DNA of 64,000 nucleotides. Source: Sphingomonadales bacterium (GTDB lineage Bacteria; Pseudomonadota; Alphaproteobacteria; Sphingomonadales; Sphingomonadaceae). Of the stretch, positions 1 to 64,000 are shown piece after piece. The notes under the pieces were generated by a model that did no database searches, was not told the DNA's origin, and was given only the letters and a program-made list of their open reading frames with translations. Every line of letters begins with the position of its first letter. Position 1 is the stretch's first letter. A program made the translations under genes and the position numbers. The stretch covers positions 62,001 to 126,000 of the forward strand of contig JAIXYT010000033.1 in assembly GCA_027490095.1 (NCBI GenBank), written 5' to 3'.

Positions 1-4
1 TGAA

Positions 5-934
5 ATGGTAAGCTCCATTGTCTGGCTCCCGGCCGCCTTGATGGCGGGGCTGCTTCAGGCCTGGCGATCTGCGCTGCAAACACGCATGCGCGACACGCTT
101 TCGCTGAACGCCGCCGGGCTCGTGCGCTACCTGTTCGGCTTGCCGGTGGCCTGTCTGCTGCTGTCCGTTTACATGATCGCCACCGGGAGTGGCGCGCTGC
201 CCCACTACGGGGCCGGCTTTCTGACAAAGTGCCTGCTGGCAGGCCTTGCGCAGATACTCGGGACAAACCTGCTCATCATGGCTTTCAGCTACCGCAATTT
301 CGTGGTGGGCACGGCATATGCGAAGACCGAGGCCGTACAAGCCGCACTTCTTGCGATGTTGTTTGCAGGAGAGCGTCTCGAGATGTTGACGTGGGCCGGC
401 ATTCTCGCCGGCGCCATCGGGATCATGGTGCTGTCGACCGGTGGGGAGCGTATGCGGTTGGCTGATTTTGGAAGAATCCTCGGGCAGCCAGCTGCGCGTT
501 GCGGGCTAGGAGCCGGCTTCTTCTATGCACTAACCGCGCTGGGCGTGCGGGAAGCATCGAGAGCACTTGACACATCCGATTACTTGATGGCAGCTTTGCT
601 AACTCTCGTTACGATCGTGATCATTCAGACAGTATTGCAGGGCAGCTACGTATTGATGACCGAGCGCCACCAGGTAAGGCGCATCTTTCTCAATTGGCGA
701 AACTCGAGCCAAGTCGGGGCGTTGGCCGCTCTGGGTTCGGCATGCTGGTTTGTAGGATTTTCAGTCGCACCAGTAGCGCTGGTGCGAATTGTCGGCCAAA
801 TTGAGGTTGTCTTCACCTTAGCATTTGGCCACTTCTATCTTGGCGAGCGGACATCACCAAGCGAGACTGCAGGCTTGCTGCTTGTGATACTTGGCGTGGT
901 TTTAGCCCTGTTTTCAGCACTGACACCGATGTAA
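5..934 (+). CDS. EamA/DMT-family membrane transporter
   Basis: The 309-residue product is almost entirely hydrophobic, with about ten predicted membrane segments in two halves, the size and layout of EamA (drug/metabolite transporter) permeases. A typical 'GERLEMLTWAGILAGAIGIMVL' type end of the first half is seen near residues 120-145 and 'LGERTSPSETAGLLLVILGV' ends the second half. The substrate cannot be read from sequence. The ATG lies four bases from the window edge, so a longer start upstream is possible. Base composition drops clearly in the second half compared with genes further right, and the gene is followed by a transposase remnant, suggesting recent acquisition. Confidence 0.8.
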   Translation: MVSSIVWLPAALMAGLLQAWRSALQTRMRDTLSLNAAGLVRYLFGLPVACLLLSVYMIATGSGALPHYGAGFLTKCLLAGLAQILGTNLLIMAFSYRNFVVGTAYAKTEAVQAALLAMLFAGERLEMLTWAGILAGAIGIMVLSTGGERMRLADFGRILGQPAARCGLGAGFFYALTALGVREASRALDTSDYLMAALLTLVTIVIIQTVLQGSYVLMTERHQVRRIFLNWRNSSQVGALAALGSACWFVGFSVAPVALVRIVGQIEVVFTLAFGHFYLGERTSPSETAGLLLVILGVVLALFSALTPM

Positions 935-1061
935 CTTGAACAATCGGCCCACCTTCCGGTGAAGCCAAGCATGTCGTGGGGATGGCTAGGAGCCCGCGGC
1001 GGCGTTCGCCGCCGAGATCGACTAGATAGGGTGATGGGACGGACGGCCCCTGCACCGGCGC

Positions 1062-1202
1062 GCTGTGGGCGCCAGGGCGGCGTCACCGGTTCTGGCGCTG
1101 CCCAACAAGGGCTGAAGCCTGAACTTCGTGCATGGTCAGATGGCGTCCGGGCGCCGGTTCCGTGTGCCGAACATCTTTGATGACTTGACGCGGGAATGCC
1201 TG
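1062..1202 (+). pseudogene. IS3-family transposase (orfB) remnant
   Basis: Translation in one frame gives AVGARA, then PVLALPNKG, a stop where Trp is expected, SLNFVHGQMASGRRFRV, then DDLTRECL. This follows the conserved start of the IS3-family rve catalytic domain (consensus of the type RWSLDFVxDQLxxGRRFRxLxVxDDxTREC). The TGA at 1113-1115 replaces the conserved Trp codon, the frame dies about 60 bases after REC, and no upstream orfA, downstream DDE half or terminal inverted repeats were found. It is a relic of an insertion. The family call is from motif recognition only. Confidence 0.6.
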
Positions 1203-1660
1203 ACCGGCGCTCGTCGCAAACGATGGATTCGTCCCAACGCCAGCCACAATGCCCAAAGCGACTAGGCATTTAACGAAAGGCGGGCATTTGAGAGCATTTT
1301 TGGGCAATGAAGCGCCTGCTGCGTCAGCGACTGCGGGCCCACCGACTGTTTCTCCCGGATGTCGGCTTTCCCATTTCGGGTGTCTTGAACCCGACAGGCA
1401 GAAAACGGCCCCAAAGCGGCCGCGAATGGGTGCGCCTTCCTGTGGGCCAGTCGATTGGCCGGGTCGCATTCTCATTAGCAGAGGCTCTTTGGCCTATGGC
1501 AAGCACACACGATACGACGGGCCGTCCAGTGGGCCCACGCGGAGAAGCAGGCTTCTGTGTCCCGTGCGCTGGTGACTGACACGGGCTGTCCCTCGCACGG
1601 ATTCGGTTTCTTCAGCCAATTGCTACAGAAGTCGTTGAGCCACGCATCAGGAGCAAATCT
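1203..1660. other. Non-coding stretch, no recognisable gene
   Basis: Open frames here are short, lack ribosome-binding sites and match nothing I recognise. Codon use is unlike the rest of the window. Together with the transposase scrap just before it, the stretch is best read as decayed mobile or duplicated DNA. Confidence 0.5.
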
Positions 1661-1740
1661 TGGGGCATAATTCGGGGCATCATTTCCATTATTCTAAGGA
1701 TTCAGTGATATATTTCTGAATGATAAACCTTAATGTAGAA
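1661..1740. other. AT-rich segment with direct and inverted repeats
   Basis: A strikingly AT-rich 80 bases in a GC-rich window. It holds a direct repeat of a nine-base unit (tggggcata at 1661-1669, ttcggggcat at 1671-1680) and an inverted repeat attcag/ctgaat at 1700-1705 and 1716-1721 around tgatatattt. Such a block could be a recombination or protein-binding site at the edge of the accessory DNA, but nothing shows which. Confidence 0.35.
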
Positions 1741-1790
1741 AGTCACCCTGTCCGCCGGTCTGTTCTGCTCGCGGCGAAGCTTCCGCAGGG

Positions 1791-1841
1791 GGCGGCCTGA
1801 CGGCCGGCGCGCGGTCGCGCTTGCGAACCCTGGCGGGTTCG
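1791..1841. repeat. Intergenic repeat copy A (35-base core plus hairpin)
   Basis: Bases 1791-1825 are identical at 34 of 35 positions to 36044-36078. The core is followed directly by a hairpin, cgaaccc/gggttcg at 1824-1830 and 1835-1841. The second copy has a hairpin at the same place with a different sequence but preserved pairing. It lies just beyond the stop codon of the minus-strand PrsW gene, so it may act as a transcript end or as a REP-like element. Confidence 0.65.
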
Positions 1842-1874
1842 AATTCGCTCTCGGCAAGTCCGTGTGTCGTCCGG

Positions 1875-2930
1875 CTACTGACCGATGTGCCGGTGGGCGT
1901 CGACTTCCAGCTCGTGCATCTTCCACAGATCATCGCGCGACACGTGGAGATGCTGGCGGACGGCGTGAACGGCCGAACGGCCCAGCGTTCGCTCGAGCGC
2001 GTGGAGACGGCGGAACTGCTCGTCCACGTCCGGGCCGAGATGCACGTGCGCATGCTCCTCCAGCGCCAGCAGGGTCTGGTCTGCGCGGGCAACGAGCTCG
2101 GCGTTCAGGAGGACATAGTCCATCAGCGCCTTGCCCCCCTCGGGCCCGAGCCGCGTTGCCAGTTCGGTGAGGGCGGCCCCGTCCGCGCTGTTGGCGAAGG
2201 CGCCCGAGCGGATGTCGGCCACCAGCCGGGCGTGCGTCACGCTGTCGATCGCCAGCCAGTGGTGCGCCATGCTTTCGCCGCGGAGGAAGATCAGGAACAG
2301 CGTCACGGGAACCAGCACGACCATCAGCGACATGGCGATCAGCGCCTGGTCGGGAAACTGGTTGAAGGCTGCATGGACGAGGATGGCGGCCAGCAGGCCG
2401 GGCAGGAAGGGCCGCACGCCGAAGCGGTAGCGTTCCTCGGACACGCGCAGGCGGGGCGCGAACAGCAGGTAGGAAAGCGACGCCATGATCGCGGTGGTTC
2501 CCCCGTGCATCAGGGCCGTTCCGAAGCCCCTGACCACCCAGACCGCGGTCTCGGCATCGGTGAACTGCCAGAGGAAGAAGGCGTTTTCCGCCATCGCGAA
2601 ACCCGTGCCGATGGCAAAGCCCATGATCGCGGCGTCGATCAGGTAGCCGATGCGGTTTCCAGCGAACAGCGCGATCACCAGAACGGCCTTGAGGCATTCT
2701 TCCAGGATCGGCGCCCAGAGGCGGGTGTAGAGACTGAACTGGATCGGGAAACTGTCGAGCACGCCACCGTTGAGCAGGAACCCGATTGCCGCAAGCCCCG
2801 CGCCGGCCGCGATCAGCGCCACCAGCGTCGACGGCGGCACCAGCTTGAAGGCGTCCAGCCGTTCATAGAGCAGCAGCACCGCGACGACAGGCACGATTGC
2901 GATCGCGATGTGGAGCAGCAGCTCGTGCAT
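1875..2930 (-). CDS. PrsW-family intramembrane metalloprotease
   Basis: The 351-residue protein has about eight hydrophobic segments in its first 215 residues and the PrsW/CPBP-like catalytic motifs inside them: E77-E78-x-x-K81, E115-N116 (in FAMAENAFF), H142 (ALMHGG) and H186 with N190 (ILVHAAFNQ). PrsW in Bacillus subtilis cleaves an anti-sigma factor within the membrane; no anti-sigma factor is seen here. A soluble C-terminal tail of about 135 residues, rich in His and Glu, is an addition beyond the membrane core. It is the last gene of a three-gene operon and starts four bases after the stop of the large secreted protein upstream, so its substrate may be one of those two partners (inference). 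Confidence 0.82.
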   Translation of the reverse strand: MHELLLHIAIAIVPVVAVLLLYERLDAFKLVPPSTLVALIAAGAGLAAIGFLLNGGVLDSFPIQFSLYTRLWAPILEECLKAVLVIALFAGNRIGYLIDAAIMGFAIGTGFAMAENAFFLWQFTDAETAVWVVRGFGTALMHGGTTAIMASLSYLLFAPRLRVSEERYRFGVRPFLPGLLAAILVHAAFNQFPDQALIAMSLMVVLVPVTLFLIFLRGESMAHHWLAIDSVTHARLVADIRSGAFANSADGAALTELATRLGPEGGKALMDYVLLNAELVARADQTLLALEEHAHVHLGPDVDEQFRRLHALERTLGRSAVHAVRQHLHVSRDDLWKMHELEVDAHRHIGQ

Positions 2931-2934
2931 CAGG

Positions 2935-5900
2935 CTACAGGATCTTCAGCGAGGCCATGAACTCCCCGTCGCGGTGCCGCCCGACCGGCAGGGCCGAGCC
3001 GTCGGGCAGGCGGATGGGGTCGCTGATCCGGAAGCCGCGCGCGTAGCCGATGGAAAAGGTCATCGGCAGGCGCAGCGCGAGCGTGAAATGGAAGTTGAGC
3101 TGGGCGCCCGCCGTTCCCAGCACCTGTTCCCCGCCACCCGGCGGGCGCGTGCCGAGTGCGCCGGCAAAAAGGCTTGTGCGCAGGTGCCTGAGATAGAGGC
3201 TGGACATCCCGACCTCTGCGAAGCGGACCGGCGGCAGGTTCCATTCGGCCATGCTCCTCGCGAAGGTGCGTGCGCTGATGCCGTTGATGGCATAGCCGGG
3301 AAAGCTGTCAAAGTCCCGATAGCGTTCGATCGAGCCGTCATCGACGACATTGTTGCCGAAGCCGCCGAAATAATAGGCGCTGAGAACGTTGCGACGGTCT
3401 CCGCCTGCTGCACCCAACGCGTTGTAGAGCCAGACGGAACTGTGGTTCCATCCGATGGGCAATCCGAAGCCGAGCCCCGCGCGGGCCTTGGGATAGGCCT
3501 TGCCCGAGGCGAGGTCGGGTTCGAAATCCAGGTTCCACAACAGCCCCTTTTCATGGTCCACGGCGCCAAGGGATTTGGTGGTGTTGGTGTAATCGAGGCC
3601 GACGGCGATGGAGGCGATGTTGCGGTCGGAGGCGGCGACATTCTGCGAGGCGGGCAGCGTATCCAGCCCGAAATAGCCACCGACCTCGGCCCGGAATTCC
3701 AGCTGCTCGGGTGGGGAATAGATCAGGCTGCGGCGGAACCCGGCGATGATCGCGTCGCCCTTGCGCGCTGTTTCGGTGGGGCCGAACAGGTCGTAGAAGC
3801 TGGCGAGATTGTGCCAGTAGCGGAAGCTCCATGACGGGGTCTTGGCCTGCAGGTCGACATGCAGCCGCTCGGGCGCGCGGTCGGTTGCAGCGGAAAAGCT
3901 GACGGTGGCGCTGAACTGGTTGAACTGCATCGGGTCCTCGAACACCGCATGCACACCGGCCGCGACATTGCCGAGATAGCCCTGCACGATCGGGAAGATG
4001 GTGCCGAGCGACAGCTCCTTCGAGGGGATGTAGCGGCCGATCGTCGGCGCCTCGGCGTCCAGGTTCACCTTGGCGGGCGTGCCAACCGTCCAGTCCTTCA
4101 CGACCCCGTGCTCGGCGGCGATCCGGGCGCCCAGGAACTGGATGTTGCCGAGGCTGTCGAGCGGTTTGGGGGTGAACCGCACGGGGGTGAAGCCCTGGCC
4201 CGTGAATTCCAGTGCAATGAGGCTGCCGTCGGCCTGCGGGATCGGGCGGAAGAGGCCCGTGTTGCTGTTGGAGACGGCCTCCCACTTGCCTGTCCCGATA
4301 TCGAGGCGGAAGATGTTGGAGACGCCGGTGTAATAGGCGCTGCCATAGAGCGACTTGCCGTCGGGCGCGAAGACGAACCCCTCGGGTGCGGAACTTCCCA
4401 GCGCAAGGGTCGCGACCGGCGTCTGCTCAACGCCTGCCAGCAGGTCCGCAATGCGCCAGACCTTCACCGACTGGTCGCCGTTCACCTCGCCGACCGAGGC
4501 GCTGAGCAGCGTGCCGTCGGGCGAGATGTCGAGATCATAGGGGATGCGGCCATAGGGAAAGGTGAGAATCTGCGTCCAGCCGGCGTAGGGCGGATCGATC
4601 CTGACCAGCGTCACGAAGCCGTTCAGGTGCCGCAGGCCCCACAGCGTCTTGTCTGCGGGGTTCAGCACGATGTCGCCGATCCGGCCCTGCTTGATCAGCG
4701 TCCGGGACTTGCCCGTCCGCGTGTCGATCGCGATCAGGTTGCGGAAACTGTAGTTGTCCGACGTGTAGAAGGCCGTGCTGCTGTCGGGATCATGGGCAAG
4801 GCTGGTGACGCGGTAGAGCATCGCGCCCTTCACATCCTCCAGATGGCGCACCTTGCCGTCGGCGAGCGACAGCACGCCCACATGACCGATGACGCCCGGA
4901 TAGCGGAAGGCGCCGACGAGATTGCCCTCGGCGTCCTGGAACAGGCGCGAGACGGAGCCGAGCGCACGGGGCGACAGCCGTTCGACGGGGGTGAGCGGAT
5001 ATGTGCCGACGCTTTCGAGGTTGGTCTGCTGGAACCCTTTTTCCCACTGGATCCACTGATCCCAAACCCGGTCCAGCGGCTCCCCGAAGACATGCTTGAA
5101 CTGGGCCGCGTAGTAGCCCTTGCTGCCCTCTCCGCGCTTCAACCATTCCAGCACCTTCTCGGGCGAGCGGCTGAGCGCGAGGTAGCTGAAGAAGCGGGTG
5201 CCGTAGAGATAGTCGTTCACGCCGACCTGGAAGTCGATCGCCGACCCCTCGCTTTCCAGCCCCAGCGGCGAATAGAAGCGTGCCTTGTCGCGGACCATCG
5301 CGCGGAACACCATCTCGTCATAGCCACCCTGCCCACGGCCGAAGCCGCCTGCCATCCACGTCTCCATGAAGACGGCAGCGCCTTCGAGGTACCAGCGCGG
5401 CACGTTCACCCTCGGTGTCGTCAGATAGTTGTAGAGGATCGTCTCCGGATGCTCCTGGATCGGCATGGGCTTGCCGCTGAACAGCTTGCGCCAGCGCGCA
5501 TCCGTTCGGTTCCACACGTCCATGTGCGCGACATGGACGGCCTCGTGGTTCATCAGGGTGAAGAAGCGCTCGCCGGCGCTGAAGGTCTCGAAGGTCTGGC
5601 TGAGCGGCGCGACATCGATCAAGATCGCGTTGTTGGGCGACGACCGCGCGCCCGCATTCCCATAGTCGGAAAAGTCCTTCAGCAGCACGGTGGTCTTTTC
5701 CCAGGGCGTCCAGTCGAACATGCGCTTCTGGAAGGCGAGGGAATTGAGGAAGCTGCGCGCGATGTAGGGCGTGAGGTAGGTCTGCGCCGGGTCGAAATAG
5801 AGCAGTCTCAGATCCGCCGTCTCGAGCTTGGCGAGATCGATCTCGGCGGTCGGCTTGTAGGGCTCATGCTCCTGTTCGGCCGGTGGTGGCATGGGCTTTT

Positions 5901-6048
5901 CGGCAGGGGCCGGGGACGGGGCCGCCTCCGGTTGCACGGGTGGTGCCGCGGGGATCTCCTGCGCGGCGAGGGATGCCGAACACAGGAGCGCAGTGGCGAG
6001 CCCGGCGAGGCCCGCCGCCGTTGCAGCCTTCAAGGATCGACCCGGCAA
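2935..6048 (-). CDS. Large secreted protein: HExxH peptidase-like region, propeller, possible barrel
   Basis: The 1037-residue product starts with a signal peptide (hydrophobic stretch at residues 9-29) and a Pro/Ala/Glu-rich linker. Residues 70-350 carry NHEAVHVAH with H168, E169 and H172, and E222 in WYLEGAA about 50 residues later, the spacing of gluzincin metallopeptidases. Residues 355-650 are repeating strands typical of a TolB/WD40-like propeller (SPDGTLLSAS, FAPDGKSLYGS). Residues 700-1037 alternate in a manner resembling outer-membrane beta strands. The start is a TTG at 6048; no ATG lies before residue 53. It follows the repeat-protein gene by 9 bases and precedes the PrsW gene by 4. 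Protease activity and barrel are inferences; no described protein is recognised. Confidence 0.7.
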   Translation of the reverse strand: MPGRSLKAATAAGLAGLATALLCSASLAAQEIPAAPPVQPEAAPSPAPAEKPMPPPAEQEHEPYKPTAEIDLAKLETADLRLLYFDPAQTYLTPYIARSFLNSLAFQKRMFDWTPWEKTTVLLKDFSDYGNAGARSSPNNAILIDVAPLSQTFETFSAGERFFTLMNHEAVHVAHMDVWNRTDARWRKLFSGKPMPIQEHPETILYNYLTTPRVNVPRWYLEGAAVFMETWMAGGFGRGQGGYDEMVFRAMVRDKARFYSPLGLESEGSAIDFQVGVNDYLYGTRFFSYLALSRSPEKVLEWLKRGEGSKGYYAAQFKHVFGEPLDRVWDQWIQWEKGFQQTNLESVGTYPLTPVERLSPRALGSVSRLFQDAEGNLVGAFRYPGVIGHVGVLSLADGKVRHLEDVKGAMLYRVTSLAHDPDSSTAFYTSDNYSFRNLIAIDTRTGKSRTLIKQGRIGDIVLNPADKTLWGLRHLNGFVTLVRIDPPYAGWTQILTFPYGRIPYDLDISPDGTLLSASVGEVNGDQSVKVWRIADLLAGVEQTPVATLALGSSAPEGFVFAPDGKSLYGSAYYTGVSNIFRLDIGTGKWEAVSNSNTGLFRPIPQADGSLIALEFTGQGFTPVRFTPKPLDSLGNIQFLGARIAAEHGVVKDWTVGTPAKVNLDAEAPTIGRYIPSKELSLGTIFPIVQGYLGNVAAGVHAVFEDPMQFNQFSATVSFSAATDRAPERLHVDLQAKTPSWSFRYWHNLASFYDLFGPTETARKGDAIIAGFRRSLIYSPPEQLEFRAEVGGYFGLDTLPASQNVAASDRNIASIAVGLDYTNTTKSLGAVDHEKGLLWNLDFEPDLASGKAYPKARAGLGFGLPIGWNHSSVWLYNALGAAGGDRRNVLSAYYFGGFGNNVVDDGSIERYRDFDSFPGYAINGISARTFARSMAEWNLPPVRFAEVGMSSLYLRHLRTSLFAGALGTRPPGGGEQVLGTAGAQLNFHFTLALRLPMTFSIGYARGFRISDPIRLPDGSALPVGRHRDGEFMASLKIL

Positions 6049-6057
6049 CCGAAGGGC

Positions 6058-7854
6058 TTAGTTTGTGCGGATCGCCCTTGCGAAGCCGGGGTCGGCCAGC
6101 ATGGCGCTGAACGCCGGGCTGGAGGCCAGTGCGGCAAAGGCCGGCTGGGCGGCCGCCTTCTGGAAGGCATCGGCGTTGGTCGCCAGCGCCGAAAGCGCCT
6201 GCGGATTGCGTGCGAGCGCCGCGAACGCCTGCGGATTGGCCGACATGGCCGCAAAGGCCTGCGGATGGGCTGCCATCACCGACATCGCCTCGGCCGCACG
6301 ACCGGAGGCGGCAAGATTGGCCTCGACACCCTTGGCACGAAGCGACGCCGCAGCCTCGGCCGCGCGGGCTGCCGAGGCGGCTGCCCTGGCGTTGAAGGCC
6401 GATGCGCTCTGCGCTGCGGCCGACAGGGCGGCCGGGTTGCGGGCAAGCGCTGCGAAGGCGGCCTCGTTCTGCGCCATCGATGCGATTGCCGACGCGTCGG
6501 CCGCACGGCGGAACAGCGCTGCGTCGACAGCCAGTGCCTTGAAGGCCTCGGCGTTGCGCGCCATCGCGTCGAAGGCGGCGGCGTCCGCCCGCAGCGCGGC
6601 CATCGCGCTTGCGTCGCGGGCAAGCGCTTCGAAGGCGGCTGCATCCGCCGACATGGCGGCAACAGCCGCCGGATTTGCGGCGGCTGCCTGGAACGCAGCC
6701 GGGGCCTTGGCGAAGGATGCAAACGCCTGCGGGTTCCGCGCCATTGCGGCAAAGGCCTGCGGGTGGCGGGCAAGCGCCTCGAAGGCGCTGGCATGGCTGG
6801 CGAGCGCCGACATGGCGGCGGGCTGCCGGGCCATTGCGTCGAAGGCGGCTGCCTGGCGGGCCATCGCATCCGCCGTTGCGGCAACGGCATCGGCGCTTGC
6901 GGCAGACGAGATCGCCTGAACGCGGGCGGCCGATGCGGCCCTGGCGAAGGCGGCTGAATCAAGGGCTGCCGCCGAAAGGGCCTGTGGCGACCTGGCGAGC
7001 GCTTCGAAGGCGCTTGCCTGCCGCGCCATGGCGGCGAGCGCCTCAGCGTCGAAGGCGGCCTTGAAGGCGGCACTGTCTGCCGCGAGCGCCCGGAACGCCT
7101 CGGCATTGCGGGCCATGGTGTCGAACATGGCGGCATCGGCCCTGAGCGCGGCCATGGCGCTTGCATCCCTGGCGAGCGCGCGGAAGGCGGCTGCATCCGC
7201 CGCCATGGCGGCAACCGCTGCCGGATTGGCGGCAGCCGCCTCGAAGGCGGCGGGGTTCTTCGCATAGGCTTCGAACGCCTTGGCGTTGCGCGCCATGGCA
7301 TCGAGGGCCTGCGGATGGCGCGCGAGCGCCTCGAACGAGCTGGCGTGCGTGGCCGCGGCCGCAAAGGCTGCAGGTTGCGCCGCCATCGCCTCGAAGGCTG
7401 CCGGGTTTGCCGCCATGGCCGCAAACGCCTGGGCATTTTCGGCCTGCGCGGCTGCGGCGCCGGCCGAGAGGGCTGCAAACGCCTTCGGATCCTTCGCCAG
7501 CGCCACGAAAGCCTGCGGGTTCTTCGCCATTGCGGCCAGCGCCTCGGGATTGCGGGCGAGCGCCATGAAGGCCGGATCAGCGGCCAGCGCGCGGAACGAC
7601 GGGTTCTTCACCATCAGTTCGAAGGCGTCGGTCTGCATCAGCATCGGCACACTGGTGTCGCCCAGGCCCACGTCCGCCGACGTCACCTGCGGCGCGCGAT
7701 ACCGTTCGGCCGGGGCAATCGTGCCGCTGCCCAGCAGGCCCGGCCCGTCACCCTGGCTGCCCACCACATAGGCAACGCCCGCGATTGCAACTGCCATGAT
7801 GCTGATCGTCATGAACCTGGACTTGCTCAGGTTCTGAGCCACGACGGTTTCCAT
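6058..7854 (-). CDS. Membrane-anchored decapeptide-repeat protein, unknown function
   Basis: After a short basic N-terminus there is one membrane segment (residues 15-33), then a linker, then from residue 78 to the end nearly continuous ten-residue units of the form F-x-A-[LM]-A-x-[ND]-P-x-A. I count about 45 units; Phe at position 1 may be replaced by Leu, Met, Val or Ile. Ala makes up close to half of the protein. Units at both ends are nine residues long. A 16-unit block (residues 154-302) is repeated at 338-486 in exact register, including one nine-residue unit at the same place. The protein likely forms an alpha-helical repeat rod in the periplasm. ATG at 7854 with gggggac upstream. First gene of the operon with the peptidase-like protein and PrsW protease. 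I do not recognise the family. Confidence 0.75.
   Translation of the reverse strand: METVVAQNLSKSRFMTISIMAVAIAGVAYVVGSQGDGPGLLGSGTIAPAERYRAPQVTSADVGLGDTSVPMLMQTDAFELMVKNPSFRALAADPAFMALARNPEALAAMAKNPQAFVALAKDPKAFAALSAGAAAAQAENAQAFAAMAANPAAFEAMAAQPAAFAAAATHASSFEALARHPQALDAMARNAKAFEAYAKNPAAFEAAAANPAAVAAMAADAAAFRALARDASAMAALRADAAMFDTMARNAEAFRALAADSAAFKAAFDAEALAAMARQASAFEALARSPQALSAAALDSAAFARAASAARVQAISSAASADAVAATADAMARQAAAFDAMARQPAAMSALASHASAFEALARHPQAFAAMARNPQAFASFAKAPAAFQAAAANPAAVAAMSADAAAFEALARDASAMAALRADAAAFDAMARNAEAFKALAVDAALFRRAADASAIASMAQNEAAFAALARNPAALSAAAQSASAFNARAAASAARAAEAAASLRAKGVEANLAASGRAAEAMSVMAAHPQAFAAMSANPQAFAALARNPQALSALATNADAFQKAAAQPAFAALASSPAFSAMLADPGFARAIRTN
6397..6843 (-). 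repeat. Second copy of 16-unit block in decapeptide-repeat gene
   Basis: Codes for residues 338-486 of the repeat protein. Unit for unit it mirrors residues 154-302, including VAAM-ADAAA, LARDASAMAALRADAA and MARNAEAF runs and a nine-residue unit at position 12. The two copies are offset by 184 codons (552 bases), and each is followed by an Ala-rich segment without clear units. Confidence 0.8.
6949..7395 (-). repeat. First copy of 16-unit block in decapeptide-repeat gene
   Basis: Codes for residues 154-302. See the partner block at 6397-6843. The preserved register implies one duplication of about 552 bases after the smaller 30-base units had already formed. Confidence 0.8.
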
Positions 7855-8156
7855 GAAGTCCCCCCTGCCATTTCCCCCGGGAGGCCGGTCACTGCTCCGG
7901 CACCCATACTGTCACAATACCAGTTTCGCGGCATCATTTACAGCGCGAAAAGCATTGGAGGGCAGCTTGCGCCGGATGGCCTTCTTGCAGCGCCGGCGGA
8001 CCCGGGCCGATCGGGCCCGGCACGCTCTGGCGAAGCTGCCTTGCGGCAGCGCGCCGGCGCCGCGAACAGGGGATGAGGCGACAGCAGGCTGGCCGCCGCA
8101 TCACCCGGTGGCAAAAGGGGATTCACGGGCGCGCCTGCTTGTGGCAGGACAGCGGC
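7855..8156. other. Divergent intergenic region, no gene seen
   Basis: About 300 bases between two divergently read genes. It should hold promoters for the repeat-protein operon (minus) and the transglycosylase operon (plus), but I see no box pair good enough to call. No small frame with a ribosome-binding site was found. Confidence 0.4.
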
Positions 8157-9182
8157 ATGCGATTTTTCCTCATCGCGGCTGCCCTTTTGGCCGCAGCGCC
8201 CGCGGGTGCCGACGAAATCCCGCCGGCTGACGGGTTTCCGATCTGGCTCGCCAACTACAAGGCCGGCGCCCAGGCGCGCGGGCTGAAGCCGGAGTGGCTG
8301 GAGGCGGCCCTGTCGGGGGCCAGCTATTCGGAGCGTGTCGTCGCTCTGGACCGGAACCAGCCGGACGACAGTGGCAAGCGCAATGTGTTCGCCGACTATC
8401 TGGCACGGCAATTGACCCAGCAGCGGATCGACGACGGGCTGGAACGCGCCGCGCAAGAGCGGGATCTGCTGCTGCGCATCTCGGCGCAGACGGGTGTGCC
8501 GGCCGAGATCATCGTTGCAATCTGGGGCATGGAAACCAGCTATGGCCGGGTGATGGGCGGGTTCGACCTGCCGTCGGCGATCGGCAGCCTCGCCTATGAC
8601 GGCCGGCGCGAGGCGCTGTTCACGCGGGAGCTGGATGCGCTGGTGCGCATGGTGGGCGAAAAGGGTGTGCGCCGCGACCAGCTGACAGGAAGCTGGGCGG
8701 GTGCCTTCGGGCAATCCCAGTTCCTGCCGAGCTCGTATCTTGCCCATGCCGCCGACGGCGACGGCGATGGGCGGGCCGACATCTGGAGCTCGCGCGCCGA
8801 CACCTTCGCCTCGATCGGGACCTATCTGAAGGACCGTGGCTGGAAGCCGGGCGTGCCCTGGGGGTTCCGTGTGGGTGTGCCGCAGGGCTTCGACCGGGCG
8901 GGTGTTGCGAACCCGGTGAAGCCGACGCAGTGCATCCGCCCGTTGGAGCGGCATTCGCGCTGGCTGCCGGCCGCCGAGTGGCGGGCAAAGGGCTTCCTGC
9001 CGCTGAACGCGCTGTGGCCGGCGGATGATGTGGAGATGTCGCTGGTGGAGCCCGACGGGCCGGGCGAAGGCGCCTATCTGACCACGCGCAGCTACCGCGC
9101 GATCCTCGAGTATAATTGCTCGAACTTCTATGCGCTGTCGGTCGCGCTGCTGGGGAATGCCGTTGCGCCTGCGGTGCGGTAA
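8157..9182 (+). CDS. Lytic murein transglycosylase, MltB/SLT_2 type
   Basis: The product cuts the glycan strands of peptidoglycan in the periplasm. From the ATG at 8157 (ggcagga upstream) it is 341 residues with a signal peptide ending near residue 18 (LLAAAPAGA). The SLT_2 core is clear: IWGMETSYG with catalytic-type E126, then GSWAGAFGQSQFLPSSYLAHA and DGDGDGRADIW. An upstream in-frame start at 8073 would add a non-signal-like Arg-rich lead and is rejected. No peptidoglycan-binding domain follows. Its last 26 bases overlap rlpA, and rlpA overlaps tmk, so the three genes form one transcript. Confidence 0.87.
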   Translation: MRFFLIAAALLAAAPAGADEIPPADGFPIWLANYKAGAQARGLKPEWLEAALSGASYSERVVALDRNQPDDSGKRNVFADYLARQLTQQRIDDGLERAAQERDLLLRISAQTGVPAEIIVAIWGMETSYGRVMGGFDLPSAIGSLAYDGRREALFTRELDALVRMVGEKGVRRDQLTGSWAGAFGQSQFLPSSYLAHAADGDGDGRADIWSSRADTFASIGTYLKDRGWKPGVPWGFRVGVPQGFDRAGVANPVKPTQCIRPLERHSRWLPAAEWRAKGFLPLNALWPADDVEMSLVEPDGPGEGAYLTTRSYRAILEYNCSNFYALSVALLGNAVAPAVR

Positions 9183-9990
9183 GCGACAGGCCTTGGGTCT
9201 GGGATTGAGCCTGCTTCTGGCCGCCTGCGCCTCGCAGCCCAAGCCGAAGGCGGTGTCGACGGCGCCGGCTTCCAAGCCCGGCGTGCCGGGGGTGAAGATC
9301 GGCAAGCCCTACCAGGTGTTCGGGGTGACCTATTATCCCGAGGACGACCGGGGCTATGATCGCACCGGGATCGCCAGCTGGTACGGGCCGACCTTCCACG
9401 AGAAGGCGACCGCGAACGGCGAGATCTACAACCAGGACGATGTGACGGCGGCGCACAAGACCCTGCCGATGCCGAGCTGGGTGGAGGTGACGAACCTGGA
9501 CAATGGGCGGCAGCTGGTTGTGCGGATCAACGACCGCGGGCCGTTCGTGGAGGGTCGGATCATCGACCTGTCACGCCGGTCTGCGCAGTTGCTGGGGGTG
9601 GACCGGCCGGGGCTTGCGCGGGTGCGGGTGAAGCGGGTGTTCCCCGACGGGGATTGGGCGCGCGACACGGCGCCCCAGCCGCGCCTGGTGTCGGCGCCTG
9701 CGCCGGTGGCGGCCCCTGTCGCGGCTGCGCCGGTCTTGGCGGCGGCGGCCCTTCCGGCGCCGGCCGCTGCTGCGCCGGGTACGCGCTTCGTCCAGGTGGC
9801 GGCCCTGTCCGACGAGGCGCGCGCCCGGGCGCTGGCCTCGGTGCTGGGCGACTATGGGCCGGCCTCTGCCATGCCGACGGGTACGGGGCTGTGGCGGGTC
9901 CGGATCGGGCCTGTGGCCGAGGCGCAGGCGCGCATGCTGGTCGATAATGTGCGGGCTGCCGGCTATACCGATGCGCGGGTGGTGCCATGA
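9157..9990 (+). CDS. rlpA: RlpA-family septal ring lipoprotein with SPOR domain
   Basis: A 277-residue lipoprotein: the signal ends in LLLAACAS with lipidation Cys24. The double-psi beta-barrel follows (GIASWYGPTFHEKATANGE, then VRINDRGPF and IIDLSRRSA), as in RlpA enzymes that cut naked glycan strands at the division septum. An Ala/Pro linker leads to a C-terminal SPOR domain (from about residue 205, FVQVAALSDEARA) that binds denuded peptidoglycan. The ATG at 9157 is chosen because it gives a compact lipoprotein signal. It overlaps the transglycosylase stop by 26 bases and the tmk start by 4. In many relatives a D,D-carboxypeptidase gene lies between rlpA and tmk; none is here. Confidence 0.87.
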   Translation: MPLRLRCGKRQALGLGLSLLLAACASQPKPKAVSTAPASKPGVPGVKIGKPYQVFGVTYYPEDDRGYDRTGIASWYGPTFHEKATANGEIYNQDDVTAAHKTLPMPSWVEVTNLDNGRQLVVRINDRGPFVEGRIIDLSRRSAQLLGVDRPGLARVRVKRVFPDGDWARDTAPQPRLVSAPAPVAAPVAAAPVLAAAALPAPAAAAPGTRFVQVAALSDEARARALASVLGDYGPASAMPTGTGLWRVRIGPVAEAQARMLVDNVRAAGYTDARVVP

Positions 9991-10622
9991 GCCGCGGGCG
10001 GTTCATCGCCTTCGAGGGGGGGGAGGGCGCCGGCAAGAGCACCCAGATCGCCCGGCTGGCCGAGGCGCTGCGGGCGCGGGGCGAGGGCGTCGTTGTGACG
10101 CGCGAACCCGGCGGCACGCCCGGCGCCGAGGAGATCCGCGCGCTGTTCGTGCGAGGGGAAACGGCGCGCTGGACGGTCGAGACCGATGTGCTGCTGGTGT
10201 GCGCCGCGCGAGCCGACCATGTGGCACGGCTGATCCGGCCGGCGCTGGAGGCTGGAAGCACGGTGCTGTGCGACCGCTTCATCCATTCGACGCTGGCCTA
10301 TCAGGGGCATGGCAAGGGCGTTGCCATGGCGCAGCTGCTGGCGCTGCATGCCTTTGCGACGGGCGACCTGTGGCCCGACCTGGTGCTGTGGCTGGACCTG
10401 CCGGTAGAGCTCGGGCTTTCCCGCTCGACCAAGCGGGCTGCGGCCCAGGAGGCCGATCTTCCCCAGGAGCAGCGCTTCGAGGCGCTCGGGCTGGCGTATC
10501 ATGAAAAGGTGCGCGCCGGGTTTGCCAGCCTTGCGGCCGAGGATGGGCGGATCGTGCGGATCGACGCGACGCAGGATATCGACGGCGTGGCGGCCGCTAT
10601 TGCGGCTGCGGTGCTGCGCTGA
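9987..10622 (+). CDS. tmk: Thymidylate kinase
   Basis: Phosphorylates dTMP to dTDP for DNA synthesis. At 211 residues it is standard length. The P-loop GGEGAGKST is at residues 11-19, the nucleotide/substrate motif CDRFIHSTLAYQG near 95, and a LID-like basic stretch RSTKRAA near 150. The start overlaps the rlpA stop (ATGA). The usual partner holB does not follow; instead a convergent hydroxylase gene overlaps the last 26 bases. Confidence 0.95.
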   Translation: MSRGRFIAFEGGEGAGKSTQIARLAEALRARGEGVVVTREPGGTPGAEEIRALFVRGETARWTVETDVLLVCAARADHVARLIRPALEAGSTVLCDRFIHSTLAYQGHGKGVAMAQLLALHAFATGDLWPDLVLWLDLPVELGLSRSTKRAAAQEADLPQEQRFEALGLAYHEKVRAGFASLAAEDGRIVRIDATQDIDGVAAAIAAAVLR

Positions 10623-11379
10623 CGCGGGTTTTCGCGGCGAGCAGGTCGTCGGACAGGCCACGGTCGGTGCTGCAGAGCTTGTCCCAGAAACGGAAATAGA
10701 GGCCGTAGTTGGACTGGTAGCGCTCGTGATGGACGTGGTGATGTGATGCTGAAATCACGTGCCGGCCAAACCAGCCTTCGACCCAGCTTCTGGGGAAGAT
10801 TTCCCAGCCCATATGGTTGGTGACGCCGAAGAAGGTGGCGATCAGCAGCACGGCCATCAGGGCGTAGGCGTGGATCGGGATGATGAAGGTGAGGGCCGGG
10901 ATCAGCCAGGCGGCCGAGATCGCTTCCCAGGGGTGGAAGGCCATGGCGGCCCAGGCGGTGGGCGGGCGGCTTTCGTGGTGGACGGCGTGGGCCGCGCGGA
11001 ACAGCGCCGGCCAGTGGTGCATGGCGCGGTGGGTCCAGTAGAACCAGGCGTCGTGGGCTGCGAGGAACAGGAAGATCGAGACGGGGATCCACCAGAGCGG
11101 CATGGCCGAGACATCGGTGTAGATGCGCGTAAGCCCCTGCGTCACCCAGAGGTGGGCGACGATGCCCGAGGGCAGGCCATAGATGACGGCCGAGAGGAGC
11201 GACCAGCTGATTTCGCGCCGGATCTGCTTTGCGAGGCGGGCGGCCTTCTTGGGATCGGTGGGCGCATAGACATCGGGGCGGACCTTTCGCGAGGTCCAGG
11301 CGAAAAGGCCCGAGATGGCGAGGTAGCGGGCCGCCACGATCAGGCACATGGCGAGCGCGGTGATGATGAGGGCCGTCAT
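10597..11379 (-). CDS. Sterol desaturase / fatty-acid hydroxylase family membrane di-iron enzyme
   Basis: A 260-residue membrane protein with the eight-histidine di-iron pattern: HDAWFYWTHRAMHH (H109, H117, H121, H122), HAVHH (131-135) and HHHVHHERYQ near residue 217. Such enzymes add hydroxyl groups to lipids, sterols or carotenoids. It lies downstream of the ATP-grasp and P450 genes on the same strand and close to the carotenoid genes. A CrtG-like 2,2'-hydroxylase of carotenoid rings is therefore a candidate role, but this is inference from context and fold. Its 3' end overlaps tmk by 26 bases. Confidence 0.8.
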   Translation of the reverse strand: MTALIITALAMCLIVAARYLAISGLFAWTSRKVRPDVYAPTDPKKAARLAKQIRREISWSLLSAVIYGLPSGIVAHLWVTQGLTRIYTDVSAMPLWWIPVSIFLFLAAHDAWFYWTHRAMHHWPALFRAAHAVHHESRPPTAWAAMAFHPWEAISAAWLIPALTFIIPIHAYALMAVLLIATFFGVTNHMGWEIFPRSWVEGWFGRHVISASHHHVHHERYQSNYGLYFRFWDKLCSTDRGLSDDLLAAKTRVSAAPQPQ

Positions 11380-11434
11380 GGCGCTGTCCTAGCTGGGTGG
11401 CGACGAACCGACTAGGGGGTCGCGCCGTCGCACC

Positions 11435-12547
11435 TCACCCGTTCCAATCGATGTCGCGCGTCGCGATCTCGCCGAAGCTGAGGCCGGTCTGGCGGGCGGC
11501 CTGGATGATCGGCCAGGCCGTGTAGGTCATTGTCAGGAAGGGCAGCGGGTCGGCCGGGCTCCAACTGACGTCCGGGGTGGCGAAGAGGTCGCGTGCGGCC
11601 CGGCCGCCGCCCCTGCGCCAGAAGCGCGACTGCACCTCGGTGAGGACGGCGTAGAATTGCTGGCGCTCGCGTTCGGGGCGGAGCGGGATGGGCGACAGGC
11701 TGGCGGGATCGAGGAGGGCGTGGGCGAGCGGCGCGGGCTCGACGAAATGGATGCCGGAGGTGACGCGCGGGTTGCACTCGATGGCGAGCGGTCGGTCGCC
11801 GTCCAGGATGAAATCGAAGCTGAGGAAGCCTTCGTAGCCGGTGGCAGCGATGAAGTGGGCGATCCAGGCCTCGATGGCTGGGTCCTGCACCTGTGCGAAG
11901 CGGACGGCGACGGTGCCCGACATCAGCGTGCCCTGGTAGATGGCGGTGACGAGGCTTCGGCCACCGCGGGCCAGGGTAAAGCTGGAGAGGTGGGGGCCGC
12001 CGACGAAGCGCTGGACGAGGTCGGCAGGCGAGGGCGCCTCCAGCGGGCCGGCATCGCGGATGCGGATGTCGCGGCCGCCGCAGCTGAGGATGGGCTTCAC
12101 GACATGGCCGCCGGATCCGGCGATGGCGGCGGCTTCCGGTGTGTCGGCGCGTGCGCTGTCGGGGATCGCGGCGCCGATGCGCTTGGCCGTTTCGATGAAG
12201 CCGAGCTTGGAGTGCAAGCCCACCAATGTTTCGCCGGGCGGCGCGGCGAGGCGGGTGCCGGTGGGCAGGCGGCCGTGGAGGAAGCCGACATGCATGCTTT
12301 CCTCGGAGACGGGACAGACGAGGTCGACCTTCTCGCGTTCGATGATGGCCAGAAGGTCTTCGATGTAGCCCGCATGGTCTGTCGCGGGCGGGCGGGTAAC
12401 GAAGCTGGCGGCGACCGTGTTTGAGGCACCCGTCAGGTGGCGCTGCATCGGTTCGGCAATCAGCACGCGGGCGCCAGCCGCGTGAAAGCCGCGGGCGAGG
12501 TCGAGCGCCTTGGGGAGACGGCCAAGGGTCAAGAGGACGGTCGTCAT
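11435..12547 (-). CDS. ATP-grasp enzyme, carbamoyl-phosphate-synthase-like
   Basis: A 370-residue single ATP-grasp protein. An N-terminal Rossmann-like part (TTVLLTLGRLPKALDLARGF) is followed by the ATP-grasp core: GHVVKPILSCGGRDIRI, then FDFILDGDRPLAIECNPR with the metal-binding Glu-x-Asn, and TSGIHFV. These enzymes join a carboxylate to an amine, thiol or other nucleophile. The substrate is unknown. The ATG overlaps the P450 stop (ATGA at 12544-12547), so the two are translationally coupled; the hydroxylase gene follows after 55 bases. A longer open frame reaching 13927 runs antisense-like through the P450 gene and is rejected. Confidence 0.75.
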   Translation of the reverse strand: MTTVLLTLGRLPKALDLARGFHAAGARVLIAEPMQRHLTGASNTVAASFVTRPPATDHAGYIEDLLAIIEREKVDLVCPVSEESMHVGFLHGRLPTGTRLAAPPGETLVGLHSKLGFIETAKRIGAAIPDSARADTPEAAAIAGSGGHVVKPILSCGGRDIRIRDAGPLEAPSPADLVQRFVGGPHLSSFTLARGGRSLVTAIYQGTLMSGTVAVRFAQVQDPAIEAWIAHFIAATGYEGFLSFDFILDGDRPLAIECNPRVTSGIHFVEPAPLAHALLDPASLSPIPLRPERERQQFYAVLTEVQSRFWRRGGGRAARDLFATPDVSWSPADPLPFLTMTYTAWPIIQAARQTGLSFGEIATRDIDWNG

Positions 12548-13920
12548 GCGGGGCGGATGCGGACCAGTATCTGCTCGGCCGGGCGGGTTGTGAGCCGGGC
12601 TGCCGGTTGCACCTTGTCGGCGTCGAGCACCTCGAAATCCCAGCGGCGGAACAACTCTGCGAGGATGAGGATCGCCTCGGTGGTGGCGAAGGCCGCGCCG
12701 GCGCAGACGCGGGGGCCGGTGCCGAAGGGGATGTAGGTGCCCGTCTTGATCGCAGCCTCGCGGGTGCCGGTGAAGCGGTCCGGATCGAAGACGTCGGGCT
12801 GGTCCCAGTGGCCCTGGTGGCGGTGCATTGTCCAGGGCGAGATCATCAACATCGCGCCACGCTTCATCTTCACGCCGCCGACAACCGTGTCCCGGATGGC
12901 GACGCGCGGCAGGAAGGTGATGGGCGGATAGAGGCGCAGCGTCTCGCGGAAGATGTTGCGCACGAAGGGCATGCGCTTCGCCATCTCCATCGTGATCGGG
13001 CCGTTGCCGGCGACCTCCTGCACCTCGGCGCGGAGGCGCGCGCGGAGCTCGGGGCGCTGGGCGAGGATGAAGACCGCCCAGATGAGGGCGGACGCGCTTG
13101 TCTCGTGGCCGGCGAGGAAGAGGACGCCGAGCTGGTCGATCACCTCCTCGCGGGTGAAGGCGGCGCCGGTCTCGGGGTCTCGTGCGGCCAGAATGGCAGA
13201 CGCCATGTCGTCGCCGCCCGCAGGTCGATTGTCCAGCAGGTCGGCAAGCAGGCGGCGGATTGCAGCGCAGGCCTCCAGCACTTCCGGCTTCTGCGGCACG
13301 GGCTTGAAGGGCGGGTCGAAGATCAGCCGTCCGAGCTCCACCTGGGCGACCGAGCGCTCGAACACATGGAAGGCCGCGAAGGCCTCGGCGCTGGCGCCGC
13401 CGTCCAGCGGGCTGCCGAACACGGCGCGGCAGATCACGTCGGCGGTCAGGTCCGACATGGCGGCGTCGAGCGAGAAGGCCTCGCCGCTGCCAGCCAGGCC
13501 CTCGAGCCGTTGCTGGAAGGCATCCACTGCCCCCGTCATGAACCGATAGCCGGCCGCCACCCGAACGGCGGAGAAGCTGGGATCGATCATCCGGCGCTGC
13601 TGCCGCCAGCGCGGCCCTGACGAGGTGAAGATGCTGTCGCCGATCAAGGGCTCCAGCGCGCCCGTCATAAGGTCGGACTTGGGGTAGACGTCGTCGCTGT
13701 CGACCAGCACGGCGCGGGCGGCCTCGGGATCGTTGATGATCCAGGTGGTGCGGCGCGACCAGCCGAGCTGGCCGATCCGCATCCGGTAGGCGCTTGCCGG
13801 CAGAAGCGTGAGGAGGTTTCCGTCGCCGTTCCATGCGGTGCGGATGAGGCCCGCGAGCGGCGAAAGCGAGCGGGGGCGGGGGGGCGTATAGGGCGTCAGA
13901 GGGAGGGGGGCGAAGGCCAT
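12544..13920 (-). CDS. Cytochrome P450
   Basis: A 458-residue heme monooxygenase with all family marks: I-helix AGHET at 270-274, ExxR at 326-329 (FRETLR), and the heme loop FGTGPRVCAG with the axial Cys at 406. The ATG at 13920 is chosen because upstream codons are not P450-like and overlap the divergent promoter region. No fused reductase is present and no ferredoxin gene is in the window. It reads away from the carotenoid operon across an 80-base gap and is coupled to the ATP-grasp gene. Carotenoid or fatty-acid oxidation would fit the neighbourhood, but the substrate is unknown. Confidence 0.9.
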   Translation of the reverse strand: MAFAPLPLTPYTPPRPRSLSPLAGLIRTAWNGDGNLLTLLPASAYRMRIGQLGWSRRTTWIINDPEAARAVLVDSDDVYPKSDLMTGALEPLIGDSIFTSSGPRWRQQRRMIDPSFSAVRVAAGYRFMTGAVDAFQQRLEGLAGSGEAFSLDAAMSDLTADVICRAVFGSPLDGGASAEAFAAFHVFERSVAQVELGRLIFDPPFKPVPQKPEVLEACAAIRRLLADLLDNRPAGGDDMASAILAARDPETGAAFTREEVIDQLGVLFLAGHETSASALIWAVFILAQRPELRARLRAEVQEVAGNGPITMEMAKRMPFVRNIFRETLRLYPPITFLPRVAIRDTVVGGVKMKRGAMLMISPWTMHRHQGHWDQPDVFDPDRFTGTREAAIKTGTYIPFGTGPRVCAGAAFATTEAILILAELFRRWDFEVLDADKVQPAARLTTRPAEQILVRIRPA

Positions 13921-14000
13921 GCGGCATTCATGCGCGCCCGTGCGGCCGGAAGGCAATTGCAATCTGCGGGTGGGCAGCGCAGGGTCTGACAACCGAGGGG

Positions 14001-14729
14001 ATGATGACGACCTATCAGTGGTTTCAGATGCTTGTGGTGCTGCACGTGGCAACGGGCGCCGTCGGGCTCATTCTCTTCTGGGTGCCGGTGCTGGGCCGCA
14101 AGGGCGGGCCGGCGCACAGGCGCTTCGGCCGGATCTTCAACCAGCTGATGTTCGCGACCGCCGCGACCGCGATCCTGATGGCACTGCTTAACCTTCGTGA
14201 CCCGCTGGGCACGCACCCGCACATCGCGGACCCGGAATTCACCCGGAACATCTTCGGCTGGATGATGCTGTACCTGGGGGTGCTGACGGTGAACCTGACG
14301 GCCTATGGCTGGAACGCGCTGCTGAACCGGCGCGACCATGGTGCGAACCGCAGCGTGCCGAACCTGGCCTTGCAGCTGATCCTGTTCCTCCTGTCGCTGA
14401 ACACGGCGGCTCGTGGGGTCATGGTCGGGCAGCCGCTGATGGTGGGCATCTCCACCATCGGCTTTGCGACGGTCGGCACCAATCTCTGGTTCATGTTCAC
14501 TGCGCGCCCGCGCCCTGTCTATGCGCTCCGGGAACATGTGAAGGGCCTGATCGGCACGGGCATTTCGGTCTACACGGCCTTCCTGGCGTTCGGTGCGGTT
14601 CGCTTCGTGCCCGAACTGGCGCTGCATCCGGGGCTGTGGGCGATCCCGCTCGTGACCGGGCTTGCGACCATCATCTGGCATTGGGCGCAGCTCAATCGGG
14701 CGCACGGCAGCCGGAAGTCGGTCGCCTGA
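14001..14729 (+). CDS. DUF2306-like integral membrane protein
   Basis: A 242-residue protein with about seven membrane segments. The start resembles DUF2306 proteins: LHVATGAVGLILFW followed by KGGPAHRRFGRIFN. Function is unknown. gagggg lies just before the tandem ATGs at 14001 and 14004. It is the first gene of the carotenoid operon, and its stop overlaps the likely start of the CrtD-like gene. Confidence 0.65.
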   Translation: MMTTYQWFQMLVVLHVATGAVGLILFWVPVLGRKGGPAHRRFGRIFNQLMFATAATAILMALLNLRDPLGTHPHIADPEFTRNIFGWMMLYLGVLTVNLTAYGWNALLNRRDHGANRSVPNLALQLILFLLSLNTAARGVMVGQPLMVGISTIGFATVGTNLWFMFTARPRPVYALREHVKGLIGTGISVYTAFLAFGAVRFVPELALHPGLWAIPLVTGLATIIWHWAQLNRAHGSRKSVA

Positions 14730-16219
14730 AGACGCGGCACGTCATTGTTGTCGGCGCGGGCGCCGGCGGCCTTGCGGCGGCGGTGGACCTGGCCCGCCAG
14801 GGCCTTGCCGTGACGGTGCTGGAAGCCGCGCCGACGGTCGGCGGCAAGATGCGCCGGCTGACGGCGGGCGGGGCCGCGATGGACGCGGGGCCGACCGTCT
14901 TCACTATGCGGTGGGTGTTCGAAAGCCTGTTCGCGGATGCCGGTGCCTCGCTGGAGGGCGCGCTGACGCTCAGCAGGGCCGACATCCTCGCCCGCCATGC
15001 CTGGCCACAGGGCGGCGTGCTGGATCTTCACGCCGATCCGGAACGCTCCGAGGCGGCCATTCGCGATTTCGCCGGCCCCGAGAATGCCGCCGGCTTCCGC
15101 AGCTTCAGCGCGCGGGCGGCCGACATGCACGCGACGCTGGCGAAACCCTTCATGGCGAGCCAGCGGCCGAGCATGGCGGAGCTGACCTTCCGGGTCGGCA
15201 ACCTCGCCGCGCTGTGGCGCACCTCGCCGCTGGCGACGCTCTGGGGCAGCCTGGGGCGGCATTTTTCCGACCGGCGGCTCCGGCAGCTGTTCGCGCGCTA
15301 TTCCACCTATGTCGGCTCGTCGCCATTCAAGGCGCCCGCCACGCTGATGCTGATCGCCCATGTGGAGGGGCAGGGGGTGTGGCTGGTCGACGGTGGGATG
15401 CACGCACTTGCGCGTGCGGTTGCAGGCCTTGCGGAAAGCCTCGGCGCCACGATCCGCACGGCCGCGCCGGCAAGGCGGATCCTGGTGTCGAATGGGCGCG
15501 CGACGGGGGTGGAGCTTGCCTCGGGCGAGCAGCTCCAGGCGGATGCCATCGTCTTCAACGGCGACATGAGCGCGCTGGGAATGGGCCTGCTGGGCGATCC
15601 GGCGCGGTCTGCAACCAGGGCTGCGACACCCGCCGAGCGGGGGCTTTCCGCCATCGTCTGGACGGCGATGGAACCGACGTCGGGCTTCGCGCTCGACCAC
15701 CACAATGTCTTTTTCGGCGAGGACTATGTCGACGAGTTCGATGCGGTCTTCGCGCGCCGCACGGTCTCTGCGCGGCCGACCGTCTATATCTGCGCGCAGG
15801 ACCGGGGGAATGGCATTGTTGCGCCGGGCAAGCCCGAGCGGATGCTGGTGCTGGTGAACGCACCGGCCGACGGTGACACGCGGGCGTTCGAGGGCTTTGC
15901 CCGCGCCGAGATTGCGCCCCGGGTGCGGTCGCTTCTGAAGGACTGCGGGCTCGACATCTCGCTCGACCCGGCCAGCAGCGTGGTGACCGGCCCGGACGGG
16001 TTCGAGGCGCTGTTTCCGGGCACAGGCGGTGCTCTCTATGGCAAGGCGAACCACGGCATGCTCGGCAGCTTCAGCCGGCCGGGCGCGCGGTCGCGGCTGC
16101 CGGGCCTCTATCTCGCCGGCGGCTCCGTCCACCCCGGCGCGGGCGTGCCCATGGCCACTCTGTCGGGCCGGCTGGCAGCGGAGGCTGTCACCCTCGACCT
16201 GCCACGCGGACGCGTCTAA
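14726..16219 (+). CDS. CrtD/CrtI-family carotenoid desaturase paralogue
   Basis: An FAD-dependent carotenoid desaturase paralogue of about 497 residues. It has the N-terminal dinucleotide fold GAGAGG (residues 10-15 from 14726), MDAGPTVFTM, and the C-terminal FAD motif GGSVHPGAGVPMATLSGRL. The sequence is closer in feel to CrtD (1-hydroxycarotenoid 3,4-desaturase) than to the phytoene desaturase two genes on. There is no ATG near the fold: the best start is CTG at 14726 (ggaag 8 bases upstream, overlapping the previous stop), with TTG at 14681 as the alternative. It sits 10 bases before crtY. In a beta-ring carotenoid cluster its substrate is unclear. Confidence 0.8.
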   Translation: MKTRHVIVVGAGAGGLAAAVDLARQGLAVTVLEAAPTVGGKMRRLTAGGAAMDAGPTVFTMRWVFESLFADAGASLEGALTLSRADILARHAWPQGGVLDLHADPERSEAAIRDFAGPENAAGFRSFSARAADMHATLAKPFMASQRPSMAELTFRVGNLAALWRTSPLATLWGSLGRHFSDRRLRQLFARYSTYVGSSPFKAPATLMLIAHVEGQGVWLVDGGMHALARAVAGLAESLGATIRTAAPARRILVSNGRATGVELASGEQLQADAIVFNGDMSALGMGLLGDPARSATRAATPAERGLSAIVWTAMEPTSGFALDHHNVFFGEDYVDEFDAVFARRTVSARPTVYICAQDRGNGIVAPGKPERMLVLVNAPADGDTRAFEGFARAEIAPRVRSLLKDCGLDISLDPASSVVTGPDGFEALFPGTGGALYGKANHGMLGSFSRPGARSRLPGLYLAGGSVHPGAGVPMATLSGRLAAEAVTLDLPRGRV

Positions 16220-16229
16220 GGCCTCTCAG

Positions 16230-17390
16230 GTGACCGTTGCGACCCGACACTTCGACATCCTTCTCGTGGGCGGGGGCCTGTCTGCCGGGCTGATCGCACT
16301 GGCGCTTGCGCGCTATCGCCCCGATGTGTCGGTTGGAATAGTCGAACAGGGCGCGACCTTCGGGGGAAACCACACCTGGTCCAGCTTCGCCAGCGACCTC
16401 AGCCCCGAAGGCGCGGAGCTTGTGGCCCCGATCATCGCGCACCGGTGGCCCAGCTACGAGATCCGGTTTCCCAGCTTTTCCCGCCAGTTGCACTCCGGCT
16501 ACCAATCGGCCTTCTCGCACCGGCTGCACGACGCGCTGGTGGCAGCCCTTCCGTCCGAAGCCCTGATCCTCGGCACCCCGGTTGCAGCCGTCACGCCGAC
16601 CGGGGTCACGCTTGCAAACCAGCAGACGATCTCGGCGGGTGCGGTTCTGGATGCGCGGGGCCAGCGGGCCTCGCAGCATCTGGAACTGGGCTTCCAGAAG
16701 TTCGTGGGGCTGGAAGTGGAGCTGGAAGAGCCGCACGGGCTGGAAGGCCCCATCATCATGGACGCCAATGTCGACCAACTGGACGGCTACCGCTTCGTCT
16801 ATACCCTGCCGTTCACGGCCACGACCGCGATGATCGAAGACACCTACTTCGCGGACGGGCTTCAGCTCGACCGGGCAGCCGTTGCCGAGCGGGTCCACGC
16901 CTATGCCCGGTCGCAAGGGTGGCGCATCCGCCGCATCATCCGCGAGGAGGATGGCGTGCTGCCGATGACGATCGCCGGCGACATCCGGGCCCATCTGGCG
17001 ACGATCCCCGAAGGTGTGGTGCCGGTCGGGATGGCGGCGGCCCTGTTCCACCCGGCCACCGGCTACAGCTTTCCCGATGCGGTGCGATTGGCGCTGCACG
17101 TGGCAAAACTGCCAAACCTGAATGGCGCGGCAATAGACCGCGCAGTGCGGGACTATGCCGTCGAGGTCTGGAATACGCGCAGTTTCTACAGGCTTCTCAA
17201 CAAGATGCTGTTCCGGGCGGCCTACCCCCACGAACGGCGCGGCATCCTGGAGCGGTTCTATGGCCTGTCCGACCCGCTTGTGAAGCGCTTCTATGCTGGC
17301 CATAGCACCATCCCTGACAAGATCCGGGTCCTTACGGGGAAGCCTCCCATACCGATCCCCCGCGCGATCCGCGGCATATTGAAGGGTTGA
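16230..17390 (+). CDS. crtY: Lycopene beta-cyclase
   Basis: Closes both ends of lycopene to beta-carotene. From the GTG at 16230 the protein is 386 residues, the usual CrtY length. Marks: LVGGGLSAGL (FAD/NAD fold), NHTWSSF, YRFVYTLPF, IREEDGVLPM and ATGYSFPDAV. The GTG lies shortly after the previous stop, with taagg upstream; an upstream in-frame ATG at 16029 would overlap the desaturase by 190 bases and is rejected. crtI follows after seven bases. Confidence 0.92.
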   Translation: MTVATRHFDILLVGGGLSAGLIALALARYRPDVSVGIVEQGATFGGNHTWSSFASDLSPEGAELVAPIIAHRWPSYEIRFPSFSRQLHSGYQSAFSHRLHDALVAALPSEALILGTPVAAVTPTGVTLANQQTISAGAVLDARGQRASQHLELGFQKFVGLEVELEEPHGLEGPIIMDANVDQLDGYRFVYTLPFTATTAMIEDTYFADGLQLDRAAVAERVHAYARSQGWRIRRIIREEDGVLPMTIAGDIRAHLATIPEGVVPVGMAAALFHPATGYSFPDAVRLALHVAKLPNLNGAAIDRAVRDYAVEVWNTRSFYRLLNKMLFRAAYPHERRGILERFYGLSDPLVKRFYAGHSTIPDKIRVLTGKPPIPIPRAIRGILKG

Positions 17391-17397
17391 GAATTTC

Positions 17398-18936
17398 ATG
17401 CAGCGAACGGCAGCGGTTATCGGCAGCGGCTTCGGCGGCCTTGCGCTCGCGATCCGGCTTCAGTCCGCCGGCATCCAGACCACGCTGATCGAGGCACGGG
17501 ACAAGCCCGGCGGGCGCGCTTACGTGTACGAAGTCGACGGCTTCAAGTTCGATGCCGGGCCGACCGTCGTCACCGATCCGTCCTGTCTTGAAGAGCTGTT
17601 CGAACTGTCGGGCCGGAACATCGCCGACTATGTCGAGCTTATGCCGGTCACGCCCTTTTACCGGCTGATGTGGGAAGACGGGCAGGTCTTCGACTATTCG
17701 AACGACGACGAGAAACTGCTCGCCCAGATCGCGGCCAAGAATCCCGATGACGTGGAAGGCTATCGCCGCTTCATGGAATTCTCGGAAGGCGTGTTCCGCG
17801 AAGGCTATCTGAAGCTGGGATCCGAGGCCTTCCTCGATTTCCGTTCCATGCTGGAAGCCGCGCCGAGCCTCATCAAGTACCAGGCCTTCCGCTCGGTCTA
17901 TGGCATGGTCTCCAGCTTCATCAAGGACCCGCAGCTGCGGGAAGCCTTCAGCTTCCACACGCTGCTGGTCGGCGGCAACCCGTTCAAGACCTCGTCGGTC
18001 TATGCGCTGATCCATGCGCTGGAAAAGAAGTGGGGCGTCTGGTTCCCGCGCGGTGGCACGCACGCCCTGATCCGGGGCCTCGTGAAGCTGTTCGAGGACC
18101 TGGGCGGCCAGTTCATCCTGGGCCAGAAGGTGACCCGCATCGAGGCCGGCGCCGGCCATGTGATGGGCGTGCAGCTCGCCGACGGCACCGAGATCAAGGT
18201 GGACACGGTCGCCTCGAACGGCGACGTGGTGCACACCTACAAGGACCTGCTGGGCCACCATCCGCGCGGGGCCAAGATGTCGAAGGCGATGCAGCGCAAG
18301 AGCTTCTCGCCCTCGCTGTTCGTGATCTACTTCGGCCTGAAGAAGCCGCACCCCGAGATTGCGCACCACACCATCATCTTCGGTCCGCGCTACAAGGAGC
18401 TGCTCGAGGACATCTATTCGGGCGGCGGGCTGGCCGACGACTTCTCGCTCTATCTGCACCATCCGACCGCGACCGACCCGGCAATGGCGCCCGACGGCTG
18501 CTCGGGCTTCTACGTGTTGTCGCCGGTGCCGCACCTCGGCAAGGCCCCGCTCGACTGGGACAAGGTCGCGCCGAAATATGCCGACAAGATCCTCGATTAC
18601 CTGGAAAAGCGCATGATCCCGGGCCTGCGCGAGGATCTGGTGCACATGTCGATGTTCACGCCGGAGAATTTCCGCACCGAGCTCAACGCACACCTTGGCT
18701 CTGCCTTCAGCCTGGAGCCGGTGCTGTGGCAGTCGGCCTATTTCCGCACCCACAACCGCGACGATGTGCTGAAGAACCTCTATTTCGTGGGTGCCGGAAC
18801 GCACCCGGGCGCTGGCATTCCGGGCGTCGTGGGCTCGGCCAAGGCAACCGCCAAGCTGATGCTGGCGGACCTTGGGGCCTCCGACCCGGCGGCCTGGCCT
18901 TCCAACGGCGGGCCGCGGCTGGAGGCTGCGCAGTAG
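17398..18936 (+). CDS. crtI: Phytoene desaturase
   Basis: Converts phytoene to lycopene using FAD. The 512-residue product is full length with GSGFGG at 9-14, FDAGPTVVTDP, VGGNPFKTSSVYALIHALE, WFPRGGTHAL and the C-terminal FAD motif GAGTHPGAGIPGVVGSAK. ATG with aaggg upstream. It lies between crtY and a small HD hydrolase; stop and next start are four bases apart. Confidence 0.95.
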   Translation: MQRTAAVIGSGFGGLALAIRLQSAGIQTTLIEARDKPGGRAYVYEVDGFKFDAGPTVVTDPSCLEELFELSGRNIADYVELMPVTPFYRLMWEDGQVFDYSNDDEKLLAQIAAKNPDDVEGYRRFMEFSEGVFREGYLKLGSEAFLDFRSMLEAAPSLIKYQAFRSVYGMVSSFIKDPQLREAFSFHTLLVGGNPFKTSSVYALIHALEKKWGVWFPRGGTHALIRGLVKLFEDLGGQFILGQKVTRIEAGAGHVMGVQLADGTEIKVDTVASNGDVVHTYKDLLGHHPRGAKMSKAMQRKSFSPSLFVIYFGLKKPHPEIAHHTIIFGPRYKELLEDIYSGGGLADDFSLYLHHPTATDPAMAPDGCSGFYVLSPVPHLGKAPLDWDKVAPKYADKILDYLEKRMIPGLREDLVHMSMFTPENFRTELNAHLGSAFSLEPVLWQSAYFRTHNRDDVLKNLYFVGAGTHPGAGIPGVVGSAKATAKLMLADLGASDPAAWPSNGGPRLEAAQ

Positions 18937-18940
18937 GGCG

Positions 18941-19492
18941 ATGCCCCGCCGTGTCCGCATCCGCGATGGGGCGACCCTCGTGGTGCGGGCGCTGGGCTTT
19001 GCTGCCGAGGCGCATCGCACCCAGTTCCGGAAGGACCGGGAGACACCCGCCATCAACCACCCGATCCGGCTGCTGCAACTGCTGGTCGACGTCGGCGGCG
19101 TGACCGATCCGCTGGTGCTGGCAGCGGCCGCGTTGCACGACGTGCTGGAGGATTGCGAGGTGGGGTTCCCCGAGCTCGAGGCCCGCTTCGGAACCGAAGT
19201 CGCCGGTGTGGTGTTCGAACTGTCCGATCCACCCCATCTGGACAAGACCGCGATGCGCGCCTGGGCGGTGGAAACGGCGCCGCGCCTCAGCCTTCCGGCG
19301 CGGCTGGTGAAGCTGGCCGACAAGGCGGTGAACCTCAATGACCTCATCGACTGGCCGCCGGCCGGATGGTCGGATGCGCGCAAGGCCAGCTACTTCGACT
19401 GGTCGGCTGACGTGGTGGCCGGAATCCGCGGCACGCATGGGGCGCTGGAACTGGCCTTCGATGGCGCCTACGCGCGTCGGCCGGTCCTGTGA
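18941..19492 (+). CDS. MESH1/SpoT-like HD hydrolase
   Basis: A 183-residue HD-domain protein with the metal-binding pattern of (p)ppGpp hydrolases of the SpoT/MESH1 kind: AHRTQFRKD (H25), NHPIR (H40), HDVLED (H66, D67, E70, D71) and KLADK (D127). It lacks synthetase, TGS and ACT domains. Known MESH1-type enzymes remove the 3'-pyrophosphate of ppGpp or act on NADPH; which applies here is unknown. It is embedded in the carotenoid operon, 4 bases after crtI and overlapping crtB by 4 bases (GTGA). This suggests co-expression with pigment synthesis. Confidence 0.78.
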   Translation: MPRRVRIRDGATLVVRALGFAAEAHRTQFRKDRETPAINHPIRLLQLLVDVGGVTDPLVLAAAALHDVLEDCEVGFPELEARFGTEVAGVVFELSDPPHLDKTAMRAWAVETAPRLSLPARLVKLADKAVNLNDLIDWPPAGWSDARKASYFDWSADVVAGIRGTHGALELAFDGAYARRPVL

Positions 19493-20475
19493 TCGCCGCT
19501 TGGCGAAGCGCCGATCCCTCGGCTAGGAACGGGCGCGTGGGAGATGCTCTGCTTCAAAGTGCCGAAGAGGCGATCCGCCAGGGTTCGAAGAGCTTTGCGC
19601 TCGCCAGCCGCCTGTTCGATGGCGCGACGCGGGCGCGCGCAACCCTGCTCTATGCCTGGTGCCGCCACTGCGACGATGTGATCGATGGCCAGTATCTGGG
19701 CGAAGGGACCCACGACTGGGGCGGTTCGCCCCAGGAGCGGCTGGCGAAGTTGAGGCGGCTGACCGACATGGCGCTGGCCGGGCAGCCGACGGGCGAAGTC
19801 GCCTTCGACGCGATCGGGCGTGTTGCAGCCGAAACCGGCTTGCCCGCCCGCTATGCCCATGATCTGCTCGAGGGCTTCCGGATGGATGTCGAATGGCAGC
19901 CGGTGCGGAACGCCGACGACCTTCTCACCTATTGTTACCATGTGGCCGGCTGCGTGGGCGTGATGATGGCGATCGTGATGGGCGTCTCGCCGGATGATCA
20001 TGCGACGCTCGCCCGGGCATCGGATCTGGGCCTGTCGTTCCAGCTGAACAACATTGCGCGCGACGTGGCCGAGGATGCGGCCCGGGGCCGCTGCTATCTG
20101 CCGGCCGACTGGCTGGCCGAAGAGGGGCTGACGGCAGAGGACCATGCCGAGCCCGCGCGGCGCGATTCGCTGCATCGGGTGGTGACGCGCCTGGTGGATC
20201 TGGCAGAGCGCTACGAGGCGTCTGCCGCGCACGGTGTGCCCGCGCTGAGGAACCGGCAGGCCTGGGCTGTTCTGTCCGCCGCGCAGATCTATGGCGACAT
20301 CGGCCGAAAGGTCAGGGGGCGGGGGCCGCAGGCGCTCGAGAGCAGGGCCTACACGCGCCGGCGCGACAAGCTTATCGCAGTCGCGCTTGCCGCGCCCGAG
20401 GCGATCTGGAAGCGCAACGTCGGGGTCAACACCTCGTCCGACCGCACGGGGCTCTGGACACCCGGCTTCGCCTGA
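19489..20475 (+). CDS. crtB: Phytoene synthase
   Basis: Joins two geranylgeranyl diphosphates to phytoene, the first committed step. Both Asp-rich motifs are present: DDVID at 62-66 and RDVAED at 191-196, with LYAWCRHC before the first and RCYLP after the second. The start is the GTG at 19489 overlapping the HD hydrolase stop, giving 328 residues; a GTG at 19537 would also be acceptable. It ends nine bases before the convergent crtZ stop. Confidence 0.93.
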   Translation: MIAAWRSADPSARNGRVGDALLQSAEEAIRQGSKSFALASRLFDGATRARATLLYAWCRHCDDVIDGQYLGEGTHDWGGSPQERLAKLRRLTDMALAGQPTGEVAFDAIGRVAAETGLPARYAHDLLEGFRMDVEWQPVRNADDLLTYCYHVAGCVGVMMAIVMGVSPDDHATLARASDLGLSFQLNNIARDVAEDAARGRCYLPADWLAEEGLTAEDHAEPARRDSLHRVVTRLVDLAERYEASAAHGVPALRNRQAWAVLSAAQIYGDIGRKVRGRGPQALESRAYTRRRDKLIAVALAAPEAIWKRNVGVNTSSDRTGLWTPGFA

Positions 20476-20484
20476 ATGCCGGCC

Positions 20485-21030
20485 CTATTCGGCTGGACCT
20501 GCCATGTTCCGACCGACCGGGTTCGCGCGGACGACGGCGAGCCCCGCCTTGCGGTTTTCTTCCAGCTGGCGCTTCAGTTCCTCGATAGGGGGCGCCCAGA
20601 TGAAGCCGAAGCTGACGGTGCCCTCCTTCGATTCCACCACATGGTGCAGCCGGTGCGCCTGGATGATGCGCTTCATATAGGCCGAGCGCGGGATGTAGCC
20701 GGTTTCGATCCGGCGGTGGACGATGATGTCGTGGAAACCGAAATAGATGGCGCCGTAGCCGGTGATTCCGGCGCCGATCCAGGTGTAGAGCGATCCGCCA
20801 CCGCCTTCGACCCCATAAAAGATGAAGCTGATCGCCACGGCTGCGCCCATCACGCCGTACCAGTCGTTCGCCTCGAAGAAGCCCTCGCGCGCCGTGTGGT
20901 GTGACTTGTGGAGGCCCCAGCCGAAGCCGTGCATCACATGTTTGTGGCCGTAGATCGCCACGACCTCCATCACGAGGACGAGGCCGACGAAGACGAGGAT
21001 TCCGAGATACCAGGGAATGTCGATGGGCAT
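20485..21030 (-). CDS. crtZ: Beta-carotene 3-hydroxylase
   Basis: A di-iron membrane enzyme that hydroxylates beta-rings to give zeaxanthin. The 181-residue protein has the four His clusters of CrtZ: GHKHVMHG (29-34), HKSHH (41-45), GFHDIIVHRR and HRLHHVVESKEG. It is convergent to crtB and thus on its own transcript. With crtB, crtI and crtY it completes a route to zeaxanthin in this window. Confidence 0.94.
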   Translation of the reverse strand: MPIDIPWYLGILVFVGLVLVMEVVAIYGHKHVMHGFGWGLHKSHHTAREGFFEANDWYGVMGAAVAISFIFYGVEGGGGSLYTWIGAGITGYGAIYFGFHDIIVHRRIETGYIPRSAYMKRIIQAHRLHHVVESKEGTVSFGFIWAPPIEELKRQLEENRKAGLAVVRANPVGRNMAGPAE

Positions 21031-21122
21031 GGGCGTGCTTTAGGCCAGTTGGATGGTCTTGGGGAGGGGTGCCGTTTGCCGCAGCCGGCAGCAGGCGCCA
21101 TTGATCGAGCGCAAGCGCCGCG

Positions 21123-22571
21123 TCAGCCCTTGGGCCTGGCCGGGGGCTTAAGCGGCGCCCATGTCAGGCTTGCATCGCCCTTCGCCTCCACCACCAGATA
21201 GGCGCCCTGGCCCAGTGGCCGGATCATGCCGTTGCGCGTTTCGGTGATACGGGCGTTCAGCACGAACGCGCCGATGCGCTTGTCGGTCAGGGCCGTGTGG
21301 ATCTTGCCGAGCAGCTTGTCGAAATCGCGCGCGAAGTTGGTGGCAAGCTCCGCCGCGATCACGTCGCGCACCTCGGGCGACTGGGCGATTGCCATCAGCA
21401 GCGCACCCTGCGTGCCCTCGATCTGGCCACTGATGATGAGGTCCGACACGATCAGCTTCTGCGTGTCCGGCGCGTTCGAGACCCGGCCCGTCAGCCAGAC
21501 ATTGCCTTCGGCGTCCAGCAGCCCGCGCGGGCCCTTGGCCTTGATCGGCAGGCCGACGGCGACGCGCCCGCCTTCGGTCGCATAGAGGGTCGGTCGCCCG
21601 AAACTCGGCTGCAGGCGCCCCATGCCTTCGATCGGGATACCCTTGCGCGACAGCTTCATCAGCGCCTTCTCAAGCTCGCCCTCCAGCACTTTCCAGTCGG
21701 CGACCACGGGAATGGTCAGCCGGAAGCCGGTGCCGCCCTCCAGCTTTCCAAGCGGGGGAAGCGGCGTGGGATCAGGATCGGCCGGACGGGTCCCGACGAA
21801 GGTTTCGGTCGCGGCCTCGAACTCCAGCAGCAGGCGCAGGGTCCGTCCCTCGATCCGGTAGCCGCCATAGCCGAAGCCGCGGGGCGTCACCCGCATCCAG
21901 ACCTCGGGGTTGCGGGCGTTGAGCTCGACGACCGTGTGCGCTTTCTGCCAGCTGTTCTCAACCTTCTGGCGGGGGTGCGCCTCGGCAATCAGGGCAGGCA
22001 CCTCGGCCTCGAGTTTCGCGATCAGCTTCGCAAGCTCCTTGTCGGCGAGGCTGGTGAAGGTGATCCGCTGCTTTGCGATGAGCACGCCAGGCTCTTCTTC
22101 CCAGCGGTAGCGGATGTCGACCTTCGGCTTCGGCGTCCAATCGGGCGCAAGCGCCAGCTCGACGTCGGCGGTCACCAGCGCCTTCCCCGTCGCCTCGTTG
22201 GTGCCGATGAAGCCCAGGACGTCGCGCGCCTCGATCTCGCCCGTGATGGGCATGCTGAGTTTCAGCGTGCTGCCGGATCCCGAGAGCTTGAGCGGACCCC
22301 TGGAAACCGCGCCGACCAGCCGGCAGGAGAATTTGATCTTCGCCTTGGGCAGGCAACGCTCGCGCTTTTCGTCGACCGTCAGCACAGTGGTGGGCAGCCG
22401 GGCGTTCAACCGCTTTTCGAGCAGGTCGAGGTCGGCCTCGACCGGAAGTGCCACTCGCGAGGTCTGGGGCTGCAGCAGGTCGGCCGGTTCGGCGCGCGGG
22501 GGCGCCTCGTTCGAGACCTGCCCGCCACAGGCCGCCAGTAGCAGGGGGAGGAGAATTGCAACGAGGCGCAT
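21123..22571 (-). CDS. DUF4403-family lipoprotein
   Basis: A 482-residue lipoprotein: signal ending LLLAACGG with Cys15. The rest is predominantly beta strand and matches the overall pattern of DUF4403 proteins, with two alike halves (LPVEADLDLLEKRLNARLP near residue 42 and LTIPVVADWKVLEGELEKAL near 290), which suggests a BPI/TULIP-like lipid-binding fold. Function is unknown. Divergent from uvrB over 79 bases. Confidence 0.72.
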   Translation of the reverse strand: MRLVAILLPLLLAACGGQVSNEAPPRAEPADLLQPQTSRVALPVEADLDLLEKRLNARLPTTVLTVDEKRERCLPKAKIKFSCRLVGAVSRGPLKLSGSGSTLKLSMPITGEIEARDVLGFIGTNEATGKALVTADVELALAPDWTPKPKVDIRYRWEEEPGVLIAKQRITFTSLADKELAKLIAKLEAEVPALIAEAHPRQKVENSWQKAHTVVELNARNPEVWMRVTPRGFGYGGYRIEGRTLRLLLEFEAATETFVGTRPADPDPTPLPPLGKLEGGTGFRLTIPVVADWKVLEGELEKALMKLSRKGIPIEGMGRLQPSFGRPTLYATEGGRVAVGLPIKAKGPRGLLDAEGNVWLTGRVSNAPDTQKLIVSDLIISGQIEGTQGALLMAIAQSPEVRDVIAAELATNFARDFDKLLGKIHTALTDKRIGAFVLNARITETRNGMIRPLGQGAYLVVEAKGDASLTWAPLKPPARPKG

Positions 22572-22620
22572 CGGCGAAAGCTAGCAGCGCGTCGACACGG
22601 CGCAAGCCGGTGATCTGGCG

Positions 22621-22635
22621 GAACGAAGGGCGAAC
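22621..22635 (+). promoter_or_regulatory. LexA (SOS) box of uvrB
   Basis: A perfect alphaproteobacterial LexA site, GAAC-N7-GAAC (gaac gaagggc gaac), 15 bases before the uvrB ATG. uvrB is a classical SOS gene, so the site fixes the LexA consensus used in this organism. Confidence 0.85.
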
Positions 22636-22650
22636 GTTTACCTTGCGGGC

Positions 22651-24834
22651 ATGTCGATCGCGATTCGCACGAGCCTTGCCGATATTCCGCTTGCGCCGGG
22701 GTTCACGCCCAACCGGCCCAACCGCCCGGAGAAGAGCGAGGGTGGAAAGCCCTTCGTGCTGAAGAGCGATTATCAGCCGGCGGGCGACCAGCCAACGGCG
22801 ATTGCCGAACTGGTGCGCCAGGCTGCAGCCGGCGAGAAGGACCAGGTGCTGCTGGGCGTGACGGGCAGCGGCAAGACCTTCACCATGGCCAAGGTGATCG
22901 AGGAACTGCAGCGCCCCGCGCTGGTGCTGGCGCCCAACAAGATCCTGGCGGCGCAGTTGTACGGGGAATTCAAGAGCTTCTTCCCCGACAATGCGGTCGA
23001 ATACTTCGTTTCCTATTACGACTATTACCAGCCCGAAGCCTATGTGCCGCGCACCGACACCTACATCGAGAAGGAAAGCTCGGTGAACGAGGCGATCGAC
23101 CGGATGCGCCATTCGGCGACGCGGAGCCTGCTGGAGCGCGACGATGTGCTGATCGTGGCATCGGTTTCGTGCCTCTATGGCATCGGATCGGTCGAGACCT
23201 ATTCGGCGATGACCTTCAGCCTGAAGAAGGGAATGGCGATCGACCCGCGCGAGGTGGTCAGGAAGCTGGTTGCCCTGCAATACAAGCGCAACGAGATGAG
23301 CTTCGTGCGCGGGTCGTTCCGGATGAAGGGCGACACGCTGGAGATCTTCCCCTCGCACTATGAGGACATGGCCTGGCGGATCGGCTTCTTTGGTGAGGAG
23401 ATCGAGACGATCACCGAGTTCGACCCGCTGACGGGCAACCGGATCGCCAACCTGGACAGCGTGAAGGTCTATGCCAACAGCCACTATGTGACGCCCGGCC
23501 CGACCCTGAAGCAGGCGACGGAGGCGATCAAGTTCGAGCTGACCGAGCGGCTGAAGGAGCTGGAAGCCGAGGGCAAGCTGCTGGAATATCAGCGGCTTGA
23601 ACAGCGCACCAACTTCGACCTGGAGATGATCGCGGCCACCGGGAGCTGCGCCGGTATCGAGAACTACAGCCGCTTCCTGACCGGGCGCCTGCCGGGCGAG
23701 CCGCCGCCGACGCTGTTCGAGTATCTGCCCGAGAATGCCCTGCTGTTCGTCGACGAAAGCCATGTGACCGTGCCGCAGATCGGGGGCATGAGCCGGGGCG
23801 ACCGGGTGCGCAAGGTGACGCTGGCCGAATATGGCTTCCGCCTGCCGAGTTGTGTCGACAACCGGCCGTTGAAGTTCGAGGAATGGGACCTGATGCGGCC
23901 GCAGACCGTGTCTGTCTCTGCGACGCCCGGCAATTGGGAGATGGCGCAGACGGGCGGCGTGTTCGTTGAGCAGGTGATCCGCCCGACGGGTCTGATCGAC
24001 CCGCCGGTGGAGATCCGCCCCGTCGAGGACCAGGTCGACGATCTGATTGCCGAGGCGAAGGCAACCGCTGCCAACGGCTTCCGCACGCTTGTGACGACGC
24101 TGACGAAGAAGATGGCGGAGGACCTGACCGAGTTCCTGCACGAGGCGGGCCTGCGCGTGCGCTACATGCACTCCGACGTCGAGACGCTGGAGCGGATCGA
24201 GCTGATCCGCGATCTCCGCATGGGCGTCTACGACGTGCTCGTGGGCATCAACCTGCTGCGCGAGGGGCTGGACATTCCGGAGTGCGGGCTGGTCGCGATC
24301 CTGGACGCGGACAAGGAGGGATTCCTGCGCTCGGAGACCTCGCTGATCCAGACCATCGGCCGCGCGGCGCGCAACGTGGAGGGCCGCGTGATCCTCTATG
24401 CCGACCACCGCACCGGCAGCATGGACCGGGCGCTGGCCGAGACCGAGCGCCGTCGCAAGAAGCAGGTGGCCTACAACGAGGCCAACGGGATCACGCCGAC
24501 CACGATCAAGCGCGCAATCGCCGATGTGGTGGCGCATGTTTCTGCGAAGGACCATCTGACGGTCGAGATCGACGACGAGACCACTCATCTCGTCGGCCAC
24601 AACCTCAAGGCCTATATCGCCGAGCTCGAGAAGAAGATGCAGAAGGCGGCTGCAGACCTGGAGTTCGAGGAGGCGGCGCGCATCCGCGACGAGATCCGCC
24701 GGCTGGAGGCAGGCGAGCTTGGCATCGCAACCGAGCGCGCAGCACCCGTGAAGGGCAGGGCGGACGCCGGCCGGCCGGGCACGCGGACGAACAGGTGGGG
24801 AAAGGTGCGGGGTACGCCGAAGGGGCGGAGGTAG
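22651..24834 (+). CDS. uvrB: Excinuclease ABC subunit B
   Basis: Damage-verifying helicase-like subunit of nucleotide excision repair; works with UvrA and UvrC. The 727-residue protein has Walker A GVTGSGKT at 69-76, the beta-hairpin [10 protein letters not shown], the DESH box (FVDESH), helicase motifs [17 protein letters not shown] and QTIGRAARN, and the C-terminal UVR motif [24 protein letters not shown] split around residue 675. A short basic tail follows. Under a LexA box. Its stop is two bases from the convergent DUF1826 gene. Confidence 0.96.
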
Positions 24835-24836
24835 GA

Positions 24837-25388
24837 TCAACCTGCGTCGGGCGTGTCCAGCACCAGCACCACCCGCCGTTCGCCGGTGCCCTCGATCGGG
24901 GGCGAGCGGTGGAGGAGAACCGGGGGTTCGCCGGGGAAGAGCTTGCCCTTGGACAGCGCGATGTCGCCGGTGCCGATTCGGCGAACGGGCGCATCCTCCG
25001 CCGGTGTTTCGCGAATGTCCGTACCGGGGCCTGCGTAGGTGGTGACCAGGCGGAGGTCGGTATAGTCCGCGTGGAACCGGCGGCAGGCGTCCCCCTCAAC
25101 CGCTTCCAGCCGCAGGCGGACCGCGGGCCTTCGGGTCAGCGCCGAAAAGCGTCGGACGAGATCATCGATGTCGGCTGCGAGTGCCGACGGCAGATAGCGC
25201 AGCGCCGCCTTCAACTCGTCGGGCGTGCCCGCCAGCCGGCTGCTGCCCTCGACTGCCGAACGCGCGGCGGCCGGATCGACCGGGGCCGTTCTGGCAAGCA
25301 CAAGCACGGGGACAGACTCGGCAAGCACGGTCCGCCAGTCGGTCTCGGGTGTTGCGATCAGCAGGGTTGGTTCGGTCCGGTCCAGCAT
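24837..25388 (-). CDS. DUF1826 family protein
   Basis: A 183-residue cytosolic protein with the DUF1826 hallmark FHADYTDLRLVTTYAGPGTD near residues 105-125, followed by a Gly-rich turn GTGDIALSKGK and HRSPPI. Function is not established; in other proteobacteria the family is often found near zinc-related (COG0523/CobW) genes. It follows the esterase gene by 45 bases on the same strand, but a strong palindrome in the gap suggests its own promoter control. Confidence 0.75.
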   Translation of the reverse strand: MLDRTEPTLLIATPETDWRTVLAESVPVLVLARTAPVDPAAARSAVEGSSRLAGTPDELKAALRYLPSALAADIDDLVRRFSALTRRPAVRLRLEAVEGDACRRFHADYTDLRLVTTYAGPGTDIRETPAEDAPVRRIGTGDIALSKGKLFPGEPPVLLHRSPPIEGTGERRVVLVLDTPDAG

Positions 25389-25393
25389 GGGCG

Positions 25394-25413
25394 CGTGATA
25401 GTATCACATCACG
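25394..25413 (-). promoter_or_regulatory. Palindromic operator upstream of DUF1826 (Zur-like)
   Basis: gtgata-g-tatcac at 25395-25407 is a perfect 6+1+6 palindrome; an overlapping outer pair cgtgat/atcacg spans 25394-25413. It ends 5 bases before the DUF1826 ATG. AT-rich dyads of this kind are bound by Fur/Zur-class regulators; the assignment to Zur is inference from the gene family. Confidence 0.5.
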
Positions 25414-25433
25414 TCCCTGCGCAAGCCGGCGCG

Positions 25434-26417
25434 TCAATCGTCCTGCGCCGGTCTGCCCCCCGGGGCCCACGGCATGCGGCAACCCGGCACCTCGCACGGC
25501 ACGTGCGGGCTCTTGCCCGTGCCTTTCAGCGCCCATTCCATGCCCGCCTTGATGGCATCGGGATAGACGCTGCCATGGTCTTCGCCGGGGAAGACTCGGC
25601 TGTCGACCTTGAATGACGGATACCCGCGCGACTTCAGCATGCGCACCATCTCGTCCATGTCCTCGACCATCGCCATGCGGCTGTTGCCGAAGGGGAGGAT
25701 GTCGGGGTCGGGCACGGTCTCCTCGCCGCCGATCATGAAATAGGCTTGCGCGGGCAGGTCCTTGTGGCGGGTCGCGTAGCCGCGTTCGCGCGCGATCATC
25801 AGGCGCCGACCGTACCAGAGCGACGGGCTCATCAGTATGTATTTCTGGAACATTTCCGGCTCGGTCAGCAGCACATGGGTGCCGAACAGGCCGCCATAGC
25901 TGTGCCCGGCATAAATGCGGCGCTTGGGGTCGATCCGGTAGCGGCTTTCGAGGAAGGGGAAGACCTCATCGCGCAAGTGCAGCCGGTAGCCTTCGGCCTC
26001 GCCATAGGCGACCTTGCGGCCCGGCATGTCGGAAACCGCGTCGATGTCGCCGTGGGGGGTGGGGGTGTAGTCGCGGCGGCGGCTGTATTCGCCGGTGTCG
26101 CCCACCGCATAGCCGAGCCCCACGATGATCGCGTCTTCCATGCCGCGTTCCGAGGCGCGCAGCCGGCGGTGAAGCCCCAGGATCAGCGGCAGGCTCTGCG
26201 GCATGTCGGTGGTGAAGAGCACCGGATACTTGCGATCCGGAGCATAAGCATAGCTGGGCGGCAGCCAGACCACGATGTCATAGGCCCGGCCCAGCGCCTT
26301 CGCCTCGATTCGGTGCACCTCGGTTGAGGGGAGCTCGTAGCGTTTCGGGGGGGCGGGCTCCTGCGCAGCGGCGGGCGCCGCGGTCAGCAGGGCAAGCAGG
26401 ACGAACAGGGATTTCAT
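25434..26417 (-). CDS. Secreted alpha/beta-hydrolase, esterase D / Fes-like
   Basis: A 327-residue exported esterase-fold protein (signal LFVLLALLTAAPAAAQ). Residues 40-310 form a putative esterase domain (PF00756-like) with the nucleophile Ser173 in AGHSYGG and a His candidate in PGEDHGS near 285. The ATG at 26417 overlaps the amidohydrolase stop (ATGA). It is the third gene in a run of secreted hydrolases. The substrate is unknown. The C-terminal tail contains two Cys (HVPCEVPGCRM) that may form a disulfide. Confidence 0.8.
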   Translation of the reverse strand: MKSLFVLLALLTAAPAAAQEPAPPKRYELPSTEVHRIEAKALGRAYDIVVWLPPSYAYAPDRKYPVLFTTDMPQSLPLILGLHRRLRASERGMEDAIIVGLGYAVGDTGEYSRRRDYTPTPHGDIDAVSDMPGRKVAYGEAEGYRLHLRDEVFPFLESRYRIDPKRRIYAGHSYGGLFGTHVLLTEPEMFQKYILMSPSLWYGRRLMIARERGYATRHKDLPAQAYFMIGGEETVPDPDILPFGNSRMAMVEDMDEMVRMLKSRGYPSFKVDSRVFPGEDHGSVYPDAIKAGMEWALKGTGKSPHVPCEVPGCRMPWAPGGRPAQDD

Positions 26418-27745
26418 CACAGGCTGTTCTTGTAGACCTTCCCGTCCTTCATGATCACGCGGAAATTGCGTTCTGGATCTGCGACGATGTTGATGTCGGC
26501 CAGCGGATCCCCGTCCACCAGCAGCAAGTCCGCAAGCGCGCCCTGTTCGACCACGCCCAGCTTGCCTCTGTACGGGCTGCGCAAACCCGACAGCACCAGC
26601 AGCTCGCCGTTGGTGGCGGTCGCCATCCGCAGCGTCTCGGCCGGGGTGAACCATCGGGTCATGGCGGCCAGCAGCGCGCCCTGCCGCCGTGCCTGGGTTT
26701 CGGAGAACAATATGTCGGTGCCCCAGGCCATCCGGATGCGGTGCTTCTTCACATAACCGAACAGCACGGCGGTGCCGTCGGCAACGGCCTTCTTCTTGTT
26801 GTACTGGTCCGACCCGGGCGGGAAGGGGTTCGGCTCTTCGGCAAGGAAAGGCTGGGTGGACAGCCAGACGCCCTTGTCGGCCATGTATTTCGCGGTTGCG
26901 TCGTCGATCAGGTGGGCATGCTCGATCACCTTCACGCCGGAGTCGATGGCGCGGCGGATGGCGACAGGGGTGTAGGCGTGGACAGCGACATAGGTGCCCC
27001 AGTTGGTTGCCGCGTCCACGGCCGCTTTCAGCTCCTCGGGCGTGAAGGTGGAGACGTCCAGCGGGCTGTGCGGCGACGACACCCCACCGCCGGCCGTCAG
27101 CTTGATCTGGCTCGCGCCCTTCATCAGCTGCTCGCGCGCAGCCCGGCGGACCTCGTCGGCGGAGTCGGCGATTCGCGAGCCGCCGATCTGTTCCATGCGG
27201 CTGAGCGGCTGCGAAGGATCGCGCGGCAGGTCGGTCATCACGCGGAAGTCGCCATGCCCACTGGTGACGCTGATGATTGCGCCGGCCGGCCAGATGCGCG
27301 GGCCGGCCACCACGCCCATGTCGATCGCCTGCTTCAGCCCGAAGCTTGGGCCGCCCATGTCGCGCACGGTGGTGAAGCCGCGCATCAGGGTGGCAGTCGC
27401 CTCGGCGCCGGCCAGCAGGTTGGTGAAGCCGAGATCGCCGAAGATCGACTGCTCGGGTGTGGGGCGGACCAGCGTGGTGTGCCAGTGCGCATCGATCAGG
27501 CCGGGCATCAGCGTGCGATCGGCGCCTTCGATGGTGGTGGCGCCTTCGCCCGCAACTGCGCTCGGGCCTATGGCTGCGATGATGCTGCCCCGCACCAGCA
27601 CATTGGTCGGCGCGGACAGGCTGCTGCCCTTGCCGTCGAAGATCCGGACATTGCGGAACAGCGTCTCCGGCTCGGCAGTTGCGGGCTGCGCGACGGCGGA
27701 ACCCGCCACGAGAAGCGCAGCGGCGAGCAGGGAAAGCATCTTCAT
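26417..27745 (-). CDS. Secreted metal-dependent amidohydrolase (M38/imidazolonepropionase-like) 1
   Basis: A 442-residue TIM-barrel hydrolase with signal peptide (LLAAALLVAGSAVAQ). The metal site is intact: H-x-H in LIDAHWHTTL, Lys in GASQIKLTAGGG, His in VAVHAYTP and IEHAHL, and Asp in AWGTDILF. Such proteins cleave dipeptides, lactams or cyclic amides in the periplasm. It is a close paralogue of the next gene upstream, sharing long identical runs at the C-terminus (RNFRVIMKDGKVYK). It overlaps both neighbours by 3-4 bases. Confidence 0.86.
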   Translation of the reverse strand: MKMLSLLAAALLVAGSAVAQPATAEPETLFRNVRIFDGKGSSLSAPTNVLVRGSIIAAIGPSAVAGEGATTIEGADRTLMPGLIDAHWHTTLVRPTPEQSIFGDLGFTNLLAGAEATATLMRGFTTVRDMGGPSFGLKQAIDMGVVAGPRIWPAGAIISVTSGHGDFRVMTDLPRDPSQPLSRMEQIGGSRIADSADEVRRAAREQLMKGASQIKLTAGGGVSSPHSPLDVSTFTPEELKAAVDAATNWGTYVAVHAYTPVAIRRAIDSGVKVIEHAHLIDDATAKYMADKGVWLSTQPFLAEEPNPFPPGSDQYNKKKAVADGTAVLFGYVKKHRIRMAWGTDILFSETQARRQGALLAAMTRWFTPAETLRMATATNGELLVLSGLRSPYRGKLGVVEQGALADLLLVDGDPLADINIVADPERNFRVIMKDGKVYKNSL

Positions 27746-29055
27746 GGCCGGGATTTGTATACCTTACCGTCCTTCATGATCACGCGGAAATTGCGGTCCG
27801 GATCGGCAATCAGGTCGATGTCGGCCAGCGGGTTGCCCTCGACCAGCAGCAAGTCTGCGAGTGCGCCTTCCTTCACCACGCCCAACGTGCCGGCATAGGG
27901 CGTGCGCGGGCCCGACAGGGCCAGCAGCTCGGCGTTGCGCGCCGTTGCCAGCCGCAGGATCTCGGCCGGGCTGAACCAGGGCTTCAGGCGCAGTAGATAG
28001 GCATTCTGCTGCCTGTTGAGGTCGGGCTCGAACAGGAAATCGGTGCCCCAGGCGAGCTTGACCCCCAGCGATTTCGCCAGCGGCCACACCCGATCCTGCC
28101 CCTCGATCACCGGCTTGCGCTTCTCGCGCCGGGCGGGGTCCATCGCCTCGGTGGAGGCAACCAGCACCTGGCCCGACAGCCAGATGCCTTTCTCGGCCAT
28201 CAGCTTCAGCGTCGGCTCGTCCAGCAGCTGGCCATGCTCGATCACCTTCACGCCGGCCTCGATCGCGCGGCGAATGGATTTCGGGTGATAGGCGTGCACG
28301 GTCACATAGGTGTTCCAGTCGTCCGCGGCGTCGACTGCGGCCTTCATTTCGTCGAGCGTGTACTGGGTGACGTCGAGCGGATCATATTCGCTCGACGTGC
28401 CGCCGCCCGCCGCGATCTTGATCTGGCTGGCACCCAGCCTGAGATTCTCGCGCACGGCAGTCAGCACCTCGTCGCGTCCATCGGCCACCACGCTGGCCCA
28501 GGCCTGTTCCATCGCCGGCACCTTGCCGCTGAAGCGGCGCGAGGGTTCGGTCGGCCCGCGCAGGTCTGCATGGCCCGAGGTCTGCGAGATCATCGGGCCC
28601 GAAGGCCAGATGCGCGGGCCCTTGACCTTGCCGGCATCGATTGCCCGCTTCAGCTGGAACACCGGGCCGCCGACATCCCGCACGGCGGTGAAGCCCCGCA
28701 TCAGCATCGCCTCGGCCTGCTGCGCCGACAGCGCACCCAGCCTTTCGACCGTCATGTCGGGGGCCGCCATCGCCTTGGGCGACAGGCTGTTGAACATCAT
28801 GTGGACATGCACGTCGATCAGCCCCGGCATCAGGGTACGGCCTCCGCCCGGGATCACGCTTGCGCCGGCAGGGCTGGGCCCACTGCCGATGCGCGCGATC
28901 CGTCCCCCCTCCACCAGCACGTCGGTCGGCGCGCCGAGTACGCCCTTTTCCACGTCGAGCACACGGACGTTCCGGAACAGCACGGCCGGAGACGGCTGGG
29001 CAACGGCGTTGGTGCCGACCAGCAGCAGCCATGCGGCAAACAGGTGTTTCAGCAT
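27742..29055 (-). CDS. Secreted metal-dependent amidohydrolase (M38/imidazolonepropionase-like) 2
   Basis: The 437-residue first gene of the hydrolase operon, with signal peptide ending NAVAQ. Metal ligands: DVHVHMMF, GASQIKIAAGGG, VTVHAYHP, IEHGQLL and AWGTDFLF. It differs from its paralogue mainly in the loops around the active site (DSLSPKAM-type region near residue 90, STEAMDPARREKRK near 295), which suggests different substrates after a tandem duplication. It starts 35 bases after the parC stop on the same strand, so read-through is possible. Confidence 0.86.
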   Translation of the reverse strand: MLKHLFAAWLLLVGTNAVAQPSPAVLFRNVRVLDVEKGVLGAPTDVLVEGGRIARIGSGPSPAGASVIPGGGRTLMPGLIDVHVHMMFNSLSPKAMAAPDMTVERLGALSAQQAEAMLMRGFTAVRDVGGPVFQLKRAIDAGKVKGPRIWPSGPMISQTSGHADLRGPTEPSRRFSGKVPAMEQAWASVVADGRDEVLTAVRENLRLGASQIKIAAGGGTSSEYDPLDVTQYTLDEMKAAVDAADDWNTYVTVHAYHPKSIRRAIEAGVKVIEHGQLLDEPTLKLMAEKGIWLSGQVLVASTEAMDPARREKRKPVIEGQDRVWPLAKSLGVKLAWGTDFLFEPDLNRQQNAYLLRLKPWFSPAEILRLATARNAELLALSGPRTPYAGTLGVVKEGALADLLLVEGNPLADIDLIADPDRNFRVIMKDGKVYKSRP

Positions 29056-29090
29056 GGACAGACGCTCCCCTTGACACTCGCCGGGTCAGC

Positions 29091-31331
29091 CTACTGGAAC
29101 TTGTTGTCCTTGGGAAACCCCTGCGGCGGGAGCCGGCCGGCAGCCGCGCGCGAGAGCAGCCAGGGGGTGAGGTCCGTCTCGGTCCGGGTGCGGTTGCTGT
29201 CGCCCTGCAGCTTCCAGCTGAGGCCTTCGACGAGCTTCAGCGTGATCGCATCGGCGAGGCCGCCGTCCTTGTATTTCTGCAGCGCGACGCCCTGGCCGCG
29301 GGTCATCACGGGCAACGCCTCCAGCGGGAACACCAGCAGCTTCCGGTTCTCGCCGATCACCGCCACATGGTCGTGGCCCTCGGGGATCGGCCGGATGATG
29401 CTGACCCTGGCCTTGTCCTTCGGGTTCACCACCTGCCGGCCCTTGCGCGTTTCGGCCAGCAGTTCATCACCTTCGGCCAGGAAGCCGCGTCCGTCGGAAG
29501 CGGCCAGCAGCAGCTTCATGCCGGGCTTGTGGGCAAGCGCGGCGACCACGTCCTCGCCGGCCGGGAAATCCACCATCAGCGTGATGGGTTCGCCGAAGCC
29601 ACGACCGCCGGGAAGGTCGTTCGCCAGCAGGGTGAAGAAGCGTCCGCCCGAGGCCGCAATCAGGATGCGGTCGGTGGTCTCGGCATGGAATGCGCGCGCC
29701 AGGCCATCGCCTTCCTTGAACTTCAGGCCATCGAGTGCCGACAGGTCGGCATGGCCCTTCTGCGCGCGGATCCAGTTGCGCTGCGAAAGGATCACGGTGA
29801 CCGGCTCGCGCTCGATCATGGCCTCTCGGCTGATCGCGACCGCCACCGGCGCATCCTCGAACGTGGAGCGGCGGCGGCCGAGCTGGGTGTCGGCGCCATA
29901 GTCCTTCATCAGCGCAGCGAGCTGCTTCTTCAGCGCCGTCTTCTGCCGAGCAGCCGAGCCCACCAGCGCCTCGAGTTCGCCCTGCTCTGCCAGCAGCTTC
30001 TCCTGCTCGCGGCGGAGCTCCATTTCCTCCAGCTTGCGCAAGGAGCGCAGGCGCATGTTGAGGATGGCTTCCGCCTGGCGCTCGGTAAGGTCGAAGGCGG
30101 CCATCAGCACCGGTTTCGGCTCGTCCTCGGTGCGGATGATGCGGATCACCTCGTCAAGATTCAGATAGGCGATGATGTAGCCCGCCACCAGCTCAAGCCG
30201 GTCGGCGATCTCGGCCAGCCGGTGCCGGCTCGCCTTCACCAGCACATCCTGCCGATGGTCGAGCCAGGCCTGCAGCAGCGCGCGAAGCCCAAGCACCCGC
30301 GGCGTGCGGTCCGGCATCAGCACATTGAGGTTGATCGACACCCGCGTCTCGAGGTCGGTGAGCTTGAACAGGCTCTCCATCAGCTGGGCCGGATCGACGT
30401 TGCGCGAGCGCGGCTCCAGAACTAGCCGGATCTCGGCGTCGCTCTCGTCGCGCACATCCTCAAGGATTGGGAGCTTCTTGTCGGCGATGATCTGCGCGAT
30501 CTGCTCGATGAGGCGGCTCTTCTGCACGCCCCAGGGGATTTCGCTGATCACGATGGACCAGGTGCCGCGTCCCAGGTCCTCCTGTGCCCAGCGGGCGCGC
30601 AGCCGCACCGATCCGCGGCCCGTCGCATAGGCCTCGATCAGGCTCTCGCGCGGCTCGACGATCAGGCCGCCCGTCGGGAAATCGGGCCCCGGCATCAGCG
30701 CCATCAGGTCGGCAAGATTGGCTGCCGGATCGTCCAGCAAAAGCGTGGCGGCAGCCGCGATCTCGGCGACGTTGTGCGGCGGGATGCTGGTCGCCATGCC
30801 CACTGCGATTCCGGTCGCGCCGTTCGCCAGCAGGTGGGGGAAGGCGGCCGGGAACACCTCCGGCTCCTCTTCCTCGCCATTGTAGGTGGGCCGGAAGGGA
30901 ACGGTCTCGTCGTCCACGCCGTCCATCAGCAGGATGGCGGCCTTCGTCAGCCGCGCCTCGGTGTAACGCATGGCGGCCGCGTTATCACCGTCGATGTTCC
31001 CGAAATTGCCCTGGCCCTCGACCAGCGGGTACCTGAGGGCGAAATCCTGCGCGAGACGAACGAGTGCGTCATAGACTGCGGTGTCGCCGTGCGGGTGGTA
31101 TTTGCCGATCACGTCACCGACCACGCGGGCGCACTTCTTGGGGGCAGAGGCCGGGTCCAGCTTCAACAGGCGCATGGCCCAAAGCAGGCGGCGGTGAACG
31201 GGTTTCAGGCCATCACGCACATCCGGCAGCGAGCGCGCCGTGATGGTGGACAGCGCATAGACGAGATAGCGTTCCGAAAGCGCAGTCTCGAACGGGGCTT
31301 CGATGATTCCGGGCTCGTCGGTTGCGGACAT
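29091..31331 (-). CDS. parC: DNA topoisomerase IV subunit A
   Basis: Decatenates chromosomes with ParE. At 746 residues it is of ParC rather than GyrA size. Marks: ALSERYLVYALSTITARSLPDVRDGLKPVHRRLL at the start, the quinolone-region KYHPHGDTAVYDALVRLAQDF, and the active Tyr in MRYTEARLT. The C-terminal domain is a degenerate pinwheel with GRFFTL-type blades and lacks a GyrA box. Last gene of lepB-rnc-era-recO-parC, nine bases after recO. Confidence 0.94.
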   Translation of the reverse strand: MSATDEPGIIEAPFETALSERYLVYALSTITARSLPDVRDGLKPVHRRLLWAMRLLKLDPASAPKKCARVVGDVIGKYHPHGDTAVYDALVRLAQDFALRYPLVEGQGNFGNIDGDNAAAMRYTEARLTKAAILLMDGVDDETVPFRPTYNGEEEEPEVFPAAFPHLLANGATGIAVGMATSIPPHNVAEIAAAATLLLDDPAANLADLMALMPGPDFPTGGLIVEPRESLIEAYATGRGSVRLRARWAQEDLGRGTWSIVISEIPWGVQKSRLIEQIAQIIADKKLPILEDVRDESDAEIRLVLEPRSRNVDPAQLMESLFKLTDLETRVSINLNVLMPDRTPRVLGLRALLQAWLDHRQDVLVKASRHRLAEIADRLELVAGYIIAYLNLDEVIRIIRTEDEPKPVLMAAFDLTERQAEAILNMRLRSLRKLEEMELRREQEKLLAEQGELEALVGSAARQKTALKKQLAALMKDYGADTQLGRRRSTFEDAPVAVAISREAMIEREPVTVILSQRNWIRAQKGHADLSALDGLKFKEGDGLARAFHAETTDRILIAASGGRFFTLLANDLPGGRGFGEPITLMVDFPAGEDVVAALAHKPGMKLLLAASDGRGFLAEGDELLAETRKGRQVVNPKDKARVSIIRPIPEGHDHVAVIGENRKLLVFPLEALPVMTRGQGVALQKYKDGGLADAITLKLVEGLSWKLQGDSNRTRTETDLTPWLLSRAAAGRLPPQGFPKDNKFQ

Positions 31332-31340
31332 GGCGAGGCT

Positions 31341-32072
31341 TTAGGCGGCCGCGCGGCTGCTGCCAATGGCCCGTGCGCGCGCGGACTCGAGCCGGTCCCC
31401 GCTGAGCCAGTGGCGCGCCAGGAAATGCCCCGACAGCGCGAGCGCGGCCTCGGTTTCGGCCGCATCGGCAGCCCCGCCCGTCAGCAGGAAGCGGGGCAGG
31501 GGAAGAAGCTGCGCGGCCCAGGGTTGGCCGGCCGATTTCAGCCGACTGACCGCCCGCCCGGTCTTCGGGCTGACGAAGGCGAGGTCCGAAGCCGGCCCGC
31601 CAAGCGCACAGGCCGAAAGGTCGAGCCCGAAGCCCTCCTCCTCCAGCAGGAGCAGCTCGTAGCGGGCAAGCGCCGCGCGGGCAGACACGCGGTCCATGCC
31701 GGCCGCAAGGCCGCCCAGCAGGGCATCGAGCGCAGCCGCAAGCCGCGGATGCGGGACGGCCTCGGCAAGGGCTGCTGCCGTCAGCTCGGTCAGCCAACCC
31801 AGCATGGCCGCGGGCAGCGGGTCGAAGGCCAGAAGCGCGCGGCTTTCCGCCAGCTCCACCGTTGCGCCGGGCAGCTGGCCTTCGGCACGGGCCCTGAGCG
31901 AGAGCGCAACCCGGTTGCCGGGGTGCAGCACTGCGCGCTTTCCCTTGCCCCGCGCGCCAGGCACATAACCGGCGCGCAGGCCGCCGGCGAAGCTCAGGAA
32001 GCGCACCACCGCGCCGTTTTCGCCATGGGGCAGGGTTGTCAGCACCAGGGCCTCGTCCTCGAAGCTCAGCAT
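31341..32072 (-). CDS. recO: DNA repair protein RecO
   Basis: Helps load RecA at gaps in the RecFOR pathway. The 243-residue protein has the N-terminal OB fold (EALVLTTLPHGENGAVVRFLSFAGG, GYVPGARGKGKRAVLHPGN) and a helical C-terminal part (LARYELLLLEEEGFGLDLSACALGG). The zinc-finger region keeps only one obvious Cys, so the metal site is probably lost. Position between era and parC supports the call. Confidence 0.9.
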   Translation of the reverse strand: MLSFEDEALVLTTLPHGENGAVVRFLSFAGGLRAGYVPGARGKGKRAVLHPGNRVALSLRARAEGQLPGATVELAESRALLAFDPLPAAMLGWLTELTAAALAEAVPHPRLAAALDALLGGLAAGMDRVSARAALARYELLLLEEEGFGLDLSACALGGPASDLAFVSPKTGRAVSRLKSAGQPWAAQLLPLPRFLLTGGAADAAETEAALALSGHFLARHWLSGDRLESARARAIGSSRAAA

Positions 32073-32091
32073 GGCTTCGGCCGTGCGCGGC

Positions 32092-32997
32092 TCAATCGAC
32101 CCAGTCCATCCCCAGGTCGCGCCAGGTGTGCCGGTCGTCGGCCCAGCCGGGCTTCACCTTCACATGCAGGAACAGGTGGGTCTTCCGGCCCAGCAGCTCG
32201 GTCATCTCGGCGCGCGCAGCCTCGCCGATCGCCTTGATCCGCGCGCCGCGCGCCCCCACCACGATCGCCTTCTGGCTGTCGCGCTCGACCAGGATCTGGG
32301 CATGCACCGCAGCCGAGCCGTCGGGGCGTTCCTCGAACTTCTCGGCCACCACGGCGGCCGAATAGGGCAGCTCCTGCCCCAGCTGCAGGAACAGCTGCTC
32401 GCGAACGAGTTCCGCCGCCATCATCCGGGCCGGCGCATCCGACAGCTGGTCTTCCGGGAACAGCCAAGGCCCTTGCGGCACGGTCTTCGCAAGCGCCGCC
32501 TTCAGGTCGGCCACACCGTCGCCGGTGAGGGCGGAGATCATGAAGGTTTCGGCAAAAGGGGCGATCGCATGGGCGGCGGCCGCCACCTCCAGCAGCCTTC
32601 CCTTGTCTGCGGCGTCCACCTTGTTCAGCACCAGCCAGCGCGGTTCCGGGCGCTGGGCGATCGCTTCGAGGAGCGCCTTCACCTCGTCGCGCAGGCCCGC
32701 CTTTGCATCCACCAGCGCCAGCAGCACGTCGGCATCGGCGGCGCCCTCCCAGGCATTCTGCACCATCGCGCGGTCCAGCCGGCTTTTCGGGCTGAACACG
32801 CCCGGCGTGTCCACCAGCAGCAGCTGCGCTGACCCTTCCAGCGCAACGCCGGTCAGCCGCACCCGCGTGGTCTGCACCTTGGGGCTGACGATCGCGACCT
32901 TCTGGCCGACCAGCGCATTCACCAGCGTGCTTTTGCCGGCATTGGGCGCACCGATCAGCGCGACGACCCCGCAGCGGGTGGGCGTTTCAGCTGGCAT
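32092..32997 (-). CDS. era: GTPase Era
   Basis: A 301-residue GTPase for 16S rRNA maturation and 30S assembly. G1 GAPNAGKS at 16-23, G3 DTPG, G4 NKVD, and a C-terminal KH domain with GARGARIKAIG. The ATG at 32997 is chosen; it overlaps the rnc stop by 11 bases, consistent with coupling. An in-frame ATG further upstream would add an Arg/Pro-rich lead lying inside rnc. Confidence 0.95.
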   Translation of the reverse strand: MPAETPTRCGVVALIGAPNAGKSTLVNALVGQKVAIVSPKVQTTRVRLTGVALEGSAQLLLVDTPGVFSPKSRLDRAMVQNAWEGAADADVLLALVDAKAGLRDEVKALLEAIAQRPEPRWLVLNKVDAADKGRLLEVAAAAHAIAPFAETFMISALTGDGVADLKAALAKTVPQGPWLFPEDQLSDAPARMMAAELVREQLFLQLGQELPYSAAVVAEKFEERPDGSAAVHAQILVERDSQKAIVVGARGARIKAIGEAARAEMTELLGRKTHLFLHVKVKPGWADDRHTWRDLGMDWVD

Positions 32998-33685
32998 GGG
33001 TTTCCAGGAACTGGCGGGCGGCCGTCGTCTCGGCATCCTGTTTGGAGCTGCCCTCGGCAACGACCGGAGGCAGCCCCGCGATCGACAGCTCCACGTGGAA
33101 GCGGGGGGAATGGTGCGGGCCTGTTCGGCCGAGCAGCGTGTAGAGCGGTGCCTTCAGGTTGCGCGCCGCTGCCCATTCCTGAAGCCGCATCTTCGGGTGC
33201 TTCGGCGCCTCGGCTGTCGAGCTGACCTCGGCCGCCCACAGGGCCCGGATCATGAGGCTCGCGCCTTCCATGCCGCGGTCCAGATAGACAGCGCCGATCA
33301 GGGCTTCCATCACGTCGCCAAGGATATTGTCGCTGTCGGCCCCACCATCGGCGCGGGCCTGTTGGCCCAGTTTCACCACCTTGGGCACACCGACGCGGCG
33401 TGCCACACGGGCGCAGATCTCCCGGCTGACGAGCTGGTGGAAGCGGCGGGTCAGCTTGCCTTCGGGTTCGGCAGGGAAAGCGGTGAACACCCAGTCCGCG
33501 ATCACGGCGCCCAGCACCCTGTCGCCCAGGAACTCCAGCCGCTCGTAATTGTCCGGCCCTGCGCTCTTGTGGGTCAGCGCCCTGTGCAGCAGCGCGACGT
33601 CGGCGTCATGCCACCCAAGGGCTTCTGCCGCCCAGGCTTCACAGACTTCAGTCAATGGGCTGCCCCACACGGTCCCATCGGACAC
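32987..33685 (-). CDS. rnc: Ribonuclease III
   Basis: Cleaves double-stranded RNA in rRNA processing. 232 residues: signature ERLEFLGDRVLG with E51 and D55, second acidic pair in NILGDVMEALIGAVYLD, and a dsRNA-binding domain from about 160 (MRLQEWAAARNLKAP to GSSKQDAETTAARQFL). Its first 38 bases overlap lepB and its last 11 overlap era. Confidence 0.95.
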   Translation of the reverse strand: MSDGTVWGSPLTEVCEAWAAEALGWHDADVALLHRALTHKSAGPDNYERLEFLGDRVLGAVIADWVFTAFPAEPEGKLTRRFHQLVSREICARVARRVGVPKVVKLGQQARADGGADSDNILGDVMEALIGAVYLDRGMEGASLMIRALWAAEVSSTAEAPKHPKMRLQEWAAARNLKAPLYTLLGRTGPHHSPRFHVELSIAGLPPVVAEGSSKQDAETTAARQFLETHAS

Positions 33686-34364
33686 TGTTTCCGATCGACA
33701 GGAAGATCCCGGCTGCCTGCCCGATCACCTGCCCATCGGGCACCATTCCAACCCCGCCGTCAGCTCGCGCGACCCGGCTGTCGGCACTGGCATCGCGGTT
33801 GTCGCCAAGCACGAAATAATGGCCTTGGGGCACAATCAGCTCGGCAAGGTCCGAAGTGGGCCCTGTCCCGTAGCTGCGGATCAGATGGCTGGCGCCGTTC
33901 GGCAGCGTCTCTCGGCATAGACCTTCCGGGGCCGGGACACAGGCTATTGCCTGACCATTGAGCTTCAGAACGCCCGCCGACATGGACACCCGGTCGCCCC
34001 CGCGCGCGATGACGCGCTTCACATAATCCCGGCCGTCCGGCCCGACAAAGGCGATCACGTCCCCCGGGTCGACCGGTGCTCCGCCAAGCCTGGCTTCGGA
34101 CGTCCCGTTGGGCCGCATCAGCGGCGGCGCCAGGGGAAGGGATGCAAGCGACCAGCCATAGGCCCGCTTGTCCACGAGAACGAAGTCCCCCGGGGTCAGC
34201 GTGGGCGACATCGATCCGGAGGGGATCGCGAAGGGCTGAACGATCAGGATCCGCACCAGCAGCGCAAGCGCCAGAGCGATGCCCACGAGGCGCAGAATCA
34301 GCCACAGCGCAGCCGACGCCTGCGCCCCGGCTTCAAGGTGGGCATCGCGCGCGGCGTCGATCAT
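33648..34364 (-). CDS. lepB: Signal peptidase I
   Basis: Removes signal peptides at the inner membrane. From the ATG at 34364 (ggaag 8 bases upstream) it is 238 residues with one membrane anchor (19-42), nucleophile Ser51 in IPSGSMSPTL, general base Lys116 in YVKRVIARGGD, and GDNRDASADSR near the end. An earlier ATG at 34415 is possible but lacks a ribosome-binding site. A TTGACA box on the minus strand at 34410-34415 is a possible -35 for the operon lepB-rnc-era-recO-parC; the -10 is poor. Confidence 0.93.
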   Translation of the reverse strand: MIDAARDAHLEAGAQASAALWLILRLVGIALALALLVRILIVQPFAIPSGSMSPTLTPGDFVLVDKRAYGWSLASLPLAPPLMRPNGTSEARLGGAPVDPGDVIAFVGPDGRDYVKRVIARGGDRVSMSAGVLKLNGQAIACVPAPEGLCRETLPNGASHLIRSYGTGPTSDLAELIVPQGHYFVLGDNRDASADSRVARADGGVGMVPDGQVIGQAAGIFLSIGNSVRWDRVGQPID

Positions 34365-34489
34365 CGTCGGGGCTTCCACCCACCGAGGGGTGGCCCCGGT
34401 GCAAACGACTGTCAAGTGGCCGCGCGGACGGGTCGGGCGAACCCGGCTCGGGCTCGCGCGATCCGATGCTTTGGGGTAGACCCCGGCCC

Positions 34490-36013
34490 ATGTTGCCGCA
34501 CCAGACAGACGCCTGGAGCCTTCTCGACAGGCTCGCCACCCAGCCCCAGGTTCCGATATCCCGGTTGTTCGAGGACGAGCCCGAGCGTCTCGGCGTGATG
34601 GCGCCGGTCGTTCACGGGATCCGCTTCGATTTCACGAAGTTGCCGCTCTCGCTGGTGCAGGTTCAGGCGCTCGCCGGCCTTGCGGCCGAGGCCGGCCTCA
34701 TCGAGTGGCGGGCAAGGCTGGCGGAGGGTGATGTCGTCAACGCGTCGGAAGGCCGCGCTGCCACCCACATGGCCCTGCGGGATCCCGCCAGACGCGGCGA
34801 ACAGTCGGCCCTGCTCGATCTCGCCGGCCGGATCCGTGCGGGGGCGCTGGGCCCTGTCCGCCACCTCATCCATATCGGGATCGGCGGGTCCGCACTGGGC
34901 CCCCAGCTGCTGGTCGATGCGCTTGGCGACCGGGGAGATGGCCCCGAGGTGCATGTGGCTGCCAACATCGACGGGACTGCGCTGGCACGCGCCTTTGCAG
35001 CCTGCAATCCGGCCGAGACCCTTCTGGTGGCGGTCTCGAAAACGTTCACCACGCAGGAGACGCTGACCAATCTGGACAGTGCGCTGCAGTGGCTCGAAGC
35101 GAGCGGCGTGACCGACCCGATCGGTCGTGTGGTGGCCGTGACGGCTGCGCCTGCGAAGGCGGCCGCGCGCGGCATCACCGAGATCCTGCCCTTCGCGGAA
35201 TCGGTCGGCGGGCGCTATTCGCTCTGGTCCGCCGTTGGCCTTCCGCTCGCGGTCCGATGCGGTCCGGCCGCGTTCGAGGCCCTGCTCGACGGCGCCCATG
35301 CGATGGACCGGCATTTCCTGAGGCGCCCGCTGGCGATGAATGCGCCGGTGCTCGCGGCCATGGCAGACCTGTGGCAGGCCTGCTTCCTGAAGAAGCCCAC
35401 CCGCGCCATCTTTGCCTATGACGAGCGCCTGCGCCTGCTGCCCCCCTATCTCCAGCAGCTCGAAATGGAATCGAACGGCAAGTCGGTCGCCCGCGACGGC
35501 ACCCCGCTGCCGTTCCCGACGGCCGCGATCAGCTGGGGCGGAACCGGAACGGATGCCCAGCACGCCGTGTTCCAGCTGCTGCACCAGGGCACCCACACGG
35601 ACCCGATCGAATTCGTGGCGGTCGCGAGGCCGGGCCACGACCTCGATCCCATCCATCACCGCCTGTTGCTGGCCAACTGCTTTGCCCAGGGCGCAGCCTT
35701 GCTGAAGGGGCGCACCGAGCGCCAGGCCCTCGCCGAGGCGAACGGCGACCCGGCGCTGGCCCGGGCCAAGAGCTTTCCGGGCAACCGCGGATCCGCGACC
35801 ATCCTGCTCGACGAGCTGACACCGGACCGGCTGGGCGCCCTGCTTGCCTTCTACGAGGCGCGCACCTTCTCGGCCGCCGTGCTGATGGGCCTCAACCCCT
35901 TCGACCAATGGGGCGTGGAGCTCGGCAAGCAGGTTGCAAACCAGCTGTCCGCCGGTCAGACGGACGGCTTCGACCCGTCGACCGAAGCACTGATGCGGGC
36001 AGCGGGGTTGTAA
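34490..36013 (+). CDS. pgi: Glucose-6-phosphate isomerase
   Basis: Interconverts glucose-6-P and fructose-6-P. 507 residues from the ATG at 34490. Marks: GIGGSALGPQLL, VSKTFTTQET, SVGGRYSLWSAVGLP (signature 1), catalytic region QLEMESNGKSV, HQGTHTDPIEF, and NPFDQWGVELGKQ (signature 2). A much longer in-frame start at 34076 would overlap lepB head-on and is rejected. Divergent from lepB over 125 bases. Confidence 0.95.
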   Translation: MLPHQTDAWSLLDRLATQPQVPISRLFEDEPERLGVMAPVVHGIRFDFTKLPLSLVQVQALAGLAAEAGLIEWRARLAEGDVVNASEGRAATHMALRDPARRGEQSALLDLAGRIRAGALGPVRHLIHIGIGGSALGPQLLVDALGDRGDGPEVHVAANIDGTALARAFAACNPAETLLVAVSKTFTTQETLTNLDSALQWLEASGVTDPIGRVVAVTAAPAKAAARGITEILPFAESVGGRYSLWSAVGLPLAVRCGPAAFEALLDGAHAMDRHFLRRPLAMNAPVLAAMADLWQACFLKKPTRAIFAYDERLRLLPPYLQQLEMESNGKSVARDGTPLPFPTAAISWGGTGTDAQHAVFQLLHQGTHTDPIEFVAVARPGHDLDPIHHRLLLANCFAQGAALLKGRTERQALAEANGDPALARAKSFPGNRGSATILLDELTPDRLGALLAFYEARTFSAAVLMGLNPFDQWGVELGKQVANQLSAGQTDGFDPSTEALMRAAGL

Positions 36014-36043
36014 CTGTCCTCACGCGCGAGGCGCTCCGGACGG

Positions 36044-36091
36044 GGCGGCCAGACGGCCGGCGCGCGGTCGCGCTTGCGGGCCGGTGGCCCG
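36044..36091. repeat. Intergenic repeat copy B (35-base core plus hairpin)
   Basis: Bases 36044-36078 match 1791-1825 at 34 of 35 positions. A hairpin cgggcc/ggcccg (36077-36082, 36086-36091) follows the core, in the same place as in copy A but with different paired bases. It lies between the convergent ends of pgi and the HAD gene, where it could end both transcripts. Confidence 0.65.
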
Positions 36092-36097
36092 GGGGGT

Positions 36098-36784
36098 CTA
36101 AACGGGAAAACCGTGCCCGCGCAGGACTTCGCGCAAGGTTCCTGCGTCGGCAAACCGGTGGGCGTGCCAGCCCGCGGCGATCGCCCCGGCCACGTTCGCG
36201 GCATTGTCGTCGATGAAGATCGCCTCGCCATCCGCCAGTCCGAACCGCTGCCGGGCGAGCGCGTAGATTTCGGGCGCGGGCTTCACCAGCCTTTCATGCC
36301 CCGACACCACCACGTCGCGGAAATGGTCGAACAGCGGGGCGGTGGGGCGAAAGCTGTCCCAGAATTCGCCCGAGAAGTTGGTGATCCCGTATTGCGGCAC
36401 GCCGGCTGCCGCCAGTTCCTCGACAAGCGCGTGGGTGCCGGGAATGGGGCCGGGGATCGTTTCCAGCCAGCGCGGGCCGTAGGCGGCGATCAGCTCGGCA
36501 AATTCGGGATAATGCGCGATCAGTTCGGCCGAGGTCTCGGCGAAGGGCCGTCCGGCATCATGCTGATAGTGCCAGGCCTTGGTGACGACATTGGCAAGAA
36601 ACCACTCGAGCTTCCCGGCATCCGGGATCAGCCGGGCATAGAGATAGCGCGGATCCCAATCGTAGAGGACATGGCCGACATCCCAGACGACGGCGCGGGG
36701 CCGTTGCCCAAATACCGAAACCCCGGATGCGCCGTCGCGCACCGGGGTCTCGATCGCCGGGCCGGAGCTGTCTCCTGGCCCCAC
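36098..36784 (-). CDS. HAD-superfamily hydrolase
   Basis: A 228-residue haloacid-dehalogenase-like phosphatase candidate. Motif I is VVWDVGHVLYDWDP (nucleophile Asp; Gly in place of the second Asp, as in the DxGGVL subgroup), motif II GITNFS, motif III KPAPEIY, motif IV FIDDNAANV. The first 28 residues are poorly conserved, so the true start may be further in. It starts eight bases after the rpmJ stop and is probably co-transcribed with it. Substrate unknown. Confidence 0.85.
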   Translation of the reverse strand: MGPGDSSGPAIETPVRDGASGVSVFGQRPRAVVWDVGHVLYDWDPRYLYARLIPDAGKLEWFLANVVTKAWHYQHDAGRPFAETSAELIAHYPEFAELIAAYGPRWLETIPGPIPGTHALVEELAAAGVPQYGITNFSGEFWDSFRPTAPLFDHFRDVVVSGHERLVKPAPEIYALARQRFGLADGEAIFIDDNAANVAGAIAAGWHAHRFADAGTLREVLRGHGFPV

Positions 36785-36792
36785 GGCCGCGT

Positions 36793-36918
36793 TCAGCCCT
36801 GGCGGGCCTTGAAGCGGCGGTTGGTCTTGTTGATGACGTAGGTGCGGCCGCGGCGGCGGATCACACGGTTGTCACGGTGCCGCCCCTTGAGCGACTTCAG
36901 GCTGTTGCGGATCTTCAT
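36793..36918 (-). CDS. rpmJ: 50S ribosomal protein L36
   Basis: A 41-residue protein, [17 protein letters not shown] at the start and [12 protein letters not shown] at the end. This is the longer, cysteine-free L36 form common in Alphaproteobacteria; the zinc-ribbon cysteines are absent. ATG at 36918 with gaac-gacc upstream (weak ribosome-binding site cagga). A good sigma-70 promoter lies upstream, and the HAD gene follows. Confidence 0.95.
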
Positions 36919-36952
36919 GGTCGTTCCTGGCGGGATTCGAATGAGCCGCGGC

Positions 36953-36980
36953 GCTTAAGGGCTGGCCGCCGCAAAGTCAA
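36953..36980 (-). promoter_or_regulatory. Sigma-70-type promoter of rpmJ
   Basis: On the minus strand TTGACT (36975-36980) and TTAAGC (36953-36958) are 16 bases apart and end about 35 bases before the rpmJ ATG. Confidence 0.55.
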
Positions 36981-37027
36981 TCGGGCGCGGCTTTGCAGCG
37001 GGCCGTCCCCCCTGCTAGGCGCGGCCC

Positions 37028-38164
37028 ATGGGGATCAGCATCAGCTCTGCCTTCGATTCGGGCAACATCGAAGTCGTCGACCAGCCCGCGCCGGACCATG
37101 TGCGCCTCAGGATTCGCCCGGATGCGGGCGGCGAGTTCCTGCAATGGTTCCATTTCCGCCTGGCAGGCGCCCGCGGGCGCGCAGTCAGGCTCGACATCAT
37201 CGGCCTGGAGAAATCCGCCTATCCGGGCGGCTGGCCTGACTATCGGGCGCGCGTCTCGGACGATCGCGAAACCTGGGTCCAGGCCGACACGACCTACGAC
37301 AAGGCTGCCGCCGGCGGCACGCTCACCATCCGCGTGACACCGCGCTACGATGCGCTCTGGTGTGCCTATTTCGCGCCCTACTCGCTGGAACGGCACCATG
37401 ATCTGATTGCGCGCACGGCCATGCAGCCGGGCGTCATTGCAACCGTGCTGGGCCATTCGCTGGATGGCCGGCCGATCGATTGCCTCGAGCTTGGCGAAGG
37501 ACCCCGCACGGTCTGGCTCTATGCCCGCCAGCACCCGGGCGAGAGCATGGCCGAGTGGTGGATCGAAGGCGCGCTCGCCGAGCTGACGGACGCGGCCTCG
37601 CCGCTTGCCCGCACGCTTCGTGCCCGGGCGCGGTTCCACATCGTCCCCAACATGAACCCCGACGGCTCCTTCAGGGGCTATCTGCGCACCAACGCGGCCG
37701 GCGCCAACCTCAACCGCGAATGGGCGAACCCCACGCCGGAGCGCTCGCCCGAGGTGCTGTTCGTGCGCAACCGGATGGACGAGACGGGTGTCGATTTCGC
37801 GCTCGACGTGCACGGCGACGAGGCACTGCCCCATGTGTTCATCGCCGGCTTCGAAGGGATCCCGGGCGTCACCAACGCCCAACTCGACCTGCTGGCGCGC
37901 TATCAGGCATCCCTCTGCCGGCACAGCGCGGACTTCCAGACCAAAGTGGGCTACCCGGTGACGCCGGCCGGCAGGGCCAACCTCGCCATGTCCACCAACC
38001 AGGTCGCCCACCGCTTCGGCTGCGTGTCCGCGACACTCGAGATGCCGTTCAAGGACGCGCTCGAACTGCCTGATGCCGGGCAGGGCTGGTCGCCGGCGCG
38101 ATCCCGTCACCTGGGCCGGGCCTGCCTCGCAGCGCTGGCCGACATCATCGACGATCTCAGATAA
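37028..38164 (+). CDS. M14-family zinc carboxypeptidase (cytosolic carboxypeptidase-like)
   Basis: A 378-residue protein without a signal peptide. Residues 1-120 form a beta-rich lead domain; residues 125-378 are an M14 peptidase domain of the AGBL/CCP branch: zinc ligands H169 and E172 in RQHPGES, substrate-binding [15 protein letters not shown] and NLNREW, zinc ligand H262 in LDVHGDE and catalytic Glu338 in ATLEMPF. The eukaryotic relatives remove C-terminal Glu from tubulin; the bacterial target is unknown. It reads divergently from rpmJ and precedes gpmA by ten bases. Confidence 0.86.
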
Positions 38165-38174
38165 GGATCTTCCC

Positions 38175-38864
38175 TTGCCGACGCCGCAACTCGTCCTCAT
38201 TCGCCACGGCCAGTCCGCCTGGAACCTGGAAAACCGCTTTACCGGCTGGTGGGATGTGAACCTGACCGACAAGGGCATTGCCGAGGCCCGCGCCGCGGGC
38301 GCCGCGCTCAAGGCCGGCGGCCATGACTTCGACGTCGCCTTTACCAGCCTGCAGACGCGGGCGATCAAGACGCTCAACCTCGTGCTCGAAGAGATGGGGC
38401 GGCTGTGGCTGCCGGTCACCAAGGACTGGCGCTTCAACGAGCGCCACTATGGCGGGCTGACCGGCCTCGACAAGGCCGAGACCGCGGCAAAGCATGGCGA
38501 GGACCAGGTCAAGGTCTGGCGCCGGAGCTTCGACGTGCCGCCGCCCGTGCAGGAAAAGGGCTCCGCCTTCGATGTCTCGGCCGACCGCCGCTACGCCGGG
38601 ATCCCCGTTCCGCAGACGGAAAGCCTGAAGGACACGATCGCACGCGCCCTTCCGGCCTACGAGGCGCTCGTGGTGCCCGAGCTCAAGGCCGGCAGACGGG
38701 TGGTGATCGCTGCCCACGGCAACTCGCTGCGCGCGCTGGTGAAGCATCTGTCGGGCATCTCCGACGACGACATCGTGCACTTCGAGATCCCGACCGGGGT
38801 GCCGATCCTCTACACGCTCGACTCCGCGCTGAACGCGGTCGACCGGCGCTTCCTGGAGGTCTGA
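38175..38864 (+). CDS. gpmA: 2,3-bisphosphoglycerate-dependent phosphoglycerate mutase
   Basis: Glycolytic mutase interconverting 3- and 2-phosphoglycerate. The start is the TTG at 38175 with aagg 8 bases upstream, giving 229 residues beginning [17 protein letters not shown]; His11 is the phospho-acceptor. [14 protein letters not shown] and [14 protein letters not shown] confirm the cofactor-dependent class. An earlier ATG at 38073 lies inside the carboxypeptidase and is rejected. A hairpin follows the stop. Confidence 0.93.
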
Positions 38865-38872
38865 AGGCCGCC

Positions 38873-38891
38873 CCCGGCTTGCCAAGCCGGG
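38873..38891 (+). terminator. Hairpin after gpmA
   Basis: Perfect stem cccggctt/aagccggg with a three-base loop, nine bases after the gpmA stop. No clear T-run follows, so it may stall or protect the transcript rather than end it. Confidence 0.5.
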
Positions 38892-38935
38892 TCCGCACCC
38901 TTAGGGCGCGGTTTTTGCGGCAGGATCGAAACATA

Positions 38936-39385
38936 GTGACCGTTTTCGTCGGGATCATCATGGGCAGCACCTCCGACTGGGAGACGATGCGCCACGCGGC
39001 CGATGTGCTGACCGCGCTCGAGGTTCCGCACGAGGTCAAGGTGGTTTCCGCCCATCGCACCCCCCGCCGCATGGTCGCCTATGCCGAAACGGCGGCGGAT
39101 CGCGGGCTGAAGGTGATCATCGCCGGGGCTGGCGGGGCTGCGCACCTGCCGGTGCTGGGCGTGCCGGTTCAATCCGCTGCCCTGTCAGGCCAGGATTCGC
39201 TGCTTTCGATCGTCCAGATGCCGGCCGGCATTCCGGTCGGCACGCTGGCGATCGGCAAGGCCGGCGCCACCAACGCAGCCCTGCTGGCTGCCGCGATCCT
39301 GGCGCTCTCAGACGAGGCGCTGACCGAGCGGCTGCTGGCCTGGCGGCAGGCACAGACCGATTCGGTTGCGGACCGTCCCCTCTGA
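38936..39385 (+). CDS. purE: N5-carboxyaminoimidazole ribonucleotide mutase
   Basis: Converts N5-CAIR to CAIR in purine synthesis. Start at GTG 38936 (agga about 10 bases upstream) gives 149 residues: [42 protein letters not shown] and [14 protein letters not shown]. Its stop overlaps the purK ATG by one base, so the two-step PurK/PurE route is one operon. Confidence 0.94.
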
Positions 39386-40470
39386 TGATGGTCCTTCCGG
39401 GGGCGACGATCGGGATTCTGGGCGGAGGCCAGCTGGGCCGCATGCTTGCGCTGGCGGCAGCGCCCCTCGGCTACCGCGTGCATGTCTATGCGCCCGAAAC
39501 CGAACTGGTCGCAGCCGAAGTGGCCGCCCAGTGCACACGTGCCGCCTACGAGGACCGCGAGAGCCTCGCCGCCTTTGCCTCCACCTGCGACGTCATCACC
39601 TACGAGTTCGAGAATGTCCCGTCCGAAACGGTCGCCTTTCTGGAAACGCTGAAGCCCGTTCGCCCCGGCCATGAGGCGCTGGACGTGGCGCAGGACCGGC
39701 TGGCCGAAAAGCGCTTCGTCGAGGCGCTGGGTGGCCGGACCGCGCCCTATCGGGCGATCGAAAGCGCAGCCCAGCTTGACGCGGCGCTCGAACAGCTGGG
39801 ATTGCCTGCAATCCTGAAGACCCGTCGCTTCGGCTATGACGGCAAGGGCCAGGTTCGGATCGACCGGCCGGACGAGGCCGCAGCCGCCTTTGCGGAGCTG
39901 GGCGGCACGGGGCTGATCCTCGAGGGATTTGTTCGGTTCCAGGCGGAATTCTCGGTGATCGTCGCGCGCGGGATCGACGGGCACGAAGCGCACTATCCTG
40001 TCTGCCTGAACCGGCATGCAGGCGGCATCCTGGCCCGCACGGACATCCCGGCAGCCGGAATTCCGGACGCCGACGTGGACGCGGCGACCGCGCTCGTCGT
40101 GCAGGTGGCCGATCGGCTCGGCTATGTCGGCGTTCTCACCTGCGAATTCTTCGCGACCGACGATGGACCCGTCTTCAACGAGATGGCGCCCCGCGTGCAC
40201 AACAGCGGCCACTGGACCATCGAAGGCGCACGGACTTCGCAGTTCGAACAGCATGTCCGGGCCGTCTGCGGGCTGCCGCTCGGGCCGGTCACGCCGACGG
40301 CGCCGCGCATCGTGATGCGCAACCTGCTGGGCGACACCCGCGCGGAATGGCCGGACCTTCTGGCAGACCCGACCGCGCACCTTCACCTCTACGGCAAATC
40401 CGAAGCCGTCCCCGGCCGCAAGATGGGGCATGTGACGTTTTTGAGTATGGCTCCCCCCTTCAAGAGCTGA
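39385..40470 (+). CDS. purK: N5-carboxyaminoimidazole ribonucleotide synthase
   Basis: ATP-grasp enzyme that carboxylates AIR with bicarbonate. 361 residues: GILGGGQLGRMLALAA at the start, VITYEFENVP, TRRFGYDGKGQ (ATP-grasp loop), CEFFATDDGPVFNEMAPRVHNSGHWTIEGA. The ATG overlaps purE. Normal length for the family. Confidence 0.95.
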   Translation: MMVLPGATIGILGGGQLGRMLALAAAPLGYRVHVYAPETELVAAEVAAQCTRAAYEDRESLAAFASTCDVITYEFENVPSETVAFLETLKPVRPGHEALDVAQDRLAEKRFVEALGGRTAPYRAIESAAQLDAALEQLGLPAILKTRRFGYDGKGQVRIDRPDEAAAAFAELGGTGLILEGFVRFQAEFSVIVARGIDGHEAHYPVCLNRHAGGILARTDIPAAGIPDADVDAATALVVQVADRLGYVGVLTCEFFATDDGPVFNEMAPRVHNSGHWTIEGARTSQFEQHVRAVCGLPLGPVTPTAPRIVMRNLLGDTRAEWPDLLADPTAHLHLYGKSEAVPGRKMGHVTFLSMAPPFKS

Positions 40471-40517
40471 CGGGCTGTGCTATTCTTCGCCGCACGAGGA
40501 CGGGAGGAGAAGCGACC

Positions 40518-41105
40518 ATGACAAGCCTGTGCCGAACGGCCCTTCTGGCATCTGCCCTGTTGACCGCCACCGCATGGGCCGGCGCCGCACAAGCGGCTGC
40601 CACCATCCTCGGTGGCAGCTCCGCCGGGCGGGATTGCTATCTCGCAGCCGAGACCAGGCGCGAAACACGCGGCAGCCTTGCCGTGTGCAACCGGGCGCTC
40701 GAGGGCGACGCCCTCTCGCGCCGCGACCGGGCGGCGACGCTCGTCAACCGCGGCATCATCCACATGCAGGCCCGCGACCTGGAAAGTGCGGTGTCCGACT
40801 ACAGGGCGGCGATCGCGCTGGAGCAGAATCTCGCCGAAGCGCATCTGAACCTGGGCATTGCGATGCTGCACCGCGGCGGCCAGGACCAGGCCGCGATCGA
40901 CACCCTGACACGTGCGCTGGAAATGAAGCCCGCCCGGCCGGAAGTGGCGTTCTACACCAGGGCCGTTGCGCACGAGATGCTGGGCAATGTGCGCGAAGCA
41001 TTCGAGGATTACACCGCGGCGGCTGCCGCGGCACCCCAATGGAAGGAGCCTGCCGAACAGCTGAAGCGCTTCTCCGTGGAACGGAAGCCAACGGCGCGGG
41101 GCTGA
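40518..41105 (+). CDS. Exported TPR-repeat protein
   Basis: A 195-residue protein with a signal peptide (residues 1-27, ending GAAQAA) and three TPR-like helices pairs between 70 and 180 (ATLVNRGIIHMQARDLESAV, AEAHLNLGIAMLHRGGQDQA, VAFYTRAVAHEMLGNVREAF). Probably a periplasmic scaffold; the partner is unknown. ATG at 40518 with a strong ribosome-binding site ggaggaga. Two Cys near residues 40 and 57 could form a disulfide. Confidence 0.82.
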   Translation: MTSLCRTALLASALLTATAWAGAAQAAATILGGSSAGRDCYLAAETRRETRGSLAVCNRALEGDALSRRDRAATLVNRGIIHMQARDLESAVSDYRAAIALEQNLAEAHLNLGIAMLHRGGQDQAAIDTLTRALEMKPARPEVAFYTRAVAHEMLGNVREAFEDYTAAAAAAPQWKEPAEQLKRFSVERKPTARG

Positions 41106-41109
41106 CCCC

Positions 41110-42168
41110 TCAGGGTTTCCAGACCAGCCCCAGATTGGCCGGCGCCCTGTTCGCCAGCAGATCGCCGAAGGCCCGGGCATAGCCGTCCGGCCCGGTGACC
41201 GTTTCGACGGTCAGCCAGCGCGGCGTCGTCTCGAGGAAGGCCGACAGGCTTTGCGCCAGCTCCGCGTCGAACGCTGCCGGGCCGATTTCGCGCGCCCGTG
41301 CCTCCCACGCGCTCGGCGCGAAGAACAGCGCCGGCCTTGGGCCGGCAAGCTCCGCCTCGGCTGGGCTGTTCCAGTCCGTGTCGCCGACGATGTGGCTGGC
41401 GCTGAGCCCCGACAGGTGCGCGTGGAGGCGGGCCTTCAGTGCGCCGTTGCCGGCAAAGTCGACCAGGACCGCCGGAGCCGCACTGTCCAGCTGCTCCACG
41501 GCATCATAGGCGAGCACGCGGTCGTAGAAGCCCGTCCGTTCCACGAAGTCGCGATTTCCCGCCGAGGTGAGGCCGATCGGCCGTGCGCCGGCCCGGCGGA
41601 GGTTGAATGCGGTCGACAGGGCCGTCTTCGACGAGGCGCTGGTCAGGATGATCTGCCGTCCGGCGGCAACGTCGCCGGCAAGGCTGTGCGCCAGCACGAA
41701 CCCGGTGCCGTATAGCGGCTGGAACAGCGCGTTGAGCGCCTGGGTGTCGGGATCCGTCACATGGTCTGCCGGACGGTAGTTGTTGTAGACCGCTGCAAGC
41801 CCCTGCCGGTGGGCCGCCGTGTCGGAAAAGCCGCCCGCTTTCGTTGCGCCGGGTTTCAGGCGGAGGTGGGTGGCGGACGGCCAGTAGCCGTAGAGCCGGC
41901 TGCCTTCGGCGACATGGGGCGCGCGGCTCGCGATCACTGTCGCATACCCCCACACGGGCACCACCCCCCGGGCGGCATCGGTTGCCGGGAAGAAGTTCCA
42001 GTAGAACAGCGGTGGGCCACCGTGCACGGCATAGGTGACGTTGTTCGAGGTGAGGGCGACGAGATCGACCCGGGCGACAACCTCGCCATCGTCTGGCTGA
42101 AGGTCCAGTGGAACCGAGCGCCAGTCCCCGAGGTCCTGCCGTGAACGTTCGATGGAGTAGCCGGTCAT
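41110..42168 (-). CDS. DUF2855 family protein
   Basis: A 352-residue cytosolic protein of the DUF2855 kind, which resembles medium-chain dehydrogenase/reductase folds without clear cofactor residues: DLVALTSNNVTYAV, FWGYA-like VPVWGYATVI, ILTSASSKTALSTAFNLR and VLVDFAGNG. No catalytic role is established. Start at ATG 42168 with aggag eight bases upstream. It ends four bases from the convergent TPR gene. Confidence 0.75.
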   Translation of the reverse strand: MTGYSIERSRQDLGDWRSVPLDLQPDDGEVVARVDLVALTSNNVTYAVHGGPPLFYWNFFPATDAARGVVPVWGYATVIASRAPHVAEGSRLYGYWPSATHLRLKPGATKAGGFSDTAAHRQGLAAVYNNYRPADHVTDPDTQALNALFQPLYGTGFVLAHSLAGDVAAGRQIILTSASSKTALSTAFNLRRAGARPIGLTSAGNRDFVERTGFYDRVLAYDAVEQLDSAAPAVLVDFAGNGALKARLHAHLSGLSASHIVGDTDWNSPAEAELAGPRPALFFAPSAWEARAREIGPAAFDAELAQSLSAFLETTPRWLTVETVTGPDGYARAFGDLLANRAPANLGLVWKP

Positions 42169-42289
42169 GTCGATGAACTCCTGCCTCGCCCGGTTGTGAT
42201 GCCATCGCAAAGGGCAGATTATGGCGCCCTCTGCAAGACGCGAGACTCGGCAGGGAGGGGAATTCCCCAAGGGGCGATGGAGGCGGGCG

Positions 42290-42640
42290 ATGGACGTGCG
42301 GGAAATGGCGGCGGACTACGCCGCGATGGTGGCGGCCGGCCAGATGGACCAGGCAGCCCTGAGATACTGGTCAGACGAACTGGTGACGCGTGAGGCGATG
42401 CCTGGCGACATGGCGGAAACCCACGGCAAGGCGCAGGCCGTCGCCAAGGCCGAGGGCTGGTATGCCAATCACGAGATCCATGGGTTCAGGTCGGAAGGGC
42501 CGTTCGTGAATGGCGACACCTTCCTGCTCCTGATGGAGCTGGACGTGACGCCCAAGGGCGGCGAGCGGATGCACATCCGCGAAATCGTCGGCTACCGCGT
42601 CGCCGAGGGCAAGGTGGTCGAGGAACGCTACTATTATTGA
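42290..42640 (+). CDS. SnoaL/NTF2-like small protein
   Basis: A 116-residue protein with the alpha+beta layout of NTF2-like cone folds: an N-terminal helix (REMAADYAAMVAAGQ), a central helix and four strands ending IVGYRVAEGKVVEERYYY. These folds serve as small enzymes or binding subunits; no catalytic residues can be assigned. ATG at 42290 has only a weak upstream aggcggg. A terminator hairpin follows directly. Confidence 0.7.
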   Translation: MDVREMAADYAAMVAAGQMDQAALRYWSDELVTREAMPGDMAETHGKAQAVAKAEGWYANHEIHGFRSEGPFVNGDTFLLLMELDVTPKGGERMHIREIVGYRVAEGKVVEERYYY

Positions 42641-42641
42641 A

Positions 42642-42667
42642 GAAGGGGCCGGTTTCCCGGCCCCTTC
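42642..42667. terminator. Bidirectional hairpin between NTF2-like gene and hsp20
   Basis: Perfect 11-base stem gaaggggccgg/ccggccccttc with loop tttc, starting right after the plus-strand stop and 25 bases beyond the minus-strand hsp20 stop. Likely ends both convergent transcripts. Confidence 0.7.
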
Positions 42668-42692
42668 GACGTCCTGCCTTGTCTGCCGCCCG

Positions 42693-43157
42693 TTACGCGG
42701 CTTCGCCCTCGATGACGGCTGCCTCATTGGCGCCGATCTCGACCTTGCGGGGCTTCTTGTGCTCGGGCACTTCGCGCTGCAGGTCGATATTGAGGAGCCC
42801 GTTCTCGAAGCTGGCGCCCGTCACCTTGATCACGTCGGCCAGCTGGAAGCGGCGCTCGAAGGCGCGCTTGGCGATGCCGCGATGCAGGAAGGTGCGCTCG
42901 GCAGGCTGCGCCTCGTCGGCGGCCTTTCCGGTCACGACCAGGGTGTTTTCCTGCACGGTGATGTCGAGCTCGGCGCGGGTGAAGCCGGCGACCGCCATGG
43001 TGATGCGGTAGGCGTCATCGCCCAGCTTCTCGATGTTGTAGGGCGGGAAACTGGTGTCCCCTTCGGCCGCCCGGGTCGCAATGTCGAGCAGGCGGTTCAG
43101 GTTCTCGAAGCCGATCGAGGACCGCAGCAGGGGCGAGAAGTCGAAGTTCGTGCGCAT
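42693..43157 (-). CDS. Small heat-shock protein, Hsp20/IbpA type
   Basis: A 154-residue chaperone that holds unfolding proteins. The alpha-crystallin domain spans about 37-140 (PPYNIEKLGDDAYRITMAVAGF, ENTLVVTGKA, RTFLHRGIAKRAFERRF, ASFENGLLNIDLQREVP), and the C-terminal part carries the charged tail. The start at 43157 is favoured over 43166 because aaagga then has normal spacing; the other start would leave none. A heat-shock promoter and a thermometer-like leader precede it. Confidence 0.92.
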   Translation of the reverse strand: MRTNFDFSPLLRSSIGFENLNRLLDIATRAAEGDTSFPPYNIEKLGDDAYRITMAVAGFTRAELDITVQENTLVVTGKAADEAQPAERTFLHRGIAKRAFERRFQLADVIKVTGASFENGLLNIDLQREVPEHKKPRKVEIGANEAAVIEGEAA

Positions 43158-43252
43158 AAAGTCCATCCTTTCGAAAGCAATGGTCTGGTCTGGTGCCCGC
43201 CGGTCCGGCCGGGCATCGTGGGGTGCGGCCCCATCAGGCGACCGCTGTCCAC
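43158..43252 (-). ncRNA. ROSE-like RNA thermometer in the hsp20 leader
   Basis: The roughly 95-base leader can fold into three hairpins read on the minus strand: 43220-43232 (gggg/cccc), 43195-43214 (gcccg/cgggc) and 43163-43183. The last one places UUGCU opposite the ribosome-binding site AAGGA inside ccau-ending stem arms, the defining arrangement of ROSE elements that melt on heating. Call rests on layout and the UUGCU motif; no covariance model was run. Confidence 0.55.
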
Positions 43253-43258
43253 ACCGGG

Positions 43259-43287
43259 AATCTGGTATTGGCCCATCGGCTTTCAAG
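43259..43287 (-). promoter_or_regulatory. RpoH (heat-shock) type promoter of hsp20
   Basis: Minus strand CTTGAAA (43281-43287), 16-base spacer, then CAGATT (43259-43264). The CTTGAAA -35 is typical for RpoH promoters. The start point would fall near 43252, giving a leader of the length expected for a ROSE element. Confidence 0.5.
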
Positions 43288-43386
43288 GGGGGGTGAGGCC
43301 GGGCCGCACTTGCACCGGGGGTGCGCCGCCCCCTAATGGAGCAGCAGGGGCATGACGCCCGCATTCGGGACTATGAGAAAAGACGC

Positions 43387-46050
43387 ATGACCTCGACCGC
43401 CGACATCCGGACCTCCTTCCTCGACCATTTTGCGGGCGCGGGCCATGCCGTGGTTCCGTCGGCGCCGCTGGTGCCGCAGAACGATCCGACACTGATGTTC
43501 GTGAATGCCGGCATGGTGCCGTTCAAGAATGTGTTCACCGGCCTCGAAAAGCGCCCCTACACCACCGCCACGTCCAGCCAGAAGTGCGTGCGTGCCGGCG
43601 GCAAGCACAATGATCTCGACAATGTGGGTTACACTGCGCGGCACCACACCTTCTTCGAGATGCTGGGGAATTTCTCGTTCGGGGATTATTTCAAGGATCA
43701 GGCGATCCAGCTCGCGTGGGACCTGCTGACGAACAGGTGGGGCATCTCGCCGGACCGGCTGACCGTCACCGTCTATCACACCGACGACGAGGCGCACGGC
43801 CTGTGGAAGAAGATCGCCGGCCTGCCCGACGAGCGCATCATCCGCATCGCGACCTCCGACAATTTCTGGTCCATGGGCGACACCGGCCCCTGCGGCCCCT
43901 GCTCGGAAATCTTCTTCGATCATGGCGCCCACATCCCGGGTGGCCCCCCCGGCAGCCCCGACGAGGACGGCGACCGCTTCGTCGAGGTGTGGAACCTGGT
44001 GTTCATGCAGTTCGACCAGCAGGCCGACGGCACGCGCCTTTCGCTCCCCAAACCCTCGATCGACACCGGCATGGGGCTGGAGCGGATCGCGGCCGTGCTG
44101 AAGGGCACGCACGACAATTTCGAGACCGACATCTTCCGCGCGCTGATCGGCGAGTCCGCGGCACTCACCAAGACGCCGATCGACGCGCCCAACACCCGCG
44201 CCTCGCACCGGGTGATCGCGGACCACCTGCGCTCGGCGGGCTTCCTGGTGGCGGACGGTGTGCTGCCGGCGAACGAGGGCCGCGGCTATGTGCTCAGGCG
44301 GATCATGCGCCGCGCGATGCGTCATGCGCATCTGCTGGGCGCCAGCGAGCCGCTGATGCACCGAATGGTGCCGAGCCTGGTGTCGGCGATGGGCGCGGCC
44401 TATCCGGAGCTCGTCCGCGCACAATCCCTGATCGCCGAGACGCTGAAGCTGGGGGAAACCCGCTTCCGCCAGACGCTGCAGAATGGCCTGAAACTGCTGG
44501 ATGAGGCAACCTCGGGGCTGAAGCCGGGTGCGGTGCTGCCCGGCGATGTCGCCTTCCGCCTCTATGACACCTTCGGCTTCCCGTACGACCTCACCGAGGA
44601 TGCACTGAAGGCACAAGGGCTTGGCGTCGACCGCGCCGGCTTCGACGCGGCGATGGCCGAACAGAAGACCCGCGCACGGGCGGCCTGGGCGGGCAGCGGC
44701 GCGTCGGCAACCGACAGCCTCTGGTTCGACCTCGTGGAGCGCGTGGGGGCAACCGACTTCATCGGATACGCGACGACCGAGGCGGAAGGCACGGTTGTCG
44801 CGATCGTGAAGGATGGCGTGGAAGTGGATTCGGCCGACGCCGGCGACAGCATCACGATCCTGACAAATCAGACGCCATTCTATGCGGAATCGGGCGGCCA
44901 GGTTGGCGATACCGGCAGGATTTCGGCAGGTGAGGCGCTGTTCGAGGTGACCGATACGGCAAAGCCGCTCGGCAAGCTGCACGCCCATGTCGGCGTGCTG
45001 AAATCGGGCAGCCTGAAGGTCGGCGCGGCAGTTGCGCTGAAGGTCGATGCCGAGCGCCGAGCGGCCGTGAAGGCCAACCATTCGGCGACCCACCTGATGC
45101 ACGCAGCGCTGCGGCAAGTGCTGGGCGGCCATGTGAGCCAGAAGGGTTCGCTTGTGGCGCCAGACCGGCTGCGCTTCGACTTCGCGCACCAGAAGGCGCT
45201 GACGGCAGAGGAAATCGCCGCAGTCGAAGCCGAGGTGAATGCCGAGATCCGCGCGAACGTGGCTGTGGGGACCCGGCTGATGACGCCGGACGCCGCAATC
45301 GAGGCCGGCGCGCTGGCGCTGTTCGGCGAGAAATATGGCGAGGAAGTCCGTGTGCTCTCCATGGGCCGCCCCGGAGACACGGGCCGGACCTATTCGGTCG
45401 AGCTCTGCGGCGGCACCCATGTGTCGGCGACCGGCGACATCGCGCTGTTCCGCATCGTGTCGGAAAGCGCAGTCTCGTCCGGCGTCCGCCGGATCGAGGC
45501 GCTGACCGGCGCCGAGGCGCTGAAGCATCTGGTTTCCCAGGAAAATCTTCTGAAGTCAGCGGCGGCTGCGGTGAAGAGCCGGCCCGATGAACTGCCCGAA
45601 CGGGTGTCGGGCCTTGCCGATACGGTCCGCAAGCTGGAGCGTGAGCTGGCCGAAGCGAAGAAGGCACTGGCGCTGGCCGGGCCGGCAAATGCCGAGGCGC
45701 CCGCCATCGAGCAGGTGAACGGCGTCGCCTTCCTGGGCCGTGTGATCGAGGATCTGGACCCCAAGGAACTGCGCGGGCTTCTGGATGCCGAGCGGCAGCA
45801 GCATGGCAGTGGTGTGTTTGCCATCGTGGCCACGCGCGACGGCCGGGCCTCGATCGCCGTCAGCGTGTCCGCAGACCTCGCCGGCGCGAACAGCGCGGTC
45901 GATCTGGTGCGCGCGGGCGTTGCTGCCCTGGGCGGGCAGGGCGGTGGCGGCCGGCCCGACATGGCGCAGGGCGGCGGGCCGGATGCCGCGAAGGCCGCCG
46001 ACGCGATTTCCGCCGTGAAGGCCGCCATTCGGGCTGCGGTTCCGGCCTGA
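43387..46050 (+). CDS. alaS: Alanine--tRNA ligase
   Basis: Charges tRNA-Ala. 887 residues from the ATG at 43387: class II core ([41 protein letters not shown]), editing domain with HSATHLMH and [11 protein letters not shown], and a Gly/Ala-rich C-Ala domain ending [16 protein letters not shown]. An upstream in-frame ATG at 43321 lies in the hsp20 promoter and is rejected. The ppx gene starts three bases after the stop. Confidence 0.96.
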
Positions 46051-46052
46051 CG

Positions 46053-47585
46053 ATGGCAACACTGGCCGTCGACCAGGCAGCCGTCCCCCGGGTGAGCGCA
46101 TCGTCCCCGCGCATCGCCATCATCGACATCGGCTCCAACTCGGTTCGTCTCGTCGTCTACAAGGGGCTCAGCCGGACGCCCGCAACGCTGTTCAACGAAA
46201 AGGTGATGGCCGGCCTCGGCAAGGGATTGAGCCCCGGGGGCAAGCTGTCACGCGACGCGATGGACATCGCCTTGACCGCGCTCGGCCGGTTCGCCCTGCT
46301 GTGCGAATCCATGGAGGTGGACAGCATCCGCGCAGTGGCAACCGCAGCCGTGCGCGACGCGGCCAACGGCGCCGCCTTCATCGCCCGGGTGCGCCAGGAA
46401 ACCGGCCTGGACGTCGAAGTGATCGATGGCGAGACCGAAGCGCGCGGTGCCGCCTATGGCGTGATCGCCGGCATACCCGATGCGGATGGCGTGGTCGGCG
46501 ACCTTGGCGGCGGCTCGCTGGAGCTGGTCCGGATTGCCGGCGGCGAAATCCACGAGCGCCTGTCACTGCCGCTGGGCGCACTCAGGCTCGATGCCTTCCG
46601 CAAGACCAGCCGGCGCGACCTCTCGCACGAGATCGAGGCCGGCCTCAGGAAACTGAAATGGGCCGAGCTTGGGAAGGGCAAGCCCTTCTATGCGGTGGGT
46701 GGCAGCTGGCGGGCACTGGCGCAGCTCTACATGCACCTGACGGACTGGCCGCTGCCCGTGATCCATCACCATGTGATGCCGCCCGATGCGCCCGAGCGGC
46801 TGGTGCGCACGCTTGCCCAGATCTCGCTGAAATCGCTGAAGGCCGTGCCGTCGATCTCCTCGTCGCGGGCGCCACAGCTGCCGGGCGCCGCTGCCATGCT
46901 GAAGGCGGTGACGCGGCGGCTGGGCTCCAGCTGCATCATCACCTCGGCTTATGGCCTGCGCGAAGGGCTGCTCTACCAGGCCCTCTCCCCATCGGCACAG
47001 GCCGAGGACCCGCTGGTGACCGCCGCGCGCGAGGCGGCCGAGCGTCTGGGGCGTTTTTCCGACGGCAGCGACACGGCCGTGGGCGTTGCCCTGCTGGGCT
47101 TCACCGACGGGCTGTTCCCGAACGAGAGCCCAGTGCACCGGCGCATCCGCGAGGCGGCCTGCCTGCTGGCCGACAGTGCCTGGCGGGCCCACCCCGACAT
47201 GCGCGCCGAGGACGGAATGGACACGGCACTCCACGGAACCTGGGTGGGCATCACCTCGGCCGAGCGGGCAATGCTGGCAGCTGCGCTCTGGGGCGTGAAC
47301 GGCGGGGCATGGCCCGGTGGGGACAGCACGGCGCTGCTGCAGCGGCTGGCCAGCCCGGCGCAGCTGGAGCTCGCGCGGCGCTGGGGCCTTGCGATGCGGT
47401 TGGGGCAGCGGCTTGGTGGCGGGGCTGCCGAGCCCTTGCGCAGGGCCAGGCTTGCGCAGGACGACCTGGTGCTGGAGCTCAGCCTTGGGCGCGACGACGC
47501 GGCGCTTTACGGCGAGCCGGTTCAGCGGCGGCACCGGGCACTTGCACAGGCATTGGGGCTGGAGCCTCGGCTTCGACTGGGCTGA
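46053..47585 (+). CDS. ppx: Exopolyphosphatase Ppx/GppA family
   Basis: Releases phosphate from polyphosphate or converts pppGpp to ppGpp. 510 residues with the actin-like ATPase fold: DIGSNSVRLVVY near 25-36, VIDGETEARGAAYGV, and DLGGGSLELVRI. The C-terminal HD-like half contains ITSAYGLREGLLYQ. Three bases after alaS. Its last 107 bases overlap the convergent rnd gene. Confidence 0.9.
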   Translation: MATLAVDQAAVPRVSASSPRIAIIDIGSNSVRLVVYKGLSRTPATLFNEKVMAGLGKGLSPGGKLSRDAMDIALTALGRFALLCESMEVDSIRAVATAAVRDAANGAAFIARVRQETGLDVEVIDGETEARGAAYGVIAGIPDADGVVGDLGGGSLELVRIAGGEIHERLSLPLGALRLDAFRKTSRRDLSHEIEAGLRKLKWAELGKGKPFYAVGGSWRALAQLYMHLTDWPLPVIHHHVMPPDAPERLVRTLAQISLKSLKAVPSISSSRAPQLPGAAAMLKAVTRRLGSSCIITSAYGLREGLLYQALSPSAQAEDPLVTAAREAAERLGRFSDGSDTAVGVALLGFTDGLFPNESPVHRRIREAACLLADSAWRAHPDMRAEDGMDTALHGTWVGITSAERAMLAAALWGVNGGAWPGGDSTALLQRLASPAQLELARRWGLAMRLGQRLGGGAAEPLRRARLAQDDLVLELSLGRDDAALYGEPVQRRHRALAQALGLEPRLRLG

Positions 47586-48792
47586 CGGGTTCGGCGTCGA
47601 AGTCGGGCGCCTCCACTTCGCGTGCAGGGCTTCCGTCGAGCGGCGCCATCCGCAGCTTGCCCCCCTTCACCGAGAAGCCGAGCCGTCCCTCGACAAGGGC
47701 AACCGCGTCCTCGCCGAACATCCGGTAGCGCCAGCCGTCGAGGATCGGCAGCCCTTCGCGCGCGCCTGCGGCGAGTGCCTCCATCTCCTCTGCCCGCGCA
47801 ACCAACCGGGGCGCAACGCCGGCTTCCTTGGCCCTGATCTTCAGCAGCAGCTTCAACAGGTCGGCGATCAGCGAGGCGTCGGTCGAAAGGCCCGGCCGGT
47901 TCTCCCTCGGCGGCATCTCCGCCTCGGTGAGCGGCTCGGCCGAGGCGATGGCGGCCAGCAGGCGCTGGCCGATCGCATTCTGTGCCCAGGTGGGCGAAAG
48001 CCCGCGCACCCGTGCCAGATCGGCCTGTGAGGCAGGCGGTGCCGCGGCGAGGTCGGCGAGCGTTTCATCCTTCACGATCCGGCCGCGCGGCACATTCTTG
48101 TCGCGGGCCTCATGTTCGCGCCAGCGGGCAAGCGCCTTGAGCCGGCCGAGCACCTCGGGCTTGCGGTTGGGAAGTTTCAGGCGGGTCCAGGCGGTGTCGG
48201 GATTGACCGCATAGTTGGACGGGTCCGACAGACGGGCCATTTCCTCGTCCAGCCACTCGCCCCGGCCGGTCTTGCGCAGCCGGGCCAGCATCTTGGGGAA
48301 CATCTGGGCAAGGTAGGTGACATCGCCGATCGCGTAATGGATCTGCCGGTCCGACAGTGGGCGGCGAGCCCAGTCGGTGAAGCGTGCGCCCTTGTCGATC
48401 TGCTGACCGGTGAAATGCGCGACAAGATTGGCGTAGCTCACCTGCTCGCCCATGCCCATCGCCATGGCCGCCACCTGGGTGTCGAACAGGGGGTAGGGCA
48501 CCTTGCCGGTCAGGTTCATGAAGATCTCGATGTCCTGGCCGCCGGCGTGCAGCACCTTCAGGATCGAATCGTCGGCCAGCAGGTCCAGGAACGGCTTCAT
48601 GTCGAGCCCCTCGGCCAGCGGATCGAGCGCGAACGCATCCTCCGGAGAGGCCAGCTGTACGAGGCAAAGCTCTGGATAATAGGTGTTTTCCCGCATGAAC
48701 TCGGTGTCGACACACAGCACGTCGTGGGCCTTCAGCCGTTCGCAAAGCCGGGCAAGCGTCTTGGTGTCCGTGACAAGGGGATGAATCTGCAT
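47479..48792 (-). CDS. rnd: Ribonuclease D
   Basis: 3'-5' exonuclease for tRNA and stable RNA trimming. 437 residues: DEDDy ligands D29 and E31 (VDTEFMRE), D87 (GGQDIEIF), Tyr153 and Asp157 (YAIGDVTYL), then the HRDC domain (about 210-290). An extra C-terminal tail of roughly 50 residues, rich in Pro, Glu and basic residues (RRKAPRRRAQG), is coded by DNA shared with ppx on the other strand. Confidence 0.93.
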   Translation of the reverse strand: MQIHPLVTDTKTLARLCERLKAHDVLCVDTEFMRENTYYPELCLVQLASPEDAFALDPLAEGLDMKPFLDLLADDSILKVLHAGGQDIEIFMNLTGKVPYPLFDTQVAAMAMGMGEQVSYANLVAHFTGQQIDKGARFTDWARRPLSDRQIHYAIGDVTYLAQMFPKMLARLRKTGRGEWLDEEMARLSDPSNYAVNPDTAWTRLKLPNRKPEVLGRLKALARWREHEARDKNVPRGRIVKDETLADLAAAPPASQADLARVRGLSPTWAQNAIGQRLLAAIASAEPLTEAEMPPRENRPGLSTDASLIADLLKLLLKIRAKEAGVAPRLVARAEEMEALAAGAREGLPILDGWRYRMFGEDAVALVEGRLGFSVKGGKLRMAPLDGSPAREVEAPDFDAEPVSPVEAEAPAPMPVQVPGAAAEPARRKAPRRRAQG

Positions 48793-48856
48793 GGCGCTCG
48801 ATAGCCGAGCCGCAAGCGCTTGACAAAAGGGATAGCCTCGCCTTCACCCCGCGCCC

Positions 48857-50680
48857 ATGAGCACCTCCACCAGCACCCCTTCACACCACGCCTATCGCAC
48901 CCACCACTGCGCCCAGCTGACGGCCGCGAACGTCGGCGAAGCCGTCCGCCTGTCGGGCTGGATCCACCGCAAGCGCGACCATGGCGGCGTGCTGTTCGTC
49001 GACCTGCGCGACCATTATGGCCTCACCCAGCTGGTCTGCGCGGCCGGCTCGCCCTTCCTCGAGCAGCTGGATCGGCTGCGCCTGGAATCCGTGATCACGG
49101 TCGACGGCGAGGTCGTCGCGCGCTCTGATGCGACAGTAAACCCGAACTTGCCGACGGGCGCGATCGAGGTGCGTGTGCGGGGCGTGACCGTGCAGTCGGA
49201 AGCAGCCGAGCTGCCGCTGCCGGTGGCGGCCGAGACGGATTATCCCGAGGACATCCGCCTTCGCTATCGCTTCCTGGACCTCCGGCGGGAGCGCATCCAC
49301 CGCAACATCATGCTGCGCTCGAAGGTGATCGCATCGCTCAGGCAGCGGATGATCGGGCAAGGCTTCACCGAGTTCCAGACGCCGATCCTCACCGCCTCCA
49401 GCCCCGAGGGCGCGCGCGACTTCCTGGTGCCGTCGCGGCTGCACCCGGGCAAGTTCTACGCACTTCCCCAGGCGCCGCAGATGTTCAAGCAGCTGCTGAT
49501 GGTGGCGGGCTTCGACCGCTACTTCCAGATCGCCCCCTGCTTCCGCGACGAGGATGCCCGCGCCGACCGCTCCCCGGGCGAATTCTACCAGCTCGACTTC
49601 GAGATGAGCTTCGTGACGCAGGAGGATGTGTTCGCAGCCATCGAGCCGGTGCTCGGCGGCCTCTTCGAGGAGTTCGGCGGCTGGAACCGCGACAAGCCCT
49701 GGGCCGTGACGCCCACGCCCTTCCCGCGCATTCCCTACGCGGAAGCCATGCTCACCTACGGCAGCGACAAGCCCGACCTCCGGAACCCGCTGAGGATCAG
49801 CGACGTGTCGGAGCATTTCCGTGCATCCGGCTTCGGCCTGTTCGAGAAGATCGTCGGCAGCGGCGGCGTGGTGCGGGCGATCCCGGCGCCGGCCACGGCC
49901 GAGAAAAGCCGCAAGTTCTTCGACGACATGAACGAATGGGCCCGCAGCGAAGGCCACGCCGGCCTCGGCTATGTCACCCGCAAGGGCGGCGAGTTCGGCG
50001 GCCCGATCGCCAAGAACCATGGCGAGGCGGGCATGATCGCGCTGTACGAGGCGCTGGGCCTGGGGCCGGATGATGGCTGCTTCTTCGCGGCCGGCAAGGA
50101 ACTGCCCACCGCCAAGCTCGCAGGCCAGGCGCGCACCCGCGTCGGTGAGCAGCTCGGCCTGATCGAGCAGGGCGCCTACCGCTTCTGCTGGATCGTCGAC
50201 TTCCCGATGTTCGAGGCCGACGAGGAAACCGGCAAGATCGACTTCAGCCACAACCCCTTCTCCATGCCGCAGGGCGAGCTGGAGGCGCTGGAAACCAAGC
50301 ACCCGCTCGAGATCCTCGCCTATCAGTACGACATCGTCTGCAACGGCGTGGAGCTGTCGTCGGGCGCGATCCGGAACCACAAGCCGGAAATCATGTACAA
50401 GGCGTTCGACATCGCCGGCTACAGCCGCGACGAAGTGGACACCAATTTCCCGGGCATGATCAACGCCTTCAAGTACGGCGCACCGCCGCACGGCGGGTCC
50501 GCACCCGGCGTCGACCGGATCGTCATGCTGCTGGCAGACGAGCCCAACATCCGCGAAGTCACGCTGTTCCCGCTGAACCAGAAGGCGGAGGACCTGATGA
50601 TGAACGCGCCGTCGGTGGTGATGGAGAAGCAGCTGAAGGAACTGCACATCCGCCTCGCTCCGCCGCCGCAGGGTCGTTAA
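48857..50680 (+). CDS. aspS: Aspartate--tRNA ligase
   Basis: Charges tRNA-Asp. 607 residues: N-terminal OB fold ([29 protein letters not shown]), class II motif 2 [22 protein letters not shown] insertion, and motif 3 [18 protein letters not shown]. It is the bacterial-type enzyme; discriminating or not cannot be told by eye. A TTGACA at 48820-48825 places the transcript start close to the ATG, and no ribosome-binding site is seen, so the message may be leaderless. Confidence 0.95.
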
Positions 50681-52218
50681 GCGCCGCACTCCCGGTCGAG
50701 CACCGCGCGCGTGCGGTCGAGCAGCATGTCGGCGGCTTCGTGGGTGGGGGCGATGCAGGTGGCGCCCAGCTTGCCGCATTCCGACGTCGCCCCCAGCAGG
50801 TGGAAGGCAACCCCTTGCGAGGCGGCCGCGTTCCAGTGCAGGCCGTTCATCACCGCAATGTCGATGAGGTCGTGCGGGGTGAGGCCGCGATAGGCCTCGC
50901 TGACCAGATTGTCGGTCGCGGTGTAGCAGGCCGGCTGCCCCTGCGCGGTGCGGTAGGTCGCCGTCTCGCCGTCATAGTGTCCATCGGTCAGGAACTGGAG
51001 CGTGAGGAAGGGGTGGGTGGTGCCGCCCTTCCGGAGGTTCACCTCGATCGCGCGATGGTCCCAGCCGGTCGCTGTGCGGACCGAAAGGAAATCGATACCG
51101 AAGCGGCCGGTCACGCCCTTTTGCGCCAGCGCCTCGCCGGCCGACAGCCCCAGTGCCTGGATGTCGGCTGCATAGGCGGGGTCGGCCGGAAAGCGGCAGC
51201 CAAGATACACTTGGCCGGTCTGGCCCCCGAGGATCTGGTCGTGGGTGGAGATGGGGCTGGTGACGCCCGTCGGGTCCACCCGCACCTGCGCCGAGGGCGA
51301 CGCCTTGCCGTCGCCGTCCAGCCATTCCTCGACGATCCCGCCCATCTGGCCGAACTTGTCGGCGAACGCCTCGAAGCCCATGCCGTCGGCCTCGGGCGAA
51401 AGGCGTTCGAGATTGGCGTCCACCCAGCGGGTCAGGCCCATGTCATTGGGCGCGCCTTCGAAGCGGAACGTGGCGTTGCCGTCGCCCGAGAAGCCCTCCT
51501 CCAGCTTCACCACCGCCTTGCGCAGGGCCGGGTTGCGCTGCCGCAGGTCTGCAAGTGCCCGCACCATGTCGGCCCGGCCCTTCAGCGCCTCATGCCCGTC
51601 CGGCAGGGGGATGCCGGCCTCTCGGAAGATCCGCCGCGACCCGGTCTTCGAGCCCCAGTGCAGCAGCGACGGATCGCAGCCGTAGATCGGCGCATCCAGC
51701 GCCAGCGCCAGCCGCCGCTCCTGCTCGGTCACGGTGAAGCAGCTGAGGTGGACGGCCTCTGGGTGGCGGATTGCAGCCTTCAGCCGCGCCATCAGCCGCG
51801 GCCGCGCCAGGAACTTTGCAGTAAGCGGGGCAGGGGAGGCATCGTCTGCCGACAGGAAGGTGAGGCGCTGGCGGGCATGGTGGCCGGGCACGCCAGGCAG
51901 CAGGTGGAGATAATAGTCGATGATGGTCGCCGGGATGGTCGTGCTGGTGAGGTAGATCAGCTGCGTGCGCGGCAGGCGCAGCAGCAGCAGCAGGCAGAGC
52001 ATGCGCTCTTCATAATGGTGCGCCCCCTTCACCTTGGCCATCATGTCCGGGTCGAAGCCCAGGCTCGGCACCACGATCACGGTGCGGGGCACATGGGGGT
52101 GGTCGAAGATGTCGTGATAGTGGGACGCGAAGCGCGCCTGCAGCGCTTGAAAGCGCTGGAGCTCCGCAGGCGTCGGGGCCAAGTCGAATTCAGGCAGTCT
52201 CAAAGGCCGGCCTCCCAA
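50677..52218 (-). CDS. ATP-grasp peptide ligase, PGM1-related
   Basis: A 513-residue cytosolic protein like the peptide ligase PGM1 of pheganomycin synthesis. After an N-terminal domain ([23 protein letters not shown]) comes an ATP-grasp core ([47 protein letters not shown]) and the family's C-terminal block ([41 protein letters not shown]). It likely joins an amino acid or small acid to a peptide-like partner. No precursor peptide or other biosynthetic gene is adjacent. It shares four bases with the end of convergent aspS. Confidence 0.78.
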
Positions 52219-52261
52219 GGCGGAAGGCTCGCAGGAAGCCGGCCGTCAGGTCAAGACCGGG

Positions 52262-52858
52262 TCAGTACTTGACGCTGCAGCCATAGGGGCGGCTGGTCGG
52301 TGTCGCGACGGGCTTGCCGTCCGCAACCTGCATGATGGCGAGTCGTGCCAGCGGCTCGGCCTTGGCGATGTCGGCCGGGTTTGCGCTCGGGATGCTGTCG
52401 ATCCCGCCCGCATAGGCCAGCCGGCCGTCAGGCGCGATCACGAACATGTGCGGCGTGGTGCGGGCGCCATAGGCGCGCCCGATCGCGCCGTCGGCATCCA
52501 GCAGATAGGCCGTCGACTGGAAGCCCTGCGCGCGCATCTTGGCATTGGCGGCCTTGCCGTCGACATGGCCCTGCTTGCCCGGCGCGCCGGAGTTGATCGT
52601 CAGCCACACGGCGCCCTGCTTTCGGGCATCGGCCTGCAGCTTCTGCATGTCCCCGCCCGAATACCATTTCTGCACGAACGGGCAGTCCGCGTTGGTCCAT
52701 TCCAGAACCACGGGCTTGCCGCGGAAGTCCGACAGGCTGACGGTGCGGCCGTTGCTGTCGGTCGCGGTGAAGGCCGGCGCTGCCTCGCCCACCACCGCGA
52801 CGGCGGCCGCCGGGGCGGACAGGGTGATGGCTGCGGCGGCGAGGATCATCTTCATCAT
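52262..52858 (-). CDS. Exported thioredoxin-fold redoxin (AhpC/TSA-like)
   Basis: A 198-residue protein with a signal peptide (to about residue 23) and a peroxiredoxin/TlpA-like fold: GEAAPAFTATDSNGRTVSLSDFRGKPVVLEWTN, then the single redox Cys in ADCPFVQKWY near residue 59, and ARTTPHMFVI. The DCPF form without a CxxC is typical of a family of exported redoxins whose role is poorly known. It follows dsbD by 25 bases on the same strand, so DsbD may keep it reduced. Confidence 0.82.
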   Translation of the reverse strand: MMKMILAAAAITLSAPAAAVAVVGEAAPAFTATDSNGRTVSLSDFRGKPVVLEWTNADCPFVQKWYSGGDMQKLQADARKQGAVWLTINSGAPGKQGHVDGKAANAKMRAQGFQSTAYLLDADGAIGRAYGARTTPHMFVIAPDGRLAYAGGIDSIPSANPADIAKAEPLARLAIMQVADGKPVATPTSRPYGCSVKY

Positions 52859-52883
52859 GGCCTATCCCTTGAACCGTTGAACG

Positions 52884-54956
52884 TTAACGCTTGCTTGCCA
52901 GTTCGGTGAGGGCGGAAACCGTCAGGATCTGCGGAAGTTCCGTGACCTGCCCGTCCGCCCCGTAGAACAGGTAGAGCGGAATTCCGGCCCTACCTTGCTG
53001 CTCGAGGAAGCGGGCGATCACCGGATCCGGCCTGGTCCAGTCCCCCACCATCACCTGTATGCCGGCCTGGCGGAAGGCTGCCGCGACGGCCGGGTCGGAC
53101 AGTGCGCCCTTCTCGTTCACCTTGCAGGTCAGGCACCAGTCCGCGGTGAAATACAGGAACACCGGCTTGCCCGCCGCCTTTGCCGATGCAAGTGCATCCG
53201 CGCTGTAGGGAATGGCACCAAGGCCGGACGAGCCGCCCGTGGCGGCCTGTGCTGCAGCGTCCATCGGCAGCCGATCGAGGGCGAGGGGCCCGGCCAGCGC
53301 CACGATGGCAGCCAGCGAGACGGTGACCGCGATGGGGGCCCGCTTCTGCTGGCGCAGGCCAAGCACCCACAGGCAGATCGAGAGGATGAGGGCCGCGCTG
53401 AGGCCCGCCATCAGCCCGTTGATCCCGGCTTGCCGACCCAGCACCCAGGCCAGCGCAAGCGCTGTCAGAAGCATGGGTACTGCCAGGACCCGCCGGAAGC
53501 CCACCATCCAGGGGCCGGGCTTCGGCAGGCGGCGGCGGAGCGACGGCAGGAACCCGATCGCGAGGAAGGGAAGGGCGAGCCCGAGGCCGAGGCCGGCAAA
53601 GACGGCAAGGCCGGCCGCCGGCGGCAGGACGAGGGCAGCCCCCAGCGCGCCTGCCATGAAGGGGCCCGTGCAGGGCGTTGCAACGAAGGCCGCCAGTGCG
53701 CCGGTGAAGAAGGCCCCCCTGGCGCCGGGCTTCGATGCAAGCTCGCTCCCGACATTGGATGTGCCCAGATCGACTTCGAACAGCCCCGCAAAGTTGAGCC
53801 CGATCGCCAGCGTCAGCAACATCAGGAAGAGGATGACCCTGGGGTCCTGAAGCTGGAAGGCCCAGCCGGCACCGGCGCCCGCCCGCGCGATCAGGATGGC
53901 GACCAGGCCGAGCGCGGTTGTGACCAGAACCACCCCGGCTGTGTAGGCAAGCCCCTCGGTCCGCGCGTGCCCCTCGGACGCGCCGGCCCTCGCAAGGCTG
54001 AGCGCCTTCAGGCTGAGGATCGGGAAGACGCATGGCATCAGGTTCAGAAGCAGGCCGCCCAGGACTGCAAGGCCGAAGGCCGGCAGGAAGGCTGCCCCAG
54101 GCGCGTTCCGGCCCGCTGCCAGGGGGTCGCCGGCCGCGACTGTACCGGGGGCCGCCGCAAGCGTCAGTCCCATCACCTCGTCGCCGCGCTCGATCCTCAG
54201 AAGGCCCGCGATCGCCTGGGGGCTGGTGCCCGGGACGGCATCGCTCTCGATGATGAGCGCGCTGTCGGTGCGCGTGACGACCTGCGGGCTGGCGAACAGG
54301 ACCGCGTCGTCGCCGCTGGCAAAGAAATGCGCGCCCGTGATGGTGTCGGTGCCGGCCATTGGAACCATCAGCCGAAGTCGCTTGCTGTCGGTCTGAAATC
54401 GCGCCTGTTCGAACAGCTGGCGGGGAAGGGCCCCGCGCGCGTCCGAAAAGCGCGACTGCTGGGCAGGATCGGCCGACCCATCGCCCAGCTCGAGCGGAAG
54501 CGTCAGGTCTGCGCCTTCGGGGATGCAGATCTTGTCGTCGCAGACCAGCCAGTCGAGCCGGACCTTCAGCGGCAAGGCGCCCGAGGCCGACTGCGGCACC
54601 TCGACATCCGCCAGCAGGATATTCTCGCCCGAGTAGACATGGTTCATCAGCCCGGCGACGACATAGGTCTCGGGCACCGGATAGCGCAGCGCTGACACGG
54701 TGATGCCCTGTGGCACCGTCCATTCCGCCCGCGTGGGCATGCCGCTGTCGCCCGGGTTTTCCCAATAGGTGTGCCATCCGGGCCTGGGCTTCATCACGAA
54801 GCCGATGGTGAATCGCTGGCCGGGGGCGGGGGCCTTCACCTCGGAGACGAGCTCGACCCGGGTGTTGGGAAGCTCGGCGACCGACTGCGCCGGGGCAGGG
54901 CTCGCGCCAAGGGCGGCGAAACAGGCGGCGAACAGGAGCAGCAGGCGGGCGAACAT
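52884..54956 (-). CDS. dsbD: Thiol:disulfide interchange protein DsbD/ScsB type
   Basis: Carries electrons across the inner membrane to periplasmic thiols. About 690 residues from ATG 54956: signal peptide, periplasmic alpha domain with the Cys pair in WLVCDDKICIPEG, eight membrane segments with the paired Cys of MPCVFPILSLKAL and ATPCTGPFMAG, and a C-terminal thioredoxin domain with WCLTCK. ATGs at 54968 and 54992 are alternatives with no better ribosome-binding site. Upstream of the redoxin gene. Confidence 0.9.
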   Translation of the reverse strand: MFARLLLLFAACFAALGASPAPAQSVAELPNTRVELVSEVKAPAPGQRFTIGFVMKPRPGWHTYWENPGDSGMPTRAEWTVPQGITVSALRYPVPETYVVAGLMNHVYSGENILLADVEVPQSASGALPLKVRLDWLVCDDKICIPEGADLTLPLELGDGSADPAQQSRFSDARGALPRQLFEQARFQTDSKRLRLMVPMAGTDTITGAHFFASGDDAVLFASPQVVTRTDSALIIESDAVPGTSPQAIAGLLRIERGDEVMGLTLAAAPGTVAAGDPLAAGRNAPGAAFLPAFGLAVLGGLLLNLMPCVFPILSLKALSLARAGASEGHARTEGLAYTAGVVLVTTALGLVAILIARAGAGAGWAFQLQDPRVILFLMLLTLAIGLNFAGLFEVDLGTSNVGSELASKPGARGAFFTGALAAFVATPCTGPFMAGALGAALVLPPAAGLAVFAGLGLGLALPFLAIGFLPSLRRRLPKPGPWMVGFRRVLAVPMLLTALALAWVLGRQAGINGLMAGLSAALILSICLWVLGLRQQKRAPIAVTVSLAAIVALAGPLALDRLPMDAAAQAATGGSSGLGAIPYSADALASAKAAGKPVFLYFTADWCLTCKVNEKGALSDPAVAAAFRQAGIQVMVGDWTRPDPVIARFLEQQGRAGIPLYLFYGADGQVTELPQILTVSALTELASKR

Positions 54957-55009
54957 GGGCGGTTCCATAGGGGAGGGCGGGGTTTGCGCCAAGCGCTGCG
55001 AGGCCGGCC

Positions 55010-55082
55010 GTGCGGCAAAGCCGCACGAGTCCGGCCGCCTAACACAAACAAGAATGAATCAAGGTGTCCGGCAAAGCCGGAC
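55010..55082. repeat. Two related hairpins with CGGC-AAA-GCCG core
   Basis: gtgcggc-aaa-gccgcac (55010-55026) and gtccggc-aaa-gccggac (55066-55082) have the same loop and nearly the same arms, 56 bases apart, each followed by a [ag]ctcg/gagtcc-type run. They look like two copies of one small palindromic element in the leader of dsbD. Confidence 0.55.
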
Positions 55083-55097
55083 TCGTCGGACATGACA

Positions 55098-55125
55098 AAA
55101 GGGCGGGGTCGAGACCCCGCCCTTT
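55098..55125 (-). terminator. Intrinsic terminator of the rplM-rpsI operon
   Basis: Perfect 12-base stem aaagggcggggt/accccgcccttt with loop cgag. On the minus strand it runs into TTTTGTC, a usable T-run, 79 bases after the rpsI stop. Confidence 0.8.
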
Positions 55126-55164
55126 CGCATGCCGGCCGGCGCGTACGCGAGTCCGTGGGCCTTC

Positions 55165-55187
55165 CCGGGATTGCGATGCAATCCCGG
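55165..55187. repeat. Hairpin downstream of rpsI
   Basis: Stem ccgggattgc/gcaatcccgg with loop gat, extended outward by gtgggcct (55155-55162) against aggccac (55191-55197). It sits between the rpsI stop and the T-run terminator and may protect the message end. Confidence 0.6.
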
Positions 55188-55203
55188 TCCAGGCCACGGC
55201 CGC

Positions 55204-55785
55204 TTAACGCTTCGAAAACTGGAAGCTGCGCCGTGCCTTCGCCTTGCCGTACTTCTTCCGCTCGACCGCGCGGCTGTCGCGGGTGAGGAAGCCGGCCTGC
55301 TTCACCGCGCCGCGCAGCGCCGGTTCATAGCGGGTCAGCGCCTGGGCGATGCCGTGCTTCACGGCGCCGGCCTGGCCCGAAAGGCCACCGCCGACAACGG
55401 TTGCAACCACATCATATTGTTCGCGGCGCTCGGCCACGTCGAACGGTTGGTTGATCACCAGGCGCAGCGTCGGCCGTGCGAAATAGACGGTCTGGTCGCG
55501 GCCGTTGATCTCGATCTTGCCCGAGCCGGGCTTCAGCCAGACGCGGGCAACCGCGTCCTTCCGGCGGCCGGTCGCATAGGCGCGGCCGAACTTGTCGAGG
55601 ATCTGCGGGCGCAGCGCGACAGGCTCGGCCTGCACGGGCGCCACGGGCGCCGGGGCTTCGCCGGTTGGCGCAGCCGGGGCGGCTGCCGGAGCGGGGGCAG
55701 CCGGGGCTGCGGTTTCGGCCTGCTGCAGCTTCGCGAGGTCCGCGAGGCTCATGCGGGTGTCTTCCTGCGGGGTGTTCTCGCTCAT
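55204..55785 (-). CDS. rpsI: 30S ribosomal protein S9
   Basis: 193 residues. The S9 fold begins near residue 66 ([23 protein letters not shown]) and ends with the tRNA-contacting tail [11 protein letters not shown]. The first 60 or so residues form an Ala/Pro/Glu-rich extension that standard S9 lacks. Its ATG overlaps the rplM stop (ATGA). Confidence 0.95.
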
Positions 55786-56258
55786 TGCGCGGCAACCTTG
55801 TTCTTGCGGTTCATCGAGCCGACGTCGAGCAGCTCGGGGTTCTGGGCGGCGTGGGGGTGCTCGGCGCCGGCGAAGATGCGCAGGTTGCGCATCTGCTGGC
55901 GACCCAGCGGCCCGCGCGGGATCATCCGCTCGACGGCCTTTTCCAGCACGCGCTCGGGGAAGCGGCCTTCCAGCACCTTGTCGGCGCGCACTTCCTTGAT
56001 GCCGCCGGCATAGCCGGTGTGGCGGTAGTACATCTTCTGCGTTGCCTTGCGGCCGGTGAACTTCACCTTTTCCGCGTTGATGATGATGACATTGTCACCA
56101 CAATCCACGTGCGGGGTGAAGCTCGCCTTGTGCTTGCCGCGCAGGCGATTGGCGACGATGGTGGCCAGACGGCCGACGACGAGGCCGTCGGCGTCGATCA
56201 GGATCCACTTCTTTTCGACTTCGGCGGGTTTCGCCGAGTCCGTGATGCGGGTGAGCAT
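55782..56258 (-). CDS. rplM: 50S ribosomal protein L13
   Basis: 158 residues from ATG 56258: [57 protein letters not shown] and [20 protein letters not shown] are L13 marks. The earlier ATG at 56291 gives a poorly conserved lead. Possible promoter TTGCCT-N17-TAGAGG about 60-90 bases upstream. Confidence 0.95.
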
Positions 56259-56366
56259 TTCAAGTCCTCGAAGAGCAGTCGCTATGGGCAAGATGCATGG
56301 GGCGACCCCATGTGTCCGGCGCTGCCTCTAGGCCAACGCCCGGGAAAAGGCAAGGAAATGCCGTGT

Positions 56367-56380
56367 GGTATTATGATACC
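56367..56380. promoter_or_regulatory. Palindrome ggtat-tatg-atacc upstream of rplM
   Basis: A perfect 5-base inverted repeat around tatg in an AT-rich pocket between the DUF2237 stop and the rplM promoter region. It could be an operator or a small hairpin; no factor can be named. Confidence 0.3.
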
Positions 56381-56399
56381 GCCAAGCGGATGCGCCCGC

Positions 56400-56777
56400 T
56401 CAGCGGTCGGTTTCCTCGGCGGCAAACGCCTGCAGATGCCCCAGCGCGACCACTTCGGTGGCCCGCGCATTCGTTGCCTCCAGAACCACCGGCGGGGCGC
56501 AGCCGGCCTGGCGCGCCTCCTCCCAGCGGTCGGCGCACAGGCACCAGCGGTCGCCGGGTTTCAGCCCGGCAAAGCCATATTCCGGGCGCGCGCTCGACAG
56601 GTCGTTGTTCATCTCCTTCGAGAAGGCGAGGAACTCCTCCGTCACGATCGCGCACACCAGATGCCGGCCCTGGTCGCCGGGGTCGGCCGTGCAGCAGCCG
56701 TCGCGGAACCAGCCGGTCAGCGGGTTCATCGAGCAGGGCTGCAGGGGTTGCCCAAGAAGATTTCGGTTGGCGGTCAT
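56400..56777 (-). CDS. DUF2237 family protein
   Basis: A 125-residue protein with the DUF2237 pattern: NLLGQPLQPCSMNPLTGWFRDGCC, HLVCAIVTEEFLAFSK, GLKPGDRWCLCADRWEEA and VVLEATNARA. Several conserved Cys suggest metal or redox chemistry; no function is known. ATG at 56777 with gaaagga upstream. Follows ctaA by 80 bases on the same strand. Confidence 0.82.
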   Translation of the reverse strand: MTANRNLLGQPLQPCSMNPLTGWFRDGCCTADPGDQGRHLVCAIVTEEFLAFSKEMNNDLSSARPEYGFAGLKPGDRWCLCADRWEEARQAGCAPPVVLEATNARATEVVALGHLQAFAAEETDR

Positions 56778-56857
56778 GGGGTCCGATCTCTCGAAAGGAA
56801 AAGGCTGCACCCGTCCGCGATCCGTGTCGAGGCGGGACCTGCGGATTGACCCGGAAT

Positions 56858-57907
56858 TCACACGGTCCGCGCGCGTCCGATCGCGTGGCATCCCCAGGCT
56901 GTGGACGCCACGACCAGCGCGCCGACAGCCTGGTGCAGCACGGCCAGCGTGATGTCGACGCCCGTCATGACCACCGCGATCCCGAGCAGGATCTGGATGC
57001 CGAAGGCGCTGTGGATCGCGACGGAGGCCGCCCGGTCGCCTGCCCTGCGCGCCGCGCGCGACAGAACGACAAGCGCGGCGACCGCGACCCAGGCCCACCA
57101 GCGGTGCACGAAATGGGTGAGATAGGGATCGTCCACCAGGCTGGAGAGCCCGGTCCAATCGGCATTTTCGGGGAAGATGCGCCCGTTCATCAGCGGCCAG
57201 CTGTCGGCTGCGTGCCCCGCGTTCAGGCCGGCAACCCATGCGCCGAACAGCAGCTGGACGAACAGCACCAGCCCGACACCCACTGCAAGCGGCCGCAAGC
57301 GGGCAGGTCGGGCCGCCGGGTCGGCCGCAAGGCCGCGGAGATCGAGCGCCGTCCAGACCAGACCGGCAAGGATGAACAGCGCGGTCAGCAGATGCACCGC
57401 CAGGCGGACATGCGACACTTCGGTCCGTTCGGAGAGGCCCGACGTGACCATCCACCAGCCGATCGCACCCTGCAAGCCACCCAGAGCCAGCAGGGCGACG
57501 AGGCGCGGTCCATAGCCCGACGGGATGGCGCGGCGCAGCGCGAACCAAAGCAGCGGAAGTGCGAAGGCGAGCCCGATCAGGCGCCCGAGCAACCGGTGGA
57601 ACCACTCCCAGAAATAGATGAACTTGAAGTCCGACAGGCTCATGCCCCGGTTGATCTGCTGATATTCCGGGATCTGCCGATACTTTTCGAACTCGGCCGC
57701 CCATTCCGCCGCGTTCAGGGGCGGAAGGGCACCAGTCACGGGCTTCCATTCGGTGATCGAAAGGCCGCTTTCCGTCAGCCGGGTGATTCCACCCACCACC
57801 ACCATCAGGAAGACCAGTGCGGCGACCGACAGCAGCCAGGCCGCAAGCGCGGCCGGCCGCGCGGTGGCAGGCGTGTGGGCGGCGGGGGCGATTGCGGTGC
57901 TGGCCAT
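56858..57907 (-). CDS. ctaA: Heme A synthase (COX15/CtaA)
   Basis: Oxidises the C8 methyl of heme O to heme A for aa3-type cytochrome oxidase. 349 residues with eight membrane segments and the conserved His set H104 (EWFHRLLGR), H166/H172 (VSHVRLAVH), H268 (FVHRWW) and H325 (VLHQAVG). GGITRLTESGLSITEWKP near residue 39 is typical of the COX15 branch. Divergent from psd. Confidence 0.94.
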   Translation of the reverse strand: MASTAIAPAAHTPATARPAALAAWLLSVAALVFLMVVVGGITRLTESGLSITEWKPVTGALPPLNAAEWAAEFEKYRQIPEYQQINRGMSLSDFKFIYFWEWFHRLLGRLIGLAFALPLLWFALRRAIPSGYGPRLVALLALGGLQGAIGWWMVTSGLSERTEVSHVRLAVHLLTALFILAGLVWTALDLRGLAADPAARPARLRPLAVGVGLVLFVQLLFGAWVAGLNAGHAADSWPLMNGRIFPENADWTGLSSLVDDPYLTHFVHRWWAWVAVAALVVLSRAARRAGDRAASVAIHSAFGIQILLGIAVVMTGVDITLAVLHQAVGALVVASTAWGCHAIGRARTV

Positions 57908-58014
57908 GGTGCAGCCCCCATAGACCTCTCGTGGCGGGGGAAAAAGTGCCCCGCCGTCGCACGGGCTTGCCGCATGGGCCTTCCGGAAACGCCAAGGAAC
58001 GCCTAGGTTCAGGC

Positions 58015-58830
58015 ATGATGTCCGACGACAAGACCCCCGAAATTCCGGCCGAACCGGCGCCGACCGCCGTTTCGTCCGCGCCTGCAGCCGACACCCCCAG
58101 GCCCATTGCCCCCCATGCGGCAGGCTCGGCCCCGGCGGCCTGGCAATGGCCGTCCATCCACCCCGAAAGCTACCGCTTTGCCGGCATGTCGGGCGCGATC
58201 GCGCTGGTCTGCTTCCTGGCAGGCTGGAGCTTCCTTGGCTGGGTGCTGGTGGCGCTCACCGTCTTCATCTGTGCCTTCTTCCGTGATCCCAAGCGTGCCT
58301 CGCCTGCGGGAGAAGGGCTGATCCTGTCGCCGGCCGACGGTCTGGTCAGCCAGATCGTGACGGTGGAGCTGCCCCGCCAGCTGGTCGGCGAAGGCGCGCT
58401 CGCGGCTGGCACGGCAACCCGCATCTCGATCTTCATGTCGGTGTTCGACGTGCACATCAACCGTGCCCCGATCGGCGGCACCGTGACTCGCATGGCCTAT
58501 GTGCCCGGTGCCTTCCTGAATGCGGACCTCGACAAGGCGAGCGAGGAGAATGAGCGGCAGTATTTCCTGATCGAGGGGGCGGACGGCACGAAGGTCGGCT
58601 TTACCCAGATCGCCGGGCTGATCGCGCGCCGGATCATCGGCTTCGTGCGCGAGGGCTCGATGGTCGGCATGGGGCAGCGGGTCGGGCTGATCCGCTTCGG
58701 CAGCCGCGTCGACGTGTTCCTGCCTGACGGCTTTGCGCCGCAGGTCGTCAAGGGCCAGCGCGCAGTGGCGGGCGAAACCGTGCTTGCCGTCAAGGGGGCA
58801 GCGCCCGCGGTGCCGGGCGCAGTCCAGTGA
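58015..58830 (+). CDS. psd: Phosphatidylserine decarboxylase proenzyme
   Basis: Makes phosphatidylethanolamine. 271 residues: a Pro/Ala-rich lead, two membrane segments (about 55-90), FFRDPKR, SPADGLV, FMSVFDVHINRAPI, and the self-cleavage site in RFGSRVDVF where the Gly-Ser bond yields the pyruvoyl group. It is the short (archaeal-type) PSD form. The start is one of two tandem ATGs (58015, 58018). pssA follows after 21 bases. Confidence 0.93.
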   Translation: MMSDDKTPEIPAEPAPTAVSSAPAADTPRPIAPHAAGSAPAAWQWPSIHPESYRFAGMSGAIALVCFLAGWSFLGWVLVALTVFICAFFRDPKRASPAGEGLILSPADGLVSQIVTVELPRQLVGEGALAAGTATRISIFMSVFDVHINRAPIGGTVTRMAYVPGAFLNADLDKASEENERQYFLIEGADGTKVGFTQIAGLIARRIIGFVREGSMVGMGQRVGLIRFGSRVDVFLPDGFAPQVVKGQRAVAGETVLAVKGAAPAVPGAVQ

Positions 58831-58851
58831 TCGCCATCGTGGGCGCCGCCC

Positions 58852-59682
58852 GTGGCTGATCTGCCCCAGATTCCGGGCGCCCCGTCCTTGCCCTTGCGGG
58901 CGCTGATCCCGAACGCGATCACCATGCTGGCGCTGTGTTCGGGCGCCACGGGTGTCCGCTTCGCCATTTCCGGCGAGTATGACAAGGCCGCCGCAGCCAT
59001 CGTGATTGCGGCCCTGCTGGACGGCATCGACGGCCGGGTGGCGCGCCTGCTCAGGGGCACCAGCCGGTTCGGCGCCGAGCTCGATTCCCTCTCGGACGTG
59101 ACGGCGTTCGGGGTCGCGCCTGCCCTCATCCTCTATCTCTGGGCGCTCAACGATCTCGGCCGCTTCGGCTGGGTGGCCGCACTTGCGCTTGCCGTCTGCT
59201 GCGCGCTGCGGCTGGCGCGCTTCAACGCCGCGCTTGACCAGGAGGACATGCCCAAGAAGCGGCTCGGCTTCACCACGGGTGTGCCGGCACCGGCCGGCGC
59301 CGGCCTCGCGCTTTCGCCGCTGTTCTGGAACCTCGCGACCGACGGCTCGCTCGATGCCGACCCGCAGGCCCGCGCCGTCATCGTTGCCGCCGTGACTTTG
59401 GTCACCGCCTTCCTGATGGTGTCCGCACTGCCCGGCTGGGGCTTCAAGGCCGTGCGCATCCCGCGGTCTGCCAGGCTGTTCGTTCTGGCCGGCGTCGGCC
59501 TGTTCGCCGCAGCGCTTGCCCAGGCGCCCTGGATGACCCTGTTCAGCGTCGGGCTGGTCTATGCTCTTGCGTTCCCGTTCGCGAGTGTCCGCTATGCCGC
59601 CCTTCGCAAGGCCGAACTGGACGCGGCTAGGCTGCCAGCCGACGGGGACGGTGAAGCGCAACAGAAGCCGGACGGGGCCTGA
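58852..59682 (+). CDS. pssA: CDP-diacylglycerol--serine O-phosphatidyltransferase
   Basis: Makes phosphatidylserine for the decarboxylase upstream. 276 residues from the GTG at 58852, several membrane segments, and the CDP-alcohol transferase motif DGIDGRVARLLRGTSRFGAELDSLSD (Asp-Gly, Ala-Arg, Gly, Asp, Asp spacing intact; residues about 57-82). The last 56 bases overlap a convergent small gene. Confidence 0.93.
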   Translation: MADLPQIPGAPSLPLRALIPNAITMLALCSGATGVRFAISGEYDKAAAAIVIAALLDGIDGRVARLLRGTSRFGAELDSLSDVTAFGVAPALILYLWALNDLGRFGWVAALALAVCCALRLARFNAALDQEDMPKKRLGFTTGVPAPAGAGLALSPLFWNLATDGSLDADPQARAVIVAAVTLVTAFLMVSALPGWGFKAVRIPRSARLFVLAGVGLFAAALAQAPWMTLFSVGLVYALAFPFASVRYAALRKAELDAARLPADGDGEAQQKPDGA

Positions 59683-59860
59683 GCGCAACCACGTTCGATT
59701 CGCCTTCGGGCACAATTCGCGCCGGGATGCGCTGCGGTTGCGGCCCGGCAAGTGCCTGGGCGAGCCCCGGGGCAGCCCGCCACAAAAGCCCCGCATTGAG
59801 GCCAAGCGCCGCGAGCAGGGCGATGGGGCCGAGGAGGCCAAGAGCAGTCGCGGTCACCAT
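59627..59860 (-). CDS. Small SOS-controlled membrane protein, unknown
   Basis: A 77-residue protein: one hydrophobic segment at residues 3-31 (ATALGLLGPIALLAALGLNAGLLW), then a basic, Pro/Arg-rich tail ending RPRRLAA. ATG at 59860 has AAGGA eight bases upstream, a better site than most genes here. The promoter carries a perfect LexA box between -35 and -10. Small inner-membrane proteins under LexA in Caulobacter (SidA, DidA) block division; this one shares size and plan but I see no clear sequence likeness. It overlaps pssA by 56 bases at the 3' ends. Confidence 0.65.
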   Translation of the reverse strand: MVTATALGLLGPIALLAALGLNAGLLWRAAPGLAQALAGPQPQRIPARIVPEGESNVVALRPRPASVALHRPRRLAA

Positions 59861-59918
59861 GGGGCAGGTCCTTTCCGTCTGGCCGGTCCGCCTGTGGGCG
59901 AATCGGCTTGGACGACCG

Positions 59919-59947
59919 ATGTTCCGTTTTTGTTCCAACTGAGTCAA
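59919..59947 (-). promoter_or_regulatory. Promoter of the small membrane-protein gene
   Basis: Minus strand TTGACT (59942-59947), 17-base spacer, GAACAT (59919-59924). Start point would be near 59912, giving a leader of about 50 bases. The -10 is overlapped by the LexA box. Confidence 0.55.
59921..59935 (-). promoter_or_regulatory. LexA (SOS) box
   Basis: GAAC-aaaaacg-GAAC, an exact GAAC-N7-GAAC site, same form as the uvrB box in this window. It overlaps the spacer and -10 of the promoter reading into the 77-residue membrane protein. Confidence 0.75.
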
Positions 59948-59991
59948 GGCCCGGATCGACGCGGACGGGGATGGCATGCCCGCCGTCCGGC

Positions 59992-60020
59992 GTTACCCTC
60001 TTTTCTTTCACGGCGGTAAC
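59992..60020. promoter_or_regulatory. Inverted repeat gttacc/ggtaac upstream of acyl-CoA ligase
   Basis: gttacc (59992-59997) and ggtaac (60015-60020) flank a pyrimidine-rich spacer 30-55 bases before the ligase ATG. Could be an operator or a leader hairpin; not assignable. Confidence 0.3.
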
Positions 60021-60050
60021 AGGATAGAGCGCCGACGGAGGGAGACGCAC

Positions 60051-61679
<1,629 letters not shown>

Positions 61680-61687
61680 ACCCCGGG

Positions 61688-61748
61688 CCCATCCGCGCTC
61701 AGCGGATGGGCACTTGGCCCCATCCGCGTCTAGCGGATGGGCACTTGG
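61688..61748. terminator. Tandem duplicated hairpin between convergent genes
   Basis: Two 30-base copies with a 31-base period (61688-61717, 61719-61748). Each is an inverted repeat cccatccgc/gcggatggg followed by cacttgg. The right copy includes the last codons and stop of the DUF4136 gene, so the left copy looks like a duplication of that gene's 3' end. Likely ends both transcripts. Confidence 0.7.
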
Positions 61749-62323
61749 ACAGTCCGGCCGGCGGGCCCAGGGAAATCCTGGAACAGTGCCTGGGCAAGGA
61801 TCGGCGTCAGCGGCGTTCCGCGCTGGCCGTTCGCGGCCGTGTCCAGGCTGGCGCGGCCTTCCCAGACGGCCTGGGTGCCCGGGTTCTGCAGCAGGGTGAC
61901 CGAGAGCGTGGTCGTCGTTTCCACGTTGGGCGGCGGCGTGCCGCCGACGGGAAGCTGGACGCTGCCGCCCATTCCGACATTGCCCCGGGTGAAGCCGCCG
62001 CCGATTCCGACCGAGACGTTGGATTGCCGCGGCGCGCCCATGCGTTCGGTGGTGCGGACGTCGATCACGGCGGTGAACTGCGCGACCCCGGGGCTGGAGA
62101 CGGGCTCGAAGCCGTTGCGGCGGAGTTCGGCGCCGACCGCGTTCGCCTGGGTCTGGAACTCGAGGCTGTTCGCCATCGCCGGGTCTGCCGGCCGGATATA
62201 GACCGTGCCGCGCCCGATGGGCTGGCCCTGGTGGAAGCGCAGCACATTGGCCGTCGGCGTCGTGGAGCAGGCGGCGAGCGCGAGCCCGGTTGCGAGAAGA
62301 AGAGTTGCGGCAAGCGTGCGCAT
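61730..62323 (-). CDS. DUF4136-like lipoprotein
   Basis: A 197-residue lipoprotein: signal ending LALAACSTT with Cys19. The body shows the DUF4136 pattern (FHQGQPIGRGTVYIRPADP, EFQTQANAVGAELRRNGFEPV, FTAVIDVRTTER) with a Gly-rich insert (GIGGGFTRGNVGMGG) and a conserved end VWEGRASLDT. Function unknown. ATG at 62323. Confidence 0.75.
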   Translation of the reverse strand: MRTLAATLLLATGLALAACSTTPTANVLRFHQGQPIGRGTVYIRPADPAMANSLEFQTQANAVGAELRRNGFEPVSSPGVAQFTAVIDVRTTERMGAPRQSNVSVGIGGGFTRGNVGMGGSVQLPVGGTPPPNVETTTTLSVTLLQNPGTQAVWEGRASLDTAANGQRGTPLTPILAQALFQDFPGPAGRTVQVPIR

Positions 62324-62442
62324 CGACAGAAGGCCCTCGGATTGGCCCGGCAGAACGGCTGCCGGGCGCAGGAACACCGGTGGTTTACGCGGGCCTGTGC
62401 GGCTGCGCCAGTGTCTGCGGCATCGGTTGGGCGTGCGGCCGG

Positions 62443-64000
62443 TCAGTCATGGTCCATGCTGCCGATCGGCATGCCGGGGGGAATGCGGGGGTTCGAATCC
62501 GGCCGGGCCAGGGTGGCCGTGAGCGCGTCGCGGTCCTGCAGGAGGCGGGATAGGCCGAAGGCCCAGGCGCGCTGGGCCGGGTCGGTGGTGGCGCGCCCCG
62601 GAAGCGCACGGGCGAAGTCGGCGAGCTTCTGGTCGATCAGCAGGGCGACGTTCGGATCGAGGCCGGGCGCACGGGCGGTGCGTGCCAGCGCGAGGGCAAT
62701 GCGGGTCCCGATCCGCTGCTGGACATTGGCCAGGCGTGGGTCGGATTCGGCACGGGCGGCCCGGGTGAGGAGCGCGTCCACAAGCTCGGCGGGCGACGGC
62801 TGGGCGGGCGCGCGGCGGGACAGATCCGCCATGCGGGTCAGTCGCGCGGGGTGGAGCAGGGCGTCGAGCGTGACCTGCGCGCCGGCGTCGGTTGCAGCGA
62901 GCGGGTCGAACACGGTCCCGCCGCTGGTCGCGAAGATCTCGATGTCGGTCTGGCGGTCCGCGTCGCCCGACCAGCCGGCCGAGAGCAGCGGCACGAGGGG
63001 CTCGGGCACGTCGAGCGCGGACGGGGACAGGGTGGCAAGCAGCGACCCGAGTGCTGCGCGCTGGGCGTTCGGGGCAACGGGTTCGGCCCTGGGTTGCCGG
63101 CTGCCGGCGACCGCGTAGCGGCTGTCGAGGCCGCCGAGAAGCTTGGCGGCGGCTTCCACCTGGTAGCGGTGCATCAGCCAGATGGGCACGAACTTGCGGC
63201 GGAGGCTGGCGACGGGCTCGCCGGGGGCGAGCGCGGGGAGGCCGAAGCGGGCGACTGCGGCCTGGCGCACGGCCATCTGCCGGTCGAGTTCGGCGACCGG
63301 ATCGGCGCCGTCGTCCCACAGGCTGCCGTGGGGGTGGCCGGTGCCGACGTCGCGGGCCTGCTCGTCGGAGACGAAGCGCAGGCCCTGGGCCTCGGCGGCG
63401 TCCGCGAGCTTGCTGGCGGCGGCGTCGGGGTTTTCGCCCGTGGGTGCGGCATAGAGCCAGTTGATGGCGTGCAGGTCCCACTTGCCGAGCCCCACGCCAT
63501 AGGCATCGGACAGGTCGGGTGCGCCGTTGACCAGGCCGACGCGCGGGGCGGGGTAGTCCATCACCGAGGCGCGGTCCTGCGTGCTGCCGGCGAAGTTGTG
63601 GACGAGGCCCAGCGCGTGGCCAATCTCGTGCGCGGCGAGCTGCCGGATGCGGGCGAGCGCCACTTCGGCCGGGTCGTTCGGGCCGCCCTTGCCCACCTTG
63701 TCGGCGCCGACCAGGCCTTCGAAGATCAGCATGTCCTGCCGGACGCGGAGCGAGCCGAGGAGAACCGTGCCCTTCAGGATCTCGCCGGTGCGGGGATCGG
63801 TGACGCCATAGCCGTAGGACCAGCCGCGCGTCGCGCGGTTCACCCAGTTGACGACGTTGACCCGGATGTCGAGCGGGTCGACGCCTTCGGGGAGGATCTC
63901 GGCGCGGTAGGCATCGATGTAGCCGGCGGCCTCGAAGGCCTGGGCCCACCAGCGGGCGCCGTCGAGGAGGGCCGAGCGGATGGGCTCGGGGGCGGCGCTG
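62443..64000 (-). CDS. Zinc-dependent metalloprotease (DUF5117/DUF4953-like), partial
   Basis: The frame stays open to the right edge, so only the C-terminal 519 residues or so are here and the start lies outside. The zincin site HEIGHALGLVHNF is near the left of the visible part, preceded by PIRSALLDGARWWAQAFEAAGY and NWVNRATRGWSYGYG, which are typical of the DUF5117/DUF4953 family of exported metalloproteases. SVMDYPAPRV lies where a Met-turn is expected. The target is unknown. Confidence 0.85.
   Translation of the reverse strand, partial: SAAPEPIRSALLDGARWWAQAFEAAGYIDAYRAEILPEGVDPLDIRVNVVNWVNRATRGWSYGYGVTDPRTGEILKGTVLLGSLRVRQDMLIFEGLVGADKVGKGGPNDPAEVALARIRQLAAHEIGHALGLVHNFAGSTQDRASVMDYPAPRVGLVNGAPDLSDAYGVGLGKWDLHAINWLYAAPTGENPDAAASKLADAAEAQGLRFVSDEQARDVGTGHPHGSLWDDGADPVAELDRQMAVRQAAVARFGLPALAPGEPVASLRRKFVPIWLMHRYQVEAAAKLLGGLDSRYAVAGSRQPRAEPVAPNAQRAALGSLLATLSPSALDVPEPLVPLLSAGWSGDADRQTDIEIFATSGGTVFDPLAATDAGAQVTLDALLHPARLTRMADLSRRAPAQPSPAELVDALLTRAARAESDPRLANVQQRIGTRIALALARTARAPGLDPNVALLIDQKLADFARALPGRATTDPAQRAWAFGLSRLLQDRDALTATLARPDSNPRIPPGMPIGSMDHD

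Follow-up and report, generated by a model that had tools for sequence, protein, structure and literature searches.

Three genes lying head to tail on the minus strand, separated by gaps of 9 and 4 bases, probably form a cell-envelope signalling system that has not yet been described. They encode a single-pass membrane protein with a decapeptide-repeat tail (rep), an exported peptidase-propeller-barrel protein (big) and a PrsW-family intramembrane protease (prsW). All three reading frames and both gaps were found as an initial annotation of the window (the whole 64,000-nucleotide stretch analysed) had given them (Table 1). We put the chance that together they make up a regulated-proteolysis module spanning the envelope at somewhat better than even; its topology, the cut, the signal and the output we infer. 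We observed linkage of the genes, conserved residues, a defined domain architecture, in-frame fusions with an anti-sigma-like domain and a motif common to rep and anti-sigma-like proteins.

Table 1. Features of the trio in the window.
Feature	Positions	Strand	Basis
rep (598 aa), single-pass membrane protein whose tail is a decapeptide repeat	6058..7854	(-)	ORF, repeat periodicity
rep membrane helix, residues 12-33 (predicted)	7756..7821	(-)	sequence; low-confidence model helix, pLDDT about 37
rep juxtamembrane motif GTIAPAERY, residues 44-52	7699..7725	(-)	conserved in relatives
rep conserved stretch LMQTDAFE, residues 72-79	7618..7641	(-)	conserved in relatives
rep repeat tail of period 10, modelled as short helices	6061..7605	(-)	periodicity, model
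big, exported peptidase-propeller-barrel protein (predicted), 1037 aa, TTG start	2935..6048	(-)	ORF, model
big peptidase-like domain, residues 72-347, helical	5008..5835	(-)	model; weak PF04450/PF13485 in relatives
big HEAVH, residues 168-172	5533..5547	(-)	H168, E169, H172 invariant 81/81
big distal Glu 222	5383..5385	(-)	invariant 81/81
big TolB-like propeller, residues 350-630 (model strands 364-625)	4159..5001	(-)	structure matches
big BamA/Omp85-like barrel, residues 669-1036	2941..4044	(-)	model, structure matches, homologues
prsW, PrsW-family intramembrane protease, 351 aa	1875..2930	(-)	PF13367 63 bits
PrsW E77-E78	2697..2702	(-)	74/74
PrsW E115-N116	2583..2588	(-)	E115 74/74, N116 73/74
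PrsW H142	2505..2507	(-)	74/74
PrsW H186xxxN190	2361..2375	(-)	both 74/74

A divergent gene beside the trio (8073-9182) resembles, by eye, a lytic transglycosylase. A tRNA scan of the whole window and an Rfam scan of positions 1-12000 each found nothing.

The three genes stay together. Separate profiles of big, the rep N-terminus and PrsW were each run against an identical set of 385 genomes of the window's class, and strong matches of all three fell in the same five genomes (G000, G152, G286, G366 and G454). Beyond these five, big gave three weak, short matches to the propeller stretch (E 2.4e-4 to 8.6e-4), PrsW gave three weak matches (E 4.6e-7 to 9.6e-4), and the rep N-terminus gave none among the 385 genomes. 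big was present in 3 of 149 genomes of the window's family, its own included, and the other two both carried the trio. No relative of big was found in a plasmid collection.

We then examined gene order for relatives picked by big alone, of which the best 80 of 230 were covered. A PrsW domain lay directly downstream (at most 600 bases away, same strand) in 73 of these best 80 loci. The seven loci lacking it comprised five contig ends and two loci, L054 and L059, with no adjacent PrsW despite more than 1.3 kb of downstream DNA. Of the best 80 loci, 48 had upstream DNA reaching 2.4 kb or more, and rep was recognisable in 47 of these 48; the sole exception, L068, has big and PrsW with neither rep nor sigma gene recognisable. 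In L083, rep and big are separated by an additional ORF. Separation of the trio in related genomes had been named at the outset as evidence against a joint system, and these counts point the opposite way. Nine of nine stretches around distant relatives, taken with wider flanks and some of them short, contained no PrsW or linked ECF gene at E 1e-3. Because such distant peptidase/propeller relatives occur without PrsW or a linked ECF gene in these stretches, the PrsW-linked big proteins look like a special subfamily.

The structure model of big was of good quality (mean pLDDT 87.7, pTM 0.85, 54 aligned sequences). H168, E169, H172 and E222 were invariant in 81 of 81 sequences, giving an HExxH motif with a distal Glu as in gluzincin-type peptidases of clan MA; the HEAVH...E site, on whose conservation the initial annotation had made its proposal depend, is thus conserved at these four residues. 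PF04450 was weakly matched in 4 of 34 family members (best 6.8e-4), possibly the four distant ones, and PF13485 in 3 of 34 (best 8.2e-4), possibly among the same four; the window's big matched neither family. The conserved residues and these weak matches in relatives suggest that the N-terminal domain is peptidase-like. TolB was the leading PDB match of the model (E 3.5e-8), and BamA 7tt3_A was matched at E 7.4e-6. A Z-scored structure list, in which propeller matches predominated and which barely probed the peptidase and barrel, included TolB 1crz (Z 22.7 over 238 aligned residues, rmsd 2.6, spanning 353-607 of the model) and BamA 8xnb_A (Z 20.3 over 288 aligned residues, rmsd 3.9, spanning 192-1035 of the model).

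Two of five distant big homologues scanned exceeded the Pfam Omp85 cut-off of 24 (L117, 33.6 bits; L119, 28.2 bits), and the window's big (P0002) had no Pfam Omp85 match at E<=1. PF19143 was weakly matched in L060, L064 and L068, with no match in L081 or L027. The model, its TolB and BamA matches and Omp85 in two homologues bear out the propeller and possible barrel proposed earlier. The profile search suggested for the 1037-residue protein gave family matches in some homologues, but the window protein itself matched no Omp85 or peptidase family. Its WD40, TolB and MCPVI family matches were below cut-off and were rejected. PDB sequence searches with single big and PrsW proteins gave no match, and PDB profile searches with the peptidase and barrel parts of big gave nothing significant.

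The third protein matched PF13367 at 63 bits (cut-off 23.5), in agreement with its first identification as a PrsW protease. Since the PrsW equivalog model NF033739 gave only 20.2 bits against a cut-off of 225, the window's PrsW is, as judged from its sequence, a PrsW-family member outside the Bacillus-type equivalog. E77, E78, E115, H142, H186 and N190 were invariant in 74 of 74 sequences, fitting what we take to be the Glu/His pattern of the family (EE, E, H, HxxxN).

rep was originally described as a membrane-anchored decapeptide-repeat protein. We found a single N-terminal helix. In the tail of the window's rep, the one sequence given a shuffle control, identity at lag 10 was 0.38, whereas 500 shuffles never exceeded 0.30 at any lag from 3 to 30. 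The constant part of rep consists of the membrane helix, about 10 residues (8-17 in 51 relatives), GTIAPAERY and mostly LGD and LMQTD; the last is absent from rep of L067, L076 and L082. Over lags 3 to 13, the peak in 51 tails lay at 10 in 32, 9 in 15, 8 in 2 and 12 in 2, and identity periodicity was weak (0.17-0.19) in rep of L024, L041, L081 and L085. Tail units across lineages range from NPQAFAAMA to DQNFQAALG, SNAA and RGDARGDG. rep appears as a protein whose predicted periplasmic tail is swapped for unlike repeats, with the membrane-proximal part fixed. The model of the window's rep shows short helices one after another (mean pLDDT 74.0, pTM 0.59, with pLDDT values above 90 near residues 161-260 and 351-440). 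No PDB structure matched it: the best Foldseek hit had E 0.62, and a comparison with 128 chains gave no row at Z 2. This says little because the pTM of the model is only 0.59. A YlbE match (above cut-off, with no single stretch passing) and an STI1 match both fell on low-complexity repeats and were rejected.

Many relatives of the locus carry sigma, anti-sigma-like and partner-switch genes. The window locus has none of these, an adjacent ECF sigma gene included, so the initial annotation could not have noticed them. Among the best 80 of 230 relatives, an ECF sigma gene lay just upstream in 18 loci. Counting just those with 2.4 kb or more upstream, it was present in 16 of 48, made up of 16 of 18 non-alphaproteobacterial-type loci and none of the 30 alphaproteobacterial-type loci, the window's kind (L075 was classed as alpha-type by identity). 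Culturable carriers include Sphingomonas edaphi, with a window-like locus, and Rhizobacter sp. Root404, with the sigma genes. The two non-alphaproteobacterial-type loci without a sigma gene were L067, which retains the kinase and STAS genes, and L068. In L060, the row reads GAF-SpoIIE phosphatase, HATPase kinase, STAS, ECF sigma, anti-sigma-like protein, rep, big and PrsW. Kinase and STAS genes were present in 18 of the best 80 loci, and the phosphatase was its own ORF in 14.

SigW was the best-scoring NCBIfam model for the ECF protein of L060, the only one scanned, at 128 bits against a cut-off of 209. NCBIfam anti-sigma profiles gave weak, below-cut-off matches (best E 2.8e-5), and Pfam gave none or sub-threshold zf-HC2. 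The putative anti-sigma identity is assigned mainly from position behind the ECF gene, length and the membrane helix. In the window's genome, the best unlinked match to the linked ECF group scored 86 bits and was not adjacent, compared with 264-314 for the group's own members. Counts of a two-part pattern and of GGAAC against shuffles gave no clear signal of an ECF-type promoter before rep: the two-part pattern occurred in 4 of 33 pre-rep regions versus 1.3 in mononucleotide shuffles, and a single GGAAC in 7 versus 7.2.

rep and the anti-sigma-like proteins are connected in two ways, although the loci are related, so that the counts are not independent. Firstly, a separate anti-sigma-like gene precedes rep in 12 loci among the best 80. 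The motif xG[TA][MIVL] follows the membrane helix by rule in 11 of these 12 proteins, compared with 22 of 322 control ORFs; these were mechanical ORFs, selected with a hydropathy threshold that would pass over some anti-sigmas. The remaining protein, L072, failed the automatic helix rule, and its motif was judged by eye. Secondly, an anti-sigma-like domain lies in one frame with rep in six loci, four detected by search (L081, L085, L076 and L082) and two that the search missed, added by eye (L064 and L066). These frames run from an anti-sigma-like N-terminus through a linker and the membrane helix to the rep motif and tail. In the one pair compared, L081 and L085, dN/dS was 0.22 over the N-terminus and linker together, 0.47 in the linker alone and 0.21 in the remainder, as translation of the whole fused frame would predict. 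A juxtamembrane segment common to rep and the anti-sigma-like proteins is expected if one protease handles both; it is also expected if rep descends from the outer half of an anti-sigma.

These connections bear on the reading that competes best with regulated proteolysis, namely that the trio is an export system. PrsW would then free rep as a sorting step, Omp85-like big would pass or display it, the peptidase would trim it, and sigma would serve expression control only. Omp85-type proteins do include translocases, according to PMC4104836, the fast-changing repeat tail would suit a surface-exposed product, and the trio stands without sigma genes in all 30 alpha-type loci with at least 2.4 kb upstream among the best 80. 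However, fusion of rep in frame with an anti-sigma-like domain in six loci would be odd for a cargo, and the recurrence of the rep motif in separate anti-sigma-like proteins also argues against this reading, which we regard as unlikely. Less probable again is a mechanical or maintenance role, in which rep would tether the inner membrane to the outer by way of big, with PrsW merely clearing broken or unassembled rep. The modelled helical-repeat tail, the outer-membrane-type partner and the constant membrane-proximal part beside a variable tail type are what a linker would have. Yet tail length past the motif (after a 30-residue offset) ranges from 64 to 523 residues, which fits a fixed span poorly, and the linkage to ECF sigma and anti-sigma-like genes in relatives points to signalling. 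Finally, PrsW and big might act on other substrates while rep, a decoy or competitor with the anti-sigma juxtamembrane motif, sets a threshold; the motif common to rep and the separate proteins in 12 loci would allow this, as would an internal ATG after a purine-rich run, seen by eye at the would-be rep start in each of the six fused frames, which could give a rep-only product. We think this very improbable: alpha-type loci lack a linked anti-sigma partner, and the window's genome has no second rep-N-terminus protein, the nearest match having E 0.33 across 41 residues.

In the regulated-proteolysis reading that we prefer, big would sit in the outer membrane through its Omp85-like barrel, with the modelled peptidase and propeller facing the periplasm. 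The membrane helix would hold rep in the inner membrane and leave the repeat tail to extend into the periplasm. In Bacillus, RsiW, the SigW anti-sigma, is a single-pass PrsW substrate, as stated in PMC5358783 and PMC10202637. By this precedent, inner-membrane PrsW should cut rep or a rep-like anti-sigma beside the membrane, in rep near the conserved GTIAPAERY, and the trigger would be a disturbance reported by big. In beta/gamma-type relatives, where the membrane-juxtamembrane segment would lie in, or beside, the anti-sigma of an ECF sigma factor, the cut would free that factor, and the PP2C/kinase/STAS set would bring cytoplasmic input. Without sigma genes, as at the window locus, the cut would serve to free rep itself or would act by way of an unlinked partner. 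For the envelope-spanning system proposed initially, linkage, the conserved HExxH and parts suggesting an inner-to-outer-membrane span were found, and the proposal is thus partly supported; a complex and its location are predicted. The earlier suggestion that PrsW may cut rep's anchor draws indirect support from the six in-frame fusions, the twelve separate anti-sigma-like genes and the RsiW precedent.

The history of the locus was examined in a tree of 82 big rows (79 family and 3 distant; L075, cut at 773 aa, was left out). The alphaproteobacterial-type rows formed a group of 42 (SH-aLRT 97, short branch). Sigma loci lie around this group, and there were none among its 29 judged rows. The simplest reading, though not proved, is that the sigma part was lost in the alphaproteobacterial-type line. 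The window's big groups with Caulobacteraceae rows (support 90-94). Because of this grouping and the presence of big in only 1 of 6 genomes of the window's genus, horizontal transfer is likely. The big protein of L082, which is titled Gemmatimonadaceae, falls among betaproteobacterial rows.

A more specific version of the preferred reading is possible, at rather less than an even chance. It takes the trio as a didermal signalling device in which the Omp85 barrel-propeller-metallopeptidase governs the PrsW cut of rep, the outer half of an anti-sigma, with an alphaproteobacterial core that has a new output. Held just as tentatively, the rep half would be made in some lineages from the anti-sigma gene by a second start, and the sigma output would have been lost in alphaproteobacteria.

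Several known systems resemble parts of the trio. In TamA-TamB, an inner-membrane-anchored periplasmic protein is paired with an Omp85-type outer-membrane barrel. rep and big are likewise a predicted anchored periplasmic protein and Omp85-type barrel, but the rep tail is a helical repeat and a protease completes the trio. In RpoE-RseA-DegS/RseP, proteolysis relays the outer-membrane state to an anti-sigma factor; that system has other proteases and sensors, and no repeat protein. As in SigW-RsiW-PrsW of Bacillus subtilis, a PrsW-family protease is linked to an ECF sigma and a single-pass anti-sigma-like protein in beta/gamma-type relatives. These rows also contain an outer-membrane-type protein of peptidase-like domain, propeller and barrel, a membrane protein with a repeat tail, and genes for partner switching; PrsW here is far under the equivalog cut-off, and the window's form has no sigma genes. 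The SpoIIE phosphatase, HATPase kinase and STAS upstream in relatives resemble SiaABC-type PP2C-kinase-STAS switching as described in PMC9239204, but here the switch genes share one row with PrsW, an ECF sigma gene and an anti-sigma-like gene, and the window locus lacks them.

The WD40-Omp85 architecture itself is already known: a TolB-like propeller ahead of an Omp85-type barrel, as big has, appears in section 10 of PMC4104836. There, the N-terminal HExxH...E domain that big has in addition is not described for that subfamily, and the 'Metallo' Omp85 subfamily carries PF00149, a different domain. big also differs in having fixed rep and PrsW partners.

In agreement with the initial annotation, which knew of no such system, our literature search, covering mainly openly accessible papers, found no description of the trio. 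The accounts of PrsW and anti-sigma proteolysis consulted here concern Gram-positive bacteria. What is new is probably the extension of PrsW-type regulated proteolysis of an anti-sigma-like protein to the outer membrane. Tying PrsW to an outer-membrane-type peptidase/propeller protein offers a testable path from outer-membrane events to transcription. It also suggests a role for a WD40-Omp85-type architecture, and points to candidate substrates, and to a possible recognition motif, of the PrsW proteins of didermal bacteria.

The repeat period and repeat unit in the tail of Rep, the decapeptide-repeat membrane protein of the trio, differed by lineage among the relatives of the trio (L007–L086), and the membrane-proximal part was constant. 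At locus L067, Rep comprised 154 aa with RGDARGDG-like repeats. A single ORF there was matched by both the phosphatase and kinase profiles, with the STAS gene following it, and a search of this locus for the sigma gene found none.

In L064, L066, L076, L081, L082, and L085, an anti-sigma-like domain and Rep were encoded in one open frame, which also contained an internal ATG 3′ of an SD-like run. Judged from this arrangement, the fused frames are possibly dual-start genes.

Heptamers were counted in the 250 bases 5′ of rep at 33 loci, the window among them, for which no ECF gene had been detected. The commonest contained TTGAC (each in up to 8 of the 33 loci) and resembled a housekeeping −35 box.

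The peptidase-propeller region was present in the distant relatives of Big (L116–L124), which comprised eight full ORFs of 942–976 aa and one cut ORF. An Omp85 match was obtained in two of the five scanned, and neither PrsW nor the linked ECF gene was found in the flanking DNA examined.

Coordinates at L067 and in the window
Feature	Location	Positions	Strand
Region with the phosphatase/kinase ORF and STAS gene	L067	7130-9821	
Additional ORFs	window	11435-14052	minus

When the mltB-like loci of three congeners were compared, tRNA-Ser(tga) occupied the slot immediately 5′ of the transglycosylase-like gene in L160 and L161, overlapping the end of an ORF that by eye was serine-recombinase-like; in L162, tRNA-Ser lay ~4 kb away. 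A tRNA scan of the window found none. The additional window ORFs resembled, by eye, ATP-grasp and cytochrome P450 genes.

In the window, the same slot beside the transglycosylase-like gene was taken by the trio. This upstream slot is possibly an integration hot spot.
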